From positions 62,001 to 126,000 of the forward strand of contig NZ_JAJAVG010000007.1 in NCBI RefSeq assembly GCF_020531915.1: a DNA stretch of 64,000 nucleotides. Reading direction: 5' to 3'. Numbering within the stretch: position 1 is the stretch's first letter; every line of letters starts with the position of its first letter. Origin of the DNA: Methylovorus mays. GTDB lineage: Bacteria > Pseudomonadota > Gammaproteobacteria > Burkholderiales > Methylophilaceae. Shown here one piece after another: positions 1 through 64,000 of this stretch. Position numbers and translations under genes: made by a program. The notes below the pieces were generated by a model. The model had not been told where the DNA came from, made no database searches, and saw only the letters and a list, made by a program, of their open reading frames with translations.

Positions 1-672
1 TTCATGACGGCCACGCTATTTACACCCAAGCAGGCACCGCTGGTGCTGTTTTCGCTCTACATGGTGAGCTTTGCCACCATTTTCCTGACGGCGGTGATCT
101 ACAAAGGCCGCTATAGCAGCACCGAGCCGTTCATTCTGGAACTGCCACCTTACCGCTTCCCTACCCCGCGCCAGATCTGGCTGCGCGGCTGGCAAGAGGT
201 GCGCCACTTCCTCACCCGTGCCAGCAAATTCATCATCATCGGTGTGTTGCTGGTCTGGGCACTGACCAACTTTCCTAGCGATGTTCCCGCCGCCAGCGCA
301 GGCACTATTGCCGGCATGATAGGCACCTGGCTGGCGCCAGTACTGAATCCGGTTGGCATTGACGGCCAGCTGGCGATTGCGCTGATTTTTGGCTTTGTGG
401 CAAAGGAGATCGTCGTGGGCGCACTCGCCGTCATTTATGGCCTGCAGGGCGATGCCCTGATGCAAGTCATGGCGACCAAGCTGGACTGGGTGCAAGGCAT
501 GAGCTTCATGCTGTTCACGCTGATCTACACCCCCTGCCTCTCCACCATTGCCACGCTCAAGAACGAGTCCAAAAGCATAGGCTTCATGATGCTCTCGCTA
601 CTATGGTCGCTGGGCCTGGCGTGGGTAGTGAGCTTTGTGTTTTACCAGACGGCGCGAGCACTGGGGTATTAG
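1..672 (+). CDS. feoB: Ferrous iron transport protein B, C-terminal part (partial)
   Basis: The open frame enters from the left edge, so the N-terminal G domain and first membrane segments are missing. The visible 223 residues contain the conserved second half of the FeoB permease: an ELPPYRFPTPR loop, an AKEIVVGAL segment, and the cysteine-bearing TPCLSTIATLKNES motif of the second Gate region. Several hydrophobic helices match the inner-membrane Fe(II) channel. FeoB imports Fe(II) across the inner membrane. The frame ends with TAG just ahead of a strong terminator, so feoB is the last gene of its transcription unit. The identification is secure; feoA and the rest of feoB should lie to the left of the window. 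Confidence 0.95.
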   Translation, partial: FMTATLFTPKQAPLVLFSLYMVSFATIFLTAVIYKGRYSSTEPFILELPPYRFPTPRQIWLRGWQEVRHFLTRASKFIIIGVLLVWALTNFPSDVPAASAGTIAGMIGTWLAPVLNPVGIDGQLAIALIFGFVAKEIVVGALAVIYGLQGDALMQVMATKLDWVQGMSFMLFTLIYTPCLSTIATLKNESKSIGFMMLSLLWSLGLAWVVSFVFYQTARALGY

Positions 673-706
673 CCGCTAGAAAACACCTTGTCTTCAGCAC
701 CATTGC

Positions 707-744
707 AAAAGGCCCGAGCCGCCATGGCGTCGGGCCTTTTGTTT
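707..744 (+). terminator. Rho-independent terminator after feoB
   Basis: AAAAGGCCCGA (707-717) pairs perfectly with TCGGGCCTTTT (730-740) across a 12-base loop, and the 3' arm runs into a T-rich tail. It sits 34 bases after the feoB stop. The A-rich 5' arm means it can also work on the minus strand, where it would end the unit that finishes with the DUF486 gene at 779. Confidence 0.9.
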
Positions 745-778
745 TATGGAATGCGTATCCCTGACGGGCGCAGGTCAC

Positions 779-1120
779 TTAACTACGGAACATGAAATAC
801 ACCGCTCCCAGCAGGCACAAGCCTGCCCATAGATAGTCCAGCTTGAGCGGCTGATGCATGTAATACACCGCAAACGGCACAAACACCATCAGCGTGATGA
901 CTTCCTGCAACACCTTGAGCTGGCCGAGGGAGAGCACGGTAAACCCTGCACGGTTGGCAGGCACCTGAAACATGTATTCGACAAACGCCACCAGCCAGCT
1001 GAGAAACGCAGCGACATACCAGGGTTTGTCATTGAGGCTTTTAAGGTGGGCATACCATGCAAACGTCATGAAGACGTTTGACATGGTCAGCAACAGCACT
1101 GTCTTGGCAATGACCGGCAT
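779..1120 (-). CDS. DMT-like membrane protein of the DUF486 family
   Basis: A 113-residue, very hydrophobic protein with four predicted membrane helices. The NVFMTFAWYAHLK and YYMHQPLKLDYLWAGLCLLGAVYFMFR stretches are typical of the DUF486 (COG3169) family, which resembles half of a drug/metabolite transporter. The substrate and role are unknown. It begins 29 bases downstream of glnB on the same strand and could be the last gene of the sucC-to-glnB unit. The family assignment is good; any transport function would be a guess. Confidence 0.85.
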   Translation of the reverse strand: MPVIAKTVLLLTMSNVFMTFAWYAHLKSLNDKPWYVAAFLSWLVAFVEYMFQVPANRAGFTVLSLGQLKVLQEVITLMVFVPFAVYYMHQPLKLDYLWAGLCLLGAVYFMFRS

Positions 1121-1149
1121 GAAGATAATCTAGCCCACCTGGGCCCAGC

Positions 1150-1500
<351 letters not shown>

Positions 1501-1520
1501 CTAGCCTCTTTTTAGTTGAT

Positions 1521-3140
1521 TCAGTTTTTACTCACGAATCTGGAAACAACAGGATAACGCCGGTCCAAACCGAACCCGCGCTCTGTCACTCTCACTCCTA
1601 GCGGCGACTGCTGCCGCTTGTATTCATTGCGATCAATCAGGCTCAATACACGCGCCACATCCTGCTCGCGATAGCCCATGGCGACAATTTCCTGACGGCT
1701 GGAATCGCGCTCGACGTAAGCCTCCATGATCGCATCCAGCACATCGTAGGGCGGCAGGCTATCCTGATCAGTCTGCCCATGCCGCAACTCGGCCGATGGC
1801 GGCCGGATGATGATGCGTTCAGGGATCACCGGCGATAGCGTATTGCGATAGCGTGCCAGACGATATACCAGTGTCTTGGAAATATCCTTCAACACGGCAA
1901 AACCGCCCGCCATGTCGCCATACAGGGTCGAGTAACCCACGGCCATCTCGCTCTTGTTGCCTGTGGTCAGCACTATGCTACCAAACTTGTTGGATAATGC
2001 CATTAAAAGCGTGCCGCGTATGCGGGCTTGCAGATTCTCTTCCGTGGTATCAAAGCTGGTACCGGCGAACGGCTCCGCCAGCGTCTCGCAAAACTGGTCA
2101 AACAGCGGCTTGATCGGCAACTCGGTGTATTTCACACCCAGCTGACGTGCCATTTGTCGCGCATCATCCACGCTCATATCCGCCGTAAACTCCGACGCCA
2201 TCATGACGGCGTGCACATTGTCGGCTCCCAGGGCATCCACAGCAATCGCCAATGTCAGCGCCGAATCGATCCCGCCGGACAAGCCCAGCACCGCGCCGGG
2301 GAAGCCATTCTTTTGCACATAATCCCGCAGACACAAGGTGAGTGCCTGATAGGCAGACTCCTCGCGCGTAAGGCCGGGCGCAATCTCGGCAGGCAGAGGG
2401 TTGGCACGGTTTTTGGCACTCAAATCAATGCTCACCAGTGCCAGCTGCTCGGTAAAAGCCGGCAATTGCTGCACCGGCGCGCCACAGCGATCAATCACCA
2501 CCGAGTTGCCATCAAACACCAGTTCATCCTGTCCGCCGACCATATTGGTATAAATCAGCGGCAAGCCGGTTTCTTCAACCCGTTTACCCAATACCTTGTA
2601 ACGCTGCTGCTGTTTTTCCAGATGAAAAGGCGAGGCATTCAGCACCAGCAAGAGTTCGGCGCCAGCCTGCTTGCTGGCTTTGGCCGGACCAGACTCCCAT
2701 ACATCTGCACAGATCAGCACACCACAGCGTACGCCCTGATGTTCAAACACCTCGGCTTTATGGCCGGGTGAAAAATAGCGCACCTCATCAAATACACTGT
2801 GATTTGGCAAGGCATGTTTGTGATAGGTGGAGACAATGTGCCCACCCTGCAATACTGAAGCGGCGTTGTAGCAGCGGCCATGCTGGCGATGGGGGTGTCC
2901 GACAACGACTGTGATATCCGGCAGCGCCTTTGCCAAGGCCTGCAATTCACGCTGGCAATGGCGGGTAAAGTCTTCGCGTAATAACAGATCCTGCGGCGAG
3001 TAGCCGCTCAAGGCCAGCTCCGGTGTCAGCATCAAGCTGGCCCCGGCCGCTTTGGCCTCACGGGCATAACTTAATATCTTGGCAGCATTTCCGGCGAGAT
3101 CACCCACCACACAATTGATCTGGGCAATGGCGATCTGCAT
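1521..3140 (-). CDS. nadE: Glutamine-dependent NAD+ synthetase
   Basis: Makes NAD+ from deamido-NAD+, ATP and glutamine. The 539-residue protein has an N-terminal nitrilase-type glutaminase domain with the catalytic triad E41, K108 and C144 (VLICADVWES). A C-terminal ammonia-dependent synthetase domain carries the pyrophosphatase loop LGLSGGIDS (SGGIDS at 288-293). I chose the ATG at 3140 because MQIAIAQINCVVGD matches the usual family start; an in-frame ATG at 3170 would add ten residues and overlap the ankyrin gene by 20 bases. Neither start has a strong ribosome-binding site. It lies between the ankyrin gene and glnB, apparently in one unit. Confidence 0.96.
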   Translation of the reverse strand: MQIAIAQINCVVGDLAGNAAKILSYAREAKAAGASLMLTPELALSGYSPQDLLLREDFTRHCQRELQALAKALPDITVVVGHPHRQHGRCYNAASVLQGGHIVSTYHKHALPNHSVFDEVRYFSPGHKAEVFEHQGVRCGVLICADVWESGPAKASKQAGAELLLVLNASPFHLEKQQQRYKVLGKRVEETGLPLIYTNMVGGQDELVFDGNSVVIDRCGAPVQQLPAFTEQLALVSIDLSAKNRANPLPAEIAPGLTREESAYQALTLCLRDYVQKNGFPGAVLGLSGGIDSALTLAIAVDALGADNVHAVMMASEFTADMSVDDARQMARQLGVKYTELPIKPLFDQFCETLAEPFAGTSFDTTEENLQARIRGTLLMALSNKFGSIVLTTGNKSEMAVGYSTLYGDMAGGFAVLKDISKTLVYRLARYRNTLSPVIPERIIIRPPSAELRHGQTDQDSLPPYDVLDAIMEAYVERDSSRQEIVAMGYREQDVARVLSLIDRNEYKRQQSPLGVRVTERGFGLDRRYPVVSRFVSKN

Positions 3141-3150
3141 CAGCGATTTA

Positions 3151-4128
3151 CTAATAGCTTCCACCTGCATCTTTGATGAGTTGTACGATTTCTGCGTTAC
3201 CGCCCTTGAGTGCGTACACCAGTGCGGTCAGTCCGTATTGATCCTTGGTTTTGACATTGGCACCGCGCTCCAGCATCAGTTTGACCATGGAGACAGAGCC
3301 ATTGTCCACCGCCAGCTGTAACAGCGGCGTGCCTTCAGAGTCACGATGGTTGACGTCAGCACCGTTGTCCAGCAGCACCGTGGCAGCATCGACATTGGAT
3401 TTCTTGACCGCCCAGGTGAGCGCTGTCCATTTGGAGCTATCCTGCTCATTGACCTTGGCGCCACGTTCCAGAAGCAGTTTCACCGCATCCGCATTGCCTT
3501 CACGGGCAGCCCACATCAGGGCAGTGGCACCGAAACGATCCCGCGCACGCATGTCCGCGCCGTTATCGATCAGGGTATTAATCGTAGGCAAATCGCCATT
3601 CTTGGCGGCATACATCAGCACGCTCTTGCCATCGTCACTCTTGGCGCTGGCGTCTACGCCATTCTTCACCAGCAGATCCACCATCTCGCTATACCCGGAG
3701 GTGGCGGCCATCCCCAATGCACTCCAGCCGGATTCATCGCGAATCTTGGGGTCGGCACCATGTTCAAGCAGCACTTTCGCAGTCGCCACAAAGTTCTTTT
3801 TGGCAGCCATCATCAGCGCCGTCCAGCCACCGTTATCCTTGGCATTGACGTTGGCGCCCTTCTGCAGCAGCAGCTTGACCACCTCAGCCTTGTCCTTGCG
3901 CGCGGCATACATCAGCGCGGTAACCCCATCGGCATCCTTGGTGTTGGGGCTAGCTCCGCTATCCAGAATGGCTTTGACCGTGGCGATATCACCCTTGGAG
4001 GATACCGTCAGCAAATAGGGAATCTGCTCGGCTGCCTGCGCGGTTGGCAACGCCATGGGCAACACCAGCGCTGGTGCTACCAGGGCCAGCAGAAGTGTTC
4101 GTGCAAACTTGTCAGGATAGCGCCGCAT
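3151..4128 (-). CDS. Exported ankyrin-repeat protein
   Basis: A 325-residue protein with a long N-terminal signal peptide (hydrophobic core around residues 11-30, cleavage plausible after AQA). About nine ankyrin repeats of the DGVTALMYAARKDKAEVVKL type follow and fill residues 40-320, so it should be a periplasmic protein-binding scaffold. No enzymatic domain is seen. It is preceded by AAAGGA six bases before the ATG. It starts 15 bases after sucD and ends 10 bases before nadE, so it appears co-transcribed with central metabolic genes. Partner proteins are unknown. A second exported ankyrin gene is at 12955. Confidence 0.88.
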   Translation of the reverse strand: MRRYPDKFARTLLLALVAPALVLPMALPTAQAAEQIPYLLTVSSKGDIATVKAILDSGASPNTKDADGVTALMYAARKDKAEVVKLLLQKGANVNAKDNGGWTALMMAAKKNFVATAKVLLEHGADPKIRDESGWSALGMAATSGYSEMVDLLVKNGVDASAKSDDGKSVLMYAAKNGDLPTINTLIDNGADMRARDRFGATALMWAAREGNADAVKLLLERGAKVNEQDSSKWTALTWAVKKSNVDAATVLLDNGADVNHRDSEGTPLLQLAVDNGSVSMVKLMLERGANVKTKDQYGLTALVYALKGGNAEIVQLIKDAGGSY

Positions 4129-4143
4129 GTGATTCCTTTATGA

Positions 4144-5031
4144 TCAATTCGCTTGAGTCGCGGCCTTGATAGCCGCTTGTACTGCTTCGCCGAGTCCGGC
4201 TGGTGAGCTGGCAACGATAACGCCCGCCTGCTCGAGTGCGCGTATCTTGTCTTCTGCCTTGCCACTGCCACCCGAGATAATCGCCCCGGCATGGCCCATG
4301 CGCTTGCCCTTGGGCGCCGTCTGGCCGGCAATGTAGCCTGCCACTGGCTTGGTCACATGCTGCTTGATGTATTCAGCAGCAGCTTCTTCGTCGGCCCCGC
4401 CAATTTCGCCCACCATGATGATGGCTTCGGTTTCGGGATCTTGTTCAAACAATGCCAGGCAATCAATAAAATTCATGCCGCGGATCGGGTCGCCACCTAT
4501 GCCCACGCAGGTCGATTGACCCAGGCCCAGTGCAGTGGTCTGGTGCACAGCTTCATAAGTGAGGGTGCCGGAGCGGGAAACAATCCCCACCTTGCCACGC
4601 AAATGGATGCTGCCCGGCATGATGCCGATCTTGCAGGCATCTGGCGTGATAACGCCTGGGCAGTTGGGGCCGATCAAACGCGCGCCATTGGCTTTGAGGG
4701 CGGCCTTGACATTCAGCATGTCCAGCACGGGGATCCCCTCGGTAATACAGACGATGAGCGGAACACCCGTATCGCAGGCCTCGAGGATGGAATCTGCCGC
4801 AAACGGCGGCGGCACGTAGATGACCGATGCATTGGCACCCGTTTCACGCACGGCATCGCGCATGGTATTGAAGACGGGTAAATCCAGATGCTGCTGGCCG
4901 CCCTTGCCGGGCGTCACGCCGCCTACCATGCGGGTGCCATAGGCCAGCGCCTGCTCGGAATGAAAAGTGCCCTGCTTGCCGGTAAACCCTTGGCACAGGA
5001 CCTTGGTATGTTGATCAACCAGAATTGCCAT
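4144..5031 (-). CDS. sucD: Succinyl-CoA ligase, alpha subunit
   Basis: TCA-cycle enzyme subunit (295 residues) that binds CoA and carries the phosphorylated histidine. Visible landmarks are the CoA-binding [13 protein letters not shown] region near the N terminus, the [10 protein letters not shown] loop, and the active-site H247 in [13 protein letters not shown]. The gene starts 2 bases after the sucC stop, which implies translational coupling. Substrate-level phosphorylation (ATP or GDP form) cannot be told from this subunit. Confidence 0.97.
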
Positions 5032-5033
5032 GA

Positions 5034-6212
5034 TTACGCTTTCACTGCTGCATGATTGACGGCACGCACCGCCTGTTGGGCGGCATCGGTCAGACCGGCT
5101 GCCGAGATAATCGAGAGACCGCTTTCGCTCAGCATCTTTCTGCCTAGCTCAACGTTTGTACCTTCGAGACGGACGACAACCGGAATCTGGATGCCGACTT
5201 CTTTCACGGCGGTGATGATGCCCTCGGCAATAATGTCGCAGCGCATGATGCCGCCGAAGATATTCACCAGAATGGCCTTGACGTTGCTATCGGCCAGAAT
5301 GATCTTGAACGCGCGCGCCACGGTGGCCGCCGTTGCGCCACCGCCCACATCCAGAAAGTTGGCAGGCGCGCCGCCATGCAGCTTGATCAGGTCCATGGTC
5401 GCCATGGCAAGCCCGGCGCCGTTGACCATACAACCGATGTTGCCGTTGAGTGCAATGTAATTGAGCCCGGCGTTGTGCGCTTCGGCTTCCTTGGCATCGT
5501 CCTGACTCCAGTCGCGCTGCTCGGCCAGGGCTTTTTGACGATAAAGCGCGTTGTCGTCCACGCTCATCTTGCAGTCCAGTGCCACCAACGCACCTTCGCT
5601 GGTCACCACCAGCGGGTTGATCTCCAGCAAGGCGAGGTCGTTTTCCTTGAAAAGCTTGTACAAGCCCTTGGCGAGGCGCACAAAGGCAGCAATCTGCTCA
5701 CCGGCCAGACCCAAGCCAAACGCCAGGTTGCGCGCCTGGAAATCCACCAGGCCATTCAGGGGGTCGCACACTTCCTGCAGAATTTTTTCCGGCTGAGTGG
5801 CGGCGATTTCTTCAATATCCATGCCGCCCGCCGCCGAGGCTACCATCACCACGCGCTCCAGACTGCGATCCACCAACAAGGAGAGATACAGCTCGCGCGC
5901 AATCGGCAAGGTCTGCTCCACCAGCACCTGCAATACAGGCTGACCATCCGGCGCATTTTGATACGTGACCAGCGGCTTGCCGAGCAAGCTGGCGGCCACT
6001 GCTTCAACATCCTCGTACGACTTCACCACCTTGACGCCACCGGCCTTGCCGCGGCCACCCGCGTGAATCTGCGCCTTCACCACCCAGGCATCACCACCAA
6101 TGCTCTTGGCGGCATCAACGGCGGATTGGGGATTCTCTGCGACCTGACTTTGGGGAATGGGCAAACCGTAGCGCTGCAATAGGCTTTTGGCCTGATACTC
6201 GTGCAAATTCAT
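5034..6212 (-). CDS. sucC: Succinyl-CoA ligase, beta subunit
   Basis: A 392-residue beta subunit. The N-terminal ATP-grasp domain starts [18 protein letters not shown] with the [16 protein letters not shown] lysine-rich loop. The C-terminal CoA-ligase fold holds [11 protein letters not shown] and [11 protein letters not shown]. With SucD it interconverts succinyl-CoA and succinate. It is the promoter-proximal gene of the minus-strand unit sucC-sucD-ankyrin-nadE-glnB; the 141 bases to the divergent serB must hold both promoters. Confidence 0.97.
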
Positions 6213-6315
6213 AGAAGGGGCTTAGTGTGGATGCAATACCGCATTTTCGCGCAATTCGGCCTATTGCGCCAGTGCAGATAGCGGCCCGGAAGCCGCATGC
6301 AGAGCCCGCGCAATG

Positions 6316-6321
6316 TATAAT
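6316..6321 (+). promoter_or_regulatory. Possible -10 element for serB
   Basis: A perfect TATAAT lies 32 bases ahead of the serB ATG. No convincing -35 hexamer is seen at 16-18 bases upstream, so this rests on the -10 match alone. Confidence 0.4.
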
Positions 6322-6353
6322 GCCAGCCTTACTCACAGACTTCGATCCCTGCC

Positions 6354-7196
6354 ATGCGTCTCGTTGTTCAAGGCTCTGCCATCAGCTTCTCGCACCTCGC
6401 CCACTTGCACCAGCTCAGCGGTGCCCAGCAAGGGCTGCAATTTACACAACTGGCCGAGCACGCCTACAGCCTGCCACGACAAACCGAAGCGCAGCAACAG
6501 GTCATCGATTTTTGTCGCGAGCAGCAGATTGACTGCGCCTATGTTGATGACAAACACACCCTCAAGCGCTTCGGCCTCGCGGTGATGGACATGGATTCCA
6601 CCCTCATCAGCATTGAATGCATAGACGAGATCGCCGACATGCATGGCCTCAAACCGCAAGTCGCCGCCATTACCGAAAGCGCCATGCGCGGTGAAATCGA
6701 ATTCGCCGAAAGCCTGCGCCGCCGCGTGGCCCTGCTGGAAGGTCTCGATGAGTCCGCCCTGCAACGCGTGATCGACGAGCGCCTGCAACTCAACCCCGGC
6801 GCCCAGACCTGGATAGACGCCTGCCGCGAAAATGGCATACGCACCATGCTGGTGTCCGGTGGTTTTGATTTCTTCGCCGACAAGGTAAAAGCCATGCTGG
6901 GCCTGGACTATGCGCAGGCCAATTCACTGGAAATCGTGAATGGCAAACTCACGGGCAAGGTACTCGGCCATATCGTCGACGCCCAGGCCAAGGCCGATTT
7001 TCTGATCGCCACTCGCGACAAACTAGGATTGAGCGCAGATCAGGTAGTGGCGATTGGCGATGGTGCCAACGACCTCAAGATGATGTCCGTCGCCACCGCC
7101 GGTGTCGCGTATCATGCAAAACCCATCGTGCAGCAGCAGGCCACTTATGCGCTTAACCATGTGGGCCTGGATGGACTGGTGGGATTGTTTGCCTGA
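6354..7196 (+). CDS. serB: Phosphoserine phosphatase
   Basis: Last step of serine biosynthesis: removes phosphate from phosphoserine. The 280-residue protein has the HAD-superfamily nucleophile motif VMDMDSTLI with D79 and D81, a motif II serine in TMLVSGGF, and motif III GDGANDLKMM. The N-terminal 70 residues form a short regulatory-type domain usual for proteobacterial SerB. In serine-cycle or RuMP methylotrophs serine is also a C1 hub, but here it is an ordinary housekeeping gene. It stands alone on the plus strand, followed by an unrelated A+T-rich gene. Confidence 0.96.
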   Translation: MRLVVQGSAISFSHLAHLHQLSGAQQGLQFTQLAEHAYSLPRQTEAQQQVIDFCREQQIDCAYVDDKHTLKRFGLAVMDMDSTLISIECIDEIADMHGLKPQVAAITESAMRGEIEFAESLRRRVALLEGLDESALQRVIDERLQLNPGAQTWIDACRENGIRTMLVSGGFDFFADKVKAMLGLDYAQANSLEIVNGKLTGKVLGHIVDAQAKADFLIATRDKLGLSADQVVAIGDGANDLKMMSVATAGVAYHAKPIVQQQATYALNHVGLDGLVGLFA

Positions 7197-7278
7197 ACCC
7201 AGAGTTAGGCAGTATAAATTGTATGCTCCATTCCAACGCGTTGCTTGATAGAAAGTTAATTGCTCATCTACCACTAAC

Positions 7279-8259
7279 ATGCAGCAAACAAAACGTCATC
7301 ATTATGTGCCTAAGACTTATTTAAATTCTTTTTGCGACAAGGAGGGTAAACTTCTTGTCTATCGCAAGGATGGACCTTCCGAACCTCTAAAGGTAACACC
7401 AGACAATACTCAGTTCCGTCGGTATTATTACTCTCAGCCAATCCAAGATGGCGGGCAAGACAATAATACATTGGAGGCCCTATTTTCAGCAGTTGAGTCC
7501 TACTGGCCGGCAACCGTAAATGCGCTTAAGCACCGCAGTGATGTAAATTCAAGAATTGAATCTATTATCCAGTTTATTTGTTTGCAACGCGTTCGAGTAC
7601 CGGCCTGCCGAGATATGGTTGAGGCTATAGAAGCTCAATTTGTTAAAGATACATTAATAACAATGCTTGCTAATGGTCAGCTTCCGCCACTCCCCCCAGA
7701 ACTTGCAGATTTACCTAATAAGCTAAAAATATCGATTGATCCTCACCGAAGCATCCATAGAATGGTGGACATGTTGCGCGCTATGGGAAACTTAATTGAC
7801 AAGTTAGGTTTTGTTGTGATTCACAACAAGACGAAGCGACCATTCCTCACCAGTGACAATCCTGTTTTATGGTTTGATCCGACGCTTCCATTTTTAGAAC
7901 AGAAGCCTTACACAATCAACCCACAAGGGCCTATTCTTTTATTTTTTCCAGTGAGTCCTGATATGGGCCTCTTGGGTACTAGTGGCGATCTAGAAAGATT
8001 CCAATGTTTTGGCTTTGAACATCAAGAAAACTCAGATGAAGAGTGGGTTGAAATAATGAACGCGCAAATATGTAGATTTGCTTATGAGGCTGTGATCGCT
8101 TCTGCATCAGGACAAGAATATATAATCGAGTGTTTCAAAGATGTTTCTCCTGTACATGAAGCCTCTTCACTAAGAACCAAAACAGGAAACCTAACTATTC
8201 ATAAGCTCGCCTTCGATAAGCGAGTACAAAAACAAAAATGGAATCCGAATAATAAATAA
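7279..8259 (+). CDS. DUF4238 domain protein, probably acquired
   Basis: A 326-residue soluble protein beginning KRHHYVPKTYLNSFCDKEGKLLVYRKDG, the hallmark N terminus of the DUF4238 family (an H-H-Y-V-P motif near the start). A conserved block around FVVIHNKTKRPFLTSDNPV also fits. No signal peptide or membrane segment is seen. The function is unknown; the histidine-rich start suggests an enzyme or metal site, but that is inference. The gene is clearly richer in A+T and in ATA/AAT/TTA codons than its neighbours, lacks an obvious ribosome-binding site, and stands alone between serB and a terminator. Together these point to horizontal acquisition. Relatives are often found in variable genome regions, so a defence role is possible but unproven. 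Confidence 0.8.
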   Translation: MQQTKRHHYVPKTYLNSFCDKEGKLLVYRKDGPSEPLKVTPDNTQFRRYYYSQPIQDGGQDNNTLEALFSAVESYWPATVNALKHRSDVNSRIESIIQFICLQRVRVPACRDMVEAIEAQFVKDTLITMLANGQLPPLPPELADLPNKLKISIDPHRSIHRMVDMLRAMGNLIDKLGFVVIHNKTKRPFLTSDNPVLWFDPTLPFLEQKPYTINPQGPILLFFPVSPDMGLLGTSGDLERFQCFGFEHQENSDEEWVEIMNAQICRFAYEAVIASASGQEYIIECFKDVSPVHEASSLRTKTGNLTIHKLAFDKRVQKQKWNPNNK

Positions 8260-8367
8260 AAATGGTGCTGGGTCATCTGATAGAGGTTTGGATCATTCAT
8301 TAATGGTTATTCATTCAATTATAATTTCTTAATGATTTTGCCAGATTACCAATAGCGCACCCCAAGT

Positions 8368-8396
8368 AAAAAGCGCCTCATCGAGGCGCTTTTTTT
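8368..8396. terminator. Bidirectional terminator between DUF4238 gene and the exported redox operon
   Basis: GCGCCTC (8373-8379) pairs with GAGGCGC (8383-8389) across a 3-base loop. A run of A precedes it and seven T follow it, so it can stop transcription in both directions. It separates two convergent units. Confidence 0.92.
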
Positions 8397-8424
8397 ACAA
8401 CTTGATCTCAAGTTACATGACTGA

Positions 8425-9297
8425 TCAATGCTTTTTCGGATGCAATGGCAGCCACACTACTTCGCCTGCCTTCATGTCTGGCACGATGAGGTATTTTTCA
8501 TCTTTGCTGAGGGCAATGTCGGCAGATGCATTGAATCCATCCTTCAGCAGCTTCACTTCGTCGTCGTGGCCCAGCTCAAATACCTTGCCGTTTTTCCAGT
8601 CGCTGACGTAGATGACGCCGGAGCTGGCGTGCACCAGGCCATCACCACCGCCGAAACCTTCCGCCAGTTTGGTGAGTTTTTTGGATTTCATGTTGTAGCT
8701 GTAGAGGATGCCGGAGGCAAAGTCGACTTCCAGCAGAACATCGCCGGTATCATCCACCACCAGGCCATTGGGGCTGAGTACCTTGGGATCCTGTTTGCCG
8801 TCAATCACCAGCGTGACCTTGCCTGCCTTGTCCAGGCGGTAAATGGCACCGCCGCTGCCGGTGTTGATGTCGCCACTGTCGCTAACGTAGAGATTGCCTT
8901 TGGGGTCGGGCTCAATGTCGTTCAGGAACTGTGGCGTCACCGGAAAGCCGTTGGTGGGCGTGAACACCTCCCATTTGCCATCGGGCTTCACTTTCAGGAC
9001 GCGGGTTTTATCGGTGACATAAATATCCTGCCCGATGATGGCCAGACCTTTGGGGTCATCCATGCCGGTCGCAAATACGCTGACCTTGCCATCAGGCGAG
9101 ATCACGCTGATCTGGCCATCACCATCTTTGCCAAATTCGCCGATTTCAGAGACAAACACGCGGCCATCCTTGGTTTGCAGCACGGATTCCGGCGTTTTGA
9201 AGCCGCCTATGGTTTTGCCTTCGTGAGCATGCGCGAGAGGCGCGAACAGCACGGACAACGCAAGCACAAGCGGGGTGAGACGGGGAATTCGGGTCAT
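8425..9297 (-). CDS. Exported SMP-30/NHL-type beta-propeller protein
   Basis: A 290-residue protein with a signal peptide (TRIPRLTPLVLALSVLFAPLAHAH, cleavage after AHA). It is followed by repeated blades such as DGRVFVSEIGEFGKDGDG, GNLYVSDSGDINTGSGG and GVIYVSDWKNGKVFEL. These are typical of SMP-30/gluconolactonase-like propellers that bind a divalent metal. It is probably periplasmic. It could hydrolyse a lactone produced by the sorbosone-dehydrogenase-like enzyme two genes upstream, but the substrate cannot be read from sequence. It is the last gene of a five-gene operon and starts 21 bases after the previous stop. Confidence 0.82.
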   Translation of the reverse strand: MTRIPRLTPLVLALSVLFAPLAHAHEGKTIGGFKTPESVLQTKDGRVFVSEIGEFGKDGDGQISVISPDGKVSVFATGMDDPKGLAIIGQDIYVTDKTRVLKVKPDGKWEVFTPTNGFPVTPQFLNDIEPDPKGNLYVSDSGDINTGSGGAIYRLDKAGKVTLVIDGKQDPKVLSPNGLVVDDTGDVLLEVDFASGILYSYNMKSKKLTKLAEGFGGGDGLVHASSGVIYVSDWKNGKVFELGHDDEVKLLKDGFNASADIALSKDEKYLIVPDMKAGEVVWLPLHPKKH

Positions 9298-9318
9298 GGC
9301 GTATATCTCCTGGGTTGG

Positions 9319-9903
9319 TTATTTAGGGCTTTTTATGGAAGGCAGCACGCTTACCATGGAACATGGCGTAGCGGTTTCGTTGGAGGGAATGCCATTCTTC
9401 ACGGCATCGCTGAATGCGGGGTCGGCTTTCATCTTGGCCACCACTTGTTGCATGGCGAGCTTGTAGGATTGTTCCACCTGGTAGGCAGGCACTACATCGA
9501 GAAAACCACTTTTTTCTGATTCGCCAACGTAGGTGCCAATCGGTTTGCCGCTACCACTATAAGCGCTGGCAATAATGGTGCCGTAGAAAATCTTCATGTG
9601 CGGGTTGTAGAACATCTTGGGTTGCAGCTTGACCAGCGTATTACCGACCAGATTGCTCTCGCACATGCCCACCTTGCCAAACTCGGCACCCATTACCTCT
9701 TTGGCAACTGGCTCCACTGCCGGGCCTTGGGCAAACCAGTAATCATTGTAAAATTGCCAGAGCTTGATCGGATGCTGATACTCCTGTGGATTGATGTAGA
9801 TCAGCATATCGGCTGGCTTGGCTGCCTCATCCGCCAGCGCCATGGCTTGCACAGGCAAGAGCCCGGCAACCAGCCAAGAGAGTAAATGCAGTCTGTGTTT
9901 CAT
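9319..9903 (-). CDS. Exported protein of unknown function
   Basis: A 194-residue protein with a signal peptide (hydrophobic residues 6-22, cleavage near ALA-DEA). I do not recognise the mature domain. It has several aromatic-rich segments (EYQHPIKLWQFYNDYWF) and two cysteines (GMCESN and ATPCSMV) that could form a disulphide in the periplasm. It lies between a sorbosone-dehydrogenase-like gene (24 bases upstream) and an SMP-30-like gene (21 bases downstream), all on the same strand, with a clear AAGGAAA ribosome-binding site. The context suggests a partner in a periplasmic oxidation pathway. No function is assigned. Confidence 0.75.
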   Translation of the reverse strand: MKHRLHLLSWLVAGLLPVQAMALADEAAKPADMLIYINPQEYQHPIKLWQFYNDYWFAQGPAVEPVAKEVMGAEFGKVGMCESNLVGNTLVKLQPKMFYNPHMKIFYGTIIASAYSGSGKPIGTYVGESEKSGFLDVVPAYQVEQSYKLAMQQVVAKMKADPAFSDAVKNGIPSNETATPCSMVSVLPSIKSPK

Positions 9904-9927
9904 GGTACTTTCCTTGATTAAAAACGA

Positions 9928-11157
9928 TTATTTGGCCTGATATCGTATGCGATACACTAGGCCAGAACGGTCATCCGACACATACAGCGCACCATCCGGC
10001 CCGATTAGCGTATCTACCGGGCGGCCCCAGGCCGCGTTGCCTTGCAGCCAGCCAGTGGCAAAATCCGTGACTTCAACGGGTTGATTCTGCTTGAATTTTA
10101 CACGCACCAGTTTGTATCCCGAGGGGTTAACCCGATTCCACGAGCCATGCAGCGCCACAATGGCATCCTGCTGATAATCCTTGGGGAATGCGCTTTTATG
10201 CAGGAAGGTAATGCCCAGTGGCGTCGAGTGCGCGTCAAAGGTGATGGCCGGCGCTTGCATGGCATCGCAGAATCCGCTGGGTCCCTCAAAGTTTGGATCC
10301 GGCACGCGTTGGCCCCAGCAATGGGGCCACCCATAGTTCTTGCCCGACTCAATCTGGTTCAGGTGCTCAGGCGGAATATCATCATTGACGCGCCCACCAC
10401 GGGTTTCCGAGCGCATATCCGCACCATTGTTGGTAGCAAACATGGCCTGCGTTTGCGGATGCCAGGCAAAGCCTTGCGAATTGCGCAGCCCGCTCGCCCA
10501 TACCGCTGACTGGGCATGCCGCCCCAGCGTCACCAATGCCCCGGCAGGTTTGCCATCCACGGTATAGCGCAAAATAGCCGCACGGCTGGGATCTTGCTCC
10601 ACGCAAACATTGCAGCTGGAGCCAACATTGAGATAGAGATAACCATCCGGCCCCTGCCGGATGGTCTTGAGGGTATGCCCACCCGTCGCCAGTCCACTGA
10701 TGATGGGCTGGGCTTTGGCAGCGGGCCACTTGCCGCCCTGCTGCTCCAGCCGGACTACGCCATCCTGATTTGCCACCAGCAGCTGTTTATCCACAAAAAC
10801 AATGCCGTTCGGCGCATTCAGCTTGTCTGCCACGACCACGGTTTCATCGGCTTTGCCGTCCTTATCGCGGTCAGGCAGCATCAGCACCTGGCCGCCCATC
10901 CCGGTGGTGAGATAGAGATTACCATCCGGGCCGAAAGCCATCATGCGCGGGCCGCTGAAATAGCCTTCCCCTGGATTCACACGGGCAAACACATTCAGGC
11001 TGAAACCAGCGGGCAAGCGCACGGCACTTGCCACATCTGCCGGGATGGGCGCTTCGACGGCCTGATCAGCATGGCTGCTGGCGGATGCGACGGTCATGAT
11101 ACCCGCCAGCATCATGCAGAATCCGACGACGGGACGTCGAATACGCGGCTTGGACAT
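9928..11157 (-). CDS. Exported glucose/sorbosone dehydrogenase-like propeller
   Basis: A 409-residue protein with an N-terminal signal peptide (cleavage near SASSHADQ). A six-bladed propeller follows, of the soluble PQQ glucose dehydrogenase / L-sorbosone dehydrogenase family. Landmarks are RMMAFGPDGNLYLTTG near the N terminus, GGHTLKTIRQGPDGYLYLNVG, KNYGWPHCWGQR, and LHGSWNRVNPSGYKLVRV. A CNVCVEQ pair may form a disulphide. The family commonly uses PQQ, and PQQ must be available in a methanol-dehydrogenase methylotroph, but cofactor use here is inferred. It starts 32 bases after the flavoprotein stop with a good CAGGAG site. Confidence 0.87.
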   Translation of the reverse strand: MSKPRIRRPVVGFCMMLAGIMTVASASSHADQAVEAPIPADVASAVRLPAGFSLNVFARVNPGEGYFSGPRMMAFGPDGNLYLTTGMGGQVLMLPDRDKDGKADETVVVADKLNAPNGIVFVDKQLLVANQDGVVRLEQQGGKWPAAKAQPIISGLATGGHTLKTIRQGPDGYLYLNVGSSCNVCVEQDPSRAAILRYTVDGKPAGALVTLGRHAQSAVWASGLRNSQGFAWHPQTQAMFATNNGADMRSETRGGRVNDDIPPEHLNQIESGKNYGWPHCWGQRVPDPNFEGPSGFCDAMQAPAITFDAHSTPLGITFLHKSAFPKDYQQDAIVALHGSWNRVNPSGYKLVRVKFKQNQPVEVTDFATGWLQGNAAWGRPVDTLIGPDGALYVSDDRSGLVYRIRYQAK

Positions 11158-11189
11158 TCACTTGCTCCTGTAAAGGGTCATGGATGTTG

Positions 11190-12455
11190 TTATGTCAGCA
11201 CATCGGACCAGATATTCTGCGCCCAGTAGCGGGCATAGTCGGCCTCAAGTTCGGAGGGAGCGTCAGAGACGCCACCGCCTTCGGCTGACAGCATGATTTT
11301 TTTCGCCTGGTTGTAGCGGTACACATTGGCGACGTGCATGGCCATGTGGTCACTGACATAGCTGTAGCAGGTGTTGGCAAACACCGGCGATGCGTCGATC
11401 GGCTGCTCGGTCAGCGCTGCCAGCACAGCATTGGCGCACACCCGGGCTTGCGATGTGGCCATGTGCGCCGACTTGGGCAAGGCCGCCGATACTGCATCAC
11501 CTATGATATGGACATGCGGAACCACCATAGATTCATATGTCAGAAAATCCACCTCGCACCAGCGCTTGTCGATATTGTTGGCCTGCACCAGTTGCGCCGG
11601 GATTCCAGCGCGTTGCGGCGGGATCACATTCAGCACATCTCCCTTGATGCTTTCAAACTCGGTCATCACAGTCTGGCCAGCCACATCCACTTCGATCACC
11701 GCGCTGTTGGGCCGATAATCAATCATGCCGGGGTAGAGATCGGCCCAGGCTTTGGTAAACAGGCCCTTCTTGGAGACGATTTCCGGGTTGGCATCCAGCA
11801 CGATAATACGGGCCTTGGGCTTGTGCTGCTTGAAGTAAAACGCCACCTGACATGCCCGCTCGTAAGGCCCGGGCGGACAGCGGTAAGGGGCTTTGGGGAT
11901 ACTCATCACAAACACGCCATCGTCCGGCATGCTCTCCAGCTGGCGGCGCAGATTAACGGTCTGCTCCCCAGCTTTCCAGGCATGGGGCACCTGCTTGCGG
12001 GCAGCGTCGCTTTCTAGCCCCGGCAACGCATCGTAAATAAAGTCTACCCCGGGAGCGAGGATAAGCTTGTCATAGCCAAAATCACTGCGGCCCAGCACCA
12101 GCTTTTTACGCTCTGGATCAATCGCGACCACCGAATCCCGTACCCATTGCAGATCGTGATTCTTCTTTAGTGCGGCATAGCTGAACGTGAGGTCATCGAT
12201 GGTTTTGCTGCCACCCAGCACCAGATTGCTGAGGGGGCAGGAGACAAATTGCGAGCTGGGTTCCACCACCACCACATCGACCGTATTACCTCCCCACAGC
12301 TTGAGATATTTGGCGGCCGCCGCACCAGCGTAGCCCCCGCCAACCACCACCACTCTGGGCTTTGGTCTTCCGGCAGCGCGTAACAAGGGCGAGCATCCAG
12401 TCAGCAGCGCTGCCGCCGAGCCCAGTTTGAGAAAATTGCGTCTATCAATGGTCAT
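11190..12455 (-). CDS. fccB: Flavocytochrome c sulfide dehydrogenase-type flavoprotein, Tat-exported
   Basis: A 421-residue FAD protein. The N terminus has a twin-arginine signal (DRRNFLKLG) running into a lipobox-like LLTGC at C21, so it may be a Tat-exported lipoprotein. The dinucleotide loop VVVVGGGYAG is at 35-44. C73 in VSCPLSN matches the cysteine that covalently holds FAD in flavocytochrome c. C193 (APYRCPPGPYE) and C363 (NTCYSYV) match the redox-active cysteine pair used on sulfide. So the key residues of FccB/SoxF are all present. It overlaps the upstream cytochrome gene by 11 bases, as expected for a two-subunit enzyme. The real substrate could be sulfide or another small sulfur species. 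Confidence 0.88.
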   Translation of the reverse strand: MTIDRRNFLKLGSAAALLTGCSPLLRAAGRPKPRVVVVGGGYAGAAAAKYLKLWGGNTVDVVVVEPSSQFVSCPLSNLVLGGSKTIDDLTFSYAALKKNHDLQWVRDSVVAIDPERKKLVLGRSDFGYDKLILAPGVDFIYDALPGLESDAARKQVPHAWKAGEQTVNLRRQLESMPDDGVFVMSIPKAPYRCPPGPYERACQVAFYFKQHKPKARIIVLDANPEIVSKKGLFTKAWADLYPGMIDYRPNSAVIEVDVAGQTVMTEFESIKGDVLNVIPPQRAGIPAQLVQANNIDKRWCEVDFLTYESMVVPHVHIIGDAVSAALPKSAHMATSQARVCANAVLAALTEQPIDASPVFANTCYSYVSDHMAMHVANVYRYNQAKKIMLSAEGGGVSDAPSELEADYARYWAQNIWSDVLT

Positions 12456-12816
12456 GAGAAGGCTCCAGCTTCACGGAGGGCGGGAGCTTGCCAGCGACCC
12501 GTGGTTGCGTGGCAAAAAACGCGGCCAGGCCGACAATTTCGTCTTCCGTCAGCCCTTTGGCATGGCGTTGCATCACAGTCGCCGGGCGCTCGCCAGAACG
12601 AAATGCTTTCATCTGGCGGATGAAATGCAGGCTATCGAGACCGGCCAGCACTGGTGTCCCCCCCACGCTATTGCCATCGGTGCCGTGGCAGGCCGCGCAG
12701 GAAGCAGCCAGCACCTGAATATGCGGAGAATATTGCGGGGTTTGCGCGAAGGCGCTACCAGAGATACACATGAGAACTCCCAAGACGGGAATTCGGTAAG
12801 AGGCTATCAGTTTCAT
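12445..12816 (-). CDS. Exported monoheme class I cytochrome c, FccA/SoxE-like
   Basis: A 123-residue protein with a signal peptide (cleavage after AFA) and a single CAACH heme motif. The methionine in TVMQRHAKGLT is a likely sixth heme ligand, followed by a typical DEIVGLAAFFATQ helix. The size and layout match the small cytochrome subunit of flavocytochrome c in which only one heme is present. It is the first gene of the five-gene operon and overlaps the flavoprotein gene by 11 bases, supporting an FccAB-type complex that passes electrons to the periplasmic cytochrome pool. Confidence 0.88.
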   Translation of the reverse strand: MKLIASYRIPVLGVLMCISGSAFAQTPQYSPHIQVLAASCAACHGTDGNSVGGTPVLAGLDSLHFIRQMKAFRSGERPATVMQRHAKGLTEDEIVGLAAFFATQPRVAGKLPPSVKLEPSHDH

Positions 12817-12863
12817 GGGCTACCAATCGTTGCAGGATTGGGCCAAGCGGCCGGGAAATGCAA

Positions 12864-12901
12864 AAGAGCGAAGCCTGTCGTTGAGTACAGGCTTCGCTCT
12901 T
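12864..12901. terminator. Strong terminator downstream of the second ankyrin gene
   Basis: A perfect 15-bp inverted repeat: AAGAGCGAAGCCTGT (12864-12878) and ACAGGCTTCGCTCTT (12887-12901), with an 8-base loop. On the minus strand it lies just after the ankyrin stop at 12955 and ends in TTTTG. It insulates the ankyrin gene from the cytochrome operon. Confidence 0.9.
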
Positions 12902-12954
12902 GTGATTATAGCGGGTAAAACACCAGCGTTAACGGCATGGGCTTGATAACAAGC

Positions 12955-13437
12955 CTAGTTACATTGGCCTTCGCAACCATCATCCTTGGCGCCCGCAGCT
13001 TCCAGCACTTCCACCATCTTGGTGTTGCCTGTATCCCTGACGGCACGCACGATGGAAACGCCACCGCGCATCTTGATATTGACGTCAGCACCCTTGGAAA
13101 TCAGGTATTTGACGACATCGGTATAGCCATCATAAGCCGCCAGATGCAAAGGCGTCATTTTGGTCATGGGGTGCTGGTAGTTCACGTCAGCGCCCTGCTC
13201 AACCAGATACTTCACCACCGCCAGCTGGCCTTTGTTGGCCGCAATCTGCAATGCCGACCATGCGAAGTATTTGTCGTTAACATCCACTTTGTGTTCATTG
13301 AAATATTTCTTGACCACCTTGAGCTTGCCGGTACCCAATGCATCGGTGTACTCAACCTGCTCATCGCCTGTCAGCGCAAAGGCCGAAAACGGAATACAGA
13401 GTGCTGCTGCCAACAGGATTGCCTTGATTGTTTTCAT
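12955..13437 (-). CDS. Small exported ankyrin-repeat protein
   Basis: A 160-residue protein with a signal peptide (MKTIKAILLAAALCIPFSAFA). About four ankyrin repeats follow, clearest in GQLAVVKYLVEQGADVNYQ and GYTDVVKYLISKGADVNIK. A C-terminal CEGQC cysteine pair may form a disulphide. It is preceded by GAGAGAG and followed by a strong terminator, so it appears to be a monocistronic periplasmic scaffold or inhibitor-type protein. It is much shorter than the ankyrin protein at 3151 and not an obvious recent duplicate. Its binding partner is unknown. Confidence 0.85.
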   Translation of the reverse strand: MKTIKAILLAAALCIPFSAFALTGDEQVEYTDALGTGKLKVVKKYFNEHKVDVNDKYFAWSALQIAANKGQLAVVKYLVEQGADVNYQHPMTKMTPLHLAAYDGYTDVVKYLISKGADVNIKMRGGVSIVRAVRDTGNTKMVEVLEAAGAKDDGCEGQCN

Positions 13438-13492
13438 GCTGTTCTCTCTCTAATCTTATTATCGTATTTTAATTAACATCCACGTTCACGCA

Positions 13493-16400
13493 TCAACCGA
13501 TGAACTTGCGTGCATTACGGAACATACGCATCCACGGCCCATCTTCACCCCAACCATCAGGATGCCACGAGTGCTGCACGGTACGGAATACACGCTCCGG
13601 ATGCGGCATCATAATGCTAAAACGCCCATCGCGCGTAGTGAGTCCGGTAATGCCCTGTGGCGAACCATTGGGATTGAATGGATAGGTTTCCGTCGCACTC
13701 CCCGTATTGTCAACGAACCGTATACTGACCAGTTTGTCGGCAAGTACGCTGTTGACCGCACTTTCATCAGAAAATTCCGCAAAACCTTCACCATGCGCCA
13801 CGGCAATCGGCATGCGGCTGCCTGCCATGCCATTGAAAAACAGCGAAGGTGAGTCCATGACTTCCACCATGGCCACACGTGCCTCGAACTGCTCGGAACG
13901 GTTGCGCACGAAATGCGGCCAGTGGCTGGCACCGGGGATCAGGTCGCGCAGGTTGCTCATCATCTGGCAACCATTGCAGATACCAAGCGCGAAAGAGTCC
14001 TCGCGCTGGAAGAAAGCTGAAAACTCATCGTTGGCGCGGCTATTGAACAGAATGGACTTGGCCCAGCCTTCGCCCGCGCCCAGCACATCGCCATACGAGA
14101 AGCCACCACAGGCCACCACACCGGCAAAGTCCTTGAGGCTGACGCGGCCACTGATGATGTCGCTCATGTGCACATCCACCGACTGGAAACCAGCACGATC
14201 AAACGCCGCCGCCATTTCCACCTGACCATTGACGCCCTGCTCGCGCAGCACCGCCATGCGAGGACGCACACCAGTAGCGACATAAGGCGCTTCGATCTTG
14301 TTGGCGATATCAAACGTCAGGTACTGATGCAGACCGGGGTCTTGCACATCCAGAATACGGTCGTATTCCTGCTGGGCACATACCGGGTTGTCCCGCAGCT
14401 TTTGCATCTGGTAAGTGGTCTCGGACCACATGCGATGCAGATCGGTACGCAGTTCGGCAAATACCACTTCGCCATGCTGGCGAATGATGATGCCGTGATT
14501 GTTGATCACCGGCGCGCCGAGCACATGCGCACAGCCTTGCAAGGCCTGGTTGAGTTGTTCAGCAATCGTCGATGCTTCGGCGGCAGGCACCTGAATCACG
14601 GCACCCAGTTCTTCGTTGTAAAGCACGCTGACGGCATCGCCAGACAGCGCAGACAGATCAACATCAATGCCACAGCGACCGGCAAACGCCATTTCCACCA
14701 GGGTGACAAACAGGCCGCCATCCGAACGGTCATGGTAAGCCAGCAGCTTACCAGCAGCATTCAGCGCCTGAATCTGCTCGAAGAAGGCCTTGAGCTGTTC
14801 CGGTTTATCCAGATCGGGCGCGACGTTATCGGTGGCACCATATACCTGGGCCAGGGCAGAACCGCCCATACGATTGCGGCCATTGCCCAGATCAATCAGG
14901 ATCAGCTTGCTGTCGCCCAGATCCGTCCGCAGTTGCGGCGTCAGGGTCTGGCGAGCATCGGGCGTGGGGGCAAAGGCGGTGACCACCAGGGAAATTGGGG
15001 CAGTCACGGCTTTTTTGTCGCCGCCTTCTTCCCACACGGTCTTCATGCTCATGGAGTCCTTGCCGACCGGGATGCTGATGCCGAGTTGCGGGCAGAGCTC
15101 CATGCCCACCGCACGCACGGTATCAAACAGCGCAGCATCTTCACCGGGGTGTCCGGCAGGCGCCATCCAGTTGGCAGAAAGCTTGAGGTCAGACAACTGC
15201 TCAATGCGGCTGGCGGCAATATTGGTAATGGATTCGGCAATCGCCATGCGGCCGGAAGCCGGAGCATCAATCAGCGCCAACGGGGCTTTTTCGCCAATGG
15301 CAAAGGCTTCGCCACGATAAGTTTCGTAACCCGCCAGCGTCACCGCCACATCCGCTACCGGCACCTGCCATGGGCCCACCATCTGGTCGCGGGCGATCAG
15401 GCCCGTCACCGTGCGGTCACCAATCGTGATCAGGAAGGTCTTGTCGGCCACACCTGGCAGTCGCAACACACGCTCGGCCGCTTCTTTCAGCGACACCTTG
15501 GCATCAAATGGCTTGAGATCGCGCTCCAGATGCGTCACGGTGCGGGTCATCTTGGGCGGCTTGCCCAGCAGCACGGACAAATCCATGTCTACTGGCTTGT
15601 TGTCAAAATGGCTGTCGGCCACGGTCAGGTGGCGTTGCTCGGTGGCATGGCCAATCACGGCAAACGGGCAGCGCTCGCGTTCGCAAATCTCGGCAAAGCG
15701 TGCCAGATCTTCCACCGCCACTGCCATCACATAGCGTTCCTGCGCCTCGTTGCTCCACAGCTCACGCGGCGACATGCCGGGCTCTTCGTTATGTACATTG
15801 CGCAGCTCGAACAGCGCGCCCACACCAGCATCGTTCACCAGTTCGGGGAAGGCATTGGAGATACCACCAGCGCCGACGTCGTGAATACTGAGAATAGGAT
15901 TGTCATCCCCCAGCTGCCAGCAGCGGTCGATAACTTCCTGCGCACGGCGCTCAAGCTCAGGATTGCCACGTTGCACCGAGTCAAAGTCCAGGTTTTCGGT
16001 ATTGGCACCGGTATCCATACTGGATGCCGCGCCACCGCCCAGGCCAATCAGCATGGCAGGACCACCCAGCTGAATCAGGCAGGCGCCCGGCGGAATCGGA
16101 TTCTTTTTCGAATGCTTGGCCGAGATATTGCCCACACCGCCCGCCAGCATGATGGGTTTGTGATAGCCGCGCAGCTCACCGGCGGCTTCCAGCTCCAGCG
16201 TACGGAAATAACCCGCGATATTGGGGCGGCCAAACTCGTTGTTATAGGCGGCGCCACCCAGCGGGCCATCGATCATGATCTGCAGGGCGGAAGCAATGCG
16301 CGATGGCTTGCCGTTATCGCTTTCCCACGGCTGCTTAAAGCCGGGAATATTCAGATTGGACACGGAAAACCCGGTCAAACCAGCCTTGGGCTTGGAGCCA

Positions 16401-17389
16401 GAACCAGTCGCACCTTCGTCGCGGATTTCACCGCCAGCACCCGTCGCCGCACCGGCAAACGGTGAAATGGCCGTCGGGTGGTTATGCGTTTCCACCTTCA
16501 TCAGGAAGTGCATGTCTTCCTCGGTGTAACCATACTCACCATTGGCCTGCGGATAAAAGCGGCGAGTAGTTTCGCCCTGCACAATCGAGGCATTGTCGGA
16601 ATACGCCACGACGGTATTGCCCGGATTCAGCTGATGCGTATTGCGGATCATGCCAAACAGCGATTTGTCCTGCTTGACACCATCTATCACCCAGTCGGCA
16701 TTGAAAATCTTGTGGCGGCAATGCTCGGAGTTGGCCTGGGCAAACATCATCAGCTCAACATCGGTCGGGTTGCGGCCGATGCGGGTGAAGTTTTCCAGCA
16801 GATAATCCACTTCGTCGGGGGACAGCGCCAGGCCCATCTCGCTATTGGCCGCTTCCAGTGCTGGCTTGCCACCGGCGAGAATGTCCACCGTAGCCAGCGG
16901 AGCTGGTTCGGCAATGTGATAAAGACGCGCAGCATCTTCCAGCGTCGGGAAGACGGCTTCGGTCATGCGGTCATGAATCAGCGCTTTCAGCGCCTGCTTT
17001 TCAGCATCGGTCAAGGGCGAGCCATCGGCCGTAGCCGCATAGTAAGCCACACCGCGCTCCAGGCGCTGCATGGTTTCCAGCCCACAGTGGCGGGCAATAT
17101 CGGTCGCGCGTGATGCCCATGGCGAAATCGTGCCGGGGCGTGGCACCACCAGCAGCAATTCACCTTGCGGCTGCTCTTCGTGCAGCGTTGGGCCATAGGT
17201 GAGAATCTTCTTCAGCGTGTCCTGCTGGGCGGTGGTCAGCGTGGTTTCGGACCAGGCAAAATGCCAGAACTCGGCATACAGATGGCTGATACGCGGGGCA
17301 GTTGCCTTGAGCGCAGTGAGAATTTTATCGAGACGAAAATCGGAGAGTGCTGCGCTGCCGCGAAGGCTGATCATTTGGAGGCTGGACAT
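13493..17389 (-). CDS. purL: Phosphoribosylformylglycinamidine synthase (single-chain)
   Basis: Fourth step of purine synthesis: converts FGAR to FGAM with glutamine and ATP. At 1298 residues it is the large proteobacterial single-chain form. It has an N-terminal PurS-like domain, two AIRS-like halves (for example the [28 protein letters not shown] substrate region, given here only in part) and a C-terminal glutamine amidotransferase with the cysteine nucleophile in [10 protein letters not shown]. An in-frame ATG 15 bases downstream (17374) gives [13 protein letters not shown], closer to the E. coli N terminus, and may be the true start. No ribosome-binding site is clear for either. The opposite strand carries long but spurious open frames. 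Confidence 0.97.
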
Positions 17390-17501
17390 GAATAAATTCA
17401 GGACGTTGGCAAAAATGTAATTTTACCAGAAACCGCCGCCTATTCCTCGCCTGTTGCCTGCTAAAATCCAGCGCATCATGACCGCCCTGCGAGGAATCGC
17501 C

Positions 17502-17900
17502 ATGCATCAAGGCCGCAGCACCTGCACCCTGGTTTTAGCCAGCCTGTTGTTCCCATGGCTGTTAAGCAGCTGTGCCAGCAACGCACCGCAATCCAGCACC
17601 ATGCTGCTGAAGGCGCGTTACCAGTTTTCCGATAGCAGCGAAAACGCGAGTTATTGTCTGCTGAAAAGGCTGGCCGAATCCTACCCCAACCGCACCAGCA
17701 CGGTGGATCAGACCGAGCATGGCTGGGATATACGCTTGCATGCAGATCAGCGCGTGCTGTTTGTGCTGAGCATGTCTGACGTCAAAGGCCAGAAAACGAT
17801 AGGGGAATTGTTTTTGCCTGAAGGCGATATGGCGCAGGCGGCGTGGGTCAGCCGCATAACCTCGGCCGCCCTGCCCTGCAAAGGCAAACCGGTCTATTGA
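17502..17900 (+). CDS. Small predicted lipoprotein
   Basis: A 132-residue protein with a lipoprotein signal peptide ending in WLLSSC, where the cysteine should be lipidated. I chose the ATG at 17502 because GAGGA sits 6-7 bases upstream; earlier in-frame starts at 17454 and 17478 lack this. The mature part has no recognised domain; two further cysteines (ASYCLL and ALPCKG) could pair. It stands alone on the plus strand between purL and the convergent RNA-processing operon. Function unknown. Confidence 0.72.
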   Translation: MHQGRSTCTLVLASLLFPWLLSSCASNAPQSSTMLLKARYQFSDSSENASYCLLKRLAESYPNRTSTVDQTEHGWDIRLHADQRVLFVLSMSDVKGQKTIGELFLPEGDMAQAAWVSRITSAALPCKGKPVY

Positions 17901-17949
17901 TCAAGCAACCCCGTCAGGGATTGCACGAGGATGGCAACGCTTTTGTGCG

Positions 17950-18324
17950 CTAGCTTTCCGCCTCTGGCGGCACTTGATAGGCGGTATATTTGGCATTGCT
18001 GCCACGCGCCAGGTCAGCCGGATATTTCTTCGCGTTAAGGTCTATCTTGGCGTTGGCGGCGGCAATCAGGTCTATGCCGCACACTTCGGCAATCCGCAGC
18101 AGGTAGACGAAAGTATCGGCCAGCTCATGACCAATTTCGGTTTTGCGGGCATCCTCCATGGTGGCGCTTTCTGCCGGAGTGTCCCACTGAAAATGTTCCA
18201 CCACTTCCGCCGCTTCCACGATCATCGCCATCGCCAGGTTTTTGGGCGTGTGGAACTGCGCCCAGTCGCGCTCGGCGACGAAGGCATTTACCCGGGCGCG
18301 CAGTTCATCCAGACTGTCACTCAT
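17950..18324 (-). CDS. MazG-like nucleotide pyrophosphohydrolase
   Basis: A 124-residue all-alpha NTP pyrophosphatase of the MazG/dCTPase (RS21-C6-like) group. The metal-binding pattern is visible as EAAEVVEHFQW followed by EIGHELADTFVYLL (ExxE ... ExxD). Such enzymes hydrolyse unwanted dNTPs to the monophosphate. I start at the ATG at 18324 (MSDSLDEL); a longer frame adds 16 basic residues inside the upstream gene. It overlaps the methyltransferase gene by 8 bases, so it is the last gene of a translationally coupled operon. Confidence 0.86.
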   Translation of the reverse strand: MSDSLDELRARVNAFVAERDWAQFHTPKNLAMAMIVEAAEVVEHFQWDTPAESATMEDARKTEIGHELADTFVYLLRIAEVCGIDLIAAANAKIDLNAKKYPADLARGSNAKYTAYQVPPEAES

Positions 18325-19480
18325 CGGCAGGCTTCTCCTTGCGGTTGCTGCCCGCCACCATGCGGATCTCAAACAAACGACATTCCAGCGGGCCGTTGAA
18401 CAAGGGCGTGCGCTTGGAAGGCGCCAGTCGCATCAGCTTGGGCATGCGCAGATCGTTGGTCAAAAAGTAGGCATTCCAGCCGGCAAACTTGCGCTTGAGG
18501 GCTTCGCCCATCTTGGGGTAAAGCGCGGCCAGCTCTTCATCTTCGCCAATACGCACGCCGTAGGGCGGGTTGGCAACCAGCACGCCGGCTTCGGCGGGCG
18601 GCGGCACTTCGACCATATCGGCATGGCTCAACTGCACGGCTTCCAGCAACCCAGCTTCCTGCAGGTTTTGCTTACTGACGCGCACCGCGCGCAAATCCTG
18701 ATCGCTGCCATAGATTTTCTGGAAAGTCGCAGGCTTGGCCTGGCTCTGCGCTTGCTGACGCAGGCTTTTCCATTTGTCCGCATCAAAATTCTTCAGCTTT
18801 TCAAAGCCGAAATGACGGCGGCTGCCGGGCGCAATGTGCAAGGCCATCATGGCGGCTTCGAGCAAAAAGGTGCCGCTGCCGCACATCGGGTCCAGCAGCG
18901 AGGTGCCCGGCTGCCAGCCGGACAGCTTGAGGATGCCCGCAGCGAGGTTTTCACGCAGCGGCGCTTCTATGCTGGCACGGCGCAAACCGCGCTGGTAAAG
19001 CGCATGGCCGGAAGTATCGAGGTAAAACTGGAAATGTTCGGCAGCCAGATAGGCGTGGATGCGGACATCCGGCTCTTTGGTATCGATATAGGGGCGGCTG
19101 CCCACGGCCTGGCGGAAACGGTCGCACACGGCATCCTTGATGCGCAGGGTGGCAAATTCCAGACTCTTCAGCGGGCATTTGACGCCAGTCACCTTGACCA
19201 TGAAGTTGCGACCCACATCAAACCACTCGGGCCAGTTGAACTTGAGCGCGGCCTGATAAAGATCATCTTCGCTGGCATAGTTGCCACGCACCACTTCCAG
19301 CAGCACGCGCGTCGCCAGACGACTGTGCAGATTGACGCGGTAGCATACCGCCATGTCGCCGCCAAACGAGGCGCCGCCATCGGTCACCTGCACGGCGCGC
19401 GCGCCCTGTTGCTGCAGCTCTTCGGCCAGCAGCGCTTCCAGCCCGCGTGGGCAGGTGGCAAAAAATTGATGGGATTTCAT
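18317..19480 (-). CDS. rlmL: THUMP-domain 23S rRNA guanine-N2 methyltransferase, RlmL-type
   Basis: A 387-residue SAM-dependent RNA methyltransferase. The N-terminal THUMP RNA-binding domain covers about residues 45-155. The catalytic domain has the SAM loop DPMCGSGTFL at 197-206 and the target-base motif NPPYG at 304-308. It equals the N-terminal half of the fused E. coli RlmL/RlmK; the RlmK half is absent, as in many betaproteobacteria. It overlaps the upstream spermidine-synthase-like gene by 4 bases. The exact target guanine (G2445 in E. coli) is assumed from the family. Confidence 0.88.
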   Translation of the reverse strand: MKSHQFFATCPRGLEALLAEELQQQGARAVQVTDGGASFGGDMAVCYRVNLHSRLATRVLLEVVRGNYASEDDLYQAALKFNWPEWFDVGRNFMVKVTGVKCPLKSLEFATLRIKDAVCDRFRQAVGSRPYIDTKEPDVRIHAYLAAEHFQFYLDTSGHALYQRGLRRASIEAPLRENLAAGILKLSGWQPGTSLLDPMCGSGTFLLEAAMMALHIAPGSRRHFGFEKLKNFDADKWKSLRQQAQSQAKPATFQKIYGSDQDLRAVRVSKQNLQEAGLLEAVQLSHADMVEVPPPAEAGVLVANPPYGVRIGEDEELAALYPKMGEALKRKFAGWNAYFLTNDLRMPKLMRLAPSKRTPLFNGPLECRLFEIRMVAGSNRKEKPADE

Positions 19481-20310
19481 TCCGCGGACTCTCTTTCCAG
19501 CAGCAAGCGATTGGGGGTATTCGGATTATGGTCGCGCAAGCGCTCAATGAAATCCATGAATTCGATCTTGTATTCGGCTTCCAGCGCACGGGCACGTTCG
19601 CGTAGCGAGCTCCAGCGCAGATCCTGCGGCGCACGCTTGAAGGCAAATACAATAATGTTGCCAGGACGACCAGTTGGCATGACCAGCACGCGCTGATGAA
19701 AACTTTGCTCGATGCGTTGCAGATAGACATCAAAGTTGCGGTCCGAGCCCCACAGATTGACCACCAGCATGCCATCCAGCGTGAGCGCTTCAAAGCAGTC
19801 ATCAAAGAAAGACTGGGTGCAGAGGTCTTGCGGAATGCCGCGGCTGTCAAAGGCGTCGATCACCAGCACCTGCATGCTGTCGGCGTTTTCAGCAACATAC
19901 ACGGCGCCATCGGCCTGCACCACTTCAAAGCGGGCCTCGCCCGAAGGCAGGTATTCATCATGCGGCACAAAAAAGTGACTGCGCGCCACCTCGATGATAC
20001 GCGGGTTGATTTCGATCACCTTGCAGGCAATCTGCGGCAGGTACTGGTATATATACTTGGGCACCGAGCCGCCACCGAGACCGATCATGACCAGATTGCG
20101 CACCTGCTTGTTGAACAGCAGAAACACCATCATGCCGCGCGTGTACTTCAGCTCAAGATCATAGGGCGCCTTAACTCGCATGGAGCTTTGCACGGTATCC
20201 GAGCCCAGATGCAGCGAGCGCACACCGTCAATCTCGCTCACATCCACACTGTCTTCATGCGTAATGGCCCGGTGTATGCTGCGTGCGATGTTGCGTCCCA
20301 TCCTAAACAT
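19477..20310 (-). CDS. Spermidine-synthase-like protein
   Basis: A 277-residue Rossmann-fold protein of the spermidine synthase superfamily. It has the nucleotide loop MIGLGGGSVPKYI (GLGGGS at 77-82), an acidic end of the next strand (VIEINPRIIEVA), and VLVIDAFDS where true spermidine synthases have D-S-T-D-P. Loss of that catalytic signature suggests a different substrate, so aminopropyl transfer should not be assumed. It sits between an RNB ribonuclease (8-base overlap) and an RNA methyltransferase (4-base overlap), hinting at a role linked to RNA or the cell envelope rather than polyamine supply. Confidence 0.8.
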   Translation of the reverse strand: MFRMGRNIARSIHRAITHEDSVDVSEIDGVRSLHLGSDTVQSSMRVKAPYDLELKYTRGMMVFLLFNKQVRNLVMIGLGGGSVPKYIYQYLPQIACKVIEINPRIIEVARSHFFVPHDEYLPSGEARFEVVQADGAVYVAENADSMQVLVIDAFDSRGIPQDLCTQSFFDDCFEALTLDGMLVVNLWGSDRNFDVYLQRIEQSFHQRVLVMPTGRPGNIIVFAFKRAPQDLRWSSLRERARALEAEYKIEFMDFIERLRDHNPNTPNRLLLERESAE

Positions 20311-22162
20311 GGTCCACCTCCGCTACGGGTGTCTCCACGCCTTTGAATCGGGTGTCCAGTTCCATCATCAGCGTATCCACCTGACGAATTTCCAGCTTGA
20401 CGCGCGTACCCGGTGCCAGCTCCGGCAGGCTGTGCACCTTGGTGATGTAAGGCAGATTATCCAGCCGCACCAGATTTTCGCGCCACACCGTGGCGCCGAT
20501 TTCCTGGATGTTTTCCTGCACCAGATACTGCAGGCACCAGTAGCGCTCCATGCGCGTCTGGAATTCGTTATAGGCATTGTAGGTCTGGTCAAAATTGCGC
20601 ATGGCCGAGGCCAGGAGATCGCTATTCGGTGGATACACCGGCGGCTCCGCGCGCAATACCGAGATCACCTGACGCTGGTTGATCAGATCCACCGCGCGGC
20701 GCAGAGGCGAGGTGCTCCAGGCATACTGCCCGACGCCCAGGCCCTGATGCGGCTCAGCCTGCGTGGTCATGTAGACCTTGCCGCCATTCTGGGCGCGGTA
20801 AATACCGGGAATGGCATGCTCTTTCAGCAGCAGACCCCACTGACTGTTGGCTTCTATCATCAGCTCGGCCACCAGCTTGTCCATGGGCGAACCGCGACGG
20901 CGCGCCACAATCTGCACCTTGCCATCGGTGACATAAAAGTTGTAATCGAGCTGTGGCGGACGCGTCGGGTCGTACTTGCCACGGGCTTTTTCCAGCGCTT
21001 CGGCCAGATTGAACAGGAACAGCAGGCGCGCCCAGTAGGGATGCCCGCTATCTTCCGCCAGCGTGGCTTCGTTGAAGTAAGGCTCCAGCGCATCATGGCG
21101 CAGGTTGTCCACAATACGCACACGTTCGACGCGACTCTCGCGATGCACAATGCTGAAATCTGCCGCCACATCCAGATACAGCGACAGCGCAGGCCGCTCA
21201 TGGCCTGCATTCAGACTGAAGGGCTCAATGGCCTCTTCCGGCAGCATGGTGATCTTGTTGCCCGGCATGTATACCGTAGACAAACGGTGCAGCGCGACGG
21301 CATCCAGCGGTGAATCCGGCAGAATACCCAGCGCCGGGGCGGCAATATGAATGCCGACGCGGGTGAGGCCATTGCCCAGCGGGGTGACCGACAACGCATC
21401 GTCGATTTCGGTGGTGGTACTGTCATCAATACTGAAAGCTTCGACCTCGGCCAACGGCAGGTCGTCGACCGGTGGCAAGGCGGCCACCGCATCAAACCCC
21501 GTGCCTTTGGGGAAATATTCGCGCAGAAAAGCGCCCAGGTGGTAATCGTGTATGGAAGCAATGGCGCCGGCAGCGGCCAGCACTTGCACGTGCCCGGTAT
21601 GGGTCTCGGCTGCCGCCTGCTCCAGCGCTTTCCATTCCATGGAGTTTTTGTCGGGATCGTAAAACAGCATATCCAGCTTGCTGCGGAACTCTTCGGGGAA
21701 TTCACCCGCCTTGAGCTGCTCGGCAAACGTGGCAATTTTTTCGGCTTGCAGGCGTTTTTTCTCAATCGCTGCCAGTGCCGCATTCAAAGTATCGGCCGGC
21801 GCGGCCTTGTAATGGCCTTTGCCCTTGCGGTAAAAATACACAGGCGCGCTGTGCAGACGAATCGCCACTGCCGCCGATTGCACAGGCGTGGGTTTTTGTC
21901 CGTAGTAATCCTGCGCCAGCGCATCAAAGGCAAACTCATCCTCGCCGCAGCATTCCCACAAAAACGGGATATCCAGCTGCTCAGCCTCGGCATTGGCGGC
22001 TTCCATGAAACCGGACAGGGATTGCTCAAACTTCATGAGCACATTGGCGGATTTGATCTTGGAGCGTTTGCCGGTCAGGGCCTCGACCTGCAAGGATCCC
22101 GGATTCTCGGTCATGATGGCGGCAACCTTGAAGCCACCATCCTCTTCGTAAAATACATTCAT
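20303..22162 (-). CDS. RNB-domain exoribonuclease (RNase II/R family)
   Basis: A 619-residue 3'-to-5' exoribonuclease. The RNB catalytic core has the acidic motif IDDSTTTEIDDALSV at residues 245-259 and the late STSPLRRAVDLINQRQV block. The N-terminal part has poorly matched cold-shock-like sequence, and a short S1-like segment ends the protein (PGTRVKLEIRQVDTL). It is closer in length to RNase II than to the longer RNase R. It heads a minus-strand operon of four overlapping genes and is divergent from the Zur-like regulator gene. Confidence 0.87.
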   Translation of the reverse strand: MNVFYEEDGGFKVAAIMTENPGSLQVEALTGKRSKIKSANVLMKFEQSLSGFMEAANAEAEQLDIPFLWECCGEDEFAFDALAQDYYGQKPTPVQSAAVAIRLHSAPVYFYRKGKGHYKAAPADTLNAALAAIEKKRLQAEKIATFAEQLKAGEFPEEFRSKLDMLFYDPDKNSMEWKALEQAAAETHTGHVQVLAAAGAIASIHDYHLGAFLREYFPKGTGFDAVAALPPVDDLPLAEVEAFSIDDSTTTEIDDALSVTPLGNGLTRVGIHIAAPALGILPDSPLDAVALHRLSTVYMPGNKITMLPEEAIEPFSLNAGHERPALSLYLDVAADFSIVHRESRVERVRIVDNLRHDALEPYFNEATLAEDSGHPYWARLLFLFNLAEALEKARGKYDPTRPPQLDYNFYVTDGKVQIVARRRGSPMDKLVAELMIEANSQWGLLLKEHAIPGIYRAQNGGKVYMTTQAEPHQGLGVGQYAWSTSPLRRAVDLINQRQVISVLRAEPPVYPPNSDLLASAMRNFDQTYNAYNEFQTRMERYWCLQYLVQENIQEIGATVWRENLVRLDNLPYITKVHSLPELAPGTRVKLEIRQVDTLMMELDTRFKGVETPVAEVDHV

Positions 22163-22256
22163 GCGTGTTTGATTCTTTTTTCCGCCCTTGTGGGCATGTG
22201 GTTGACGTTTCCGGCGTTATCTCTGACACTTGAAGGCTATTAACCCTCTCAAGCCT

Positions 22257-22676
22257 ATGGAAAACGCAGAACAATTGATTCGGGACGCCGGACAACGTCC
22301 CACGCCTTCACGTATTGCCGTACTCAATGTACTGGCGGGCGCTCAGCACGCCCTCACCCATCCGGAAATCCTGCAGGCCCTGGGCAGCGAGGCATCCTTT
22401 GACCGGGTCACGCTCTACCGCGTTCTGGACTGGCTACTGGAGCATGGTCTGGCGCACGCTATTATGGGGCATGACCGGGCTCGCCGCTTCCAGCACACGC
22501 AAAAAAATACGCTGCATCAGCATGCCCACTTCAAATGCACCTCGTGCGGCAAGGTGTTTTGCCTGGAAGGCGTGCATGCCAGACTGCCTGCGCAGATACC
22601 CGAGCATTTTACCGTCGATTCCATCGAACTCAACATTAAAGGCTGTTGCGCCGACTGCCAGCGCGCGCAGGCCTGA
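22257..22676 (+). CDS. zur: Fur-family regulator, probably Zur
   Basis: A 139-residue metal-dependent repressor. A winged-helix domain spans about residues 10-80 (TLYRVLDWLLEHGL). The dimerisation half has HQHAHFKCTSCG and a CADC pair, giving a structural zinc site with C94, C97, C131 and C134. Zur rather than Fur is inferred from the neighbours: a zinc-independent DksA paralogue and two COG0523 GTPases, genes typically repressed by Zur. I start at the ATG at 22257; a TTG at 22230 would add nine residues. Two candidate operator palindromes lie downstream, ahead of the dksA2-like gene. Confidence 0.85.
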   Translation: MENAEQLIRDAGQRPTPSRIAVLNVLAGAQHALTHPEILQALGSEASFDRVTLYRVLDWLLEHGLAHAIMGHDRARRFQHTQKNTLHQHAHFKCTSCGKVFCLEGVHARLPAQIPEHFTVDSIELNIKGCCADCQRAQA

Positions 22677-22773
22677 GTCTCAACCCCCTGCCACTCACCC
22701 GTGGCAGCCAGTCTCACCTTCCGCCCCCTCTGTTTAACACCGCATCGGTTTCATTAGCGGCAACACCACCCTC

Positions 22774-22798
22774 AAAAATGCAACTAGGTTGCATTTTT
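22774..22798. promoter_or_regulatory. 25-bp palindrome, candidate Zur operator 1 (or terminator)
   Basis: Perfect inverted repeat with 11-bp arms (AAAAATGCAAC and its complement) around a 3-base centre TAG. The core reads GCAAC-N3-GTTGC, the same as in the second palindrome 48 bases on. Because the arms begin with A5 and end with T5 it could also be a bidirectional terminator after zur. The shared core makes an operator role more likely. No binding evidence exists here. Confidence 0.6.
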
Positions 22799-22827
22799 TA
22801 ACACCAGGCATTAGCATGCACGGAAGC

Positions 22828-22840
22828 GCAACATTGTTGC
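22828..22840. promoter_or_regulatory. Candidate Zur operator 2
   Basis: GCAACATTGTTGC is a palindrome with the same GCAAC-N3-GTTGC core as the upstream site; the two centres are 48 bases apart. It lies 27 bases before the dksA2-like start codon, where a repressor would block initiation or early elongation. Confidence 0.6.
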
Positions 22841-22867
22841 AAACATATTCAGTCCCTGCTGACGCAC

Positions 22868-23281
22868 ATGCCACAAGACCTGACCCCACAACAGCTACTC
22901 GCCATGCCCGCCACCGACTACATGAACGGTGAGCAACTGGCGTACTTTGCTCATCTGCTGCAAAGCCTCAAGGCCGAAATCAGCGATAACGCCGCCCATA
23001 CCGGTGAGCACCTGCGTGAAACCGAAGATGCCGCCGACCCGGCCGACCGGGCCACCCAGGAAGAAGTCCGCACGCTGGAGCTGCGTGCCCGGGATCGCGA
23101 GCGCAAATTGCTGAAAAAGGTCCATGCCGCCCTGCGCCGGATTGAAGACGGCAGCTATGGCTACTGCGAAGAAACCGGCGAAGCCATCGGCCTTGCACGC
23201 CTGCTGGCGCGCCCCACCGCCACGCTGTGCGTGGAAGCCCAGGAAAGACACGAGTGTCGCGAGCGCCAGTTCGGGCATTAA
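22868..23281 (+). CDS. dksA2: DksA2-type transcription factor lacking the full zinc finger
   Basis: A 137-residue TraR/DksA-family protein. The coiled-coil tip motif DPADRA is at residues 57-62, the region that enters the RNA polymerase secondary channel. The normal C4 zinc finger is reduced to C100-x2-T103 and C121-x2-A124. That Cys-Thr-Cys-Ala pattern is known from Pseudomonas aeruginosa DksA2, which works without zinc and replaces DksA when zinc is scarce. The gene lies between a Zur-like regulator and two COG0523 GTPases, just behind two palindromes. I infer a zinc-sparing stand-in for DksA in the ppGpp response. Confidence 0.9.
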
Positions 23282-23323
23282 CCGCCACCGACACCAGCCA
23301 TATTCCCTAGCGAAAGATATCCC

Positions 23324-24541
23324 ATGAAAAAACTCCCTGTGACCGTACTCTCCGGCTTTCTCGGTGCCGGCAAAACCACGCTGCTCAACCACATTCTCCA
23401 TAATCGCGAAGGTCGCCGCGTGGCGGTGATCGTCAACGACATGTCCGAAGTCAACATTGATGCCCGTCTGGTGCGTGAAGGCGGCGCGGCACTATCGCGT
23501 GCCGAAGAAAAGCTGGTGGAGATGAGCAATGGCTGCATCTGCTGCACGTTGCGCGAAGACCTGCTGGTGGAAATCCGCCGTCTGGCCGCCGAAGGCCGTT
23601 TTGATTATCTGCTGATCGAATCCACGGGCATCTCGGAACCACTGCCGGTGGCCGAGACGTTTACCTTCCGCGATGAAAACGATGTCAGCCTGTCGGATGT
23701 GTCGCGTCTGGACACCATGGTCACTGTGGTCGATGGCTACCATTTCCTGCGCGACTACAGCTCGCGTGACTTTCTGGCAGATCGTGGCGAAACCATGGGC
23801 GAAGAAGACACGCGCACCGTGGTCGACCTGCTGGTCGAGCAGGTGGAATTCTGTGACGTGATCATCCTCAACAAAACCGATCTCATGACACCAGCCGAGA
23901 TCGGCCAGCTGGAAGGCATCCTCAAGACACTGAACCCGCGTGCCGACATCGTGCACAGCAGTTTCGGCAAAGTGCCGCTGGACCGCGTATTGAATACTGG
24001 CCGCTTTGACTTCGAAGCCGCGCAGGATGCGCCGGGCTGGCTGAAGGAGCTGCGTGGCGAACATGTGCCAGAAACCGAAGAATACGGCATCCGCAGCTTT
24101 GTCTACCGGGCGCGCAAACCGTTTCATCCCGAGCGCCTGTGGGCATGGCTGGGGCAGGAATGGCCGGGCGTGGTCAGATCCAAAGGCCATTTCTGGCTGG
24201 CCAGCCGTCCTGATTTCTGCGCCAACTGGTCACAAGCGGGCGCGATTTCACGCAATGAACTGGCGGGTATGTGGTGGGCCGCCACCCCTTCTGACTATTG
24301 GCCGCAGGACGAAGAAGCCTTGTCCATGATCAAGAGCCGCTGGCTGGAACCCTGGGGCGACAGGCAACAGGAACTGGTACTGATAGGCATGAACATGGAC
24401 GAAACCGCTATTCGTGCGGGGTTTGATGCCTGCCTGCTAAGCGATGAAGAAATGGTCAGCGGGGTATCCGGCTGGCGCAAACTGCCCGACCCCTTCCCGG
24501 CGTGGCATGCGGCGCATGAAGAAGAACAAGACGCGGCATGA
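23324..24541 (+). CDS. COG0523 GTPase, ZigA-like zinc metallochaperone
   Basis: A 405-residue G3E-family GTPase. The P-loop is [10 protein letters not shown] at 11-20 and the metal-binding CxCC motif (CICC) is at 71-74. A GTP-specificity NKTD appears in [10 protein letters not shown], and a CobW C-terminal domain follows. Length and context match the ZigA/YciC-type subgroup induced under zinc limitation, thought to deliver zinc to client enzymes. It starts 42 bases after the dksA2-like gene and is probably co-transcribed with it. The client protein is unknown. Confidence 0.88.
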
Positions 24542-24554
24542 GCGGTTTTCCCAG

Positions 24555-24632
24555 CCGGAGATTCTGCGGCTACAATAGAACTTGAGCGATGTGGCCGGGT
24601 CAGGCAAGAGTCTGGCCTGGTGCAATCTCCGG
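24555..24632 (+). repeat. Long-range inverted repeat ahead of the second COG0523 gene
   Basis: CCGGAGATT (24555-24563) is exactly complementary to AATCTCCGG (24624-24632), enclosing 60 bases with a weaker inner pairing (CAGGC with GCCTG). It lies in the leader between two GTPase genes and could fold in the mRNA. It matches no riboswitch class that I can recognise. Confidence 0.5.
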
Positions 24633-24692
24633 CAACGACACATCACCAACCCTTTTAAACTCTGCCTTTTGGCCCCAAGCAACAGGTTATCC

Positions 24693-25715
24693 ATGAGCCA
24701 CGACCCCCGCATTCCCGTCACCCTGCTCACCGGCTTTCTCGGTAGCGGCAAAACCACGCTATTGAACAAACTGCTCAACAACCCCGGCATGAAAGATACG
24801 GCCGTGGTGATCAATGAGCTGGGTGAGGCCGGGCTGGATCATATATTGGCGCGCACCGTGGAAAGCGAGCATGTCGCCGACAATACCGTGCTGCTGAGCT
24901 CAGGCTGCCTGTGCTGCACGTTGACCAATGAGCTGGCGGATACGCTGCGCGATCTGTTCTTCAAGCGCGCGCTATCCGCCATTCCCGAATTCAAGCGCCT
25001 GGTGATCGAAACCACCGGCATGGCCGACCCCGGCCCCATTCTCGCCAACCTGATGAACGAGCCGGTGATCAGCTCGACCTACCGGCTGGATGCGGTGGTG
25101 GTCACCATCGACAGTCAATATGGCATTCAGCAGATCGAAAAGCATGGCGAAGCACGCAAGCAGGCCGCCGTGGCCGATGTGCTGCTACTGACCAAGTCTG
25201 ACCTGGCCACAACGCAACAGCAGGAAGCGCTGGCGGCGACCCTCACTGAGCTCAACCCCGGTGCCACGCAACACATGATCCGCCATGGCGAGATTGAGCC
25301 CGAACACCTGATTGATGTCGGCCTGTTCAGTCAGGATGGCAAGCAGGCACAACCGCAACGCTGGTTGCGCGCCCCCACGCGCTCCAAGGCAGGTCGCGGC
25401 ATGTTGCCCAAGGCCGTGCATGATGACGAGATTGTCAGCTTCACCGTCACCCTGCCCAAGCCGCTGACCTGGGATCAACTGGAACCCGTGCTGAAATGGC
25501 TGTGCGCGACGTTTGGCGAGCAATTGCTGCGGCTCAAGGGCATTATCCACGCCGAAGACCAGCCTGCGCCGATTGCCGTGCATGCCGTGCAACATACGCT
25601 CTATCCGCCGACCCTGCTGGAAGGCTGGGATGAAGACGAGCCGCTGACACGCATCGTCTTCATTGGCAAAGGCGTCGACGAGTTGCGCGTGCGCGATGCG
25701 CTGATGCAGCTCTAG
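24693..25715 (+). CDS. COG0523 GTPase, CobW/YjiA-like
   Basis: A 340-residue second G3E GTPase, different from the one upstream. P-loop GFLGSGKTTL is at 14-23, the metal-binding CLCC sequence follows in SSGCLCCTLTNEL, TKSD is the guanine-specificity motif, and a shortened CobW C-terminal domain ends the protein. I start at the ATG at 24693 (MSHDPRIPVTLL); upstream in-frame codons lack family similarity. It is probably a zinc or cobalt metallochaperone by neighbourhood. The 150-base gap with an inverted repeat suggests separate or modulated expression. Confidence 0.87.
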   Translation: MSHDPRIPVTLLTGFLGSGKTTLLNKLLNNPGMKDTAVVINELGEAGLDHILARTVESEHVADNTVLLSSGCLCCTLTNELADTLRDLFFKRALSAIPEFKRLVIETTGMADPGPILANLMNEPVISSTYRLDAVVVTIDSQYGIQQIEKHGEARKQAAVADVLLLTKSDLATTQQQEALAATLTELNPGATQHMIRHGEIEPEHLIDVGLFSQDGKQAQPQRWLRAPTRSKAGRGMLPKAVHDDEIVSFTVTLPKPLTWDQLEPVLKWLCATFGEQLLRLKGIIHAEDQPAPIAVHAVQHTLYPPTLLEGWDEDEPLTRIVFIGKGVDELRVRDALMQL

Positions 25716-25939
25716 GAGCGCTGCGCGGAAAATATGGTTGCCTGGGCGTTGATTTCGTCCGGGCTGGTTCAGGCATAGCCAGACCGCCAGAAACACATGC
25801 CTGAAAAGTCGCGATTTTGCCCCCGGCAGCCCCCAGAAAATGCATGCGCCAATATGACATTTTTATGAACGTTCGGCCGCCAAGCCGCTCCAATCCGCAT
25901 ATTCGATTCCACACGGACAAAGCTTTACTGCTCAAAGGC

Positions 25940-25967
25940 TTGTCACGTCACGAAAACGTGCTATATT
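25940..25967 (+). promoter_or_regulatory. Sigma-70 type promoter of the decarboxylase gene with an internal palindrome
   Basis: TTGTCA (25940-25945), a 16-base spacer and TATATT (25962-25967), five of six matches in each hexamer. Inside the spacer CACGT (25944-25948) and ACGTG (25956-25960) form an inverted repeat, a possible repressor site. The rest of the 292-base gap (25716-26007) shows no gene or other element. Confidence 0.65.
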
Positions 25968-26007
25968 CCGCTCCTTTCGCCATTTCGGGCAGCCTTCGGA
26001 GGCCTAT

Positions 26008-28248
26008 ATGAAGTTCAGATTTCCTGTCGTCATCATTGATGAAGACTTTCGCTCGGAGAACTCCTCCGGTCTCGGCATACGCGTGCTGGCCAAAGCCATC
26101 GAAGAAGAAGGCTTTGAAGTACTGGGCGTGACCAGTTACGGTGACCTGACCTCCTTTGCGCAACAGCAAAGTCGCGCCTCGGCCTTCATCCTGTCGATTG
26201 ACGATGAAGAATTTGTCGAAGAGAAACCCGAAGCGCTGGATAACCTGCGCAAATTCGTCGACGAAATTCGCTACCGCAATGAGGAAATCCCGATTTTCCT
26301 GCATGGCGAAACCCGCACCAGCCGCCATATCCCGAATGAGATCCTGCGCGAACTGAACGGCTTCATCCACATGTTTGAAGATACGCCGGAGTTCGTGGCC
26401 CGCTACATCGTACGTGAAGCCCGCACATATCTGGACAGCCTGCCACCGCCATTCTTCCGCGCGCTGACCCACTACGCAGCCGATGGCTCCTACTCCTGGC
26501 ACTGCCCCGGCCACTCCGGTGGCGTGGCCTTCCTGAAATCCCCTGTCGGCCAGATGTTCCACCAGTTTTTTGGTGAAAACATGCTGCGCGCCGACGTCTG
26601 CAACGCCGTGGACGAACTGGGCCAACTGCTGGACCATACCGGCCCCGTTGCTGCGTCCGAGCGCAATGCGGCCCGCATTTTCAACTGCGACCATTTGTAT
26701 TTCGTAACCAATGGCACCTCGACCTCGAACAAGATCGTGTGGAACTCCACTGTCGCCCCCGGCGATATCGTGGTAGTAGACCGTAACTGCCACAAGTCGG
26801 TGTTGCACTCCATCATCATGACCGGCGCCGTGCCGGTGTTCCTGATGCCAACGCGCAATCACTTCGGCATTATCGGGCCGATTCCCAAAGAAGAATTCGC
26901 CTGGGAAAACATCCAGAAGAAGATTGAAGCCAACCCGTTTGCCACGGACAAGAATGCCAAGCCACGGGTGCTGACAATTACGCAATCCACTTACGACGGC
27001 GTGCTGTACAACGTGGAAGAAATCAAGGAAATGCTGGATGGCAAGATCGACACCCTGCATTTTGATGAAGCCTGGCTGCCACACGCCACTTTCCATGACT
27101 TTTACGGTGACTATCACGCCATCGGTGCGGATCGCCCGCGCTGCAAGGACTCCATGGTGTTTTCCACCCAGTCCACGCACAAGCTGCTGGCGGGTCTGAG
27201 CCAGGCCTCGCAGATTCTGGTGCAGGATGCAGAAGACAATCGCCTGGACCGCGATGTATTTAATGAAGCCTATCTGATGCACACCTCAACCAGCCCGCAA
27301 TATTCGATTATTGCCAGCTGCGATGTGGCAGCCGCCATGATGGAAGCCCCGGGTGGTAAAGCCCTGGTGGAAGAGTCCATCATGGAAGCCCTGGATTTCC
27401 GCCGTGCCATGCGCAAGGTAGACGAAGAATGGGGCAGCGACTGGTGGTTCAAGGTCTGGGGCCCGGACGATTTGTCCGAAGAAGGGATTGAAGAGCGCGA
27501 AGCCTGGATGCTGAAAGCTGGCGAACGCTGGCACGGTTTCGGCAATCTGGCCGAAGGCTTCAACATGCTGGATCCGATCAAGGCCACCATCATCACGCCT
27601 GGCCTGGATGTGGATGGCTCGTTCTCGGACGAGTTCGGCATCCCCGCCGCCATCGTCACCAAGTACCTGGCCGAGCACGGCGTTATCGTGGAAAAGACGG
27701 GGCTTTATTCGTTCTTCATCATGTTCACCATCGGCATTACCAAGGGCCGCTGGAACACCATGGTCGCCGCCTTGCAGCAGTTCAAGGATGATTACGACAA
27801 GAACCAGCCGCTGTGGAAGGTGCTACCGGAGTTTGTTGCCAAGCAGCCACGCTATGAGCGTATTGGCCTCAAGGATTTGTGCACGCAGATTCACGAGGTG
27901 TATCGCGCCAACGATGTGGCACGCCTGACCACCGAAATGTATCTGTCCAACATGATTCCGGCCATGAAGCCGACCGATGCCTTTGCCCGCATGGCGCACC
28001 GCAAGATTGATCGCGTGCAGATCGACGAACTGGAAGGACGCATCACCGCTGTGCTGTTGACGCCTTATCCACCAGGCATTCCGCTGCTGATTCCCGGTGA
28101 GCAATTCAACGCGATTATCGTGAATTACCTGCGCTTTGCCCGCGATTTCAATGAGCGCTTCCCTGGCTTTGAAACCGATGTACATGGCCTGGTAAAGCAA
28201 GTAGTGGATGGCAAGGCTTCTTACTACGTGGATTGCGTGGCTGCCTGA
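26008..28248 (+). CDS. Orn/Lys/Arg decarboxylase family protein
   Basis: A 746-residue fold-type I PLP enzyme. The N-terminal wing (flavodoxin-like, residues 1-130) starts MKFRFPVVIIDEDFRSENSS. The core has the W-H-C-P-G-H-S-G-G motif, a LHFDEAWLPHATFH acidic site, and the PLP lysine K392 in STHKLLAGLSQ. The large C-terminal domain ends with PYPPGIPLLIPGE. It decarboxylates arginine, lysine or ornithine; the substrate cannot be fixed by eye. A good GGAGG site lies upstream of the ATG. It may supply polyamine precursors or counter acid. Confidence 0.9.
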   Translation: MKFRFPVVIIDEDFRSENSSGLGIRVLAKAIEEEGFEVLGVTSYGDLTSFAQQQSRASAFILSIDDEEFVEEKPEALDNLRKFVDEIRYRNEEIPIFLHGETRTSRHIPNEILRELNGFIHMFEDTPEFVARYIVREARTYLDSLPPPFFRALTHYAADGSYSWHCPGHSGGVAFLKSPVGQMFHQFFGENMLRADVCNAVDELGQLLDHTGPVAASERNAARIFNCDHLYFVTNGTSTSNKIVWNSTVAPGDIVVVDRNCHKSVLHSIIMTGAVPVFLMPTRNHFGIIGPIPKEEFAWENIQKKIEANPFATDKNAKPRVLTITQSTYDGVLYNVEEIKEMLDGKIDTLHFDEAWLPHATFHDFYGDYHAIGADRPRCKDSMVFSTQSTHKLLAGLSQASQILVQDAEDNRLDRDVFNEAYLMHTSTSPQYSIIASCDVAAAMMEAPGGKALVEESIMEALDFRRAMRKVDEEWGSDWWFKVWGPDDLSEEGIEEREAWMLKAGERWHGFGNLAEGFNMLDPIKATIITPGLDVDGSFSDEFGIPAAIVTKYLAEHGVIVEKTGLYSFFIMFTIGITKGRWNTMVAALQQFKDDYDKNQPLWKVLPEFVAKQPRYERIGLKDLCTQIHEVYRANDVARLTTEMYLSNMIPAMKPTDAFARMAHRKIDRVQIDELEGRITAVLLTPYPPGIPLLIPGEQFNAIIVNYLRFARDFNERFPGFETDVHGLVKQVVDGKASYYVDCVAA

Positions 28249-28256
28249 GTCACGCC

Positions 28257-28283
28257 TTGCGCTGACCTGACCGGTCAGCGCAA
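28257..28283. terminator. Hairpin between convergent genes
   Basis: TTGCGCTGACC (28257-28267) and GGTCAGCGCAA (28273-28283) are exact complements around a 5-base loop, directly after the decarboxylase stop. No T-run follows on either strand, so it may be a processing or Rho-linked hairpin rather than a classical terminator. Confidence 0.55.
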
Positions 28284-28295
28284 CTGCTGGGCAGA

Positions 28296-29690
28296 TCAGG
28301 ACAAACTCTCGTTGCTGGCAGAAACTTCCGCTTGCAATGCCTGTGCGATTCTATTCACCACGCCAACCCAGTCACCGCGAACTGACTGGCGAAAGAGGCG
28401 CAGACTAGGGTACCAGGGGCTATCCTCTCTCACTGTCATCCATCGCCAGTCAGCCATGTAATGCGGTAGCATCACCCAGCACGGCTTCCCTAGCGCCCCT
28501 GCCAGATGGGCCGCCGCCGTATCTACCGAAATGACCAGATCCAACCCTGCGATCACCGCGGCCATATCAGCAAAATCTACCATTTCATCAGGCAAATCGA
28601 TCAATTCGATCATGTCGGCAGCCTGCTGGCTCGCTGGTTCTTGCTGCAGGCGAATGAAATGGACATCGCGAAGTTTACTCAAAGGCATGAGGCAAGCCAG
28701 GCCAGGCAGCGACCGATCCGAGTCATTCTCAAACTTGTGATTGCCCTGCCACACCAACCCCACCTTCATGTGATTGACTGGCAATATCTCCCGCCATTGC
28801 TGAACAAAGTCTGAGGAGACTGTCAGGTAAGGGACATCTGCCGGAATATTGTCAACACGCGTCCCCAGCAACCCTGGCAGGCTCAATAGCGGACACCAGA
28901 AATCACATTGAACCTGGCCTGGATTCATCCATGCCTGCTCAAAAACATCCTGCATGGCAAACAGCCGCTGTAACGCTGGCGGGCACACCACATGCAGGCG
29001 CACCGACCATTGTTGCTGCAACAGAATGGCATAGCGACAAAAGTGGATGGCATCGCCATGGCCGCCTTCGCAGATGAGGAGCAGGGTTTTGCCACTCAGT
29101 GACTCGCCTTGCCAGCGCGGCGCAGTCACCAACCCGGCATGCGGCGTCAAGCCGCGCGCTTCCAGGCACTCCCATCCTTCATCAAACCGCCCTTGCCGTA
29201 ACAAAAGATAACTGAGGTTGAAACGGGCCTTGCGATAATCCGGCGCCAGCATCAGCGCATGCCGATGGCAACGTTCGGCCTCCTGATCTCGCTGAAGCGC
29301 AGTGTAAAGTATGCCCAGGTTGCTCCATGGTGAAGCCTGGTCGGGATGATGATGGATGGCCTGGCGATAGATGGATTCAGCTTCGTCAAACCGGCTCTGG
29401 CTTTGTAACAGCACACCAAGATTAAGGGCAGCATTGAGTAGCGCAGGAGCGAGCTCAAAAGACTGCCGATACGCGGCCTCTGCAGCCTCAACCTGGCCAA
29501 GCTGCTCAAGCACATAACCCAGATTGCAATGCGCCTCGGCATATTCAGGGGCGCTACCCAAGGCCTCTCGCAAAGCCCGCTCCGCCTCATCCCATTGCTG
29601 GATACGCATATAAGCGAGCGCTTGCGCAAACCACGCGGCAGGCTCAAGTGTTGAATGGATACTGGAAGTATGCTCGCCGACTTTCGTCAT
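28296..29690 (-). CDS. TPR protein with glycosyltransferase-9-like C-terminal domain
   Basis: A 464-residue cytoplasmic protein. About five tetratricopeptide repeats fill residues 15-190, for example YAEAHCNLGYVLEQLGQVEA and SPWSNLGILYTALQRDQEAE. The C-terminal half resembles heptosyltransferase-family (GT9) proteins: LLICEGGHGDAIHFCRY, KVGLVWQGNHKF, and DLVISVDTAAAHLAGALGKPCWVML where the nucleotide sugar usually binds. It may glycosylate a protein or a surface polymer using the TPR part as a docking platform, as in O-GlcNAc-transferase-like architectures; the donor is unknown. It is a single gene between folA and a convergent neighbour. Confidence 0.82.
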   Translation of the reverse strand: MTKVGEHTSSIHSTLEPAAWFAQALAYMRIQQWDEAERALREALGSAPEYAEAHCNLGYVLEQLGQVEAAEAAYRQSFELAPALLNAALNLGVLLQSQSRFDEAESIYRQAIHHHPDQASPWSNLGILYTALQRDQEAERCHRHALMLAPDYRKARFNLSYLLLRQGRFDEGWECLEARGLTPHAGLVTAPRWQGESLSGKTLLLICEGGHGDAIHFCRYAILLQQQWSVRLHVVCPPALQRLFAMQDVFEQAWMNPGQVQCDFWCPLLSLPGLLGTRVDNIPADVPYLTVSSDFVQQWREILPVNHMKVGLVWQGNHKFENDSDRSLPGLACLMPLSKLRDVHFIRLQQEPASQQAADMIELIDLPDEMVDFADMAAVIAGLDLVISVDTAAAHLAGALGKPCWVMLPHYMADWRWMTVREDSPWYPSLRLFRQSVRGDWVGVVNRIAQALQAEVSASNESLS

Positions 29691-29724
29691 AGACTTCAGC
29701 CCCCTCCTTCATGGTGATCAGTGA

Positions 29725-30216
29725 TTAGTTTTCCACTTTGCGATCGTACGTCAGATAGCGGAATGCCAGGCCTTTTTCACTTACATGACGCTCTTCAGCC
29801 ACCAGCTGCCATTGGCCGACATCAATCTGGGGGAAAAAAGCGTCCCCATCAAACCGGGCATCAATCTCGGTAATATAGAGCCGATCAGCCTGGGCAAGAC
29901 CTTCACGATAAAGCTCGGCGCCTCCAATGAGAAACACTTCCTCATCGCCTGCTGATTGCGTCAAGGCATCCGGCAATGAGCCGCAAACTAACGCGCCTTC
30001 CACCCGATATTGCGGGTTGCGCGTCACAATCACGGTGGTGCGGCCTGGTAAAAGGCGATTCAGCGACTCATAGGTTTTTCGGCCCATGATGATATGATGG
30101 CCCATGGTCAAGGCGCGAAAGCGCTTGAGATCTTCGGGCAAATGCCAAGGCAAGGTATTATTCACCCCGATGACGCCATCATGCGCGATGGCTACGATAA
30201 GAGATAGTTTAGGCAT
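29725..30216 (-). CDS. folA: Dihydrofolate reductase
   Basis: Reduces dihydrofolate to tetrahydrofolate. The 163-residue protein has the typical LSLIVAIAHDGVIGVNNTLPW N terminus (shown in part), the PEDLKRFRALTMGHHIIMGRKTYES NADPH region, and a late IGGAELYREGL motif. I start at the ATG at 30216 (MPKLSLIV). A TATAAT (30228-30223 on this strand) lies so close that transcription would begin at or next to this ATG, so the mRNA may be leaderless. thyA is not adjacent but about 9 kb away. Confidence 0.95.
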   Translation of the reverse strand: MPKLSLIVAIAHDGVIGVNNTLPWHLPEDLKRFRALTMGHHIIMGRKTYESLNRLLPGRTTVIVTRNPQYRVEGALVCGSLPDALTQSAGDEEVFLIGGAELYREGLAQADRLYITEIDARFDGDAFFPQIDVGQWQLVAEERHVSEKGLAFRYLTYDRKVEN

Positions 30217-30243
30217 GTCAGTATTATAACGGCGCATGCTCGC

Positions 30244-30259
30244 TGGAAATTGAATTGCT
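30244..30259 (+). promoter_or_regulatory. Weak sigma-54 promoter candidate ahead of glrK
   Basis: TGGAAAT-N4-TTGC keeps the GG-N10-GC spacing (GG at 30245-30246, GC at 30257-30258) and the TTGCT half of the -12 element, but the -24 element is imperfect. If real it would let GlrR control its own operon. Confidence 0.3.
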
Positions 30260-30364
30260 GATGATAAATCGACGCATCACTGGCCTCCCACCATGCACAT
30301 CACCCGTTTGAATATGGAAGCCTTGCCGAACATGAAGAGTGCCCCAGACATGGAGATTAACTAG

Positions 30365-31807
30365 TTGCGCATCGCCTATCCCAGATCATTCCTGAAACTG
30401 CTGTTGTTTGGCTTTGCCCTGACCATGTTGCCCTTGTTGTTTGCCTTCGGCAATGCGGCCGTTTACCTGGACAGACTCGCCGACAAAAGTCGTACGACCG
30501 TCGCGCAATCCGTACAGGCCACCCGCGCCAGCCGGGCGATTGCGGAGCAACTCATGCTGATGGAGCGCAGTGCCCGTCAATATTTTGTGCTGCATGACGT
30601 GCAGTTACTAGTGAACTTCACCCGCGCGCACGAGCAATTTGCCGATGCCATTGATGAGCTGAGCGGGCTCAGCATTACGGCCAGTCAGGCAGAGGCGCTG
30701 AAAGCCATCAACCAGCAGGAGGACAAGCTGTACGACACCGTGGTGCAATTGCAACCCACCCCCGAAACCGCCAAGGCCGCGATTGCCGAATTCCTGGATT
30801 TATCTGACCAGGCGCAGAATATCCTGCGTGAAAACAATCGCCTGATTGACCGTGAGTCAGCGATCCTGGCGCGCACCGCCGAACAAACGCAGGAAATGCT
30901 GATCAGTCAGACCATGACGCTGATTCCCGTCGCCCTGCTGGTCGCGGCGGTCATCACGTTTTTGGTGGCCCAGCCGATCAAGCGCATGGATGCCGCCATT
31001 CGTCGGCTGGGCGAAGGCAAATACGACGAACCCATCAGCATCGATGGTCCCGGCGACCTGCATAACCTGGGCATACGCCTGGACTGGCTGCGGGCCCAGC
31101 TGGATGAGCTCAACCAGCAAAAGCAACGCTTTTTGCGCCATGTATCGCATGAGTTGAAAACGCCGTTGACGGCGATACGCGAAGGCAGCGAACTGCTGAG
31201 CGATGAAATCGGCGGCGCTTTGAGTCCGCAACAGAAAGAGATCGCGAATATCCTGCGAGAAAGCAGCATGCGTCTGCAAAAAATGATAGAAAACCTGCTG
31301 AATTACTCCGCGGTGCAATACCAGAAACCGCAACTGCAATTAAGCGGATTTGACTTCCCTTCCCTGCTGGAAAATGTACTGAATGCCTACGCCCTGACCA
31401 TGAGCAGCAAGCAGATCACCATCGAGCGGGACTGCGAAACCGTGCACCTCAAAGCAGATGCAGAAAAGGTCGCCACCATCGTCGATAACCTGATTTCCAA
31501 TGCCATCAAATACACGCCAAAATCCGGCACCATCCGCTTGCGTACCCGGCAAACTGATGACAGTCTGGTATTTGAAGTCCATGATGGGGGCCCCGGCGTC
31601 ATGGCGGCGGACAAGGCAAAACTGTTTGATCCTTTTTACAAAGGGAACGGTGTGTATGAAAGTCTGGTCAGTGGAAGCGGGCTAGGCTTGTCGATTGCCA
31701 AAGAGTATGTAGATGCGCACGGCGGTGACATCATGCTGCTGCCTTCGGAACATGGTGCTCATTTCCGGGTGCGCCTGCCACTGCATCCGGCCAGCAATAC
31801 CGCCTAG
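30365..31807 (+). CDS. glrK: Sensor histidine kinase, GlrK (QseE)-like
   Basis: A 480-residue inner-membrane kinase. It has TM helix 1 (about 10-32), a helical periplasmic or sensor part, TM helix 2 (about 180-200), HAMP, and a HisKA domain with phospho-acceptor H262 in FLRHVSHELKTPL. The ATPase domain carries DNLISNAIKYTPKSG and GSGLGLSIAKEYV. It starts at a TTG; a stop codon lies directly before it and GGAG nine bases upstream. The following lipoprotein and sigma-54 regulator genes reproduce the enterobacterial glrK-qseG-glrR order, so I call it GlrK-like. The signal it senses is probably envelope stress. Confidence 0.88.
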   Translation: MRIAYPRSFLKLLLFGFALTMLPLLFAFGNAAVYLDRLADKSRTTVAQSVQATRASRAIAEQLMLMERSARQYFVLHDVQLLVNFTRAHEQFADAIDELSGLSITASQAEALKAINQQEDKLYDTVVQLQPTPETAKAAIAEFLDLSDQAQNILRENNRLIDRESAILARTAEQTQEMLISQTMTLIPVALLVAAVITFLVAQPIKRMDAAIRRLGEGKYDEPISIDGPGDLHNLGIRLDWLRAQLDELNQQKQRFLRHVSHELKTPLTAIREGSELLSDEIGGALSPQQKEIANILRESSMRLQKMIENLLNYSAVQYQKPQLQLSGFDFPSLLENVLNAYALTMSSKQITIERDCETVHLKADAEKVATIVDNLISNAIKYTPKSGTIRLRTRQTDDSLVFEVHDGGPGVMAADKAKLFDPFYKGNGVYESLVSGSGLGLSIAKEYVDAHGGDIMLLPSEHGAHFRVRLPLHPASNTA

Positions 31808-31920
31808 CCTCCCAAGCCTTGCCCTTATTGCCGTCCTTCATGGCATGTCAGCAGTATGTCTTGCTGCCGTTATCGGCACAGGCATATCGGCATTAATACG
31901 AATTTTTAGGAGAATATTCC

Positions 31921-32520
31921 ATGAAGACTACAGCCCCCTATCCGGGCCTGACCCGATTAGCAGTGCCGCTATTCGTAGCGCTGCTGTTAAATGCCTGTGC
32001 CCCCGTTTCCACAAAACCACAGGCCACGGTAGCCGAGTCTGCGCAGACGCGCCACGAACATACCAGCAAAACCGAGGTCAAACCCGAAACTCCGTTAGTC
32101 AGTAATAATGCCCTGCTGGATTACGCGCAGTATTTCACCGACTTGCCAGCCGACACACAAAAAAAGGAAGTCGCCATCCTGAGCACTGTCAATGGCAAGG
32201 AAAAACTGCCTCTGCTTACGCGCAGCAAGCTGGCGATTGCCTATGCCCTGCCTTCCAGCAAAACACGTGATTCGCAGAAGGCCCAAATCTTGCTGGATGA
32301 ACTACTGACAGAGAAAACGCTGTCTGCCGATGAAAAGAACCTGTTTGGCCTGTTACGCGACTTTGTCGGCGAAAACATCCGATTGGTGAGCCGCTTGCGC
32401 GATGAGCAAAAGCGCACGGAGACGGCACAGACCGGCATGATGAATCTGCAGAAAAAACTGGATGACCTCAAGGATATTGAAAAAACCATGATAGATCGTG
32501 ACCAAGGACCCAAGAAATGA
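31921..32520 (+). CDS. QseG-like lipoprotein between glrK and glrR
   Basis: A 199-residue lipoprotein with signal peptide ending in LLLNAC (C26 lipidated). The rest is mostly helical, and the last 45 residues look coiled-coil (QKKLDDLKDIEKTM). It shares position, size class and lipidation with E. coli QseG, an outer-membrane lipoprotein that modulates GlrK; direct homology is weak by eye. It overlaps glrR by 4 bases (ATGA), so the three genes are one operon. It probably relays an envelope signal to the kinase. Confidence 0.78.
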   Translation: MKTTAPYPGLTRLAVPLFVALLLNACAPVSTKPQATVAESAQTRHEHTSKTEVKPETPLVSNNALLDYAQYFTDLPADTQKKEVAILSTVNGKEKLPLLTRSKLAIAYALPSSKTRDSQKAQILLDELLTEKTLSADEKNLFGLLRDFVGENIRLVSRLRDEQKRTETAQTGMMNLQKKLDDLKDIEKTMIDRDQGPKK

Positions 32521-33911
32521 GTGTTATGGCTTTATCGCCCGTCACTGGCCGCAAGATTCTGGCCGTAGACGACGATCCCGACATTCTTAAACTGCTGGAA
32601 ATGCGGCTGGTGGCCGCTGGCTACCAGGTTGTCACCGCTGCCAATGGTGAAGAAGCGTTGGCACATATCGGGGTGAGTCGCCCCGCACTGGTGATCAGCG
32701 ATTTGCGCATGCCACGCATGGATGGTCTGGCGTTATTTGATGCCATTCATCAGGCCGACCCCGCTCTGCCCGTCATCCTGCTGACCGCCCATGGCTCGAT
32801 TCCGGAAGCGGTGGATGCCACCCGGCGCGGCGTGTTTGGCTTTTTGACCAAGCCTTTTGACAGCAAATCCTTGTTGCAACAGGTAGAAGCTGCACTGCGG
32901 CTGACCGCAGGCGCCCATGTGGCCGCCGATAGCACCGAGGATCAAAGCTGGCGCGAAGCCATCATCACGCGCAGCCCGCATATGGAAAACCTGCTGAGTC
33001 AGGCCAAATTGATGGCGATGTCGGACGCCAGCGTGTTTATTCAAGGCGACAGTGGTACCGGCAAGGAACTGCTGGCGCGTGCCATCCATAAGGCCAGCCC
33101 ACGTAGCCGTCGTCCCTTCGTGGCCATCAACTGTGGCGCGATCCCGGAGGCCTTGCTTGAGTCCGAACTTTTTGGGCATACCAAGGGAGCGTTTACTGGC
33201 GCCGTCAGGGATAACAAAGGCCTGTTCCAGAGTGCGGAAGGCGGCACGATTTTCCTCGATGAAATCGGCGACATGCCCATGCCCTTGCAAGTCAAGCTGC
33301 TACGGGCATTACAAGAGCGCGTGATACGGCCTGTGGGTTCCAACACCTCGATTGCGGTGGATGTACGGATTATTTCAGCCACACATAAAAACCTGGCCGA
33401 AGAAATGAAAGCCGGACGCTTCCGTGAGGACTTGTACTACCGCATCAACGTGGTATCGCTGGATATTCCATCGCTGGCTGGCCGGCGCGAAGACATTCCC
33501 CTCCTGGCCAATAACTTCCTCAATGCCTTGAGTACCAAATACGGCAAGAATCTCAATGGCTTTTCACCCGACGCCATGGAGCTGCTGATTGCAGCGCCCT
33601 GGCCGGGCAATGTACGCCAACTGCAAAACATCGTCGAACAGACGGTGGTGCTATCGACCACCCCGCTGGTATCCACCTCTCTGGTACAAAAAGCCTTGCA
33701 GGACGATATCGGCGGCATTGTGCCGTTTGAGATTGCACGCAAGAATTTTGAGCGGGATTATCTGATCAAGCTGCTCAAGGCCACCAATGGCGGCGTCACG
33801 CAAGCTGCCAGGCTGGCCCAACGCAACCGCACCGAGTTCTACAAGCTGCTACAACGCCATCAATTAACCCCGGCGTTGTTCAAAGACGACACCAGCGGCC
33901 AAGCTGCCTAG
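32517..33911 (+). CDS. glrR: Sigma-54 dependent response regulator, GlrR (QseF)-like
   Basis: A 464-residue NtrC-family activator. The receiver domain spans residues 12-125 with phospho-acceptor D62 in LVISDLRMPRMDG. An AAA+ domain has Walker A in FIQGDSGTGKELLARA, the sigma-54 contact GAFTGA at about 224-229, Walker B in GTIFLDEIGDM, and the arginine-rich R-E-D-L-Y-Y-R block. A helix-turn-helix ends the protein (GGVTQAARLAQRNRTEFYKLLQRH). A strong sigma-54 promoter stands 143 bases after its stop, making the next genes its likely target. In E. coli glnB follows glrR; here it does not. Confidence 0.92.
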   Translation: MSVMALSPVTGRKILAVDDDPDILKLLEMRLVAAGYQVVTAANGEEALAHIGVSRPALVISDLRMPRMDGLALFDAIHQADPALPVILLTAHGSIPEAVDATRRGVFGFLTKPFDSKSLLQQVEAALRLTAGAHVAADSTEDQSWREAIITRSPHMENLLSQAKLMAMSDASVFIQGDSGTGKELLARAIHKASPRSRRPFVAINCGAIPEALLESELFGHTKGAFTGAVRDNKGLFQSAEGGTIFLDEIGDMPMPLQVKLLRALQERVIRPVGSNTSIAVDVRIISATHKNLAEEMKAGRFREDLYYRINVVSLDIPSLAGRREDIPLLANNFLNALSTKYGKNLNGFSPDAMELLIAAPWPGNVRQLQNIVEQTVVLSTTPLVSTSLVQKALQDDIGGIVPFEIARKNFERDYLIKLLKATNGGVTQAARLAQRNRTEFYKLLQRHQLTPALFKDDTSGQAA

Positions 33912-33963
33912 TTTTCGCGACATACATTCTCATTTCAATTCAATACGTTACAAAATACCTCTT

Positions 33964-33994
33964 GTGGAGCGTCGCTATTCAGCGACGATTCCAC
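33964..33994. promoter_or_regulatory. Inverted repeat, candidate GlrR enhancer site
   Basis: CGTCGCT (33970-33976) and AGCGACG (33981-33987) are exact complements, extended by GTGGA and TCCAC outside. Read as GTC-N10-GAC (33971-33986) it fits the core of the E. coli GlrR site TGTC-N10-GACA; the outer T and A are C and G here. It is about 100 bases before the predicted start of the sigma-54 promoter, a usual enhancer distance. It could instead be a terminator for glrR, but no T-run follows. Confidence 0.6.
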
Positions 33995-34053
33995 GGGGTG
34001 TTCAAAATCCGGAATTTCAATTAATAAATTGATTTAAAACAATATTTTCATGT

Positions 34054-34069
34054 TGGCACGCTACTTGCC
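34054..34069 (+). promoter_or_regulatory. Sigma-54 promoter
   Basis: TGGCACG-CTAC-TTGCC matches the -24/-12 consensus exactly at TGGCACG and TTGC, with GG at 34055-34056 and GC at 34067-34068 (10-base spacing). Transcription should start near 34080, giving a leader of about 20 bases to the EF-hand/BON gene. Confidence 0.88.
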
Positions 34070-34101
34070 ATATCTCTTGTGAGTAATGTAAGCAAACCAA
34101 C

Positions 34102-34620
34102 ATGAAAAACCAGCCATATACATTCAATTTGAAAACCACAGCCCTGATGCTGACTCTGGCGCTGTGCGCCTATAGCGCATCGGGGGTGGCAGCGAACGCT
34201 GATCGCCCAGTGGTGCAGCCTTTTGCCAGCGCTTTCAGCAAACTGGACAGTGATCAGGATCATCGCCTTAACCACGATGAGGCCGTTCAAGATCAGGATC
34301 TCGCACAACACTTCGAAAATGCCGATATCGATCGCAATGGCAGTCTGAGCGAGCAGGAGTTTGAACAATTCAAGCAGGCTGCCCAGCAATCGCGGATGGA
34401 AGCATTTCTGGACGATACCGAAGTCACCGAAAAGATTCGCGATGAACTGGTGCACGACAGCCACACCAAATCCCTCAACATCAGCGTTGAGACCTACAAG
34501 GGCGAAGTGATACTGAGCGGTTTTGTCGATACGGATCAGCAAGCGCATCGTGCGGTGGAAATTGCATCCTCCGTACAGGGTGTGCAAATGGTTAAAAACA
34601 GTTTGGTTGTTAAGGGGTAA
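34102..34620 (+). CDS. Exported EF-hand and BON domain protein
   Basis: A 172-residue protein with a signal peptide (cleavage near VAANA). Two calcium-binding loops follow: D49-S-D-Q-D-H-R-L-N-H-D-E60 and D75-I-D-R-N-G-S-L-S-E-Q-E86. Then a BON domain runs about 104-172 (KIRDELVHDSHTKSLNISVE ... VVKG). BON domains attach to phospholipid; the EF-hands may make binding calcium-dependent. The combination is unusual. It lies directly behind a sigma-54 promoter and the glrR gene, so it is the first gene of the likely GlrR target operon. A role in envelope maintenance is inferred. Confidence 0.85.
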   Translation: MKNQPYTFNLKTTALMLTLALCAYSASGVAANADRPVVQPFASAFSKLDSDQDHRLNHDEAVQDQDLAQHFENADIDRNGSLSEQEFEQFKQAAQQSRMEAFLDDTEVTEKIRDELVHDSHTKSLNISVETYKGEVILSGFVDTDQQAHRAVEIASSVQGVQMVKNSLVVKG

Positions 34621-34625
34621 ATCAC

Positions 34626-35057
34626 ATGCTTAAGATCAAGATGAATACGAAAATCACCCACGCCTGCGCAGCCTTTGCGCTGGTTTGTGCCTTCAGCACC
34701 TCGGCCCAGGCCGATGGCTTCATGGAGGTGAATGGCCCCTCGATTCTCGGTGGCGCACTGGGCGGCGGTGCCGGGGCCATAGTCGGCTCCTCCATCGGCG
34801 GCCGCGATGGCGCGATCATAGGTGGTGCCATTGGCGCAGCCGCTGGGGTGGCGATTGCGTCCCAGACGCCGCGCTACCACGCAGAGCCTCGCTATCGCCC
34901 CGCGCCACGTGTGTACTACCAACCTGCACCGCGCGTCTACTATCAGCCAGCCCCACGTGGCTATATGGTCTACGAGCGCGACTGGCGCGGCCCACGCCAT
35001 CATGATCATGGGCACGACAGGCATTACCGTTATGGACATCAAGGTTACGGATATTAA
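34626..35057 (+). CDS. Glycine-zipper envelope protein
   Basis: A 143-residue exported protein. The signal peptide ends near AQA. A glycine-zipper region follows, GGALGGGAGAIVGSSIGG and GAIIGGAIGAAAGVAIAS, likely membrane-inserting. After it comes a proline-tyrosine repeat (three copies of a PAPR-VYYQ-like unit) and a histidine-rich tail that may bind metal. It starts 5 bases after the EF-hand/BON gene with AAGGGG upstream; an in-frame ATG at 34641 is an alternative. It is the second gene of the sigma-54 driven set. Confidence 0.8.
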   Translation: MLKIKMNTKITHACAAFALVCAFSTSAQADGFMEVNGPSILGGALGGGAGAIVGSSIGGRDGAIIGGAIGAAAGVAIASQTPRYHAEPRYRPAPRVYYQPAPRVYYQPAPRGYMVYERDWRGPRHHDHGHDRHYRYGHQGYGY

Positions 35058-35071
35058 GGGAGGGCACTACC

Positions 35072-35533
35072 ATGAAAAATCCTAATCCACGCAAGACGCA
35101 TCCACTGGTACTGGTTGCCGCCGTTGCACTGACCATTTTCAGCCTGCTGGGTAGCGCGGCGATTACCGGTCTGATTCCAGTGCATTCCGAAAAACAGGAT
35201 GCGGCGCAAAGCCTGACTGATGGCCGTCACCGTGACGCCGCCATTGCCAAGCCCCAGGCCGCTGCTGCGCCGGTTCCCGATCAGCATTCTTCAGCTTGCA
35301 GCAGCTGCGGCACGATTATTTCGATACGTACGGTTGAGGGTGAAGCCATAGCCCCTGCATTGCAAAAACCCGCATTGCAGGCACCCGATCGCGAGAACGA
35401 GAAACTGACCGCATACATCATCCAGGTGCGCATGGTGGATGGCGCCACCCATACCATTACGCAATATGACCGTCCACGCATCGCTGTTGGCGAGCAAGTC
35501 CGCCTGAGCATAGGGCGCCAGCTTAACGCTTAA
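35072..35533 (+). CDS. Membrane-anchored SlyB-like C-terminal domain protein
   Basis: A 153-residue protein with one N-terminal membrane helix (about 11-35). A linker follows, then a domain starting SSCGTIISIRTVEGE and ending YIIQVRMVDGATHTITQYDRPRIAVGEQVRL. That domain matches the soluble part of SlyB / 17-kDa-antigen proteins, which normally flank a glycine zipper; here the zipper is in the separate protein just upstream. A GGGAGG site precedes the ATG. As last gene of the trio it may act with the glycine-zipper protein as a split SlyB. That split is my inference. Confidence 0.75.
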   Translation: MKNPNPRKTHPLVLVAAVALTIFSLLGSAAITGLIPVHSEKQDAAQSLTDGRHRDAAIAKPQAAAAPVPDQHSSACSSCGTIISIRTVEGEAIAPALQKPALQAPDRENEKLTAYIIQVRMVDGATHTITQYDRPRIAVGEQVRLSIGRQLNA

Positions 35534-35544
35534 CGTTTCCCCGT

Positions 35545-35582
35545 GGCGGGCCTCTAATCCCCGAGGAGGTCCGCCTTTTTTC
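35545..35582 (+). terminator. Terminator after the sigma-54 envelope operon
   Basis: GGCGGGCCT (35545-35553) pairs with AGGTCCGCC (35567-35575), with one G-T pair, followed by six to seven T. It is the first of two tandem terminators. Confidence 0.85.
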
Positions 35583-35609
35583 TTCCCCCGCTGCCCGGAA
35601 ACGGGCAAT

Positions 35610-35640
35610 AAAAAACGCCCTCACGGGCGTTTTTTATTTT
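35610..35640. terminator. Second tandem terminator
   Basis: AAAAAACGCCC (35610-35620) pairs with GGGCGTTTTTT-like sequence from 35625 across a 4-base loop; symmetric A and T runs make it bidirectional. The 190 bases from here to the HAF gene hold no other gene. Confidence 0.9.
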
Positions 35641-35802
35641 TGACAGCTCCTGCCTGGCCTGTATTCATCCTCATTCATCGCCCCTTGCTCTGCCGCGCAT
35701 CTACGGCGACTCAATCCTCAATCACCCGCAAAAAAAATGATGGCTTGCTGGTAGAATTCGTAGCGGCATCAGCGAAACTTCATTGCCATTAAAAAAATAA
35801 CC

Positions 35803-35817
35803 AGTCGGCCACCGACT
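35803..35817 (+). promoter_or_regulatory. Small hairpin next to the HAF gene ribosome-binding site
   Basis: AGTCGG (35803-35808) and CCGACT (35812-35817) pair around a 3-base loop, six bases before the AAGGAAG ribosome-binding site of the TTG-started gene. It could affect translation or be an operator; evidence is slight. Confidence 0.4.
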
Positions 35818-35832
35818 TGATAAGGAAGAATC

Positions 35833-37926
35833 TTGCTTACCCCCCTCTTTCACTCTGCAGCCTCACACCCTGCTTGCGACGAGCCATTTGTGCAGCCTGT
35901 TAACAGCCGAGGAGCGTTATACCTGGCAGTATTAATAACCCTCCCGACCATGGGCAGCGCGTTGACCTGGGCAGCGGACACCGCAGATGGTCTTGGTTTT
36001 CTCTATGGCAACAATGCCGGGTCTTATGCCTATGCGATCAGTGCCGATGGCAGAGTGGTGACGGGCTATGGGGATACGGCATCAGGCTATAGCACGTTTC
36101 GCTGGACGGCAGCCGGGGGGATAATCGATCTGGGCAGCATCAACAATGGGGAGTCCAGCTATGCCACCGCCATCAATAGCGATGGCAGCGTTATTGTTGG
36201 CCAAAGTGGTACACAGGCCTTCCGCTGGACACAGGCGGGGGGCATGGTGGGCTTAGGATTCCTGTCCAGCGCGACAAATAGCGAAGCGATTGCGGTGAAT
36301 GCCGATGGCAGCGTTGTGGCAGGACGGGTGAGAAATTCAAATTACACCAATGTACAGGCATTTCGCTGGACCCAGGCTGACGGTATGGTCGGTCTGGGCT
36401 TTTTAACCGGCGGCAACTACAGCCAGGCCAATGGCATCAGTGGCGATGGCAGTATCCTGGTGGGCTCAAGCAATTATGCCAGCACCAACAATTTTCAAGC
36501 CTTCCGCTGGACGCAAACAGACGGTATGGTCGGCCTGGGATTTCTATCCGGCGGCAATAGCAGCGGTGCCAATGCCATCAGCTCTGATGGTAATGTCATT
36601 GTGGGCTCAAGCAACGATGCTAGTGGGAACACGCAGGCAATGCGCTGGACGCAGGCATCTGGCATGGTCGGGCTTGGGTATCTAACCGGTGGCAATTACA
36701 GTGAGGCGTATGCCACCAGTGCAAATGGCAGCGTCATTGTCGGCTTCAGCAACTCAGGCACATCGTCTGGCGAGGCCTTCCGCTGGACATCCTCAGGAGG
36801 CATGGCCAGCGTGGCAGACTGGCTGACCGCCGCCGGCGTGAGCATTGCGGGCTTTAACCAGTTTTCATCCGCATCGGGCGTCAGTGCTGACGGTAACACC
36901 GTAGTGGGATACGGGACCAATAGCAGTAATCGCACCGAAGCCTTCATTGCCCGCGTCGGCGGTACTGCGGATAGCTCCGGTGTCGTCGGCCTCACAGATC
37001 TGCAAACCAGCATGGGACAAACGCTGGCGGTGAGCAACCAGATGGAAGGCCTCACCACGTTGACCATGAATGGTGCTCATCACCGTCCACTCACGGAAAT
37101 GGCAGTGGGCAACAGTCGGTCTTGCGGCTGGGTAAGCGGCGATGCTGGAAGATATTACCGCCAGGCGAACGGCTACACCGGTCTCGCAGAAGTGGGGGCA
37201 TGCCATGATTTTGAGGAGCATGGTGTGCGTGTTGGCCTAGGGGTGGGGTCCAGCGTCAGCGATCTCAAGCTCGAAAACAAAGGGCATAGCCGTGTGGATG
37301 GCGAGTATGGTCTGGCCGAAGTGGACTGGCAGTTGCCCAATCTGCCCCTGCTGGCTTCCTTGCTTGGAACCTACGGCGTCTGGAATGCGGACCTGAGGCG
37401 TGGATATGCCATATCAGGCACGGCCCCTTCAACCGGCAGCACGGATATCACCGGCTATAGTCTGCGCGCCCGCCTTGATTGGCAAAATGCCTTCCATGTG
37501 GGACAAGTCGGTTTCAGCCCGCGCCTGGCTTATACCATTTATCGTTCTGAGGTGGATGCCTACCAGGAAAAAGGCGGATCGGCTCCTGCCAGCTTCGCGG
37601 ATCAGAACCATACTGGCCGAGAATTGCGCGGAGGCCTCACAGGCAAATATGCGCTCAGCGACAAAACCACTTTGCTGGCGCATGCCGAAGTGGCACACCG
37701 CTTTGATCAGCGCGCTGCCAATGTGGTCGGCAATATTAATGCCCTTGGCATCGGCATCGGCGTTGACATACGTGGCAACAAGATCGCACAAAACTGGGTA
37801 CGTGTGGGCGCAGAGCTGGATTACCGCGTAAACAACAGCAATCTGCTCAATCTGAGCACATTCATCGCCAGCGCCGGGCAGGACCCGGATATTTCGGCAG
37901 CGCTGAGCTGGAAAATGGCGTTCTGA
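35833..37926 (+). CDS. HAF-repeat autotransporter
   Basis: A 697-residue secreted protein starting at TTG, with AAGGAAG 4-5 bases upstream. A long signal region is followed by six to seven HAF-type repeats of about 45 residues in residues 50-375, each with an A-x-x-S-x-D-G-S-V-I-V-G core and a Q-A-F-R-W-T-Q end. The C-terminal 260 residues form an autotransporter beta-barrel, ending with alternating hydrophobic residues and a final phenylalanine (LSWKMAF). The passenger should be displayed on the outer surface, probably as an adhesin. No protease motif is seen. A conserved CGWVSGDAGRYYRQ precedes the barrel. Confidence 0.88.
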   Translation: MLTPLFHSAASHPACDEPFVQPVNSRGALYLAVLITLPTMGSALTWAADTADGLGFLYGNNAGSYAYAISADGRVVTGYGDTASGYSTFRWTAAGGIIDLGSINNGESSYATAINSDGSVIVGQSGTQAFRWTQAGGMVGLGFLSSATNSEAIAVNADGSVVAGRVRNSNYTNVQAFRWTQADGMVGLGFLTGGNYSQANGISGDGSILVGSSNYASTNNFQAFRWTQTDGMVGLGFLSGGNSSGANAISSDGNVIVGSSNDASGNTQAMRWTQASGMVGLGYLTGGNYSEAYATSANGSVIVGFSNSGTSSGEAFRWTSSGGMASVADWLTAAGVSIAGFNQFSSASGVSADGNTVVGYGTNSSNRTEAFIARVGGTADSSGVVGLTDLQTSMGQTLAVSNQMEGLTTLTMNGAHHRPLTEMAVGNSRSCGWVSGDAGRYYRQANGYTGLAEVGACHDFEEHGVRVGLGVGSSVSDLKLENKGHSRVDGEYGLAEVDWQLPNLPLLASLLGTYGVWNADLRRGYAISGTAPSTGSTDITGYSLRARLDWQNAFHVGQVGFSPRLAYTIYRSEVDAYQEKGGSAPASFADQNHTGRELRGGLTGKYALSDKTTLLAHAEVAHRFDQRAANVVGNINALGIGIGVDIRGNKIAQNWVRVGAELDYRVNNSNLLNLSTFIASAGQDPDISAALSWKMAF

Positions 37927-37973
37927 TCAGCAGACCCCAATCGGGGAAATCTAAAGACCGGAGCGAGCCTTAA

Positions 37974-38005
37974 AAAAAAGCCCTGTGGTAAGACAGGGCT
38001 TTTTT
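37974..38005. terminator. Terminator between HAF gene and PepSY gene
   Basis: AAAAAAGCCCTGT (37974-37986) and ACAGGGCTTTTTT (37993-38005) are exact complements around a 6-base loop. It serves both convergent genes. Confidence 0.92.
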
Positions 38006-38066
38006 CATGCTGTCAGGAGATCAGCCTGGGGAACGGGCTGACCTCATGCTCAGTCCAGACAGAAGA

Positions 38067-38594
38067 TTACTCTTTGCCGATCTGGTAGATCTCGCTGTGC
38101 GATTCCACGATCTTGCCGGAAGTGGCATCAACCTCAACCTTGATTTCCTTGCCATCCTTACCCACGATGTCGAACTCGTAAGTGGCAGCGCCGTCTTCTT
38201 CGATTTCGTATTCGACTTCGGTGATTTCACCTGGATGGGCTTCCAGTGCCGTCTTGCGTGCATCTGCTTCGCTGACCTTCATCTTGGCCTTGAACAGTGG
38301 GTCTTCAGCAGACTTCACTTCCTGTTCGATTTCAGTCACTTTGCCGCTCAGCGCGTTGCACTCAACATCCCAAGCCTTGCCATCAGCGGCTTCAATGTCG
38401 AACTCATACACTGGAACCTTTTTCTCCAGCTTCATTTCCACTTTTACCACGGTACCAGGCTTGGCCTTGGTCGCGGCAACCAGGCATTTTTCCAGGCTAA
38501 CCTTGGTCTTGGGGATTGCCAGATCGGCAGCAACCGCGCTATTAGCGGCAAATGCCAGGGCGATCAGTGCAGCACCAACAGATAATTTTTTCAT
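38067..38594 (-). CDS. Exported double PepSY domain protein
   Basis: A 175-residue protein with a signal peptide ([23 protein letters not shown]). Two PepSY-like repeats follow: one around [20 protein letters not shown] to [13 protein letters not shown] and one around [17 protein letters not shown] to [13 protein letters not shown]. PepSY domains often inhibit peptidases or sense cell-wall state. I use the ATG at 38594; an upstream frame lacks similarity. It lies between a terminator and thyA and may share no promoter with thyA (149-base gap). The binding partner is unknown. Confidence 0.86.
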
Positions 38595-38743
38595 AGTAAC
38601 AACTCCATAGTGATTAAAAAAACAGTCAGCAAGAATTTGCAAGCAAAACCAATGCCGACAACAGCTTACAGCCAGATTATGGCATTTATTATAGTTATTG
38701 AAATGTGACGCTTGTGCGGGAAAAGCAAAGCTTCTCGTCAAGC

Positions 38744-39538
38744 TCAAACAGCGACAGGTGCCTTGATGGGCGGATATGGATCGTAATTCTGCAGGGTAAA
38801 ATCTTCATACCGGAATGCAAAAATATCACGCACGTCTGGGTTGATTTGCATCGTGGGCAAGCTGCGTGGCGTACGCGACAACTGCTCTTTCACCTGCTCC
38901 AGATGGTTGAGATAAATGTGCGCATCGCCCAATGTATGCACAAAATCGCCCAGTTTAAGCCCACATACCTGCGCCACCATCATGGTGAGCAAGGCATAAG
39001 AGGCAATGTTAAAGGGCACGCCAAGGAAGATATCCGCGCTACGCTGATATAGCTGGCAACTGAGCTTGCCATCTGCCACATAAAATTGGAAGAAGGCATG
39101 GCAAGGCGGCAGCTTCATCTGGTCGACATCGGCCACATTCCAGGCGGACACGATCAGTCGACGCGAATCCGGATTGCGCTTGATGGCATCCACCACCTGG
39201 GTGATCTGGTCGATATGGCTGCCATCCGGCTTGGGCCAGTTGCGCCACTGGTAACCATACACCGGGCCCAGATTGCCCTCGGCATCGGCCCATTCGTCCC
39301 AGATGGTGACGCCGTTTTCCTTGAGATAGGCAATATTGGTACTGCCTTGCAGGAACCACAGCAACTCGTGGATGATGGATTTCAGATGTACTTTTTTGGT
39401 AGTGAGCAGCGGAAAACCAGCCGCCAGATCAAACCGCATCTGGTAACCGAATACGGACAGAGTGCCGGTACCGGTTCTGTCTTCCTTCTTGTGGCCATGC
39501 TCAAGCACATGGCGCATCAGATCATGATAGGTTTGCAT
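38744..39538 (-). CDS. thyA: Thymidylate synthase
   Basis: Makes dTMP from dUMP with methylene-tetrahydrofolate. The 264-residue length is that of E. coli ThyA. The nucleophile cysteine is in [12 protein letters not shown] and the folate/dUMP site in [18 protein letters not shown]. The C terminus ends KAPVAV as expected. Start is the family-typical [15 protein letters not shown]. It lies 29 bases after thrC on the same strand, so co-transcription with hom-thrC is possible. Confidence 0.97.
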
Positions 39539-39567
39539 AAGGTGACGGCTTTCCGCGTAAATCCAGC

Positions 39568-41001
39568 CTAATCGGCGGTGTGGTCGACAATGAATTGCTT
39601 GATGGCCTGCACATCGGCATCCATCACTTCAAAGCGCTGCGGCAAATCTTCCAGGCCTTGCAGGCTCGCAGGGCGCTCCGGCTTGTGGCCCAGCGCTTCC
39701 TGAATCGCATCTTCAAACTTGACCGGCAATGCTGTTTCCAGCACCAGCATGGGGGTAGCCGCATCACGCACTTGCAACGCGACTTTCAGGCCGTCGGCAG
39801 TGTGGGTATCAATGGTGACACCATACTTGGCCTGCGTCTCACGTATCGTCTGCATGCGGGCGGCATGGTTGCTGCTGCCAGATACAAACCCATAATCGGC
39901 CACCTGAGCAAACAGGCCATCGTCATTCAGATCAAAGGCACCGCCCTGATCTACCTTGCTCCACAAGGCACGCACCTTGGCGGCATCGCGCCCGGTCAGA
40001 TCAAACACAAAGCGCTCAAAGTTGGAGGCTTTGCTGATGTCCATGGACGGGCTGGAGGTGTGGTAGGTATTGGCCGAGCCACGTGGACGGTACACGCCAG
40101 TCTTGAAGAACTCGTCCAGCACATCGTTTTCATTGGTGGCGACCACCAGCTTGTCGATGGGCAAGCCCATCATGCGTGCCACATGGCCGGCGCAGACATT
40201 GCCAAAATTGCCAGATGGCACGGCAAAGCTGACTTTTTCCGTGTTGCTGCGGGTCACTGCAAAGTAGCCCTTGAAGTAGTAAACCACTTGCGCCGCGACG
40301 CGCGCCCAGTTGATGGAATTCACCGCGCCTATCTTGTTCTTGGCTTTGAACGCGGCGTCATTGGATACTGCCTTGACGATATCCTGCGCGTCATCAAACA
40401 CGCCGTTGACGGCGATATTGAAAATGTTCTCATCCTGCAGGCTGAACATCTGGGCGGTCTGGAAGCGGCTCATTTTCTTGTGCGGCGACAACATGAACAC
40501 CTTGACGCCTTTTTTTCCGCGCATGGCGTACTCAGCCGCAGAGCCAGTGTCGCCCGAGGTGGCACCCAGAATATTGGTGGTCTCGCCTTTTTTCGCCAGT
40601 ACATATTCAAACAGATTGCCCAGCAGCTGCATGGCCATATCCTTGAAGGCCAGGGTCGGGCCATTGGACAGGGACAGTAGATAAAGATTGTCTTCCAGTT
40701 TGAGCGTAGGCGTAATGTCCTCGGCGCTCTGCTCAGGCCGCGCATAGGCATACACATCGGCACGGTAGGTCTTGTCGACAATCGCGCGCAGATCCGCTGG
40801 CGGAATATCGTCCGCGAGCAGCGAAAGAATGCTGAATGCCAGATCGCGGTAATTCATGCCGCGCAAGCGTGTCAGGTCCGCATCGCTCAGCTGTGGATAT
40901 TGCTCGGGCAAATACAGGCCGCCGTCTGGCGCCAGACCACCCAGCAGGATTTCGGTAAACGAGAGTGCAGGCGACTGCCCGCGGGTACTGATGTACTTCA
41001 T
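39568..41001 (-). CDS. thrC: Threonine synthase
   Basis: Final step of threonine synthesis: converts O-phosphohomoserine to threonine. The 477-residue PLP enzyme is of the longer class common in proteobacteria and fungi. The PLP lysine is in [15 protein letters not shown], and the phosphate loop SGNFGN follows in the middle. Start codon overlaps the hom stop by one base (TAATG), showing translational coupling. It begins [15 protein letters not shown], typical for the family. Confidence 0.96.
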
Positions 41002-42314
41002 TATCGGCCCAGTTCTTCCATACGCAATTTGGTGATCTTGCCGGCAATGGCAGGCAAGGCTTCAATCGCAGCAATCGCGCTATCCATGTTTTTCTCTACG
41101 GTCACATGGGTGAGGATGATGATATCGGCCTGATCCTCGCCCTCTTCCGGCTCTTTCTGGATCATGGCATCGATCGAAATATCGCGGTCACCCAGGATGC
41201 GGGTCACTTCGGCCAGCACGCCCGGCTTGTCCATGGCACGCAAGCGCAGGTAATAGGCGCTGCTGATATCGCTGATCGGCAATACCGGCAGATCCTGCAG
41301 CTGCTCATCCTGGAAAGCCAGATAAGGCACGCGCTGGTCAACAGCTGCATCCATCATGCGCGCCACATCCACCAGATCAGCTACCACAGCACTGGCGGTA
41401 GGCTCGGCACCGGCACCGGCACCGTAATACAAGGTGGGACCCACGGCATCGCCCTTCACCACTACGGCGTTCATGGCGCCATTCACATTGGCAATCAGGC
41501 GCTTTTCCGGAATCAGGGTCGGGTGCACGCGCAACTCCACTCCGGCTTCACTGCGTTTGGTAATACCCAGCAGCTTGATGCGATAACCGAGTTCCTCGGC
41601 ATACTTGATATCGACCGCATCCAGGCGGGTAATGCCTTCGGTATAGGCTTTATCGAACTGCGGATGTGTACCGAAACCAATGGCAGACAGAATCGCAAGC
41701 TTGTGGGCAGCATCAATGCCTTCCACGTCGAAGGTGGGGTCAGCCTCGGCATAGCCCAGGCGTTGCGCTTCTTTCAGCACATCGGCAAAGGTCAGGCCTT
41801 TTTCACGCATTTCGGAAAGAATGAAGTTGGTGGTGCCATTGATAATGCCGGCAATCCACTCAATACGGTTGGCACTCAGGCCCTCACGCAGTGCCTTGAT
41901 GATGGGGATGCCACCAGCGACGGCAGCCTCAAAGGCGACGATCACGCCTTTGGCGCGCGCGGCCGCAAAAATCTCCTTGCCGTGCAGGGCAATCAGCGCC
42001 TTGTTGGCAGTCACCACGTGCTTGCCATTGGCAATCGCCTGCAACACCAGTTCGCGGGCAATGGTATAGCCACCGATCAGCTCCACCACCACATCAATCG
42101 TGGGGTCACTCACCACGGCAAACGCGTCGTCAGTGACGTCCGCCTTGCCCTGGGTCACTTGGCGAGCCAGTTCCAGATTGCGGTCAGCCACGCGGGTAAT
42201 GCGAATGTCACGGCCGGAACGCCGCGCAATTTCATCATGGTTACGGGTCAGCACGGTGTAAGTGCCGCCGCCCACCGTACCAATACCCAACAAGCCTACA
42301 TTGATTGATTTCAT
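41001..42314 (-). CDS. hom: Homoserine dehydrogenase with ACT domain
   Basis: Reduces aspartate semialdehyde to homoserine for threonine and methionine. The 437-residue protein has an N-terminal NAD(P) loop VGLLGIGTVGGGTY, the catalytic half with AAVAGGIPIIKALREGL and EGIDAAHKLAILS, and a C-terminal ACT domain (LRLRAMDKPGVLAEVTRIL) that usually gives feedback inhibition by threonine. I start at the ATG at 42314 (MKSINVGLL). An operon with alaA upstream (72-base gap) and thrC downstream is likely. Confidence 0.96.
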   Translation of the reverse strand: MKSINVGLLGIGTVGGGTYTVLTRNHDEIARRSGRDIRITRVADRNLELARQVTQGKADVTDDAFAVVSDPTIDVVVELIGGYTIARELVLQAIANGKHVVTANKALIALHGKEIFAAARAKGVIVAFEAAVAGGIPIIKALREGLSANRIEWIAGIINGTTNFILSEMREKGLTFADVLKEAQRLGYAEADPTFDVEGIDAAHKLAILSAIGFGTHPQFDKAYTEGITRLDAVDIKYAEELGYRIKLLGITKRSEAGVELRVHPTLIPEKRLIANVNGAMNAVVVKGDAVGPTLYYGAGAGAEPTASAVVADLVDVARMMDAAVDQRVPYLAFQDEQLQDLPVLPISDISSAYYLRLRAMDKPGVLAEVTRILGDRDISIDAMIQKEPEEGEDQADIIILTHVTVEKNMDSAIAAIEALPAIAGKITKLRMEELGR

Positions 42315-42386
42315 ATTCACGCTGATCTTTTTAAAGTAAACAATGGCAACCACACGCGGCCATCTCAAGCCGCGGCAGATGGCGCG

Positions 42387-43628
42387 TTATGCGCTGATTT
42401 TGTCTGTGCCGTGCTTCTTGCGATAGCCTTCCAGGAAGCGGGCAATACGCTTGATCGCTTCGGTCAGGTCATCCACATTGGGCAGGAACACCACGCGGAA
42501 ATGATCCGGCTTTTTCCAGTTGAACCCACTGCCCTGCACCAGCAGGACTTTTTCTTCCAGCAGCAGGTCAAGAATGAACTGCTGGTCATCCTTGATCGGG
42601 TAAATCTTGGGGTCCAGCCGCGGGAACAGATACATGGCCGCCGCTGGCTTTTCACAGGTAACACCAGGAATCGCCGTCAGCAGCTCATAGGCCAGGTCAC
42701 GCTGTTTGCAGAGTCGTCCGCCCGGGGCCACCAGATCGTTGATGCTCTGATAACCGCCCAGCGCGGTCTGGATGGCCAATTGCCCTGGCACATTGGCACA
42801 GAGGCGCATGGAAGCCAGCATATTCAGGCCTTCAATATAATCACCGGCATGCCGCTTTTCACCGGACACCACCAACCAGCCAGCACGGTAGCCGCAGGTA
42901 CGGTAATTTTTGGACAAGCCATTGAAGGTCACAAACAGCACGTCATCCGCCAGCGAGGCGATGGAGGTGTGCGTGTTGCCGTCGTACAGCACCTTGTCGT
43001 AAATCTCGTCGGCAAAAATCACCAGGCCGTGATGGCGGGCGATTTCGATAATACCTTCCAGCGTTTCACGCGGATAAAGCGCACCGGTCGGGTTGTTCGG
43101 ATTGATGATGACAATGCCGCGCGTGTTGGCGGTGATCTTGGACTCGATGTCCTTGAGATCAGGCAACCAGCCGGTGTTTTCATCGCACAGGTAGTGGCGG
43201 GCAGTACCGCCAGCCAAGGTGACAGCCGCTGTCCACAATGGATAGTCGGGCATGGGCACCAGCACCTGGTCGCCATTATTAAGCAGTGCCTGCATCGCCA
43301 TGACGATCAGCTCGGATACGCCATTGCCGATGATGATGTCATCGATGGTCACACCCGCAATATTCTTCTGCTGGGTGTAATGCATGATGGCTTTGCGTGC
43401 GGCAAACAGGCCCTTGGAATCGGTATAACCGGAAGCCTGATCCATATTGTGGATCACGTCCTGCAGAATCTCCTCAGGCGCTTCAAAACCAAACGGTGCC
43501 GGGTTGCCGATATTGAGCTTGATGATGCGGTGGCCGTCTTCTTCCATTTCGCGCGCGCGCGCCAATACCGGGCCGCGAATGTCGTAGCACACGTTATTGA
43601 GTTTGGAAGACTTGAGTAATGGATCCAC
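42387..43628 (-). CDS. alaA: Alanine-type aminotransferase
   Basis: A 413-residue fold-type I PLP aminotransferase close to E. coli AlaA (YfbQ), which transfers amino groups between glutamate and pyruvate. The PLP lysine is in FNGLSKNYRTCGYRAGW, the substrate region in KLNIGNPAPFGFEAP, and the C-terminal arginine in PDHFRVVFLP. It lies upstream of hom and thrC in the same direction, a common arrangement in betaproteobacteria. Exact donor and acceptor are inferred from the family. Confidence 0.92.
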   Translation of the reverse strand: MDPLLKSSKLNNVCYDIRGPVLARAREMEEDGHRIIKLNIGNPAPFGFEAPEEILQDVIHNMDQASGYTDSKGLFAARKAIMHYTQQKNIAGVTIDDIIIGNGVSELIVMAMQALLNNGDQVLVPMPDYPLWTAAVTLAGGTARHYLCDENTGWLPDLKDIESKITANTRGIVIINPNNPTGALYPRETLEGIIEIARHHGLVIFADEIYDKVLYDGNTHTSIASLADDVLFVTFNGLSKNYRTCGYRAGWLVVSGEKRHAGDYIEGLNMLASMRLCANVPGQLAIQTALGGYQSINDLVAPGGRLCKQRDLAYELLTAIPGVTCEKPAAAMYLFPRLDPKIYPIKDDQQFILDLLLEEKVLLVQGSGFNWKKPDHFRVVFLPNVDDLTEAIKRIARFLEGYRKKHGTDKISA

Positions 43629-43710
43629 GGCGGAAAACCTGACGAAAAAAATGTGTTATCTTACATTGTCATAGCCTTATCAGGCAATTTAAAGCCAGGA
43701 CTGACAACCA

Positions 43711-44094
43711 ATGAAACTGCATTTGACCCAGGCGGCTGGCAATCAGCTGATTACCGGACATGCGCCCGAGTGGGTAGAGGTGAATGCTCAGCGCTATCAC
43801 GGCAGCCTGCTGGTGCTACCCAACCTGCTGGTGACCGATTGGCCGGTGACCGACTTTGATGCTCTTACCGTACAGGATTTCGAGCGCATTGCTGAGCTGG
43901 CGCCCGAGGTTGTATTGCTGGGCACTGGCGACAAGCACCGGTTTATCCATCCCCGCCTGACAGCATCACTCACTGCACGCGGCATCCCGGTGGAATGCAT
44001 GACCACGGCTGCCGCCTGTCGCACTTACAATATCCTGATGGCAGAAGACAGGCATGTCGCCGCCGCACTGCTGGTGAACCCTGCGGCCAACTAA
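43711..44094 (+). CDS. Mth938-fold protein (DUF498)
   Basis: A 127-residue protein with the family signature LVTDWPVTDFDALTVQDF, LLGTGDKHRFIHPRL and MTTAAACRTYNILMAEDR. The fold is known from Mth938 and the human complex I assembly factor NDUFAF3; the bacterial function is not established. It is divergent from alaA and followed by a terminator, so probably monocistronic. Confidence 0.88.
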   Translation: MKLHLTQAAGNQLITGHAPEWVEVNAQRYHGSLLVLPNLLVTDWPVTDFDALTVQDFERIAELAPEVVLLGTGDKHRFIHPRLTASLTARGIPVECMTTAAACRTYNILMAEDRHVAAALLVNPAAN

Positions 44095-44113
44095 CCGGAT
44101 TTGCATCCTGATC

Positions 44114-44135
44114 AGCGCCGCCTGACGGCGCTTTT
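44114..44135 (+). terminator. Terminator after the Mth938-fold gene
   Basis: AGCGCCG (44114-44120) pairs with CGGCGCT (44126-44132) around a 5-base loop, followed by T3. It lies 20 bases after the stop. Confidence 0.85.
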
Positions 44136-44200
44136 ACCTTGCTTGGGATTTACCCAGCTGCGCGCCGACAGCAAATCAGATGCGCACAGCCGGGAAGGAG

Positions 44201-45421
44201 TTACAGACCGCGACGCGAGAAGGTCAGCGTGGCGTTGGTGCCGCCAAAGCCAAAGCTGTTGGACAGCGCAGTCTGGATATTGGCGTTATCAATACGCTGG
44301 CGCACGATGTTCAGGCCTTCGGCAGCCGGGTCCAGCGTTTCAATATTGGCTGAAGCCGCAATGAAGTTGTTTTCCATCATCAGCAGCGTATAGATCGCTT
44401 CATTCACACCCGCAGCACCCAGTGCATGACCGGACAATGACTTGGTGGAGGCAATGGCGGTATTGCTATCGCCAAACACGGCGCGAATGGCTTCCAGTTC
44501 CTTGAGGTCGCCCACAGGTGTACTGGTCCCGTGAGTGTTGATGTAATCCACACCACCCTCCACGCCCTGCAACGCCAGGCGCATGCAGCGCTCGGCACCT
44601 TCCCCGCTTGGAGCCACCATGTCGTAGCCATCGGAAGTCGCGCCGTATCCCACCACTTCGGCATAAATCTTGGCACCACGTGCCTTGGCATGCTCGTATT
44701 CTTCCAGCACCACGATACCGCCACCGCCGGAGATCACGAAACCATCGCGATTGGCATCATAGGTACGCGACGCCTTTTCGGGCGTGTCGTTATATTTGCT
44801 GGAAAGCGCGCCCATGCCATCGAACATAAAAGACAGCGTCCAGTGCTCTTCCTCGCCACCGCCGGCAAACACGATATCCTGCTTGCCCAGCTGAATCTGC
44901 TCCAGCCCGGCGCCTATGCAATGCGCGCTGGTCGCGCAGGCGGAGCTGATGGCGTAGTTGATACCCTTGATCTCGGCGCCGGTCGCCAGACAGGCGGAAA
45001 CACCGCTCGCCATGGCCTTGGTCACCATGTAAGGGCCTACGCGACGCACGCCCTTTTCACGCAGGGTATCAATGCCGTTCATGATGCTTTCATGCGAAGC
45101 ACCGCCCTGGCCTACGATCAGGCCAGTACGAATATTGGACACCAGTTCCTTGGGCAGGCCAGCATCGGCAATGGCTTCCTGCATGGCAAGCCAGGCATAG
45201 GCATGGCCCTTGGCCATGAAGCGCATCAGCTTGCGGTCAATCAACTCTTCCACGTTCAGGTTTTTGATTGACCCGGCGACGTGCGAACGCAGCCCCTGAT
45301 CAGCATATTCCTGCTGAAAAGTAATACCGGAACGGCCTGCCTGCAGGCTTTCCAGCACTTCGGATTTATTGTTGCCTAGGCTGGAGACAATCCCCATGCC
45401 AGTTACTACTACACGACGCAT
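44201..45421 (-). CDS. fabB: Beta-ketoacyl-ACP synthase I
   Basis: Elongates acyl-ACP, including the unsaturated branch that starts with FabA. The 406-residue protein has the nucleophile cysteine in [13 protein letters not shown] and the two catalytic histidines in [14 protein letters not shown] and [13 protein letters not shown] start at the ATG at 45421 because GAGGAA lies seven bases upstream; the longer frame uses a GTG. It is downstream of fabA on the same strand with a 185-base gap. Confidence 0.95.
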
Positions 45422-45606
45422 CTCGTGATTCCTCACATTATTGAGTTCAACTTGCCAGATGAACCTTTGAGTCTAGGGTAACCGTGTGACAAAGTCGTTT
45501 TTTTCATGTTCGGGCTCGAAATACGTTGCCCGGATGCGACGATGATACAGTCACCCTTCTTTGCTCTGTTAAGTTTTAGCCTGCCCTGTTTAGCCAGAGC
45601 ATTCAT

Positions 45607-46122
45607 TTAGAAATTGTCGGTGCGGGTAAACAAACCTACGCGCAGATCCTGCGCATTGTAAATTTCACGACCATCAATTTCCATATGGGCATCGGCGATG
45701 CCCATGACCAGCTTGCGCATAATGACGCGTTTCAGATCAATACGATAAGTGACCAGCTTGGCGGTAGGCAATACCTGACCGGTAAACTTTACCTCGCCAG
45801 CGCCCAGCGCACGGCCGCGGCCCGCACCGCCCATCCAGCCCAGGTAGAACCCCACCAGTTGCCACATGGCATCCAGACCCAGACAGCCAGGCATCACAGG
45901 ATCACCTTCAAAATGGCATTGAAAGAACCAGAGATCAGGCTTGATATCCAGTTCAGCCACAATCTGGCCGTGGCCGTATTTGCCGCCATCTTCGGTAATC
46001 GACACAATACGATCGAACATCAGCATGGGTGGCAAGGGCAACTGGGCATTGCCAGCGCCGAACATTTCGCCCCGGCCACAGGCCAAAAGCTCTTCAAAAG
46101 TGAAACTGTTTTGTTTTTGCAT
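45607..46122 (-). CDS. fabA: 3-hydroxydecanoyl-ACP dehydratase/isomerase
   Basis: Introduces the cis double bond of unsaturated fatty acids. The 171-residue protein has the active histidine in [21 protein letters not shown], with the aspartate in the same block, and a typical N terminus ([19 protein letters not shown]). I start at the ATG at 46122; the frame extends upstream without similarity. It pairs with fabB downstream. Divergent from mxaR. Confidence 0.96.
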
Positions 46123-46172
46123 GTAATTCTGCTTGTAGGATGCTGATCGGTAAAAAAACAGTATTTTCGCCG

Positions 46173-46188
46173 GAAACGCTTCGAAACG
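46173..46188. repeat. Direct GAAACG repeat in the fabA-mxaR gap
   Basis: GAAACG occurs at 46173-46178 and 46183-46188, ten bases apart around a TTCGAA centre. One helical turn of spacing could suit a regulator controlling fabA or mxaR. No further evidence. Confidence 0.3.
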
Positions 46189-46314
46189 AAAGCCCTTTGA
46201 AAATAAACTATATTTTGCGAGGGGTATACCGATCTGTTTACACCCCCTGGGAATCTGGCTAAGATGCCGTAACATTTTTTTACATTCACCCCCTCTACTA
46301 TCAGGATCAAGTCA

Positions 46315-47331
46315 ATGAGTGACCGTCTTTTAGCTGACTGGCAAGCGCATGCGTTAAACCTGGAATCCGAAATCAACAAGGTCGTCGTCGGTCAGGAATC
46401 GCCGGTGCGACTGATCACCACCGCCATTTTTGCACGCGGCCACGTGTTGCTGGAGGGGGATGTCGGCGTAGGCAAAACCACCTTGCTGCGTGCGTTTACC
46501 CGTGGCATTGGCGGCGGTTACCAGCGGATTGAAGGTACCATCGACCTGATGCCCAACGATCTGGTGTACCACACCTACCTGGGCGAAGATGGCCGCCCGC
46601 ATGTTAGCCCCGGCCCATTGCTGTCCGAAGGTGAAAACCTGGCGGTGTTCTTCTTCAACGAAATCAACCGTGCCCGCCCGCAAGTGCACTCGCTGCTACT
46701 GCGCGTCATGGCCGAGCGCACCCTGTCCGCCTTCAACAAGGAACACCAGTTCCCGCACATGCTGGTATTTGCTGACCGCAACCAGGTAGAAAAAGAAGAA
46801 ACTTTTGAAATCCCGTCCGCTGCCCGCGATCGTTTCATGATGGAAATCCCCATCGTGGTCCCCAGTGATGCCGAGGTCATGGAATCGCTGATGTTCGATA
46901 CGCGCTTCCACAATGTGGATGCGCTGGTTGAACGAGTACCCGCCGGTATTCTGCAGTTTGATCAACTGAATGAATTTGCGGCCCTGGTGCAAGATAAGGT
47001 GCAAGCCAGCCCTGCCTTGCGTCGCTATGCCCTCAATCTGTGGCTGGCCACCAAGACACCAGGCCAATATGGCATACAGATCAGCGGCGTCGACATCAAT
47101 CGTCTGGTGATCGCTGGCGCCAGTCCACGCGGCATGGCGATGATGCTGCGCGCTGCGCGCGTCAATGCCTGGCTGAATGGTCGCGATGCCGTATTGCCGG
47201 AAGACATACACGCTGTGTTCCACGAAACTGTGGCGCATCGTCTGGTATTCAGCCCGGTCTATGAAATGCGCCGCACCGAGATTGCCCGTGAATTACTGTC
47301 CGGCATTGTGAATGCCATCAGCGTTCCTTGA
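46315..47331 (+). CDS. mxaR: MoxR-family AAA+ ATPase
   Basis: A 338-residue MoxR ATPase with Walker A GDVGVGKT at 48-55, Walker B in LAVFFFNEINRARPQ, and sensor residues in MLVFADRNQVEKEETFEIPSAARDRF (shown in parts). MoxR proteins act with VWA partners as chaperones for metal insertion. The following genes mxaS, mxaA, mxaC, mxaK and mxaL are the usual methanol dehydrogenase maturation set, so this is mxaR. Together they are needed for calcium insertion into MxaFI. Structural genes mxaFJGI are not in this window. Confidence 0.92.
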   Translation: MSDRLLADWQAHALNLESEINKVVVGQESPVRLITTAIFARGHVLLEGDVGVGKTTLLRAFTRGIGGGYQRIEGTIDLMPNDLVYHTYLGEDGRPHVSPGPLLSEGENLAVFFFNEINRARPQVHSLLLRVMAERTLSAFNKEHQFPHMLVFADRNQVEKEETFEIPSAARDRFMMEIPIVVPSDAEVMESLMFDTRFHNVDALVERVPAGILQFDQLNEFAALVQDKVQASPALRRYALNLWLATKTPGQYGIQISGVDINRLVIAGASPRGMAMMLRAARVNAWLNGRDAVLPEDIHAVFHETVAHRLVFSPVYEMRRTEIARELLSGIVNAISVP

Positions 47332-47433
47332 GTCGACAGGTGCTGAACCCTCGCATGCTCCTGACTTTCATGCTGAACACCGGTGACACACCAGGCATTA
47401 AGGCCATTGATTTTACGGAATAGTTGACCGCAC

Positions 47434-48297
47434 ATGACCCACGCACTTGCCAAGGAATTCACTTACCAGATCGGCTGGCGCTCACGCGGGCGCCATGCTG
47501 GCCGCCACGCCAGCGTACAGCGTGGGCTGGGCATGGACTTCGTCGGCCATGCACCGTTAATTTCCTACCCGGATCCGCGCCGTATCGACTTGCGCCTGAC
47601 GCTGCGCGACCCCGCCGAGCAGGTGTTTGTGCGTATCTTCAATCAGCGCAGTGCTACCCCCATTTACGTGGTGTGCGATCTTTCGGGCTCCATGGGCTTC
47701 AGCGGCGAGCACCACAAGCTGCAGATTGCCGCGGAGATTACCGCATCGGCGGCGTATTCGGCCTCGCGCGTCAACGATCCATTCACTTTCATCGGCTTTG
47801 ATCAGCAGGTGCGCGAGGACTGGATGTCACACCCCAGCACTCGCCTGCAAGGCGCATATCAGATGGCCGAACGCCTGCGCGATTACCAGCCGCCGCAAGT
47901 CGGTGGCGATGGTCTGGCGCAGGTCGTGCCCTATCTCTCCCGTGAGCGGGCGCTGATTTTCCTGGTATCCGACTTTCATATGCCATTGCCAGTGCTGGAA
48001 GAAGCGCTGGTCGGCATGCAGCGCCATCACGTGGTGCCCATGGTGCTATGGGATGCGGCGGAATATCGCAAGCTGCCGGAATTTGGTGTCACCCACATTA
48101 CCGACAGTGAAACCGGCGAACGTCGCACGGTGTTTTTGCGCGGCGACATGCATGCACGCATACAGGCGGCCTTTGCCGAGCGCCGCGCGGCCCTTAGCGC
48201 ACTCCTCATGCGTTACGACCTGCCACCCTTTTTCATGGAAGACGGCTTCAAGCCAGACGCCTTAACCGAGTATTTTTACCAGTTTGTGGCTGCTTAA
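47434..48297 (+). CDS. mxaS: DUF58/VWA-like methanol dehydrogenase maturation protein
   Basis: A 287-residue DUF58 protein with a metal-site motif DLSGSMGFSG (D-x-S-x-S) in the middle and a long soluble part. Such proteins pair with MoxR ATPases. The gene lies between mxaR (102 bases) and mxaA (TAATG overlap), matching the known mxaRSACKL order. No membrane segment is clear, so it is probably cytoplasmic and works with MxaR. Confidence 0.9.
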   Translation: MTHALAKEFTYQIGWRSRGRHAGRHASVQRGLGMDFVGHAPLISYPDPRRIDLRLTLRDPAEQVFVRIFNQRSATPIYVVCDLSGSMGFSGEHHKLQIAAEITASAAYSASRVNDPFTFIGFDQQVREDWMSHPSTRLQGAYQMAERLRDYQPPQVGGDGLAQVVPYLSRERALIFLVSDFHMPLPVLEEALVGMQRHHVVPMVLWDAAEYRKLPEFGVTHITDSETGERRTVFLRGDMHARIQAAFAERRAALSALLMRYDLPPFFMEDGFKPDALTEYFYQFVAA

Positions 48298-49241
48298 TGA
48301 TGATCAACTCCCGGATACTCTCCCTGATATTGGTAGTGCTCAGCGTGCATGGCATCCCCGCCGCGCTTGCCGACAGTAAACCCAACCCGCAAGTGCTGGT
48401 CACTGAGATCAACCCCGCGCGTGACGTCGGCTACCATGTGGGCGATATCCTGCATCGCACCATCATCCTCAAGGCGCCCGCCAGCTACAAGTTGCTGGAC
48501 ACCTCACTGCCGCTCAAGGGCACGGAGAAAAAATACCGTGGACAAAATCAGGGCGTGGAAGTCCGCTCGGTGGATATCAGTGAAAAACAGCAAGGCGCTT
48601 TCAATATCTACACGCTCAAGCTGCAATACCAGGTGTTTACCAACAATGTAGTGGTGAAGCCCAGCCAACTGCCGGCGGAATACGTCAAGTTTGGTGGCGA
48701 AGGCCGCGTATTCCAGGTGCGAATTCCTTACTGGAGCTTCCGGATTTCCCCGCTGGCGGTATATGGCTCGGTTAAGATCGAAAACGACATGAGCCAATTG
48801 CGTGGCCCATTGCTACTGGATGACAGCCAGCAACGTCTGGCGCTGTGGATTGCACTCGGCACGCTGGCACTCTCACTGCTGGGGCTGCTGTACATTCTGG
48901 GCAACCGCCGCTGGCTGCCGCGCATGGGTGGTGAATTCGCACGCGCTTATCGCGATCTCAAGAAAATCCGCAAACAGAACCTGGGCCTGGAAACCGGCAT
49001 GACGCGCATGCACCATGCCCTGAATCAGAGTAGTGGTGGCAGTGTATTCAGCGCCGATGACATCATTGCCCGCAAACCGGCCTTTGCCAGCATCCGCGAT
49101 GAGCTGAACCAGTTCTTCCGCCTGTCGCGTCATGTGTTTTTTGATACGACGGCCAAACATCAGGTGCAGGGTGACCCCGAGCAATGGCTGCAACAATTTT
49201 GCCGCCACTGCCGCGATTGCGAACGAGGGCTGAACAAGTGA
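48297..49241 (+). CDS. mxaA: Methanol dehydrogenase maturation protein MxaA
   Basis: A 314-residue protein with a signal peptide (residues 1-25, ALADS). A periplasmic domain of about 150 residues follows (VGYHVGDILHRTIIL ... VFQVRIPYWSFRISPLAVYG), then a membrane helix around 182-202 and a cytoplasmic tail. MxaA is needed for calcium insertion into methanol dehydrogenase; the periplasmic part faces the enzyme. Start overlaps the mxaS stop, and its stop overlaps the GTG of mxaC. Confidence 0.92.
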   Translation: MMINSRILSLILVVLSVHGIPAALADSKPNPQVLVTEINPARDVGYHVGDILHRTIILKAPASYKLLDTSLPLKGTEKKYRGQNQGVEVRSVDISEKQQGAFNIYTLKLQYQVFTNNVVVKPSQLPAEYVKFGGEGRVFQVRIPYWSFRISPLAVYGSVKIENDMSQLRGPLLLDDSQQRLALWIALGTLALSLLGLLYILGNRRWLPRMGGEFARAYRDLKKIRKQNLGLETGMTRMHHALNQSSGGSVFSADDIIARKPAFASIRDELNQFFRLSRHVFFDTTAKHQVQGDPEQWLQQFCRHCRDCERGLNK

Positions 49242-50218
49242 ATTTCGTCACACCCTGGGTCCTGCTGTTGTTACCGCTGGCACTGGTGCCACTGCTGCTG
49301 GATCGCCAGCATAGCAAGAGTTACTCATGGATGCAGCTGATCCCGCGCGATGGCTTGTCCGACCTGCTGGGGCTTTTGCTCAAGATACTGGCGGCGCTGG
49401 CACTCATGTTCATTATCCTGGGCGTTGCCGGACCGGCCACACCCTCGCAACCCATTGAACGCACCGGCGTTGGCGCGCAGCTGGTACTGATCATAGATCG
49501 CAGCGCCAGTATGGACGACCCTTTTTCCGGCGCGATTGCCAGCGGACGCGCCGGTGAATCAAAGGCTGCCGCCGCCGAACGCCTGATTACCCGTTTCGTC
49601 AATGAGCGCAAGAACGATATGTTTGGCATGGTAACCTTCAGCAACTCCGCCATGCATGTGTTGCCCCTGACCGAGAGCAAGGAAGCCATTCTGGCGGCCA
49701 TTCGCGCGGCTGGCGGCTCGGCCCTGTTCCAGACCAATATCGGCAGTGGCCTGACAACGGGCCTTGCGCAGTTCGACAAGACGCCGGACTCGGGTTCCCG
49801 CGCCATTATCCTGCTGTCAGATGGCGGCGGCCGCATAGGCGCAGCCACGCAGGAGAAAATACGCGACTGGCTGGACCGCATGCACGTGACGCTGTACTGG
49901 ATCGTGCTGCGCCAGCCGGGCTCCATCAGTATTTTTGATGAGACCTACAAAACCCCGGATGACCGTCCACCACCACCGGCGATTGAGCTCAACGATTATT
50001 TCAAGACCCTGCGTTCCGGCTACCAGCCCTATGAAGCGGAAGATCCGCAATCGCTGGCAGCGGCGATTCAGGACATCAATCGCAAAGAGAAAAAACCGAT
50101 CAAGTACATTGAAGAGATTCCTGGCAAGGATTACGCGCCATGGTGCTACAGCATCGCCGCCGTTCTGATTGCCTTGCTGCTTGCCGTTAAATTCATTGAG
50201 GTCCGAACATGGCATTAA
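49238..50218 (+). CDS. mxaC: Von Willebrand A membrane protein MxaC
   Basis: A 326-residue protein with two N-terminal membrane helices (about 4-22 and 45-65), a VWA domain with the metal-site DRSAS at 87-91, and a C-terminal helix. It starts at GTG (49238) overlapping the mxaA stop, with GAGGG nine bases upstream; a longer frame from an ATG at 49184 lies within mxaA. It belongs to the calcium-insertion complex with MxaA, MxaK and MxaL. Confidence 0.9.
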   Translation: MNFVTPWVLLLLPLALVPLLLDRQHSKSYSWMQLIPRDGLSDLLGLLLKILAALALMFIILGVAGPATPSQPIERTGVGAQLVLIIDRSASMDDPFSGAIASGRAGESKAAAAERLITRFVNERKNDMFGMVTFSNSAMHVLPLTESKEAILAAIRAAGGSALFQTNIGSGLTTGLAQFDKTPDSGSRAIILLSDGGGRIGAATQEKIRDWLDRMHVTLYWIVLRQPGSISIFDETYKTPDDRPPPPAIELNDYFKTLRSGYQPYEAEDPQSLAAAIQDINRKEKKPIKYIEEIPGKDYAPWCYSIAAVLIALLLAVKFIEVRTWH

Positions 50219-50745
50219 GTGCTAAAAAATGGACGCTGATCCTCGGCGTCATTGCCATCGCCAGTGCCGCTGTTGCTGCAGGTGAAGCCTACCGCATCCA
50301 GCAAATCAAGGCGTTCAACGCTGCCATTAGCAAGGGCGATCCCCCGCAAACTGACAAGCAGTCTTACGAAGCCAAGTTTGCCGTGGCCTATTGGCAGGCC
50401 AAAAATGGCAGGCTGCAGGAAGCCACGCTCTTGTTCAGCCAGCTCAATGACCAAGGCACGGATACGCAACGCTCCGCCGTGCAATTCAATATGGGCAATA
50501 TCTTCTTCCTGCGCGGGCTCGCCATCAACGGCACCAACATGACGGTGCGCGACCAGACCGAATATCTGCTGACCCAGGCCAAAACCGCCTACCAGCAATC
50601 CCTGCGGCTGGATAACCACTTCTGGGATGCCCGTCACAATCTGGATCGCGTGCTGACCATGCTGCCCGCTCACCCAACGCCGGGCGTGGGCGATTCTGAT
50701 TCGCCGGGTCTGATCATGGGCAATATTCCGGTCGGGCTGCCTTGA
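50209..50745 (+). CDS. mxaK: Methanol dehydrogenase maturation protein MxaK
   Basis: A 178-residue protein with one N-terminal membrane helix (about 8-28). A TPR-like helical domain follows (YEAKFAVAYWQAKNGRLQEATLLFSQL ... FWDARHNLDRVL, in parts). MxaK is known from methanol dehydrogenase calcium insertion, though its exact activity is unclear. It overlaps mxaC by 10 bases and abuts mxaL. Confidence 0.9.
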   Translation: MALSAKKWTLILGVIAIASAAVAAGEAYRIQQIKAFNAAISKGDPPQTDKQSYEAKFAVAYWQAKNGRLQEATLLFSQLNDQGTDTQRSAVQFNMGNIFFLRGLAINGTNMTVRDQTEYLLTQAKTAYQQSLRLDNHFWDARHNLDRVLTMLPAHPTPGVGDSDSPGLIMGNIPVGLP

Positions 50746-50747
50746 TC

Positions 50748-51773
50748 ATGTGGCGCACTGAGCTGCTTAAACGGTTTGGGCATTACCTGTGGCACCGCCG
50801 CGATGCCGCCATGCTGGCAACCGCGTTTGTGCTGGTGCTGGCAGCGGCATTCAAACCGACCGTGCCCATCCCCCGCAATATCTACAGCTATGTGTTTGTG
50901 GTGGATATCAGCCAGAGCATGAACGTGAAAGGCATGTACTGGCATGGCAAGGAAGTCTCGCGCCTGGATTACACCAAGAGCATGCTGCACGACATCATCG
51001 GCCGCCTGCCCTGCGGCAGCCGGGTCAGCATCTCGCTGTTTGCAGGGGTCAGCGTGGCCGCGCTTTACACGCCGATCGAGGTCTGTGCCAACTACTCGGC
51101 CATTCAGGACACCATCGACCATATGGAATGGCGCATGGCCTGGTCTGGCAACAGCCGCCTGCGTGACAGCACGGAATCATTGAGCCGGTTATTGCGTGCC
51201 CTGCCGGAAGCTTCCCAAGTGGTGTTTTTTACCGATGGAGAAGAAGCTCCCAAGCTGCATGCCTTCAACACGCGCGACCTGAGCAATTTTCAGGGCGGTG
51301 GCTGGCTGATGGTGGGCATAGGCAGCATGGACCCGCACCCCATCCCCAAGATGGATGAGTCCAACAAGGTCATCGGCTACTGGTCGGCAGAAAACTTCAC
51401 CATGCAGCCCGGTATTGCCCAGATTTCGCAGCAGAATTTTGGTAACCGTGATGACAACGTCGCGCCTTCAGAAAATGACCGTTACGCATCCCGGCTGGAT
51501 GAGGAATACCTGATGCAACTGTCGAAAGAGATCCACGCGACCTATGTGCGTGGCGATAGTCTGCAAGCGGTGCGTAGCGCCATGAGCGAACTCAAGCCTT
51601 CCCGCCGCGATTTTTCGCCCATGCAGATCGACTGGATACTTGCTACTCTGGCGGGCATCGCCATCATCGGCGCTTATACCCCGCAACGGCTGGTGCATCT
51701 GTTCAAGCGCCTGCGGGCAGCCAGAGCCGAACGTCGTCAGCGCGCGGCCAGTTCAGCCGACCTGCGTTCATAA
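50748..51773 (+). CDS. mxaL: Von Willebrand A membrane protein MxaL
   Basis: A 341-residue protein with an N-terminal helix (about 20-36), a VWA domain with metal site DISQS at 53-57, and a C-terminal helix (ILATLAGIAIIGAY). It completes the mxaRSACKL set. I use the ATG at 50748; a TTG at 50742 overlaps the mxaK stop. Its last 37 bases overlap the 3' end of the convergent ygfX gene. mxaD, mxaE and mxaH do not follow here. Confidence 0.9.
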   Translation: MWRTELLKRFGHYLWHRRDAAMLATAFVLVLAAAFKPTVPIPRNIYSYVFVVDISQSMNVKGMYWHGKEVSRLDYTKSMLHDIIGRLPCGSRVSISLFAGVSVAALYTPIEVCANYSAIQDTIDHMEWRMAWSGNSRLRDSTESLSRLLRALPEASQVVFFTDGEEAPKLHAFNTRDLSNFQGGGWLMVGIGSMDPHPIPKMDESNKVIGYWSAENFTMQPGIAQISQQNFGNRDDNVAPSENDRYASRLDEEYLMQLSKEIHATYVRGDSLQAVRSAMSELKPSRRDFSPMQIDWILATLAGIAIIGAYTPQRLVHLFKRLRAARAERRQRAASSADLRS

Positions 51774-52204
51774 GCCCAGCGCAACTGCACGCGCAAGCGG
51801 CGCAAGGATTCCGCATCTGCGCTGTCGGCGAGCAGCACGAGGGCCTGCGGCCAACGCTGGTCAGCGCTGCGAAATCGAATCACCGTGAGCGCGCTGGTCA
51901 CCATGGAGTCCGGCAATATCGTGATCCCTGTAGCCTCACCATCATTGCGCCACGCCTGCCAGCCGCTTTCCGCTGACCATTGCAGTCGCATCCAGGCGTG
52001 CGGAACTGATCGCCAGGCATGGCGTTGCATCTGACGGATACTCGTCACCATCACAGTCAATACGCCCGCCAGCTTGCCCCACCATGGCAGAGGGACGATC
52101 AGCAACAGAAACACTGCGCTGGCACTCGCCACCATGAGAATGGCGGCGAGCCGGGGCGATGGACGAAGGTCGACTTGCAGGGGCTTCACGCTATAATGTC
52201 CCAT
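51737..52204 (-). CDS. ygfX: YgfX (CptA)-family membrane protein
   Basis: A 155-residue protein with two N-terminal membrane helices (about 18-37 and 43-56) and a soluble part, the layout of YgfX/CptA. The assignment is strengthened by its head-to-head neighbour ygfZ, its usual genomic partner. In E. coli YgfX has been described as a toxin-like protein acting on MreB/FtsZ, paired with SdhE; an sdhE gene is not seen here. It is the only minus gene between mxaL and ygfZ, and overlaps the mxaL tail. Confidence 0.8.
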   Translation of the reverse strand: MGHYSVKPLQVDLRPSPRLAAILMVASASAVFLLLIVPLPWWGKLAGVLTVMVTSIRQMQRHAWRSVPHAWMRLQWSAESGWQAWRNDGEATGITILPDSMVTSALTVIRFRSADQRWPQALVLLADSADAESLRRLRVQLRWAYERRSAELAAR

Positions 52205-52227
52205 TCGATTATTGATGGCTTACTATC

Positions 52228-53262
52228 ATGACGCAATGGCAAGATTTCTTACAGTCCCGCGGCGCCTCCATGGTCGATGGTCGCCTCCTTGATTTCGGCG
52301 CCCCCGCCAAAGAGTTGGCCGCCACCCGCCAAGATCATGTCATGGCCGACCTCTCCCATCTGGGTTTGCTGCAGGTAGATGGCGAAGATGCCATCTCCTT
52401 CCTGCAGGGCCAACTGACCAATGACATCAAGCTGCTGAACGGCAGCAACAGCCACTATGCAGGCTATTGCACAGCCAAAGGCCGCCTGCTGGCCCTGTTT
52501 CTCGCCTTTGCTCATCAGGGCCATATCCACCTGCAATTGAATGGCAGCCTGCTGGACCCCATCCTCAAGCGTCTTAAGATGTATGTGCTGCGCTCCAAGG
52601 TGGTGATTCAGGATGTGTCGGCCACTATCGTGCGCATCGGCGTGGCAGGCAGCAATAGCGAGGCGATTCTGGGGGCCATGTTTGAGTTTGTGCCAACAGA
52701 AATCCACGGCATCAGCACACAGGAAAATGCCACCCTGATCCGCTTGCCTGGCGCGTTGCCGCGCTTTGAGATTTTCACCGCGCAGGAAAATGCGCAAGAA
52801 CTCTGGCAAGAACTGGAGCAGCACTTTGACCCGGTCGGCCAGACCGGCTGGGACTGGCTGGAAATCGAAGCCGGCATTCCCGAAATATACCCCGCCACCC
52901 AGGAAGCCTTTGTGCCGCAAATGGTAAATCTGGATGCACTTGGCGGCATCAACTTCAAGAAAGGTTGCTATACCGGCCAGGAAATCGTCGCCCGTACCCA
53001 TTATCTGGGCAAGGTAAAACGCCGCTCATTCATCGGCAGCTTACCGGCGATGGAGCAGATTCCCGCACCAGGCGATGAGGTCTTTGCCGGAGAAGGCGAA
53101 GCCGTGGGCCAGGTAGTCCGCAGCAGCGGCATTGCGGGTGTCGAAAGCCGTGTGCTAGTCGAATTGCGACAAGAGGCCAGCGCTGGAAAATCCGTGACTT
53201 GCCACGGACTCCCGATCCACTGGCAACCTATGCCTTATCCATTCCCACCGGATAGAACCTGA
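52228..53262 (+). CDS. ygfZ: Folate-binding Fe-S maintenance protein YgfZ
   Basis: A 344-residue protein of the GcvT-like fold with the family signature KGCYTGQEIVARTHYLG (about residues 247-263). YgfZ uses tetrahydrofolate to support repair or assembly of certain iron-sulfur enzymes. It is divergent from ygfX with only 23 bases between starts. Start MTQWQDFLQSRG looks normal. Confidence 0.94.
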   Translation: MTQWQDFLQSRGASMVDGRLLDFGAPAKELAATRQDHVMADLSHLGLLQVDGEDAISFLQGQLTNDIKLLNGSNSHYAGYCTAKGRLLALFLAFAHQGHIHLQLNGSLLDPILKRLKMYVLRSKVVIQDVSATIVRIGVAGSNSEAILGAMFEFVPTEIHGISTQENATLIRLPGALPRFEIFTAQENAQELWQELEQHFDPVGQTGWDWLEIEAGIPEIYPATQEAFVPQMVNLDALGGINFKKGCYTGQEIVARTHYLGKVKRRSFIGSLPAMEQIPAPGDEVFAGEGEAVGQVVRSSGIAGVESRVLVELRQEASAGKSVTCHGLPIHWQPMPYPFPPDRT

Positions 53263-53273
53263 TAGTCGGCTCA

Positions 53274-53357
53274 TTTCCCGATCACGGTTTTCACGTCAGA
53301 TTCTGACTTTCTGCCCCTTCCGATGATCGGGAAAAAATCCCGGATGTTTTCGGGATT
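53274..53357 (+). promoter_or_regulatory. Alternating hairpin region upstream of the RTX gene
   Basis: Four complementary segments occur in order: TTTCCCGATC (53274-53283), GATCGGGAAA (53325-53334), AATCCCG (53336-53342) and CGGGATT (53351-53357). Arms 1+2 and 3+4 can form two hairpins, or arms 2+3 can pair as CGGGA-A5-TCCCG. A small hairpin GTCAG-ATT-CTGAC sits inside the first loop. This could be an attenuator-like leader, a ygfZ terminator or tandem operators. Confidence 0.5.
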
Positions 53358-53426
53358 AATTGGAAAATTCAGCTCAACCCTCTCACGTATGATGCTTGCT
53401 TCGTCCCGCAAAGAGAGCAAGTCACC

Positions 53427-56207
53427 ATGGCCGTCACCATCAAATCTTCCACCGACTACACCCTTGCCAGTGGCCAGGATAACCTGACCCTCACAGGCAA
53501 AGCGGCCATCAATGGCACTGGCAACGATACAGCGAATATCCTGCTGGGAAACAGCGCCGCCAACATCCTGACAGGGGAAGCCGGAGATGACACCCTGACT
53601 GGCGCTGGAGGTGTGGATACGCTGATCGGTGGTGAAGGAGACGACACTTATGTTGTGAATATCATCGGCACAGGCTTGCTGGAAGACAGCATCACCGAAA
53701 ACAACGGCGAAGGTGACAACGATACCCTGCAGCTGAAAGGCAGCCTCAAACTCACCAGCTACGCCACGCTCACACTGGACGATGAGCTGGCCTACCTGGA
53801 ACACCTGGATATTAGCGCAACCGGCAGCACCAAACTGAACCTGACCGGCAATGATGCCGACAATCGCCTGACGGGCAATGCTGCTGCCAATTCGCTCCTG
53901 GGAGGAGATGGAGACGACACACTGGATGGGGGTGCCGGTAACGACAGCCTGTCCGGCGGTGAAGGCAGCGACACCTACTATGTCAATACAGCGGGCGATG
54001 TGATTGCAGATGACGGCAGCACGAGCGATACGGATCTGGTGTACAGCACAGCTTCCTACACCCTGAATAACGGCCTGGAAAATCTCACCCTGCAGGGAAA
54101 ATCAGCCATTAACGCCACGGGCAACAGCGGAAGAAACATCCTCACCGGCAACAATGGCGCAAACCACCTTGACGGAGGCGATGGGGATGACACCCTGCTG
54201 GGAGGACTGGGCGCAGATACGCTGACGGGAGGCCTGGGCAGCGACAGCATGCAAGGCGGCGCCGGCAACGACACCTATGAGGTGGATGACGAAGGCGATA
54301 TTGTGACGGAAGCAAGCGCCGAAGGTACCGACCTCGTCAAGGCCTCCATCAGCTATACCCTGGGTGACTATGTTGAAAAGCTCACGCTCACCGGTAGCGA
54401 TAGCATAGATGGCGAAGGCAATGCCCTCAACAACACCATCCTCGGCAACAGTGCTGCCAACGTCCTCACAGGAGGCGATGGCTACGATACTCTCAAAGGT
54501 GGGGATGGCGATGATACTTACGTGGTCAACCTGATTGAGACAGGTCTGGCCAGCAGCGCGCGCGCCAAGATGGAAGACACCGTCTCGGAAAGCAAAAATC
54601 AGGGCACGGACACGATAAAACTGGTGTTGCCCAACGCCATTACCAGCAGTTATTACAGCACCATCACCCTCGGGGCCAATATCGAAAACGTGGATGCCAG
54701 CGAGACCGGCTCTGTCCTGCTGTCATTCGTCGGCAATGGCCTGGCCAATATCATCACCGGCAACGATGCGGCCAACTATATCAATGCCTATGCCGGGAAT
54801 GACACCATTTACGGCGGTGATGGCGATGATGTGATTCTCGGTGACAAGGGCAACGATGTCATCGATGGGGGCGATGGGGCCGATGACCTCTATGCCGGTG
54901 ATGGCGATGATAGCGTCACCGGTGGAGATGGGGATGACACCCTGTCCAGCAGTTATGGCAGCGATACCCTGGAAGGCGGCGACGGCGACGACAGACTCTA
55001 TGACTATCAGGGGGTGGATACGCTGGCAGGTGGAGACGGCGATGATACCTATATTGTCATCATCAAAGCCGTATCAGGCGTGGCCACTCTTGAAGACACG
55101 GTTATCGAGAATGCAGATGAGGGAGACAGTGACACCCTGCTCCTTTATGTACCTGCTGGCACACTCAAACTTTCAACAGCCACCGAATTCACTCTGGCAG
55201 ATGGAACGCTGGCCAATTTTGAAAACCTGGACGCCCGCTATACCGGCAGCACACTGCTGAACCTCACAGGAAACAGCAGCGACAACATCCTGATCGGGAA
55301 TGCAGCTGCCAATCATATTGACGGGGGTGATGGCAGCGATACCGTGAAATATACGTCCGCCACCAAAGCCGTGATCGCCGACCTTTCCACAGGCGTAGTC
55401 ACTGGCGGAGCAGGCAACGATACCCTGACCAGCATCGAAAATATCTACGGTAGTGATTACAAGGATCAGCTCACCGGGAACGACGAGGATAACCTGCTGG
55501 TTGGCGGGAGTGGCGCAGACACACTGATTGGCGGGCTGGGAGATGACACCTACAATGTCGACATCAAACTCAGCGGCAAAGGCAGTTCAGCGACGGTCGT
55601 ACTGAACGACACCATTACGGAAAATGCCGGAGAAGGCGATAGCGACACCCTGCAGCTGACAGGTTATCTGTATGTCGATAGCTTTACGACCATCAGCCTG
55701 AGTGGCGACCTTGCCAACTTTGAAAACCTGGACATCTCCGATACCAACTACAGCAGCTATTACGGCACCAAGATCAACCTTGTTGGCAATGCGGCGGATA
55801 ACACCCTGACCGGGAATGCGGCCAACAACAATATTGCCGGGGGAGCTGGCAACGACAACCTCACGGGCGGATATGGCGCAGACTATTTCGTGTTTGACAC
55901 CCTGATCAGCGATAGCACAGCGGCTGAAGCCAATGCCGATACCATTACCGACTTTGTTTCAGGGCTGGACAAGATCAAGCTGGATAGCGACATATTTACC
56001 GCCTTGCCAGACAGCTATACGGAAAGTGGCTATTTTGAAAGCATGGATACGCTAGGCACTGCCAGCACTGCTGATATTCGGCTGATTTTCGACACGTCGA
56101 CCTACAAACTCTATTACGATGCCGATGGCAGTGGCTCAGGAGCAGCGTTGTTACTGGCCACCTTAAGCAATAGCGCCACGCTAACCGAAAGCGACTTTAC
56201 CTGGTAA
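53427..56207 (+). CDS. RTX calcium-binding repeat protein, probably type I secreted
   Basis: A 926-residue acidic protein made of repeated blocks. Glycine-aspartate nonapeptides (G-G-x-G-x-D-x-L) occur in at least eight clusters, for example DGGAGNDSLSGGEGSD and GGDGDDVILGDKGNDV; these bind calcium. Between them lie longer beta-rich repeats with LTGNAAAN-like and TLTENADEGDSDTL-like cores. The C-terminal 90 residues (ITDFVSGLDKIKLDSDIF ... LLATLSNSATLTESDFTW, in parts) match the peptidase-M10-type end of type I secretion substrates. No protease motif or N-terminal signal peptide is seen. No secretion transporter is encoded nearby. It is probably a matrix or surface protein. Confidence 0.9.
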   Translation: MAVTIKSSTDYTLASGQDNLTLTGKAAINGTGNDTANILLGNSAANILTGEAGDDTLTGAGGVDTLIGGEGDDTYVVNIIGTGLLEDSITENNGEGDNDTLQLKGSLKLTSYATLTLDDELAYLEHLDISATGSTKLNLTGNDADNRLTGNAAANSLLGGDGDDTLDGGAGNDSLSGGEGSDTYYVNTAGDVIADDGSTSDTDLVYSTASYTLNNGLENLTLQGKSAINATGNSGRNILTGNNGANHLDGGDGDDTLLGGLGADTLTGGLGSDSMQGGAGNDTYEVDDEGDIVTEASAEGTDLVKASISYTLGDYVEKLTLTGSDSIDGEGNALNNTILGNSAANVLTGGDGYDTLKGGDGDDTYVVNLIETGLASSARAKMEDTVSESKNQGTDTIKLVLPNAITSSYYSTITLGANIENVDASETGSVLLSFVGNGLANIITGNDAANYINAYAGNDTIYGGDGDDVILGDKGNDVIDGGDGADDLYAGDGDDSVTGGDGDDTLSSSYGSDTLEGGDGDDRLYDYQGVDTLAGGDGDDTYIVIIKAVSGVATLEDTVIENADEGDSDTLLLYVPAGTLKLSTATEFTLADGTLANFENLDARYTGSTLLNLTGNSSDNILIGNAAANHIDGGDGSDTVKYTSATKAVIADLSTGVVTGGAGNDTLTSIENIYGSDYKDQLTGNDEDNLLVGGSGADTLIGGLGDDTYNVDIKLSGKGSSATVVLNDTITENAGEGDSDTLQLTGYLYVDSFTTISLSGDLANFENLDISDTNYSSYYGTKINLVGNAADNTLTGNAANNNIAGGAGNDNLTGGYGADYFVFDTLISDSTAAEANADTITDFVSGLDKIKLDSDIFTALPDSYTESGYFESMDTLGTASTADIRLIFDTSTYKLYYDADGSGSGAALLLATLSNSATLTESDFTW

Positions 56208-56256
56208 TCCGACACGGTATAAGCCCAGGCAGACGCCAGGCGGATGCTCTATCCGC

Positions 56257-57720
56257 CTAGCTGGACTTGAAGTTGCTGAAGATCACCTGATTACGGCCCA
56301 GCGCCTTGGCCTGATACATGGCATAGTCTGCCCGCTCCAGCACCTGCTCGATACGCTCGCCATTCTGTACCATGGCAACGCCGAGGCTGGCGGTGAGGTG
56401 TATAGGCACATCCTTGTGAGCCACCGGACGCGTTTCCAGTGTCTCACGTATCTTTTCTGCCAGCAGGCGGGCATTCCGCTCATTGCAATCCTTGAGCAGG
56501 ATGAGGAACTCTTCCCCGCCCCAGCGGCAGACAAAGTCCACCGAACGCAGGCAGGAGCGGATGATAAGCGCGACTTCGCTCAACACCTGGTCCCCGGCAA
56601 AATGGCCATGGCGGTCATTGATCTGCTTGAAATGGTCGATATCCAGCAGGATCACAGCGAGGTCTTTGCCATAGCGTATACGCTCCTGCATGATGACATC
56701 GATGATGATCTCAAACGCCTTGCGATTGGGCAGGCGCGTCAGCGAGTCCGTGGTTGCCATGGTTTCAATCTGGGTTTGATACCGCTTGAGCGCGAGGTTG
56801 GTGAGATAGACCGCCAGGGCCGTCAACAGCAGGCAAATCCCAAGATTGATATACAAGGTATTGCGGATGACTTGCGTGGCTTCACTCTCGTTTTTTTCCA
56901 CGATCAGATACCACTTGAGCTCGGGAATGTAGCGGGTATTGATCAGGCGATCACTGCCCTTGTACCGGTATTCAAATGAGCCGGTGCCCTGCGAAGTTAT
57001 CCGCGGCAACAGGTCATGCAACTCGGGCAATTCGCGCACATGGCTGCCGGAGATATGCTGTTTGCTGCCGGACAGCATCACCGTGCCTTCAGCTGTAATG
57101 AAATACACCGAGCGATGAAATTTTTCCTGGTAGCCATCAATCAGCGCCTTGACCGAATCCACCGTCAGGCCAACGCCGACAGCACCGATGTAGTTTTTTG
57201 CATAATCATAGACGCGATAATTCACGAAAATGGTCAGGGCATCCTGATGCGCGAGGTCTTTGTCGACATTGATTTCATAGGGCTGATCAAGATCGCGCAC
57301 CCGGAAATACCACACATCGCGTGGCTCGTTCTTTTGCACTTTTTTAAGAATACCGTTGCCGTAATAATACTGGCGGGTTTTCTCGGAAACAAAAAAGCTG
57401 ATGAAGGTACCGTAGGTGTTCTGGATTTCCTGCAGGTATTTGCTGATGGATTCGACACGACGCTCGCCATCGAGCACCCAGTCGCGCAGAAAGGTATCCG
57501 ACGCCATCATGGATGAAATAAAAATGGGCCTGACCAGATCGCGCTGAATCTCGGAATAGACATTGTCCGCCGTGAGCGGCAATTCGTTATCGCTGATGGC
57601 GCGATGAATAGATGCTTTGGACACGGAGTAACTCATCAGCGAAATGCTGATGCCGCCCAGCGCCAGGACAAGCGTCAATAAGAAAATGAGCTTGTGTCTA
57701 TTCATGATGAATTTACCCAT
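56257..57720 (-). CDS. CACHE-sensor diguanylate cyclase
   Basis: A 487-residue membrane protein that should make cyclic di-GMP. N-terminal helix (about 10-30), a periplasmic CACHE-like sensor (QNTYGTFISFFVSEKTRQYYYGNG; DALTIFVNYRVYD), a second helix near 285-305, and a GGDEF domain. The active site is intact as GGEEF at 401-405, with an inhibitory RxxD site (RSVD, 392-395) five residues before it, so product feedback is likely. It lies convergent to the RTX gene and 12 bases after ftsB, on the ftsB strand. A start at 57705 is also possible. Confidence 0.92.
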   Translation of the reverse strand: MGKFIMNRHKLIFLLTLVLALGGISISLMSYSVSKASIHRAISDNELPLTADNVYSEIQRDLVRPIFISSMMASDTFLRDWVLDGERRVESISKYLQEIQNTYGTFISFFVSEKTRQYYYGNGILKKVQKNEPRDVWYFRVRDLDQPYEINVDKDLAHQDALTIFVNYRVYDYAKNYIGAVGVGLTVDSVKALIDGYQEKFHRSVYFITAEGTVMLSGSKQHISGSHVRELPELHDLLPRITSQGTGSFEYRYKGSDRLINTRYIPELKWYLIVEKNESEATQVIRNTLYINLGICLLLTALAVYLTNLALKRYQTQIETMATTDSLTRLPNRKAFEIIIDVIMQERIRYGKDLAVILLDIDHFKQINDRHGHFAGDQVLSEVALIIRSCLRSVDFVCRWGGEEFLILLKDCNERNARLLAEKIRETLETRPVAHKDVPIHLTASLGVAMVQNGERIEQVLERADYAMYQAKALGRNQVIFSNFKSS

Positions 57721-57732
57721 GAAGTCGAACTC

Positions 57733-58038
57733 TTATTTTTGTGGTGCAGCGGGCGGCGCGGGTGGCGTTTTATCGATTACCTGATAAAACACTTCATCCT
57801 GCTTGATCATCCCCAGCTCACTGCGGGCGCGCTCTTCAATGGCAGCAAAGCCCTGTTTCAGATCACGCACTTCTGCGTCCAGTGTATCATTGCGCGCTTT
57901 CAACTGAGCGTTCTTGTCTTTCTGCTCACTGATTTGCCGGTTCAAGTCCCACACCCGCAACCAGCTGCCTTTGCCCAGCCACAAGGGATACTGCAGCGTC
58001 GCAATCAGTATGACAAAAATAAGGGTTAAGAATCGCAT
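57733..58038 (-). CDS. ftsB: Cell division protein FtsB
   Basis: A 101-residue divisome protein: short cytoplasmic start, one membrane helix (about 3-21), and a periplasmic coiled coil ([26 protein letters not shown], in parts), then [19 protein letters not shown] typical of FtsB. It links FtsL and FtsQ. The gene lies after eno, the standard eno-ftsB order of proteobacteria, with a 70-base gap holding a hairpin. Confidence 0.92.
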
Positions 58039-58057
58039 GGATACGTTTTAAATAACA

Positions 58058-58086
58058 ATGCGCAGTCTGCTAGGCAAACTGCGCAT
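58058..58086 (-). terminator. Hairpin between eno and ftsB
   Basis: ATGCGCAGT (58058-58066) and ACTGCGCAT (58078-58086) are exact complements with an 11-base loop. On the minus strand it follows the eno stop and is followed by a short T-rich stretch, so it may partially terminate transcription before ftsB. Confidence 0.6.
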
Positions 58087-58108
58087 GTTGATTTAATCCG
58101 GCAAGTGC

Positions 58109-59470
<1,362 letters not shown>

Positions 59471-59533
59471 TTATGGGTATGACCTATGGAATTTCCGGCG
59501 CTGCCTGCGAACCTCTCCGCCGACAGCCCCCTG

Positions 59534-60373
59534 TTATAGCGTATGCTCGATAAAACCGGCTTTTTTCACCACGCGATCCAGCTCCACCAGCACCTGCAGC
59601 AAGTCTTTCATCTTGGGCAATGGCCAGGCATTCGGGCCATCTGACAGCGCCTTGCTGGGGTCAGGATGGGTTTCCATGAACAGACCGGCAATGCCACTGG
59701 CCACGGCCGCACGGGCCAGGACAGGCACAAACTCGCGCTGGCCGCCACTCTTGTCGCCCTGGCCACCGGGCTGCTGCACCGAGTGGGTCGCATCAAACAC
59801 CACCGGACACTGTGTCTCGCGCATGATAGCAAGTCCGCGCATATCCGACACCAAGGTGTTGTAACCAAACGAAGCACCGCGCTCGCAGACCATGATGGTA
59901 TCGGCACCGCCATTGGCTTCCTTGGCTTTTTGCACGACCTGTTTCATGTCGCCTGGCGCCAGAAACTGGCCTTTCTTGATATTCACTGGCTTGCCGCAGG
60001 TTGCAACCGCGGTAATGAAATCGGTCTGACGGCAGAGGAATGCGGGCGTCTGCAATACATCGACCACGGCAGCCACATGCGGCACCTGCTCTTCGGTATG
60101 CACATCGGTCAGGATAGGCACGCCGATCTGCGCACGCACATCGTCCAGGATACGCAGGCCCTCTTCCATGCCAAAGCCGCGAAAGGTCTTGGTGGAGCTG
60201 CGGTTGGCCTTGTCGTAAGAAGACTTGTAGATGAAGGGAATACCGATGGCAGCGGCGATTTCCTTCAACTGACCGGCAGTATCAATCGCCATTTGCTTGG
60301 ACTCAATGACACATGGGCCGGCGATCAGAAAAATCGGATGCTCGATACCTACATCAAAACCACATAATTTCAT
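59534..60373 (-). CDS. kdsA: KDO-8-phosphate synthase, metal-dependent type
   Basis: Condenses arabinose 5-phosphate and phosphoenolpyruvate to KDO-8-phosphate for lipopolysaccharide. 279 residues. The sequence [11 protein letters not shown] has C21 where the metal-independent E. coli enzyme has asparagine (GMNVLES); a cysteine here marks the metal-dependent class known from Aquifex. KANRSS and the late [14 protein letters not shown] are also present. Lies between pyrG and eno, a common order. Confidence 0.95.
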
Positions 60374-60477
60374 ACATTTACGCCTTTAATAATTGCCCAC
60401 GCTCACCGGGCAGATCGCCCATCATGCTGTCTGCGATGGAAGACTCAGGGGGAGACGTGCTCCCCGTTCAAACCAGC

Positions 60478-62145
<1,668 letters not shown>

Positions 62146-62212
62146 TTACTGGAAACGGTCATTCGCCACAAATGACAATTGGCCTCGACCACCGCCTCCA
62201 TGCGTCCAGCCA

Positions 62213-63673
62213 TCAGGCGTGCGCGGCACTCACCCAGCGATTAAGCAAGCGCCTGGCAGACAGCATGACCTCGGTTGCCGTCAGGCCGACAGGCCCCTGT
62301 CCATGGGCCACTGCCGCATCCGCCGCCGCCCCATGCAAGTAGGCCGCCAGCAGGGTGGATTCCAGCAAAGGCAACCCCTGCGCCGCCAGCGCGACGATGA
62401 TCCCGGTCAGGGTATCGCCCATGCCGGCACTGCCCAGTCCGGGGTTGCCGCTGGCGTTGATCCACCAGCGCCCATCCGGCGTTGCCACCACCGTGCCGCA
62501 GCCCTTGAGCAGCGCAATCGCCTGATAGCGCGCCGCCAGTGCCTGGGCAGAAGCAATGCGGTCTGCTTGCAGGCTGGCCGTATCGGTCGCCAGCAAGGTC
62601 GCCGCTTCTCCGGGGTGAGGTGTGATCACCACAGAACCGGCTGGGCGCTCAGCCAGACGCCTTTGCAAATCAGCATCCGCCGCCAGCAGATTAAGCGCGT
62701 CGGCGTCCAAAACCAGCAGCGCCGGGGTTGCCAGCGCCTGTTGCAAGGCAGCATATGCCTGCGGCGCACGGCCCATGCCAGGCCCCACCGCCAGGGCATG
62801 CACAGCGGGCAATTGGTCGGCATCGCGCAGCATCAATTCCGGGTACTCCGCATCCAATGCCGGTGCAGCCGGATCCAGCAGACCGGCATATACGCGCCCG
62901 GCGCCGAGCAGCAGAGCCGCACGGGCGGTCAACAAGGCGGCGCCGGTCATGCTGGCTGCACCGCCAATCACGCCTGCACTGCCATTGCTACCTTTGTGAC
63001 TATTCAAGCGCCTGCGGGCAGGCAAGGTGAAAGGTGCATCCAGCAAGGTACCGTCGGCTTCCGGCAAAGGTGGCAAGCCGAGCAAATCCACATGCACGTT
63101 CCCGGCATGGTCGGGCCCATCCAGCGTATAGAGCCCGGGTTTGCGGCCGAGAAAAGTAATGGTATGGTTTGCACGAACAGCGGTACCCAGCACCACGCCG
63201 GTATCAGCGGCCAGGCCACTGGGGATATCAATCGCCAGCACAGGCACGCTCAGAGCATTGATGCGGGCCACCAGGTCTGCCATGTCATCGGTCAGCGGGC
63301 GCTGCAAGCCTATGCCAAACAAACCATCAATCACCAGTTGCCAGGCTCCTGTTTCAGGCCAGGTGTTCAGTACCTCGCCCCCGCATTCCAGCCAGCCATC
63401 ATAAGCATGCGCGGCATCCGGCGGCAGGCCAGCGCGCTGCCCGGCAAATACCACCGTCACCTCGTGCCACCAGGCCTTGAGATATCGTGCGGCAACAAAT
63501 GCATCGCCGCCATTATTGCCAGGACCTGCCACCACCAGAATGCGGTGATGGCCTTCTGCCAATAGTGACCGCGCCAGAGTCGCCACCGCATGTCCGGCCC
63601 GCTCCATCAGCGGTTCTGACGCGTGCTGTTGCTCCAGCTTGCGCAGGCTGGAGGTCAGATATAAGGCTTGCAT
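62213..63673 (-). CDS. nnr: Bifunctional NAD(P)HX epimerase/dehydratase
   Basis: Repairs hydrated NADH and NADPH. The 486-residue fusion has an N-terminal YjeF epimerase domain (residues about 1-215, with GPGNNGGDAFVAARYL) and a C-terminal ADP-dependent dehydratase (NPGLGSAGMGDTLTGIIVALA, in parts). I start at the ATG at 63673 (MQALYLTSSL); an upstream stretch of 35 residues lacks similarity. Lies upstream of pyrG on the same strand with a 106-base gap, and 46 bases after a class II aldolase gene. Confidence 0.93.
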   Translation of the reverse strand: MQALYLTSSLRKLEQQHASEPLMERAGHAVATLARSLLAEGHHRILVVAGPGNNGGDAFVAARYLKAWWHEVTVVFAGQRAGLPPDAAHAYDGWLECGGEVLNTWPETGAWQLVIDGLFGIGLQRPLTDDMADLVARINALSVPVLAIDIPSGLAADTGVVLGTAVRANHTITFLGRKPGLYTLDGPDHAGNVHVDLLGLPPLPEADGTLLDAPFTLPARRRLNSHKGSNGSAGVIGGAASMTGAALLTARAALLLGAGRVYAGLLDPAAPALDAEYPELMLRDADQLPAVHALAVGPGMGRAPQAYAALQQALATPALLVLDADALNLLAADADLQRRLAERPAGSVVITPHPGEAATLLATDTASLQADRIASAQALAARYQAIALLKGCGTVVATPDGRWWINASGNPGLGSAGMGDTLTGIIVALAAQGLPLLESTLLAAYLHGAAADAAVAHGQGPVGLTATEVMLSARRLLNRWVSAAHA

Positions 63674-63719
63674 GTCGATTCCTGAGTATTCATTTTCGCA
63701 CTCGCATGGTGTTGCCAGC

Positions 63720-64000
63720 TTATGCCGATGCCGCCTGAGAGGGCTCTGCCCATGCCCCATAGCCCTTGAACTGTTCAAAGACCTCGGCCATTTCGGCTTC
63801 AGTCAGCAACACCGGCTCACCGACCTGCAAGGCACGCCAGTATTGCTCGCACAGGGTTTCCACCTCATGCGCCACATCCAGCGCCTGCTTGAGCGTGGCG
63901 CCCAAGGCTATCATGCCGTGATTCGCCAGCAGACAGGCGCGCCTACCCTGCAGGGCTTGCAAAGTCGCATCCGACAGGGCTTGCGACCCGAACAGCGCAT
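63720..64000 (-). CDS. Class II aldolase/adducin family protein (partial)
   Basis: Only the C-terminal 93 residues are in the window; the gene continues past the right edge. The visible part, ALFGSQALSDATLQAL then RRACLLANHGMIALG, has the N-H-G motif of zinc-dependent class II aldolases such as fuculose-phosphate aldolase. The sugar substrate cannot be told. The last residues (QFKGYGAWAEPSQAASA) show no other domain. Confidence 0.85.
   Translation of the reverse strand, partial: ALFGSQALSDATLQALQGRRACLLANHGMIALGATLKQALDVAHEVETLCEQYWRALQVGEPVLLTEAEMAEVFEQFKGYGAWAEPSQAASA

Follow-up and report, generated by a model that had tools for sequence, protein, structure and literature searches.

The window, a stretch of 64,000 nucleotides from a Methylovorus genome (Methylophilaceae), contains five closely packed genes for exported proteins. 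On balance, we regard them as a conserved periplasmic electron-input locus of this family that consists of two separable modules, one formed by a putative flavocytochrome (FccAB) and the other by a GSDH-like dehydrogenase together with an SMP-30-like propeller. All five open reading frames are found on the minus strand, with the outer coordinates that had originally been predicted. The features of the region are as follows (positions within the window):

12955..13437, minus strand: exported ankyrin-repeat protein, conserved upstream neighbour (Pfam Ank matches)
12905..12932, minus strand: TTAACG-16-TATAAT, a promoter-like sequence ahead of the cytochrome gene; weak, such sites occurring in the region at chance expectation
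12864..12901, minus strand: terminator-like 15-bp perfect hairpin with a T-rich tail, between the ankyrin and cytochrome genes
12445..12816, minus strand: exported monoheme cytochrome c, predicted FccA subunit of the flavocytochrome (ORF, CxxCH, FCSD heme-subunit profile match)
11190..12455, minus strand: FccB, predicted FAD subunit of flavocytochrome c sulfide dehydrogenase (FCSD; Pfam, phmmer, cysteines)
9928..11157, minus strand: GSDH-like exported beta-propeller, similar to PQQ-type glucose/sorbosone dehydrogenases (Pfam GSDH, motif residues)
9319..9903, minus strand: uncharacterised exported protein of 194 aa with invariant C81 and C181 (ORF, family alignment)
8425..9297, minus strand: SMP-30/gluconolactonase-like exported propeller that keeps all four Ca2+ ligands (Pfam SGL, ligands)

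The reading frames of the cytochrome and FccB overlap by 11 bases, and the gaps that follow measure 32 bases (FccB to GSDH-like), 24 bases (GSDH-like to the uncharacterised protein) and 21 bases (to SMP-30-like), which agrees with the predicted overlap of 11 bases and gaps of 21–32 bases. The arrangement is not due to chance, as the same order is found across the Methylophilaceae genera examined. The genes fccB, gsdh, the gene of the uncharacterised protein and smp30 follow each other in this order on one strand within at most 8 kb in 76 of 187 Methylophilaceae genomes, so the order is not confined to this strain; such confinement is what the original prediction had named as grounds for rejecting it. 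Moreover, fccB adjoins the gene of the uncharacterised protein in 108 of the 115 genomes of the family that have both. Across about 40 loci, the four junctions showed median gaps of -1, 27, 23 and 52 bases, and no strong terminator-like hairpins were detected in the internal gaps at the threshold of the analysis. Tight spacing and recurring order are thus in line with the proposed operon-like unit. At FccB loci outside the family (L081-L112, L122-L124), most of which span only about 1.5 kb either side, no propeller genes were found nearby, nor any wider relative of the five-gene order. While the individual parts are already known, the conserved locus and the uncharacterised protein appear to be undescribed in the open-licence literature on Methylophilaceae, where our search found no description of either.

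Inspection of the five N-termini agreed with the export signals that had been assigned to all products. Four of them are read as Sec-type signals and that of FccB as a twin-arginine signal (RRNFLK), for which the backing is a sub-threshold Pfam TAT match. The predicted extent held for the five genes but missed a sixth exported gene, encoding the ankyrin-repeat protein, which is as positionally conserved as the five and belongs to the conserved neighbourhood. Almost all of the loci that we examined have it between purL and the operon, and both the ankyrin gene and smp30 are retained even in reduced genomes (L137, L138). The ankyrin gene probably forms a transcript separate from the operon. Since the hairpin lies between the ankyrin and cytochrome genes, the latter is the more likely start of the proposed transcript. 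In M. menthalis (L031), the hairpin is almost identical and the TATAAT of the promoter-like site is kept.

Based on Pfam, the protein families originally named were confirmed (FCSD, Cytochrom_C, GSDH and SGL, with no match for the fourth protein). FccB exceeds the curated cut-offs of both FCSD_central (PF21706, 1.2e-44) and FCSD-flav_bind (PF09242, 1.3e-21), and its closest solved relatives in phmmer are FCSD flavin subunits (5n1t_A, 5e-101; 3vrd_B, 7e-99; 1fcd_A, 1e-96). Its residues C73, C193 and C363 align to cysteines of 5n1t_A and are invariant in 18 homologues; by analogy to 1fcd, we take one of them to link FAD and the other two to be the redox-active catalytic pair. The partner c-type cytochrome expected for an FCSD is encoded by the adjacent, overlapping gene. 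Its product matches Cytochrom_C (1e-6), CxxCH and Met82 are invariant in 15 homologues, and a profile built from the family finds heme subunits of FCSD (3vrd_A, 2.5e-23; 5n1t_B, 1.1e-22; 1fcd_C, 1.1e-22). The protein has one heme motif, in contrast to the longer subunits of 1fcd and 3vrd, while 5n1t_B is also a short chain (102 residues). Each of the 33 main loci that carry fccB has the cytochrome gene next to it, and where fccB was lost the cytochrome gene is missing too. We therefore read the pair as a predicted FccAB flavocytochrome c sulfide dehydrogenase, which shares with 1fcd, 3vrd and 5n1t the adjacent FccA-type cytochrome and FccB genes, the FCSD domains and the FAD-linking and redox cysteines, but differs from them in sharing its operon with propellers that resemble sugar dehydrogenases and lactonases. 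Paralogous FccAB pairs place this type of flavocytochrome in a sulfur context, as they adjoin a fused SoxYZ-like sulfur-carrier gene in 5/5 genomes compared (G053, G055, G057, G058, G109).

The GSDH-like protein matches Pfam GSDH with 3.6e-25 (89.4 bits, cut-off 25). H161, R225 and N226 are invariant among homologues and, together with the retained LHGSWNR motif, align to the PQQ sugar dehydrogenase 6jt5 and partly to 2ism. From what is known of sGDH, H161 is presumably the catalytic His, and R225 and N226 presumably contact PQQ. Against NCBIfam, the protein stays below every cut-off (TIGR03606, 28.9 bits vs 434.55; TIGR02604, 77.6 vs 122.2), so no named subfamily applies and the substrate class is uncertain. 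We read it as a predicted PQQ-type aldose/aldehyde dehydrogenase. It has the propeller, the catalytic His and Arg and LHGSWNR in common with PQQ glucose/sorbosone dehydrogenases and fungal AA12 enzymes (2ism, 6jt5), but differs by extra conserved cysteines (SSCNxC), by the remoteness of the similarity and by its NCBIfam scores. A related PQQ dehydrogenase, CcSDH, passes electrons to cytochrome c (PMC4133262), and PQQ is made by a Methylovorus strain (PMC3257108).

The SMP-30-like protein matches Pfam SGL with 2.4e-15 (57.3 bits, cut-off 26.3). N126, N177 and D219 align to the Ca2+ ligands N290, N339 and D381 of the propeller lactonase of D. radiodurans (DrSOD, PDB 9m58; PMC12362111), E37 was matched to E200 by motif, and all four residues are invariant in 18 homologues. 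This E, N, N, D ligand set is shared with DrSOD and the SMP-30/DFPase family, and we read the protein as a predicted Ca2+ propeller lactonase. Unlike DrSOD, it has no fused superoxide dismutase but is a stand-alone exported protein, apparently a lipoprotein in some homologues. In D. radiodurans, the lactonase gene is immediately preceded by one for a glucose dehydrogenase in the same operon (PMC12362111). Fused GSDH-SMP30 proteins exist inside and outside Methylophilaceae, and the two genes are adjacent at a separate locus (L128). The combination had been called unusual, a view that does not hold for its dehydrogenase and SMP-30 half. At locus L138, a canonical GSDH (PF07995, 1.3e-85) takes the dehydrogenase slot between ankyrin and smp30.

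How the two modules would work can be outlined from these assignments, with substrates and electron route being what we infer. Both would share the periplasm and, probably, a cytochrome c pool. In the first, the disulfide of FccB would bind sulfide or another reduced sulfur compound as an adduct; electrons would then move via the covalent FAD to the single heme of FccA, with release of sulfane sulfur. In the second, the PQQ-dependent GSDH-like enzyme would oxidise an aldose or aldehyde and deliver electrons to cytochrome c, and the Ca2+ propeller lactonase would open the resulting lactone. If the GSDH-like enzyme also used the cytochrome of the operon, the modules would not be fully independent, and the fact that the whole block has been conserved for so long may point to more functional coupling than two modules provide.

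The pattern of losses bears on how the block should be understood. Cytochrome and FccB genes are jointly missing from the locus in several lineages that keep the dehydrogenase (L052-L054, L057, L136) and in L036, which keeps only the genes of the uncharacterised and SMP-30-like proteins; the dehydrogenase is missing while FccAB is kept at L043, L059 and L067. Losses in either direction indicate that the parts are separable and speak against one pathway needing all five. Many genomes have smp30 but no gsdh, so the link between this propeller and the dehydrogenase is not a strict one. The original prediction had taken the combination to suggest an undescribed oxidation pathway, an implication that the data do not support. 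In a single pathway of this kind, the five proteins would act in sequence on one class of substrates containing both sulfur and an aldehyde or sugar, for example thiohemiacetals of sulfide or thiols with periplasmic formaldehyde from methanol oxidation. The family-wide order, the tight spacing and the export of all products fit such a pathway, as does the consumption of methanethiol and DMS by Methylotenera mobilis (PMC5607357), where sulfur meets C1 chemistry within the family. Given the independent losses and the fused or paired GSDH and SMP-30 without FccAB, however, we consider it quite unlikely. A variant in which flavocytochrome and PQQ enzyme act on two ends of one sulfur-containing C1/sugar compound (e.g. 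formaldehyde-sulfide or -thiol adducts near methanol dehydrogenase), with the uncharacterised protein as substrate-binding or sulfur-carrying member, seems very unlikely.

Independent loss of the modules would suit unrelated housekeeping periplasmic genes kept in an ancestral order by a shared promoter without functional link, and the unrelated flanking genes purL, serB and sometimes sucCD also hold their positions at the locus. Nevertheless, overlaps and short gaps inside the block suggest selection to keep some members together, as do ankyrin and smp30, which are still adjacent in 1.3-Mb genomes (L137) that dropped other members; we therefore deem loose clustering unlikely, while giving it some weight. 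Highly improbable in our assessment is a protective function for periplasmic quinoproteins or thiols, with the flavocytochrome clearing sulfide or persulfides that attack PQQ enzymes and the propellers serving as scaffolds. The SoxYZ-like carriers next to FccAB paralogues, named quinoprotein-associated by NCBI, and the two invariant cysteines of the uncharacterised protein would suit this role, but the full metal site of the SMP-30-like protein and the catalytic residues of the GSDH-like protein are those expected of enzymes. Furthermore, SoxYZ-like genes occur in 112/117 good Methylophilaceae genomes; with nearly every member of the family having these carriers, finding them together with fccB carries no information.

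If the two-module reading is true, a fixed family-wide locus in obligate and facultative methylotrophs encodes both a sulfide dehydrogenase of the periplasm and a PQQ dehydrogenase paired with a lactonase, which would mean non-C1 electron inputs in organisms regarded chiefly as methanol users. It would also point to genes with which a family tied to methanethiol and DMS consumption (PMC5607357, PMC4611497) may handle sulfide.

In addition, the locus draws attention to an uncharacterised exported protein that is widely conserved, its gene being present in 107/119 good Methylophilaceae genomes. The original prediction had called this member unrecognised, and searching PDB, Pfam and NCBIfam with profiles as well as single sequences gave nothing above threshold. 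Two of 30 family members matched Lipoprotein_16 below threshold (best 0.0035), a similarity to YajG-like lipoproteins that serves as a lead only; in contrast to these, no lipobox was found in the family members. Remote lipoprotein-like relatives, both single- and multi-domain, occur elsewhere in the order, and outside the family only such distant ones were found. Structure models built from two near-identical sequences (pLDDT 46.6 for this protein, 49.3 for the SMP-30-like protein) were set aside as evidence, and Foldseek with the former gave no significant fold match. C81 and C181 are invariant in the family alignment (A1). Instead of being an enzyme in one of the two modules, the protein probably has an accessory role in the periplasm and contains a disulfide bond. 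In Methylopumilus-like genomes, its gene is located outside the operon, alone next to a glutathione-peroxidase-like gene.

ORF calling in the window reproduced the original prediction of five genes in position and spacing and puts them on the minus strand (12816 to 8425), with one 11-base overlap followed by gaps of 32, 24 and 21 bases. Pfam families were assigned to four of the five products (cytochrome c, FCSD flavoprotein, GSDH and SGL); this search gave no match for the product of the fourth gene in order, predicted to be an unrecognised member. Putative signal sequences were likewise seen by inspection on all five N-termini, with RRNFLK in FccB. A simple motif count finds twin-arginine motifs in 32/35 homologues of FccB, and lipobox-like ones in some homologues of FccB, GSDH and SMP-30. 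The host genome (G000) measures 3.0 Mb, and M. menthalis is the closest named relative (98% for the fourth-gene protein). A DUF4238 gene (7279-8259, plus strand; 41% GC compared to 56% window-wide) separates serB from the operon. It is missing at the same place in the two other Methylovorus genomes (L002, L003) and is probably a recent insertion.

The same gene order was found across the Methylophilaceae, a stronger conservation than had been claimed. Among 187 genomes of the family, the matches listed place fccB, gsdh, the fourth gene and smp30 in this order on one strand of a contig within 8 kb in at least 76, and fccB within 6 kb of the fourth gene on the same strand in at least 108 of the 115 having both; these are lower bounds, as many assemblies are fragmented. 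In the 119 good genomes (≥ 90% complete, ≤ 5% contaminated), smp30 was present in 117, the fourth gene in 107, fccB in 91 and gsdh in 75. The usual order in 40 fetched loci was purL-ankyrin-cytochrome-fccB-gsdh-fourth gene-smp30, often with a convergent serB after smp30. Median intergenic distances inside the block are short, and no internal gap of the fetched loci contains a strong terminator-like hairpin at the threshold set in this analysis. The ankyrin gene keeps its place beside the block but is probably a separate transcript, because in the window a T-tailed 15-bp hairpin lies between it and the cytochrome gene; M. menthalis carries a near-identical copy. As far as the open papers searched go, the family-wide locus and the fourth-gene protein appear to be previously undescribed, and the enzymes belong to known families.

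FccB can be aligned end to end with the solved FCSD flavin subunits 5n1t, 3vrd and 1fcd. Its C73, C193 and C363, invariant in 18 family members, are presumably the FAD-linking cysteine and the redox disulfide pair, as in FCSD structures. Judging from sequence, the cytochrome most likely serves this FccB as its FccA subunit, because its family profile matches FCSD heme subunits (among them the 102-residue 5n1t_B) and its gene is present in 33/33 main loci with fccB and missing from those without (L036, L052-L054, L057). Five genomes encode a paralogous FccAB away from the locus, the sole FccB found in three of them, and in 5/5 it adjoins a gene for a fused SoxYZ-like carrier (TIGR04557), which possibly forms a flavocytochrome-carrier system with it.

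Paralogous FccAB beside a SoxYZ-like carrier gene
L131, fetched locus
L132, fetched locus
L133, fetched locus, also with a SoxH-like metallohydrolase (TIGR04559) nearby
L134, fetched locus
G055:C1:2778055, position in a searched genome

A TetR-like regulator is usually close to these loci. Both a SoxYZ-like carrier and, separately, a SoxY/SoxZ pair are encoded elsewhere in the host genome. In the unrelated methylotroph Methylophaga thiooxydans, FCSD is reported to be induced in growth on DMS (PMC6548844).

The GSDH-like protein keeps H161 (the putative catalytic His), R225, N226 and an LHGSWNR motif in 19/19 aligned members, and its profile covers most of its length against 6jt5, a fungal PQQ sugar dehydrogenase. 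In the SMP-30-like protein (gene at 8425-9297), E37, N126, N177 and D219 are invariant in 18/18 members. The latter three align with the Ca2+ ligands N290, N339 and D381 of a Deinococcus propeller lactonase (PMC12362111; constant offset of 21 between the numbering of the paper and that of the chain, derived here), and E37 was matched to E200 through a TPES motif. In profile comparison, the closest solved relative of the SMP-30-like family was Cj1041c of Campylobacter jejuni (22gu, 6.7e-27), for which the open papers searched yielded no functional paper. Both domains are also fused in single reading frames of ~640-780 residues in Methylophilaceae and five other genomes of the class.

GSDH/SMP-30 fusions inside and outside Methylophilaceae
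L125, 5103-7031
L126, 5514-7544
L146
L147
L148
L154
L156

Since, in addition, the two genes are adjacent at a separate site in L128 and a glucose dehydrogenase gene lies directly upstream of the Deinococcus lactonase gene (PMC12362111), the sequences indicate that the dehydrogenase-lactonase pairing is recurrent and independent of FccAB.

The block had been proposed to encode one undescribed oxidation pathway. This reading is not favoured, as the modules are lost independently and the dehydrogenase-lactonase pair recurs without FccAB. FccAB is missing from seven loci that retain gsdh, the fourth gene or smp30 (L036, L052-L054, L057, L136, L137), and among the matches listed gsdh was not found in 27 genomes having fccB, the fourth gene and smp30 (e.g. 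the genomes with L043, L059 and L067). The gsdh slot is taken by a nitroreductase-like gene in L050 and by a canonical GSDH (PF07995, 1.3e-85) in L138, which is from a reduced genome. Because FccAB and gsdh appear to be lost separately, the losses are difficult to square with a single pathway that requires every member; two modules in one shared compartment fit the pattern. Methylopumilus-like genomes have ankyrin and smp30 side by side and the fourth gene elsewhere, and L136, also from a reduced genome, is pared down to the ankyrin, GSDH-like and SMP-30-like genes. Most of the block is gone from 1.0-1.4-Mb genomes, yet ankyrin and smp30 are still there side by side next to purL (L137, 5313-6659; L138, 1968-4651); given this joint survival, these two may be the members that matter most. 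An MFS-transporter-like gene lies between the fourth gene and smp30 in one genus (g14; L035, 7742-9076; L036, 6085-7383), and L052-L054 show a gap of equal size there.

The fourth-gene protein (194 aa, putatively exported, two invariant cysteines) is encoded in nearly all genomes of the family, and no members were found among 368 other genomes of the class. With low confidence, it is most likely a disulfide-bonded periplasmic accessory. A weak Lipoprotein_16 match (2/30 family members, best E 0.0035) serves as a lead only. Distant relatives, mostly single-domain and lipoprotein-like and in unrelated genomic contexts, occur in 6/200 order genomes sampled. In another family of the order, one 646-aa frame comprises three tandem copies of the domain (L114, 6746-8686); this gene adjoins a TonB-receptor-like gene.
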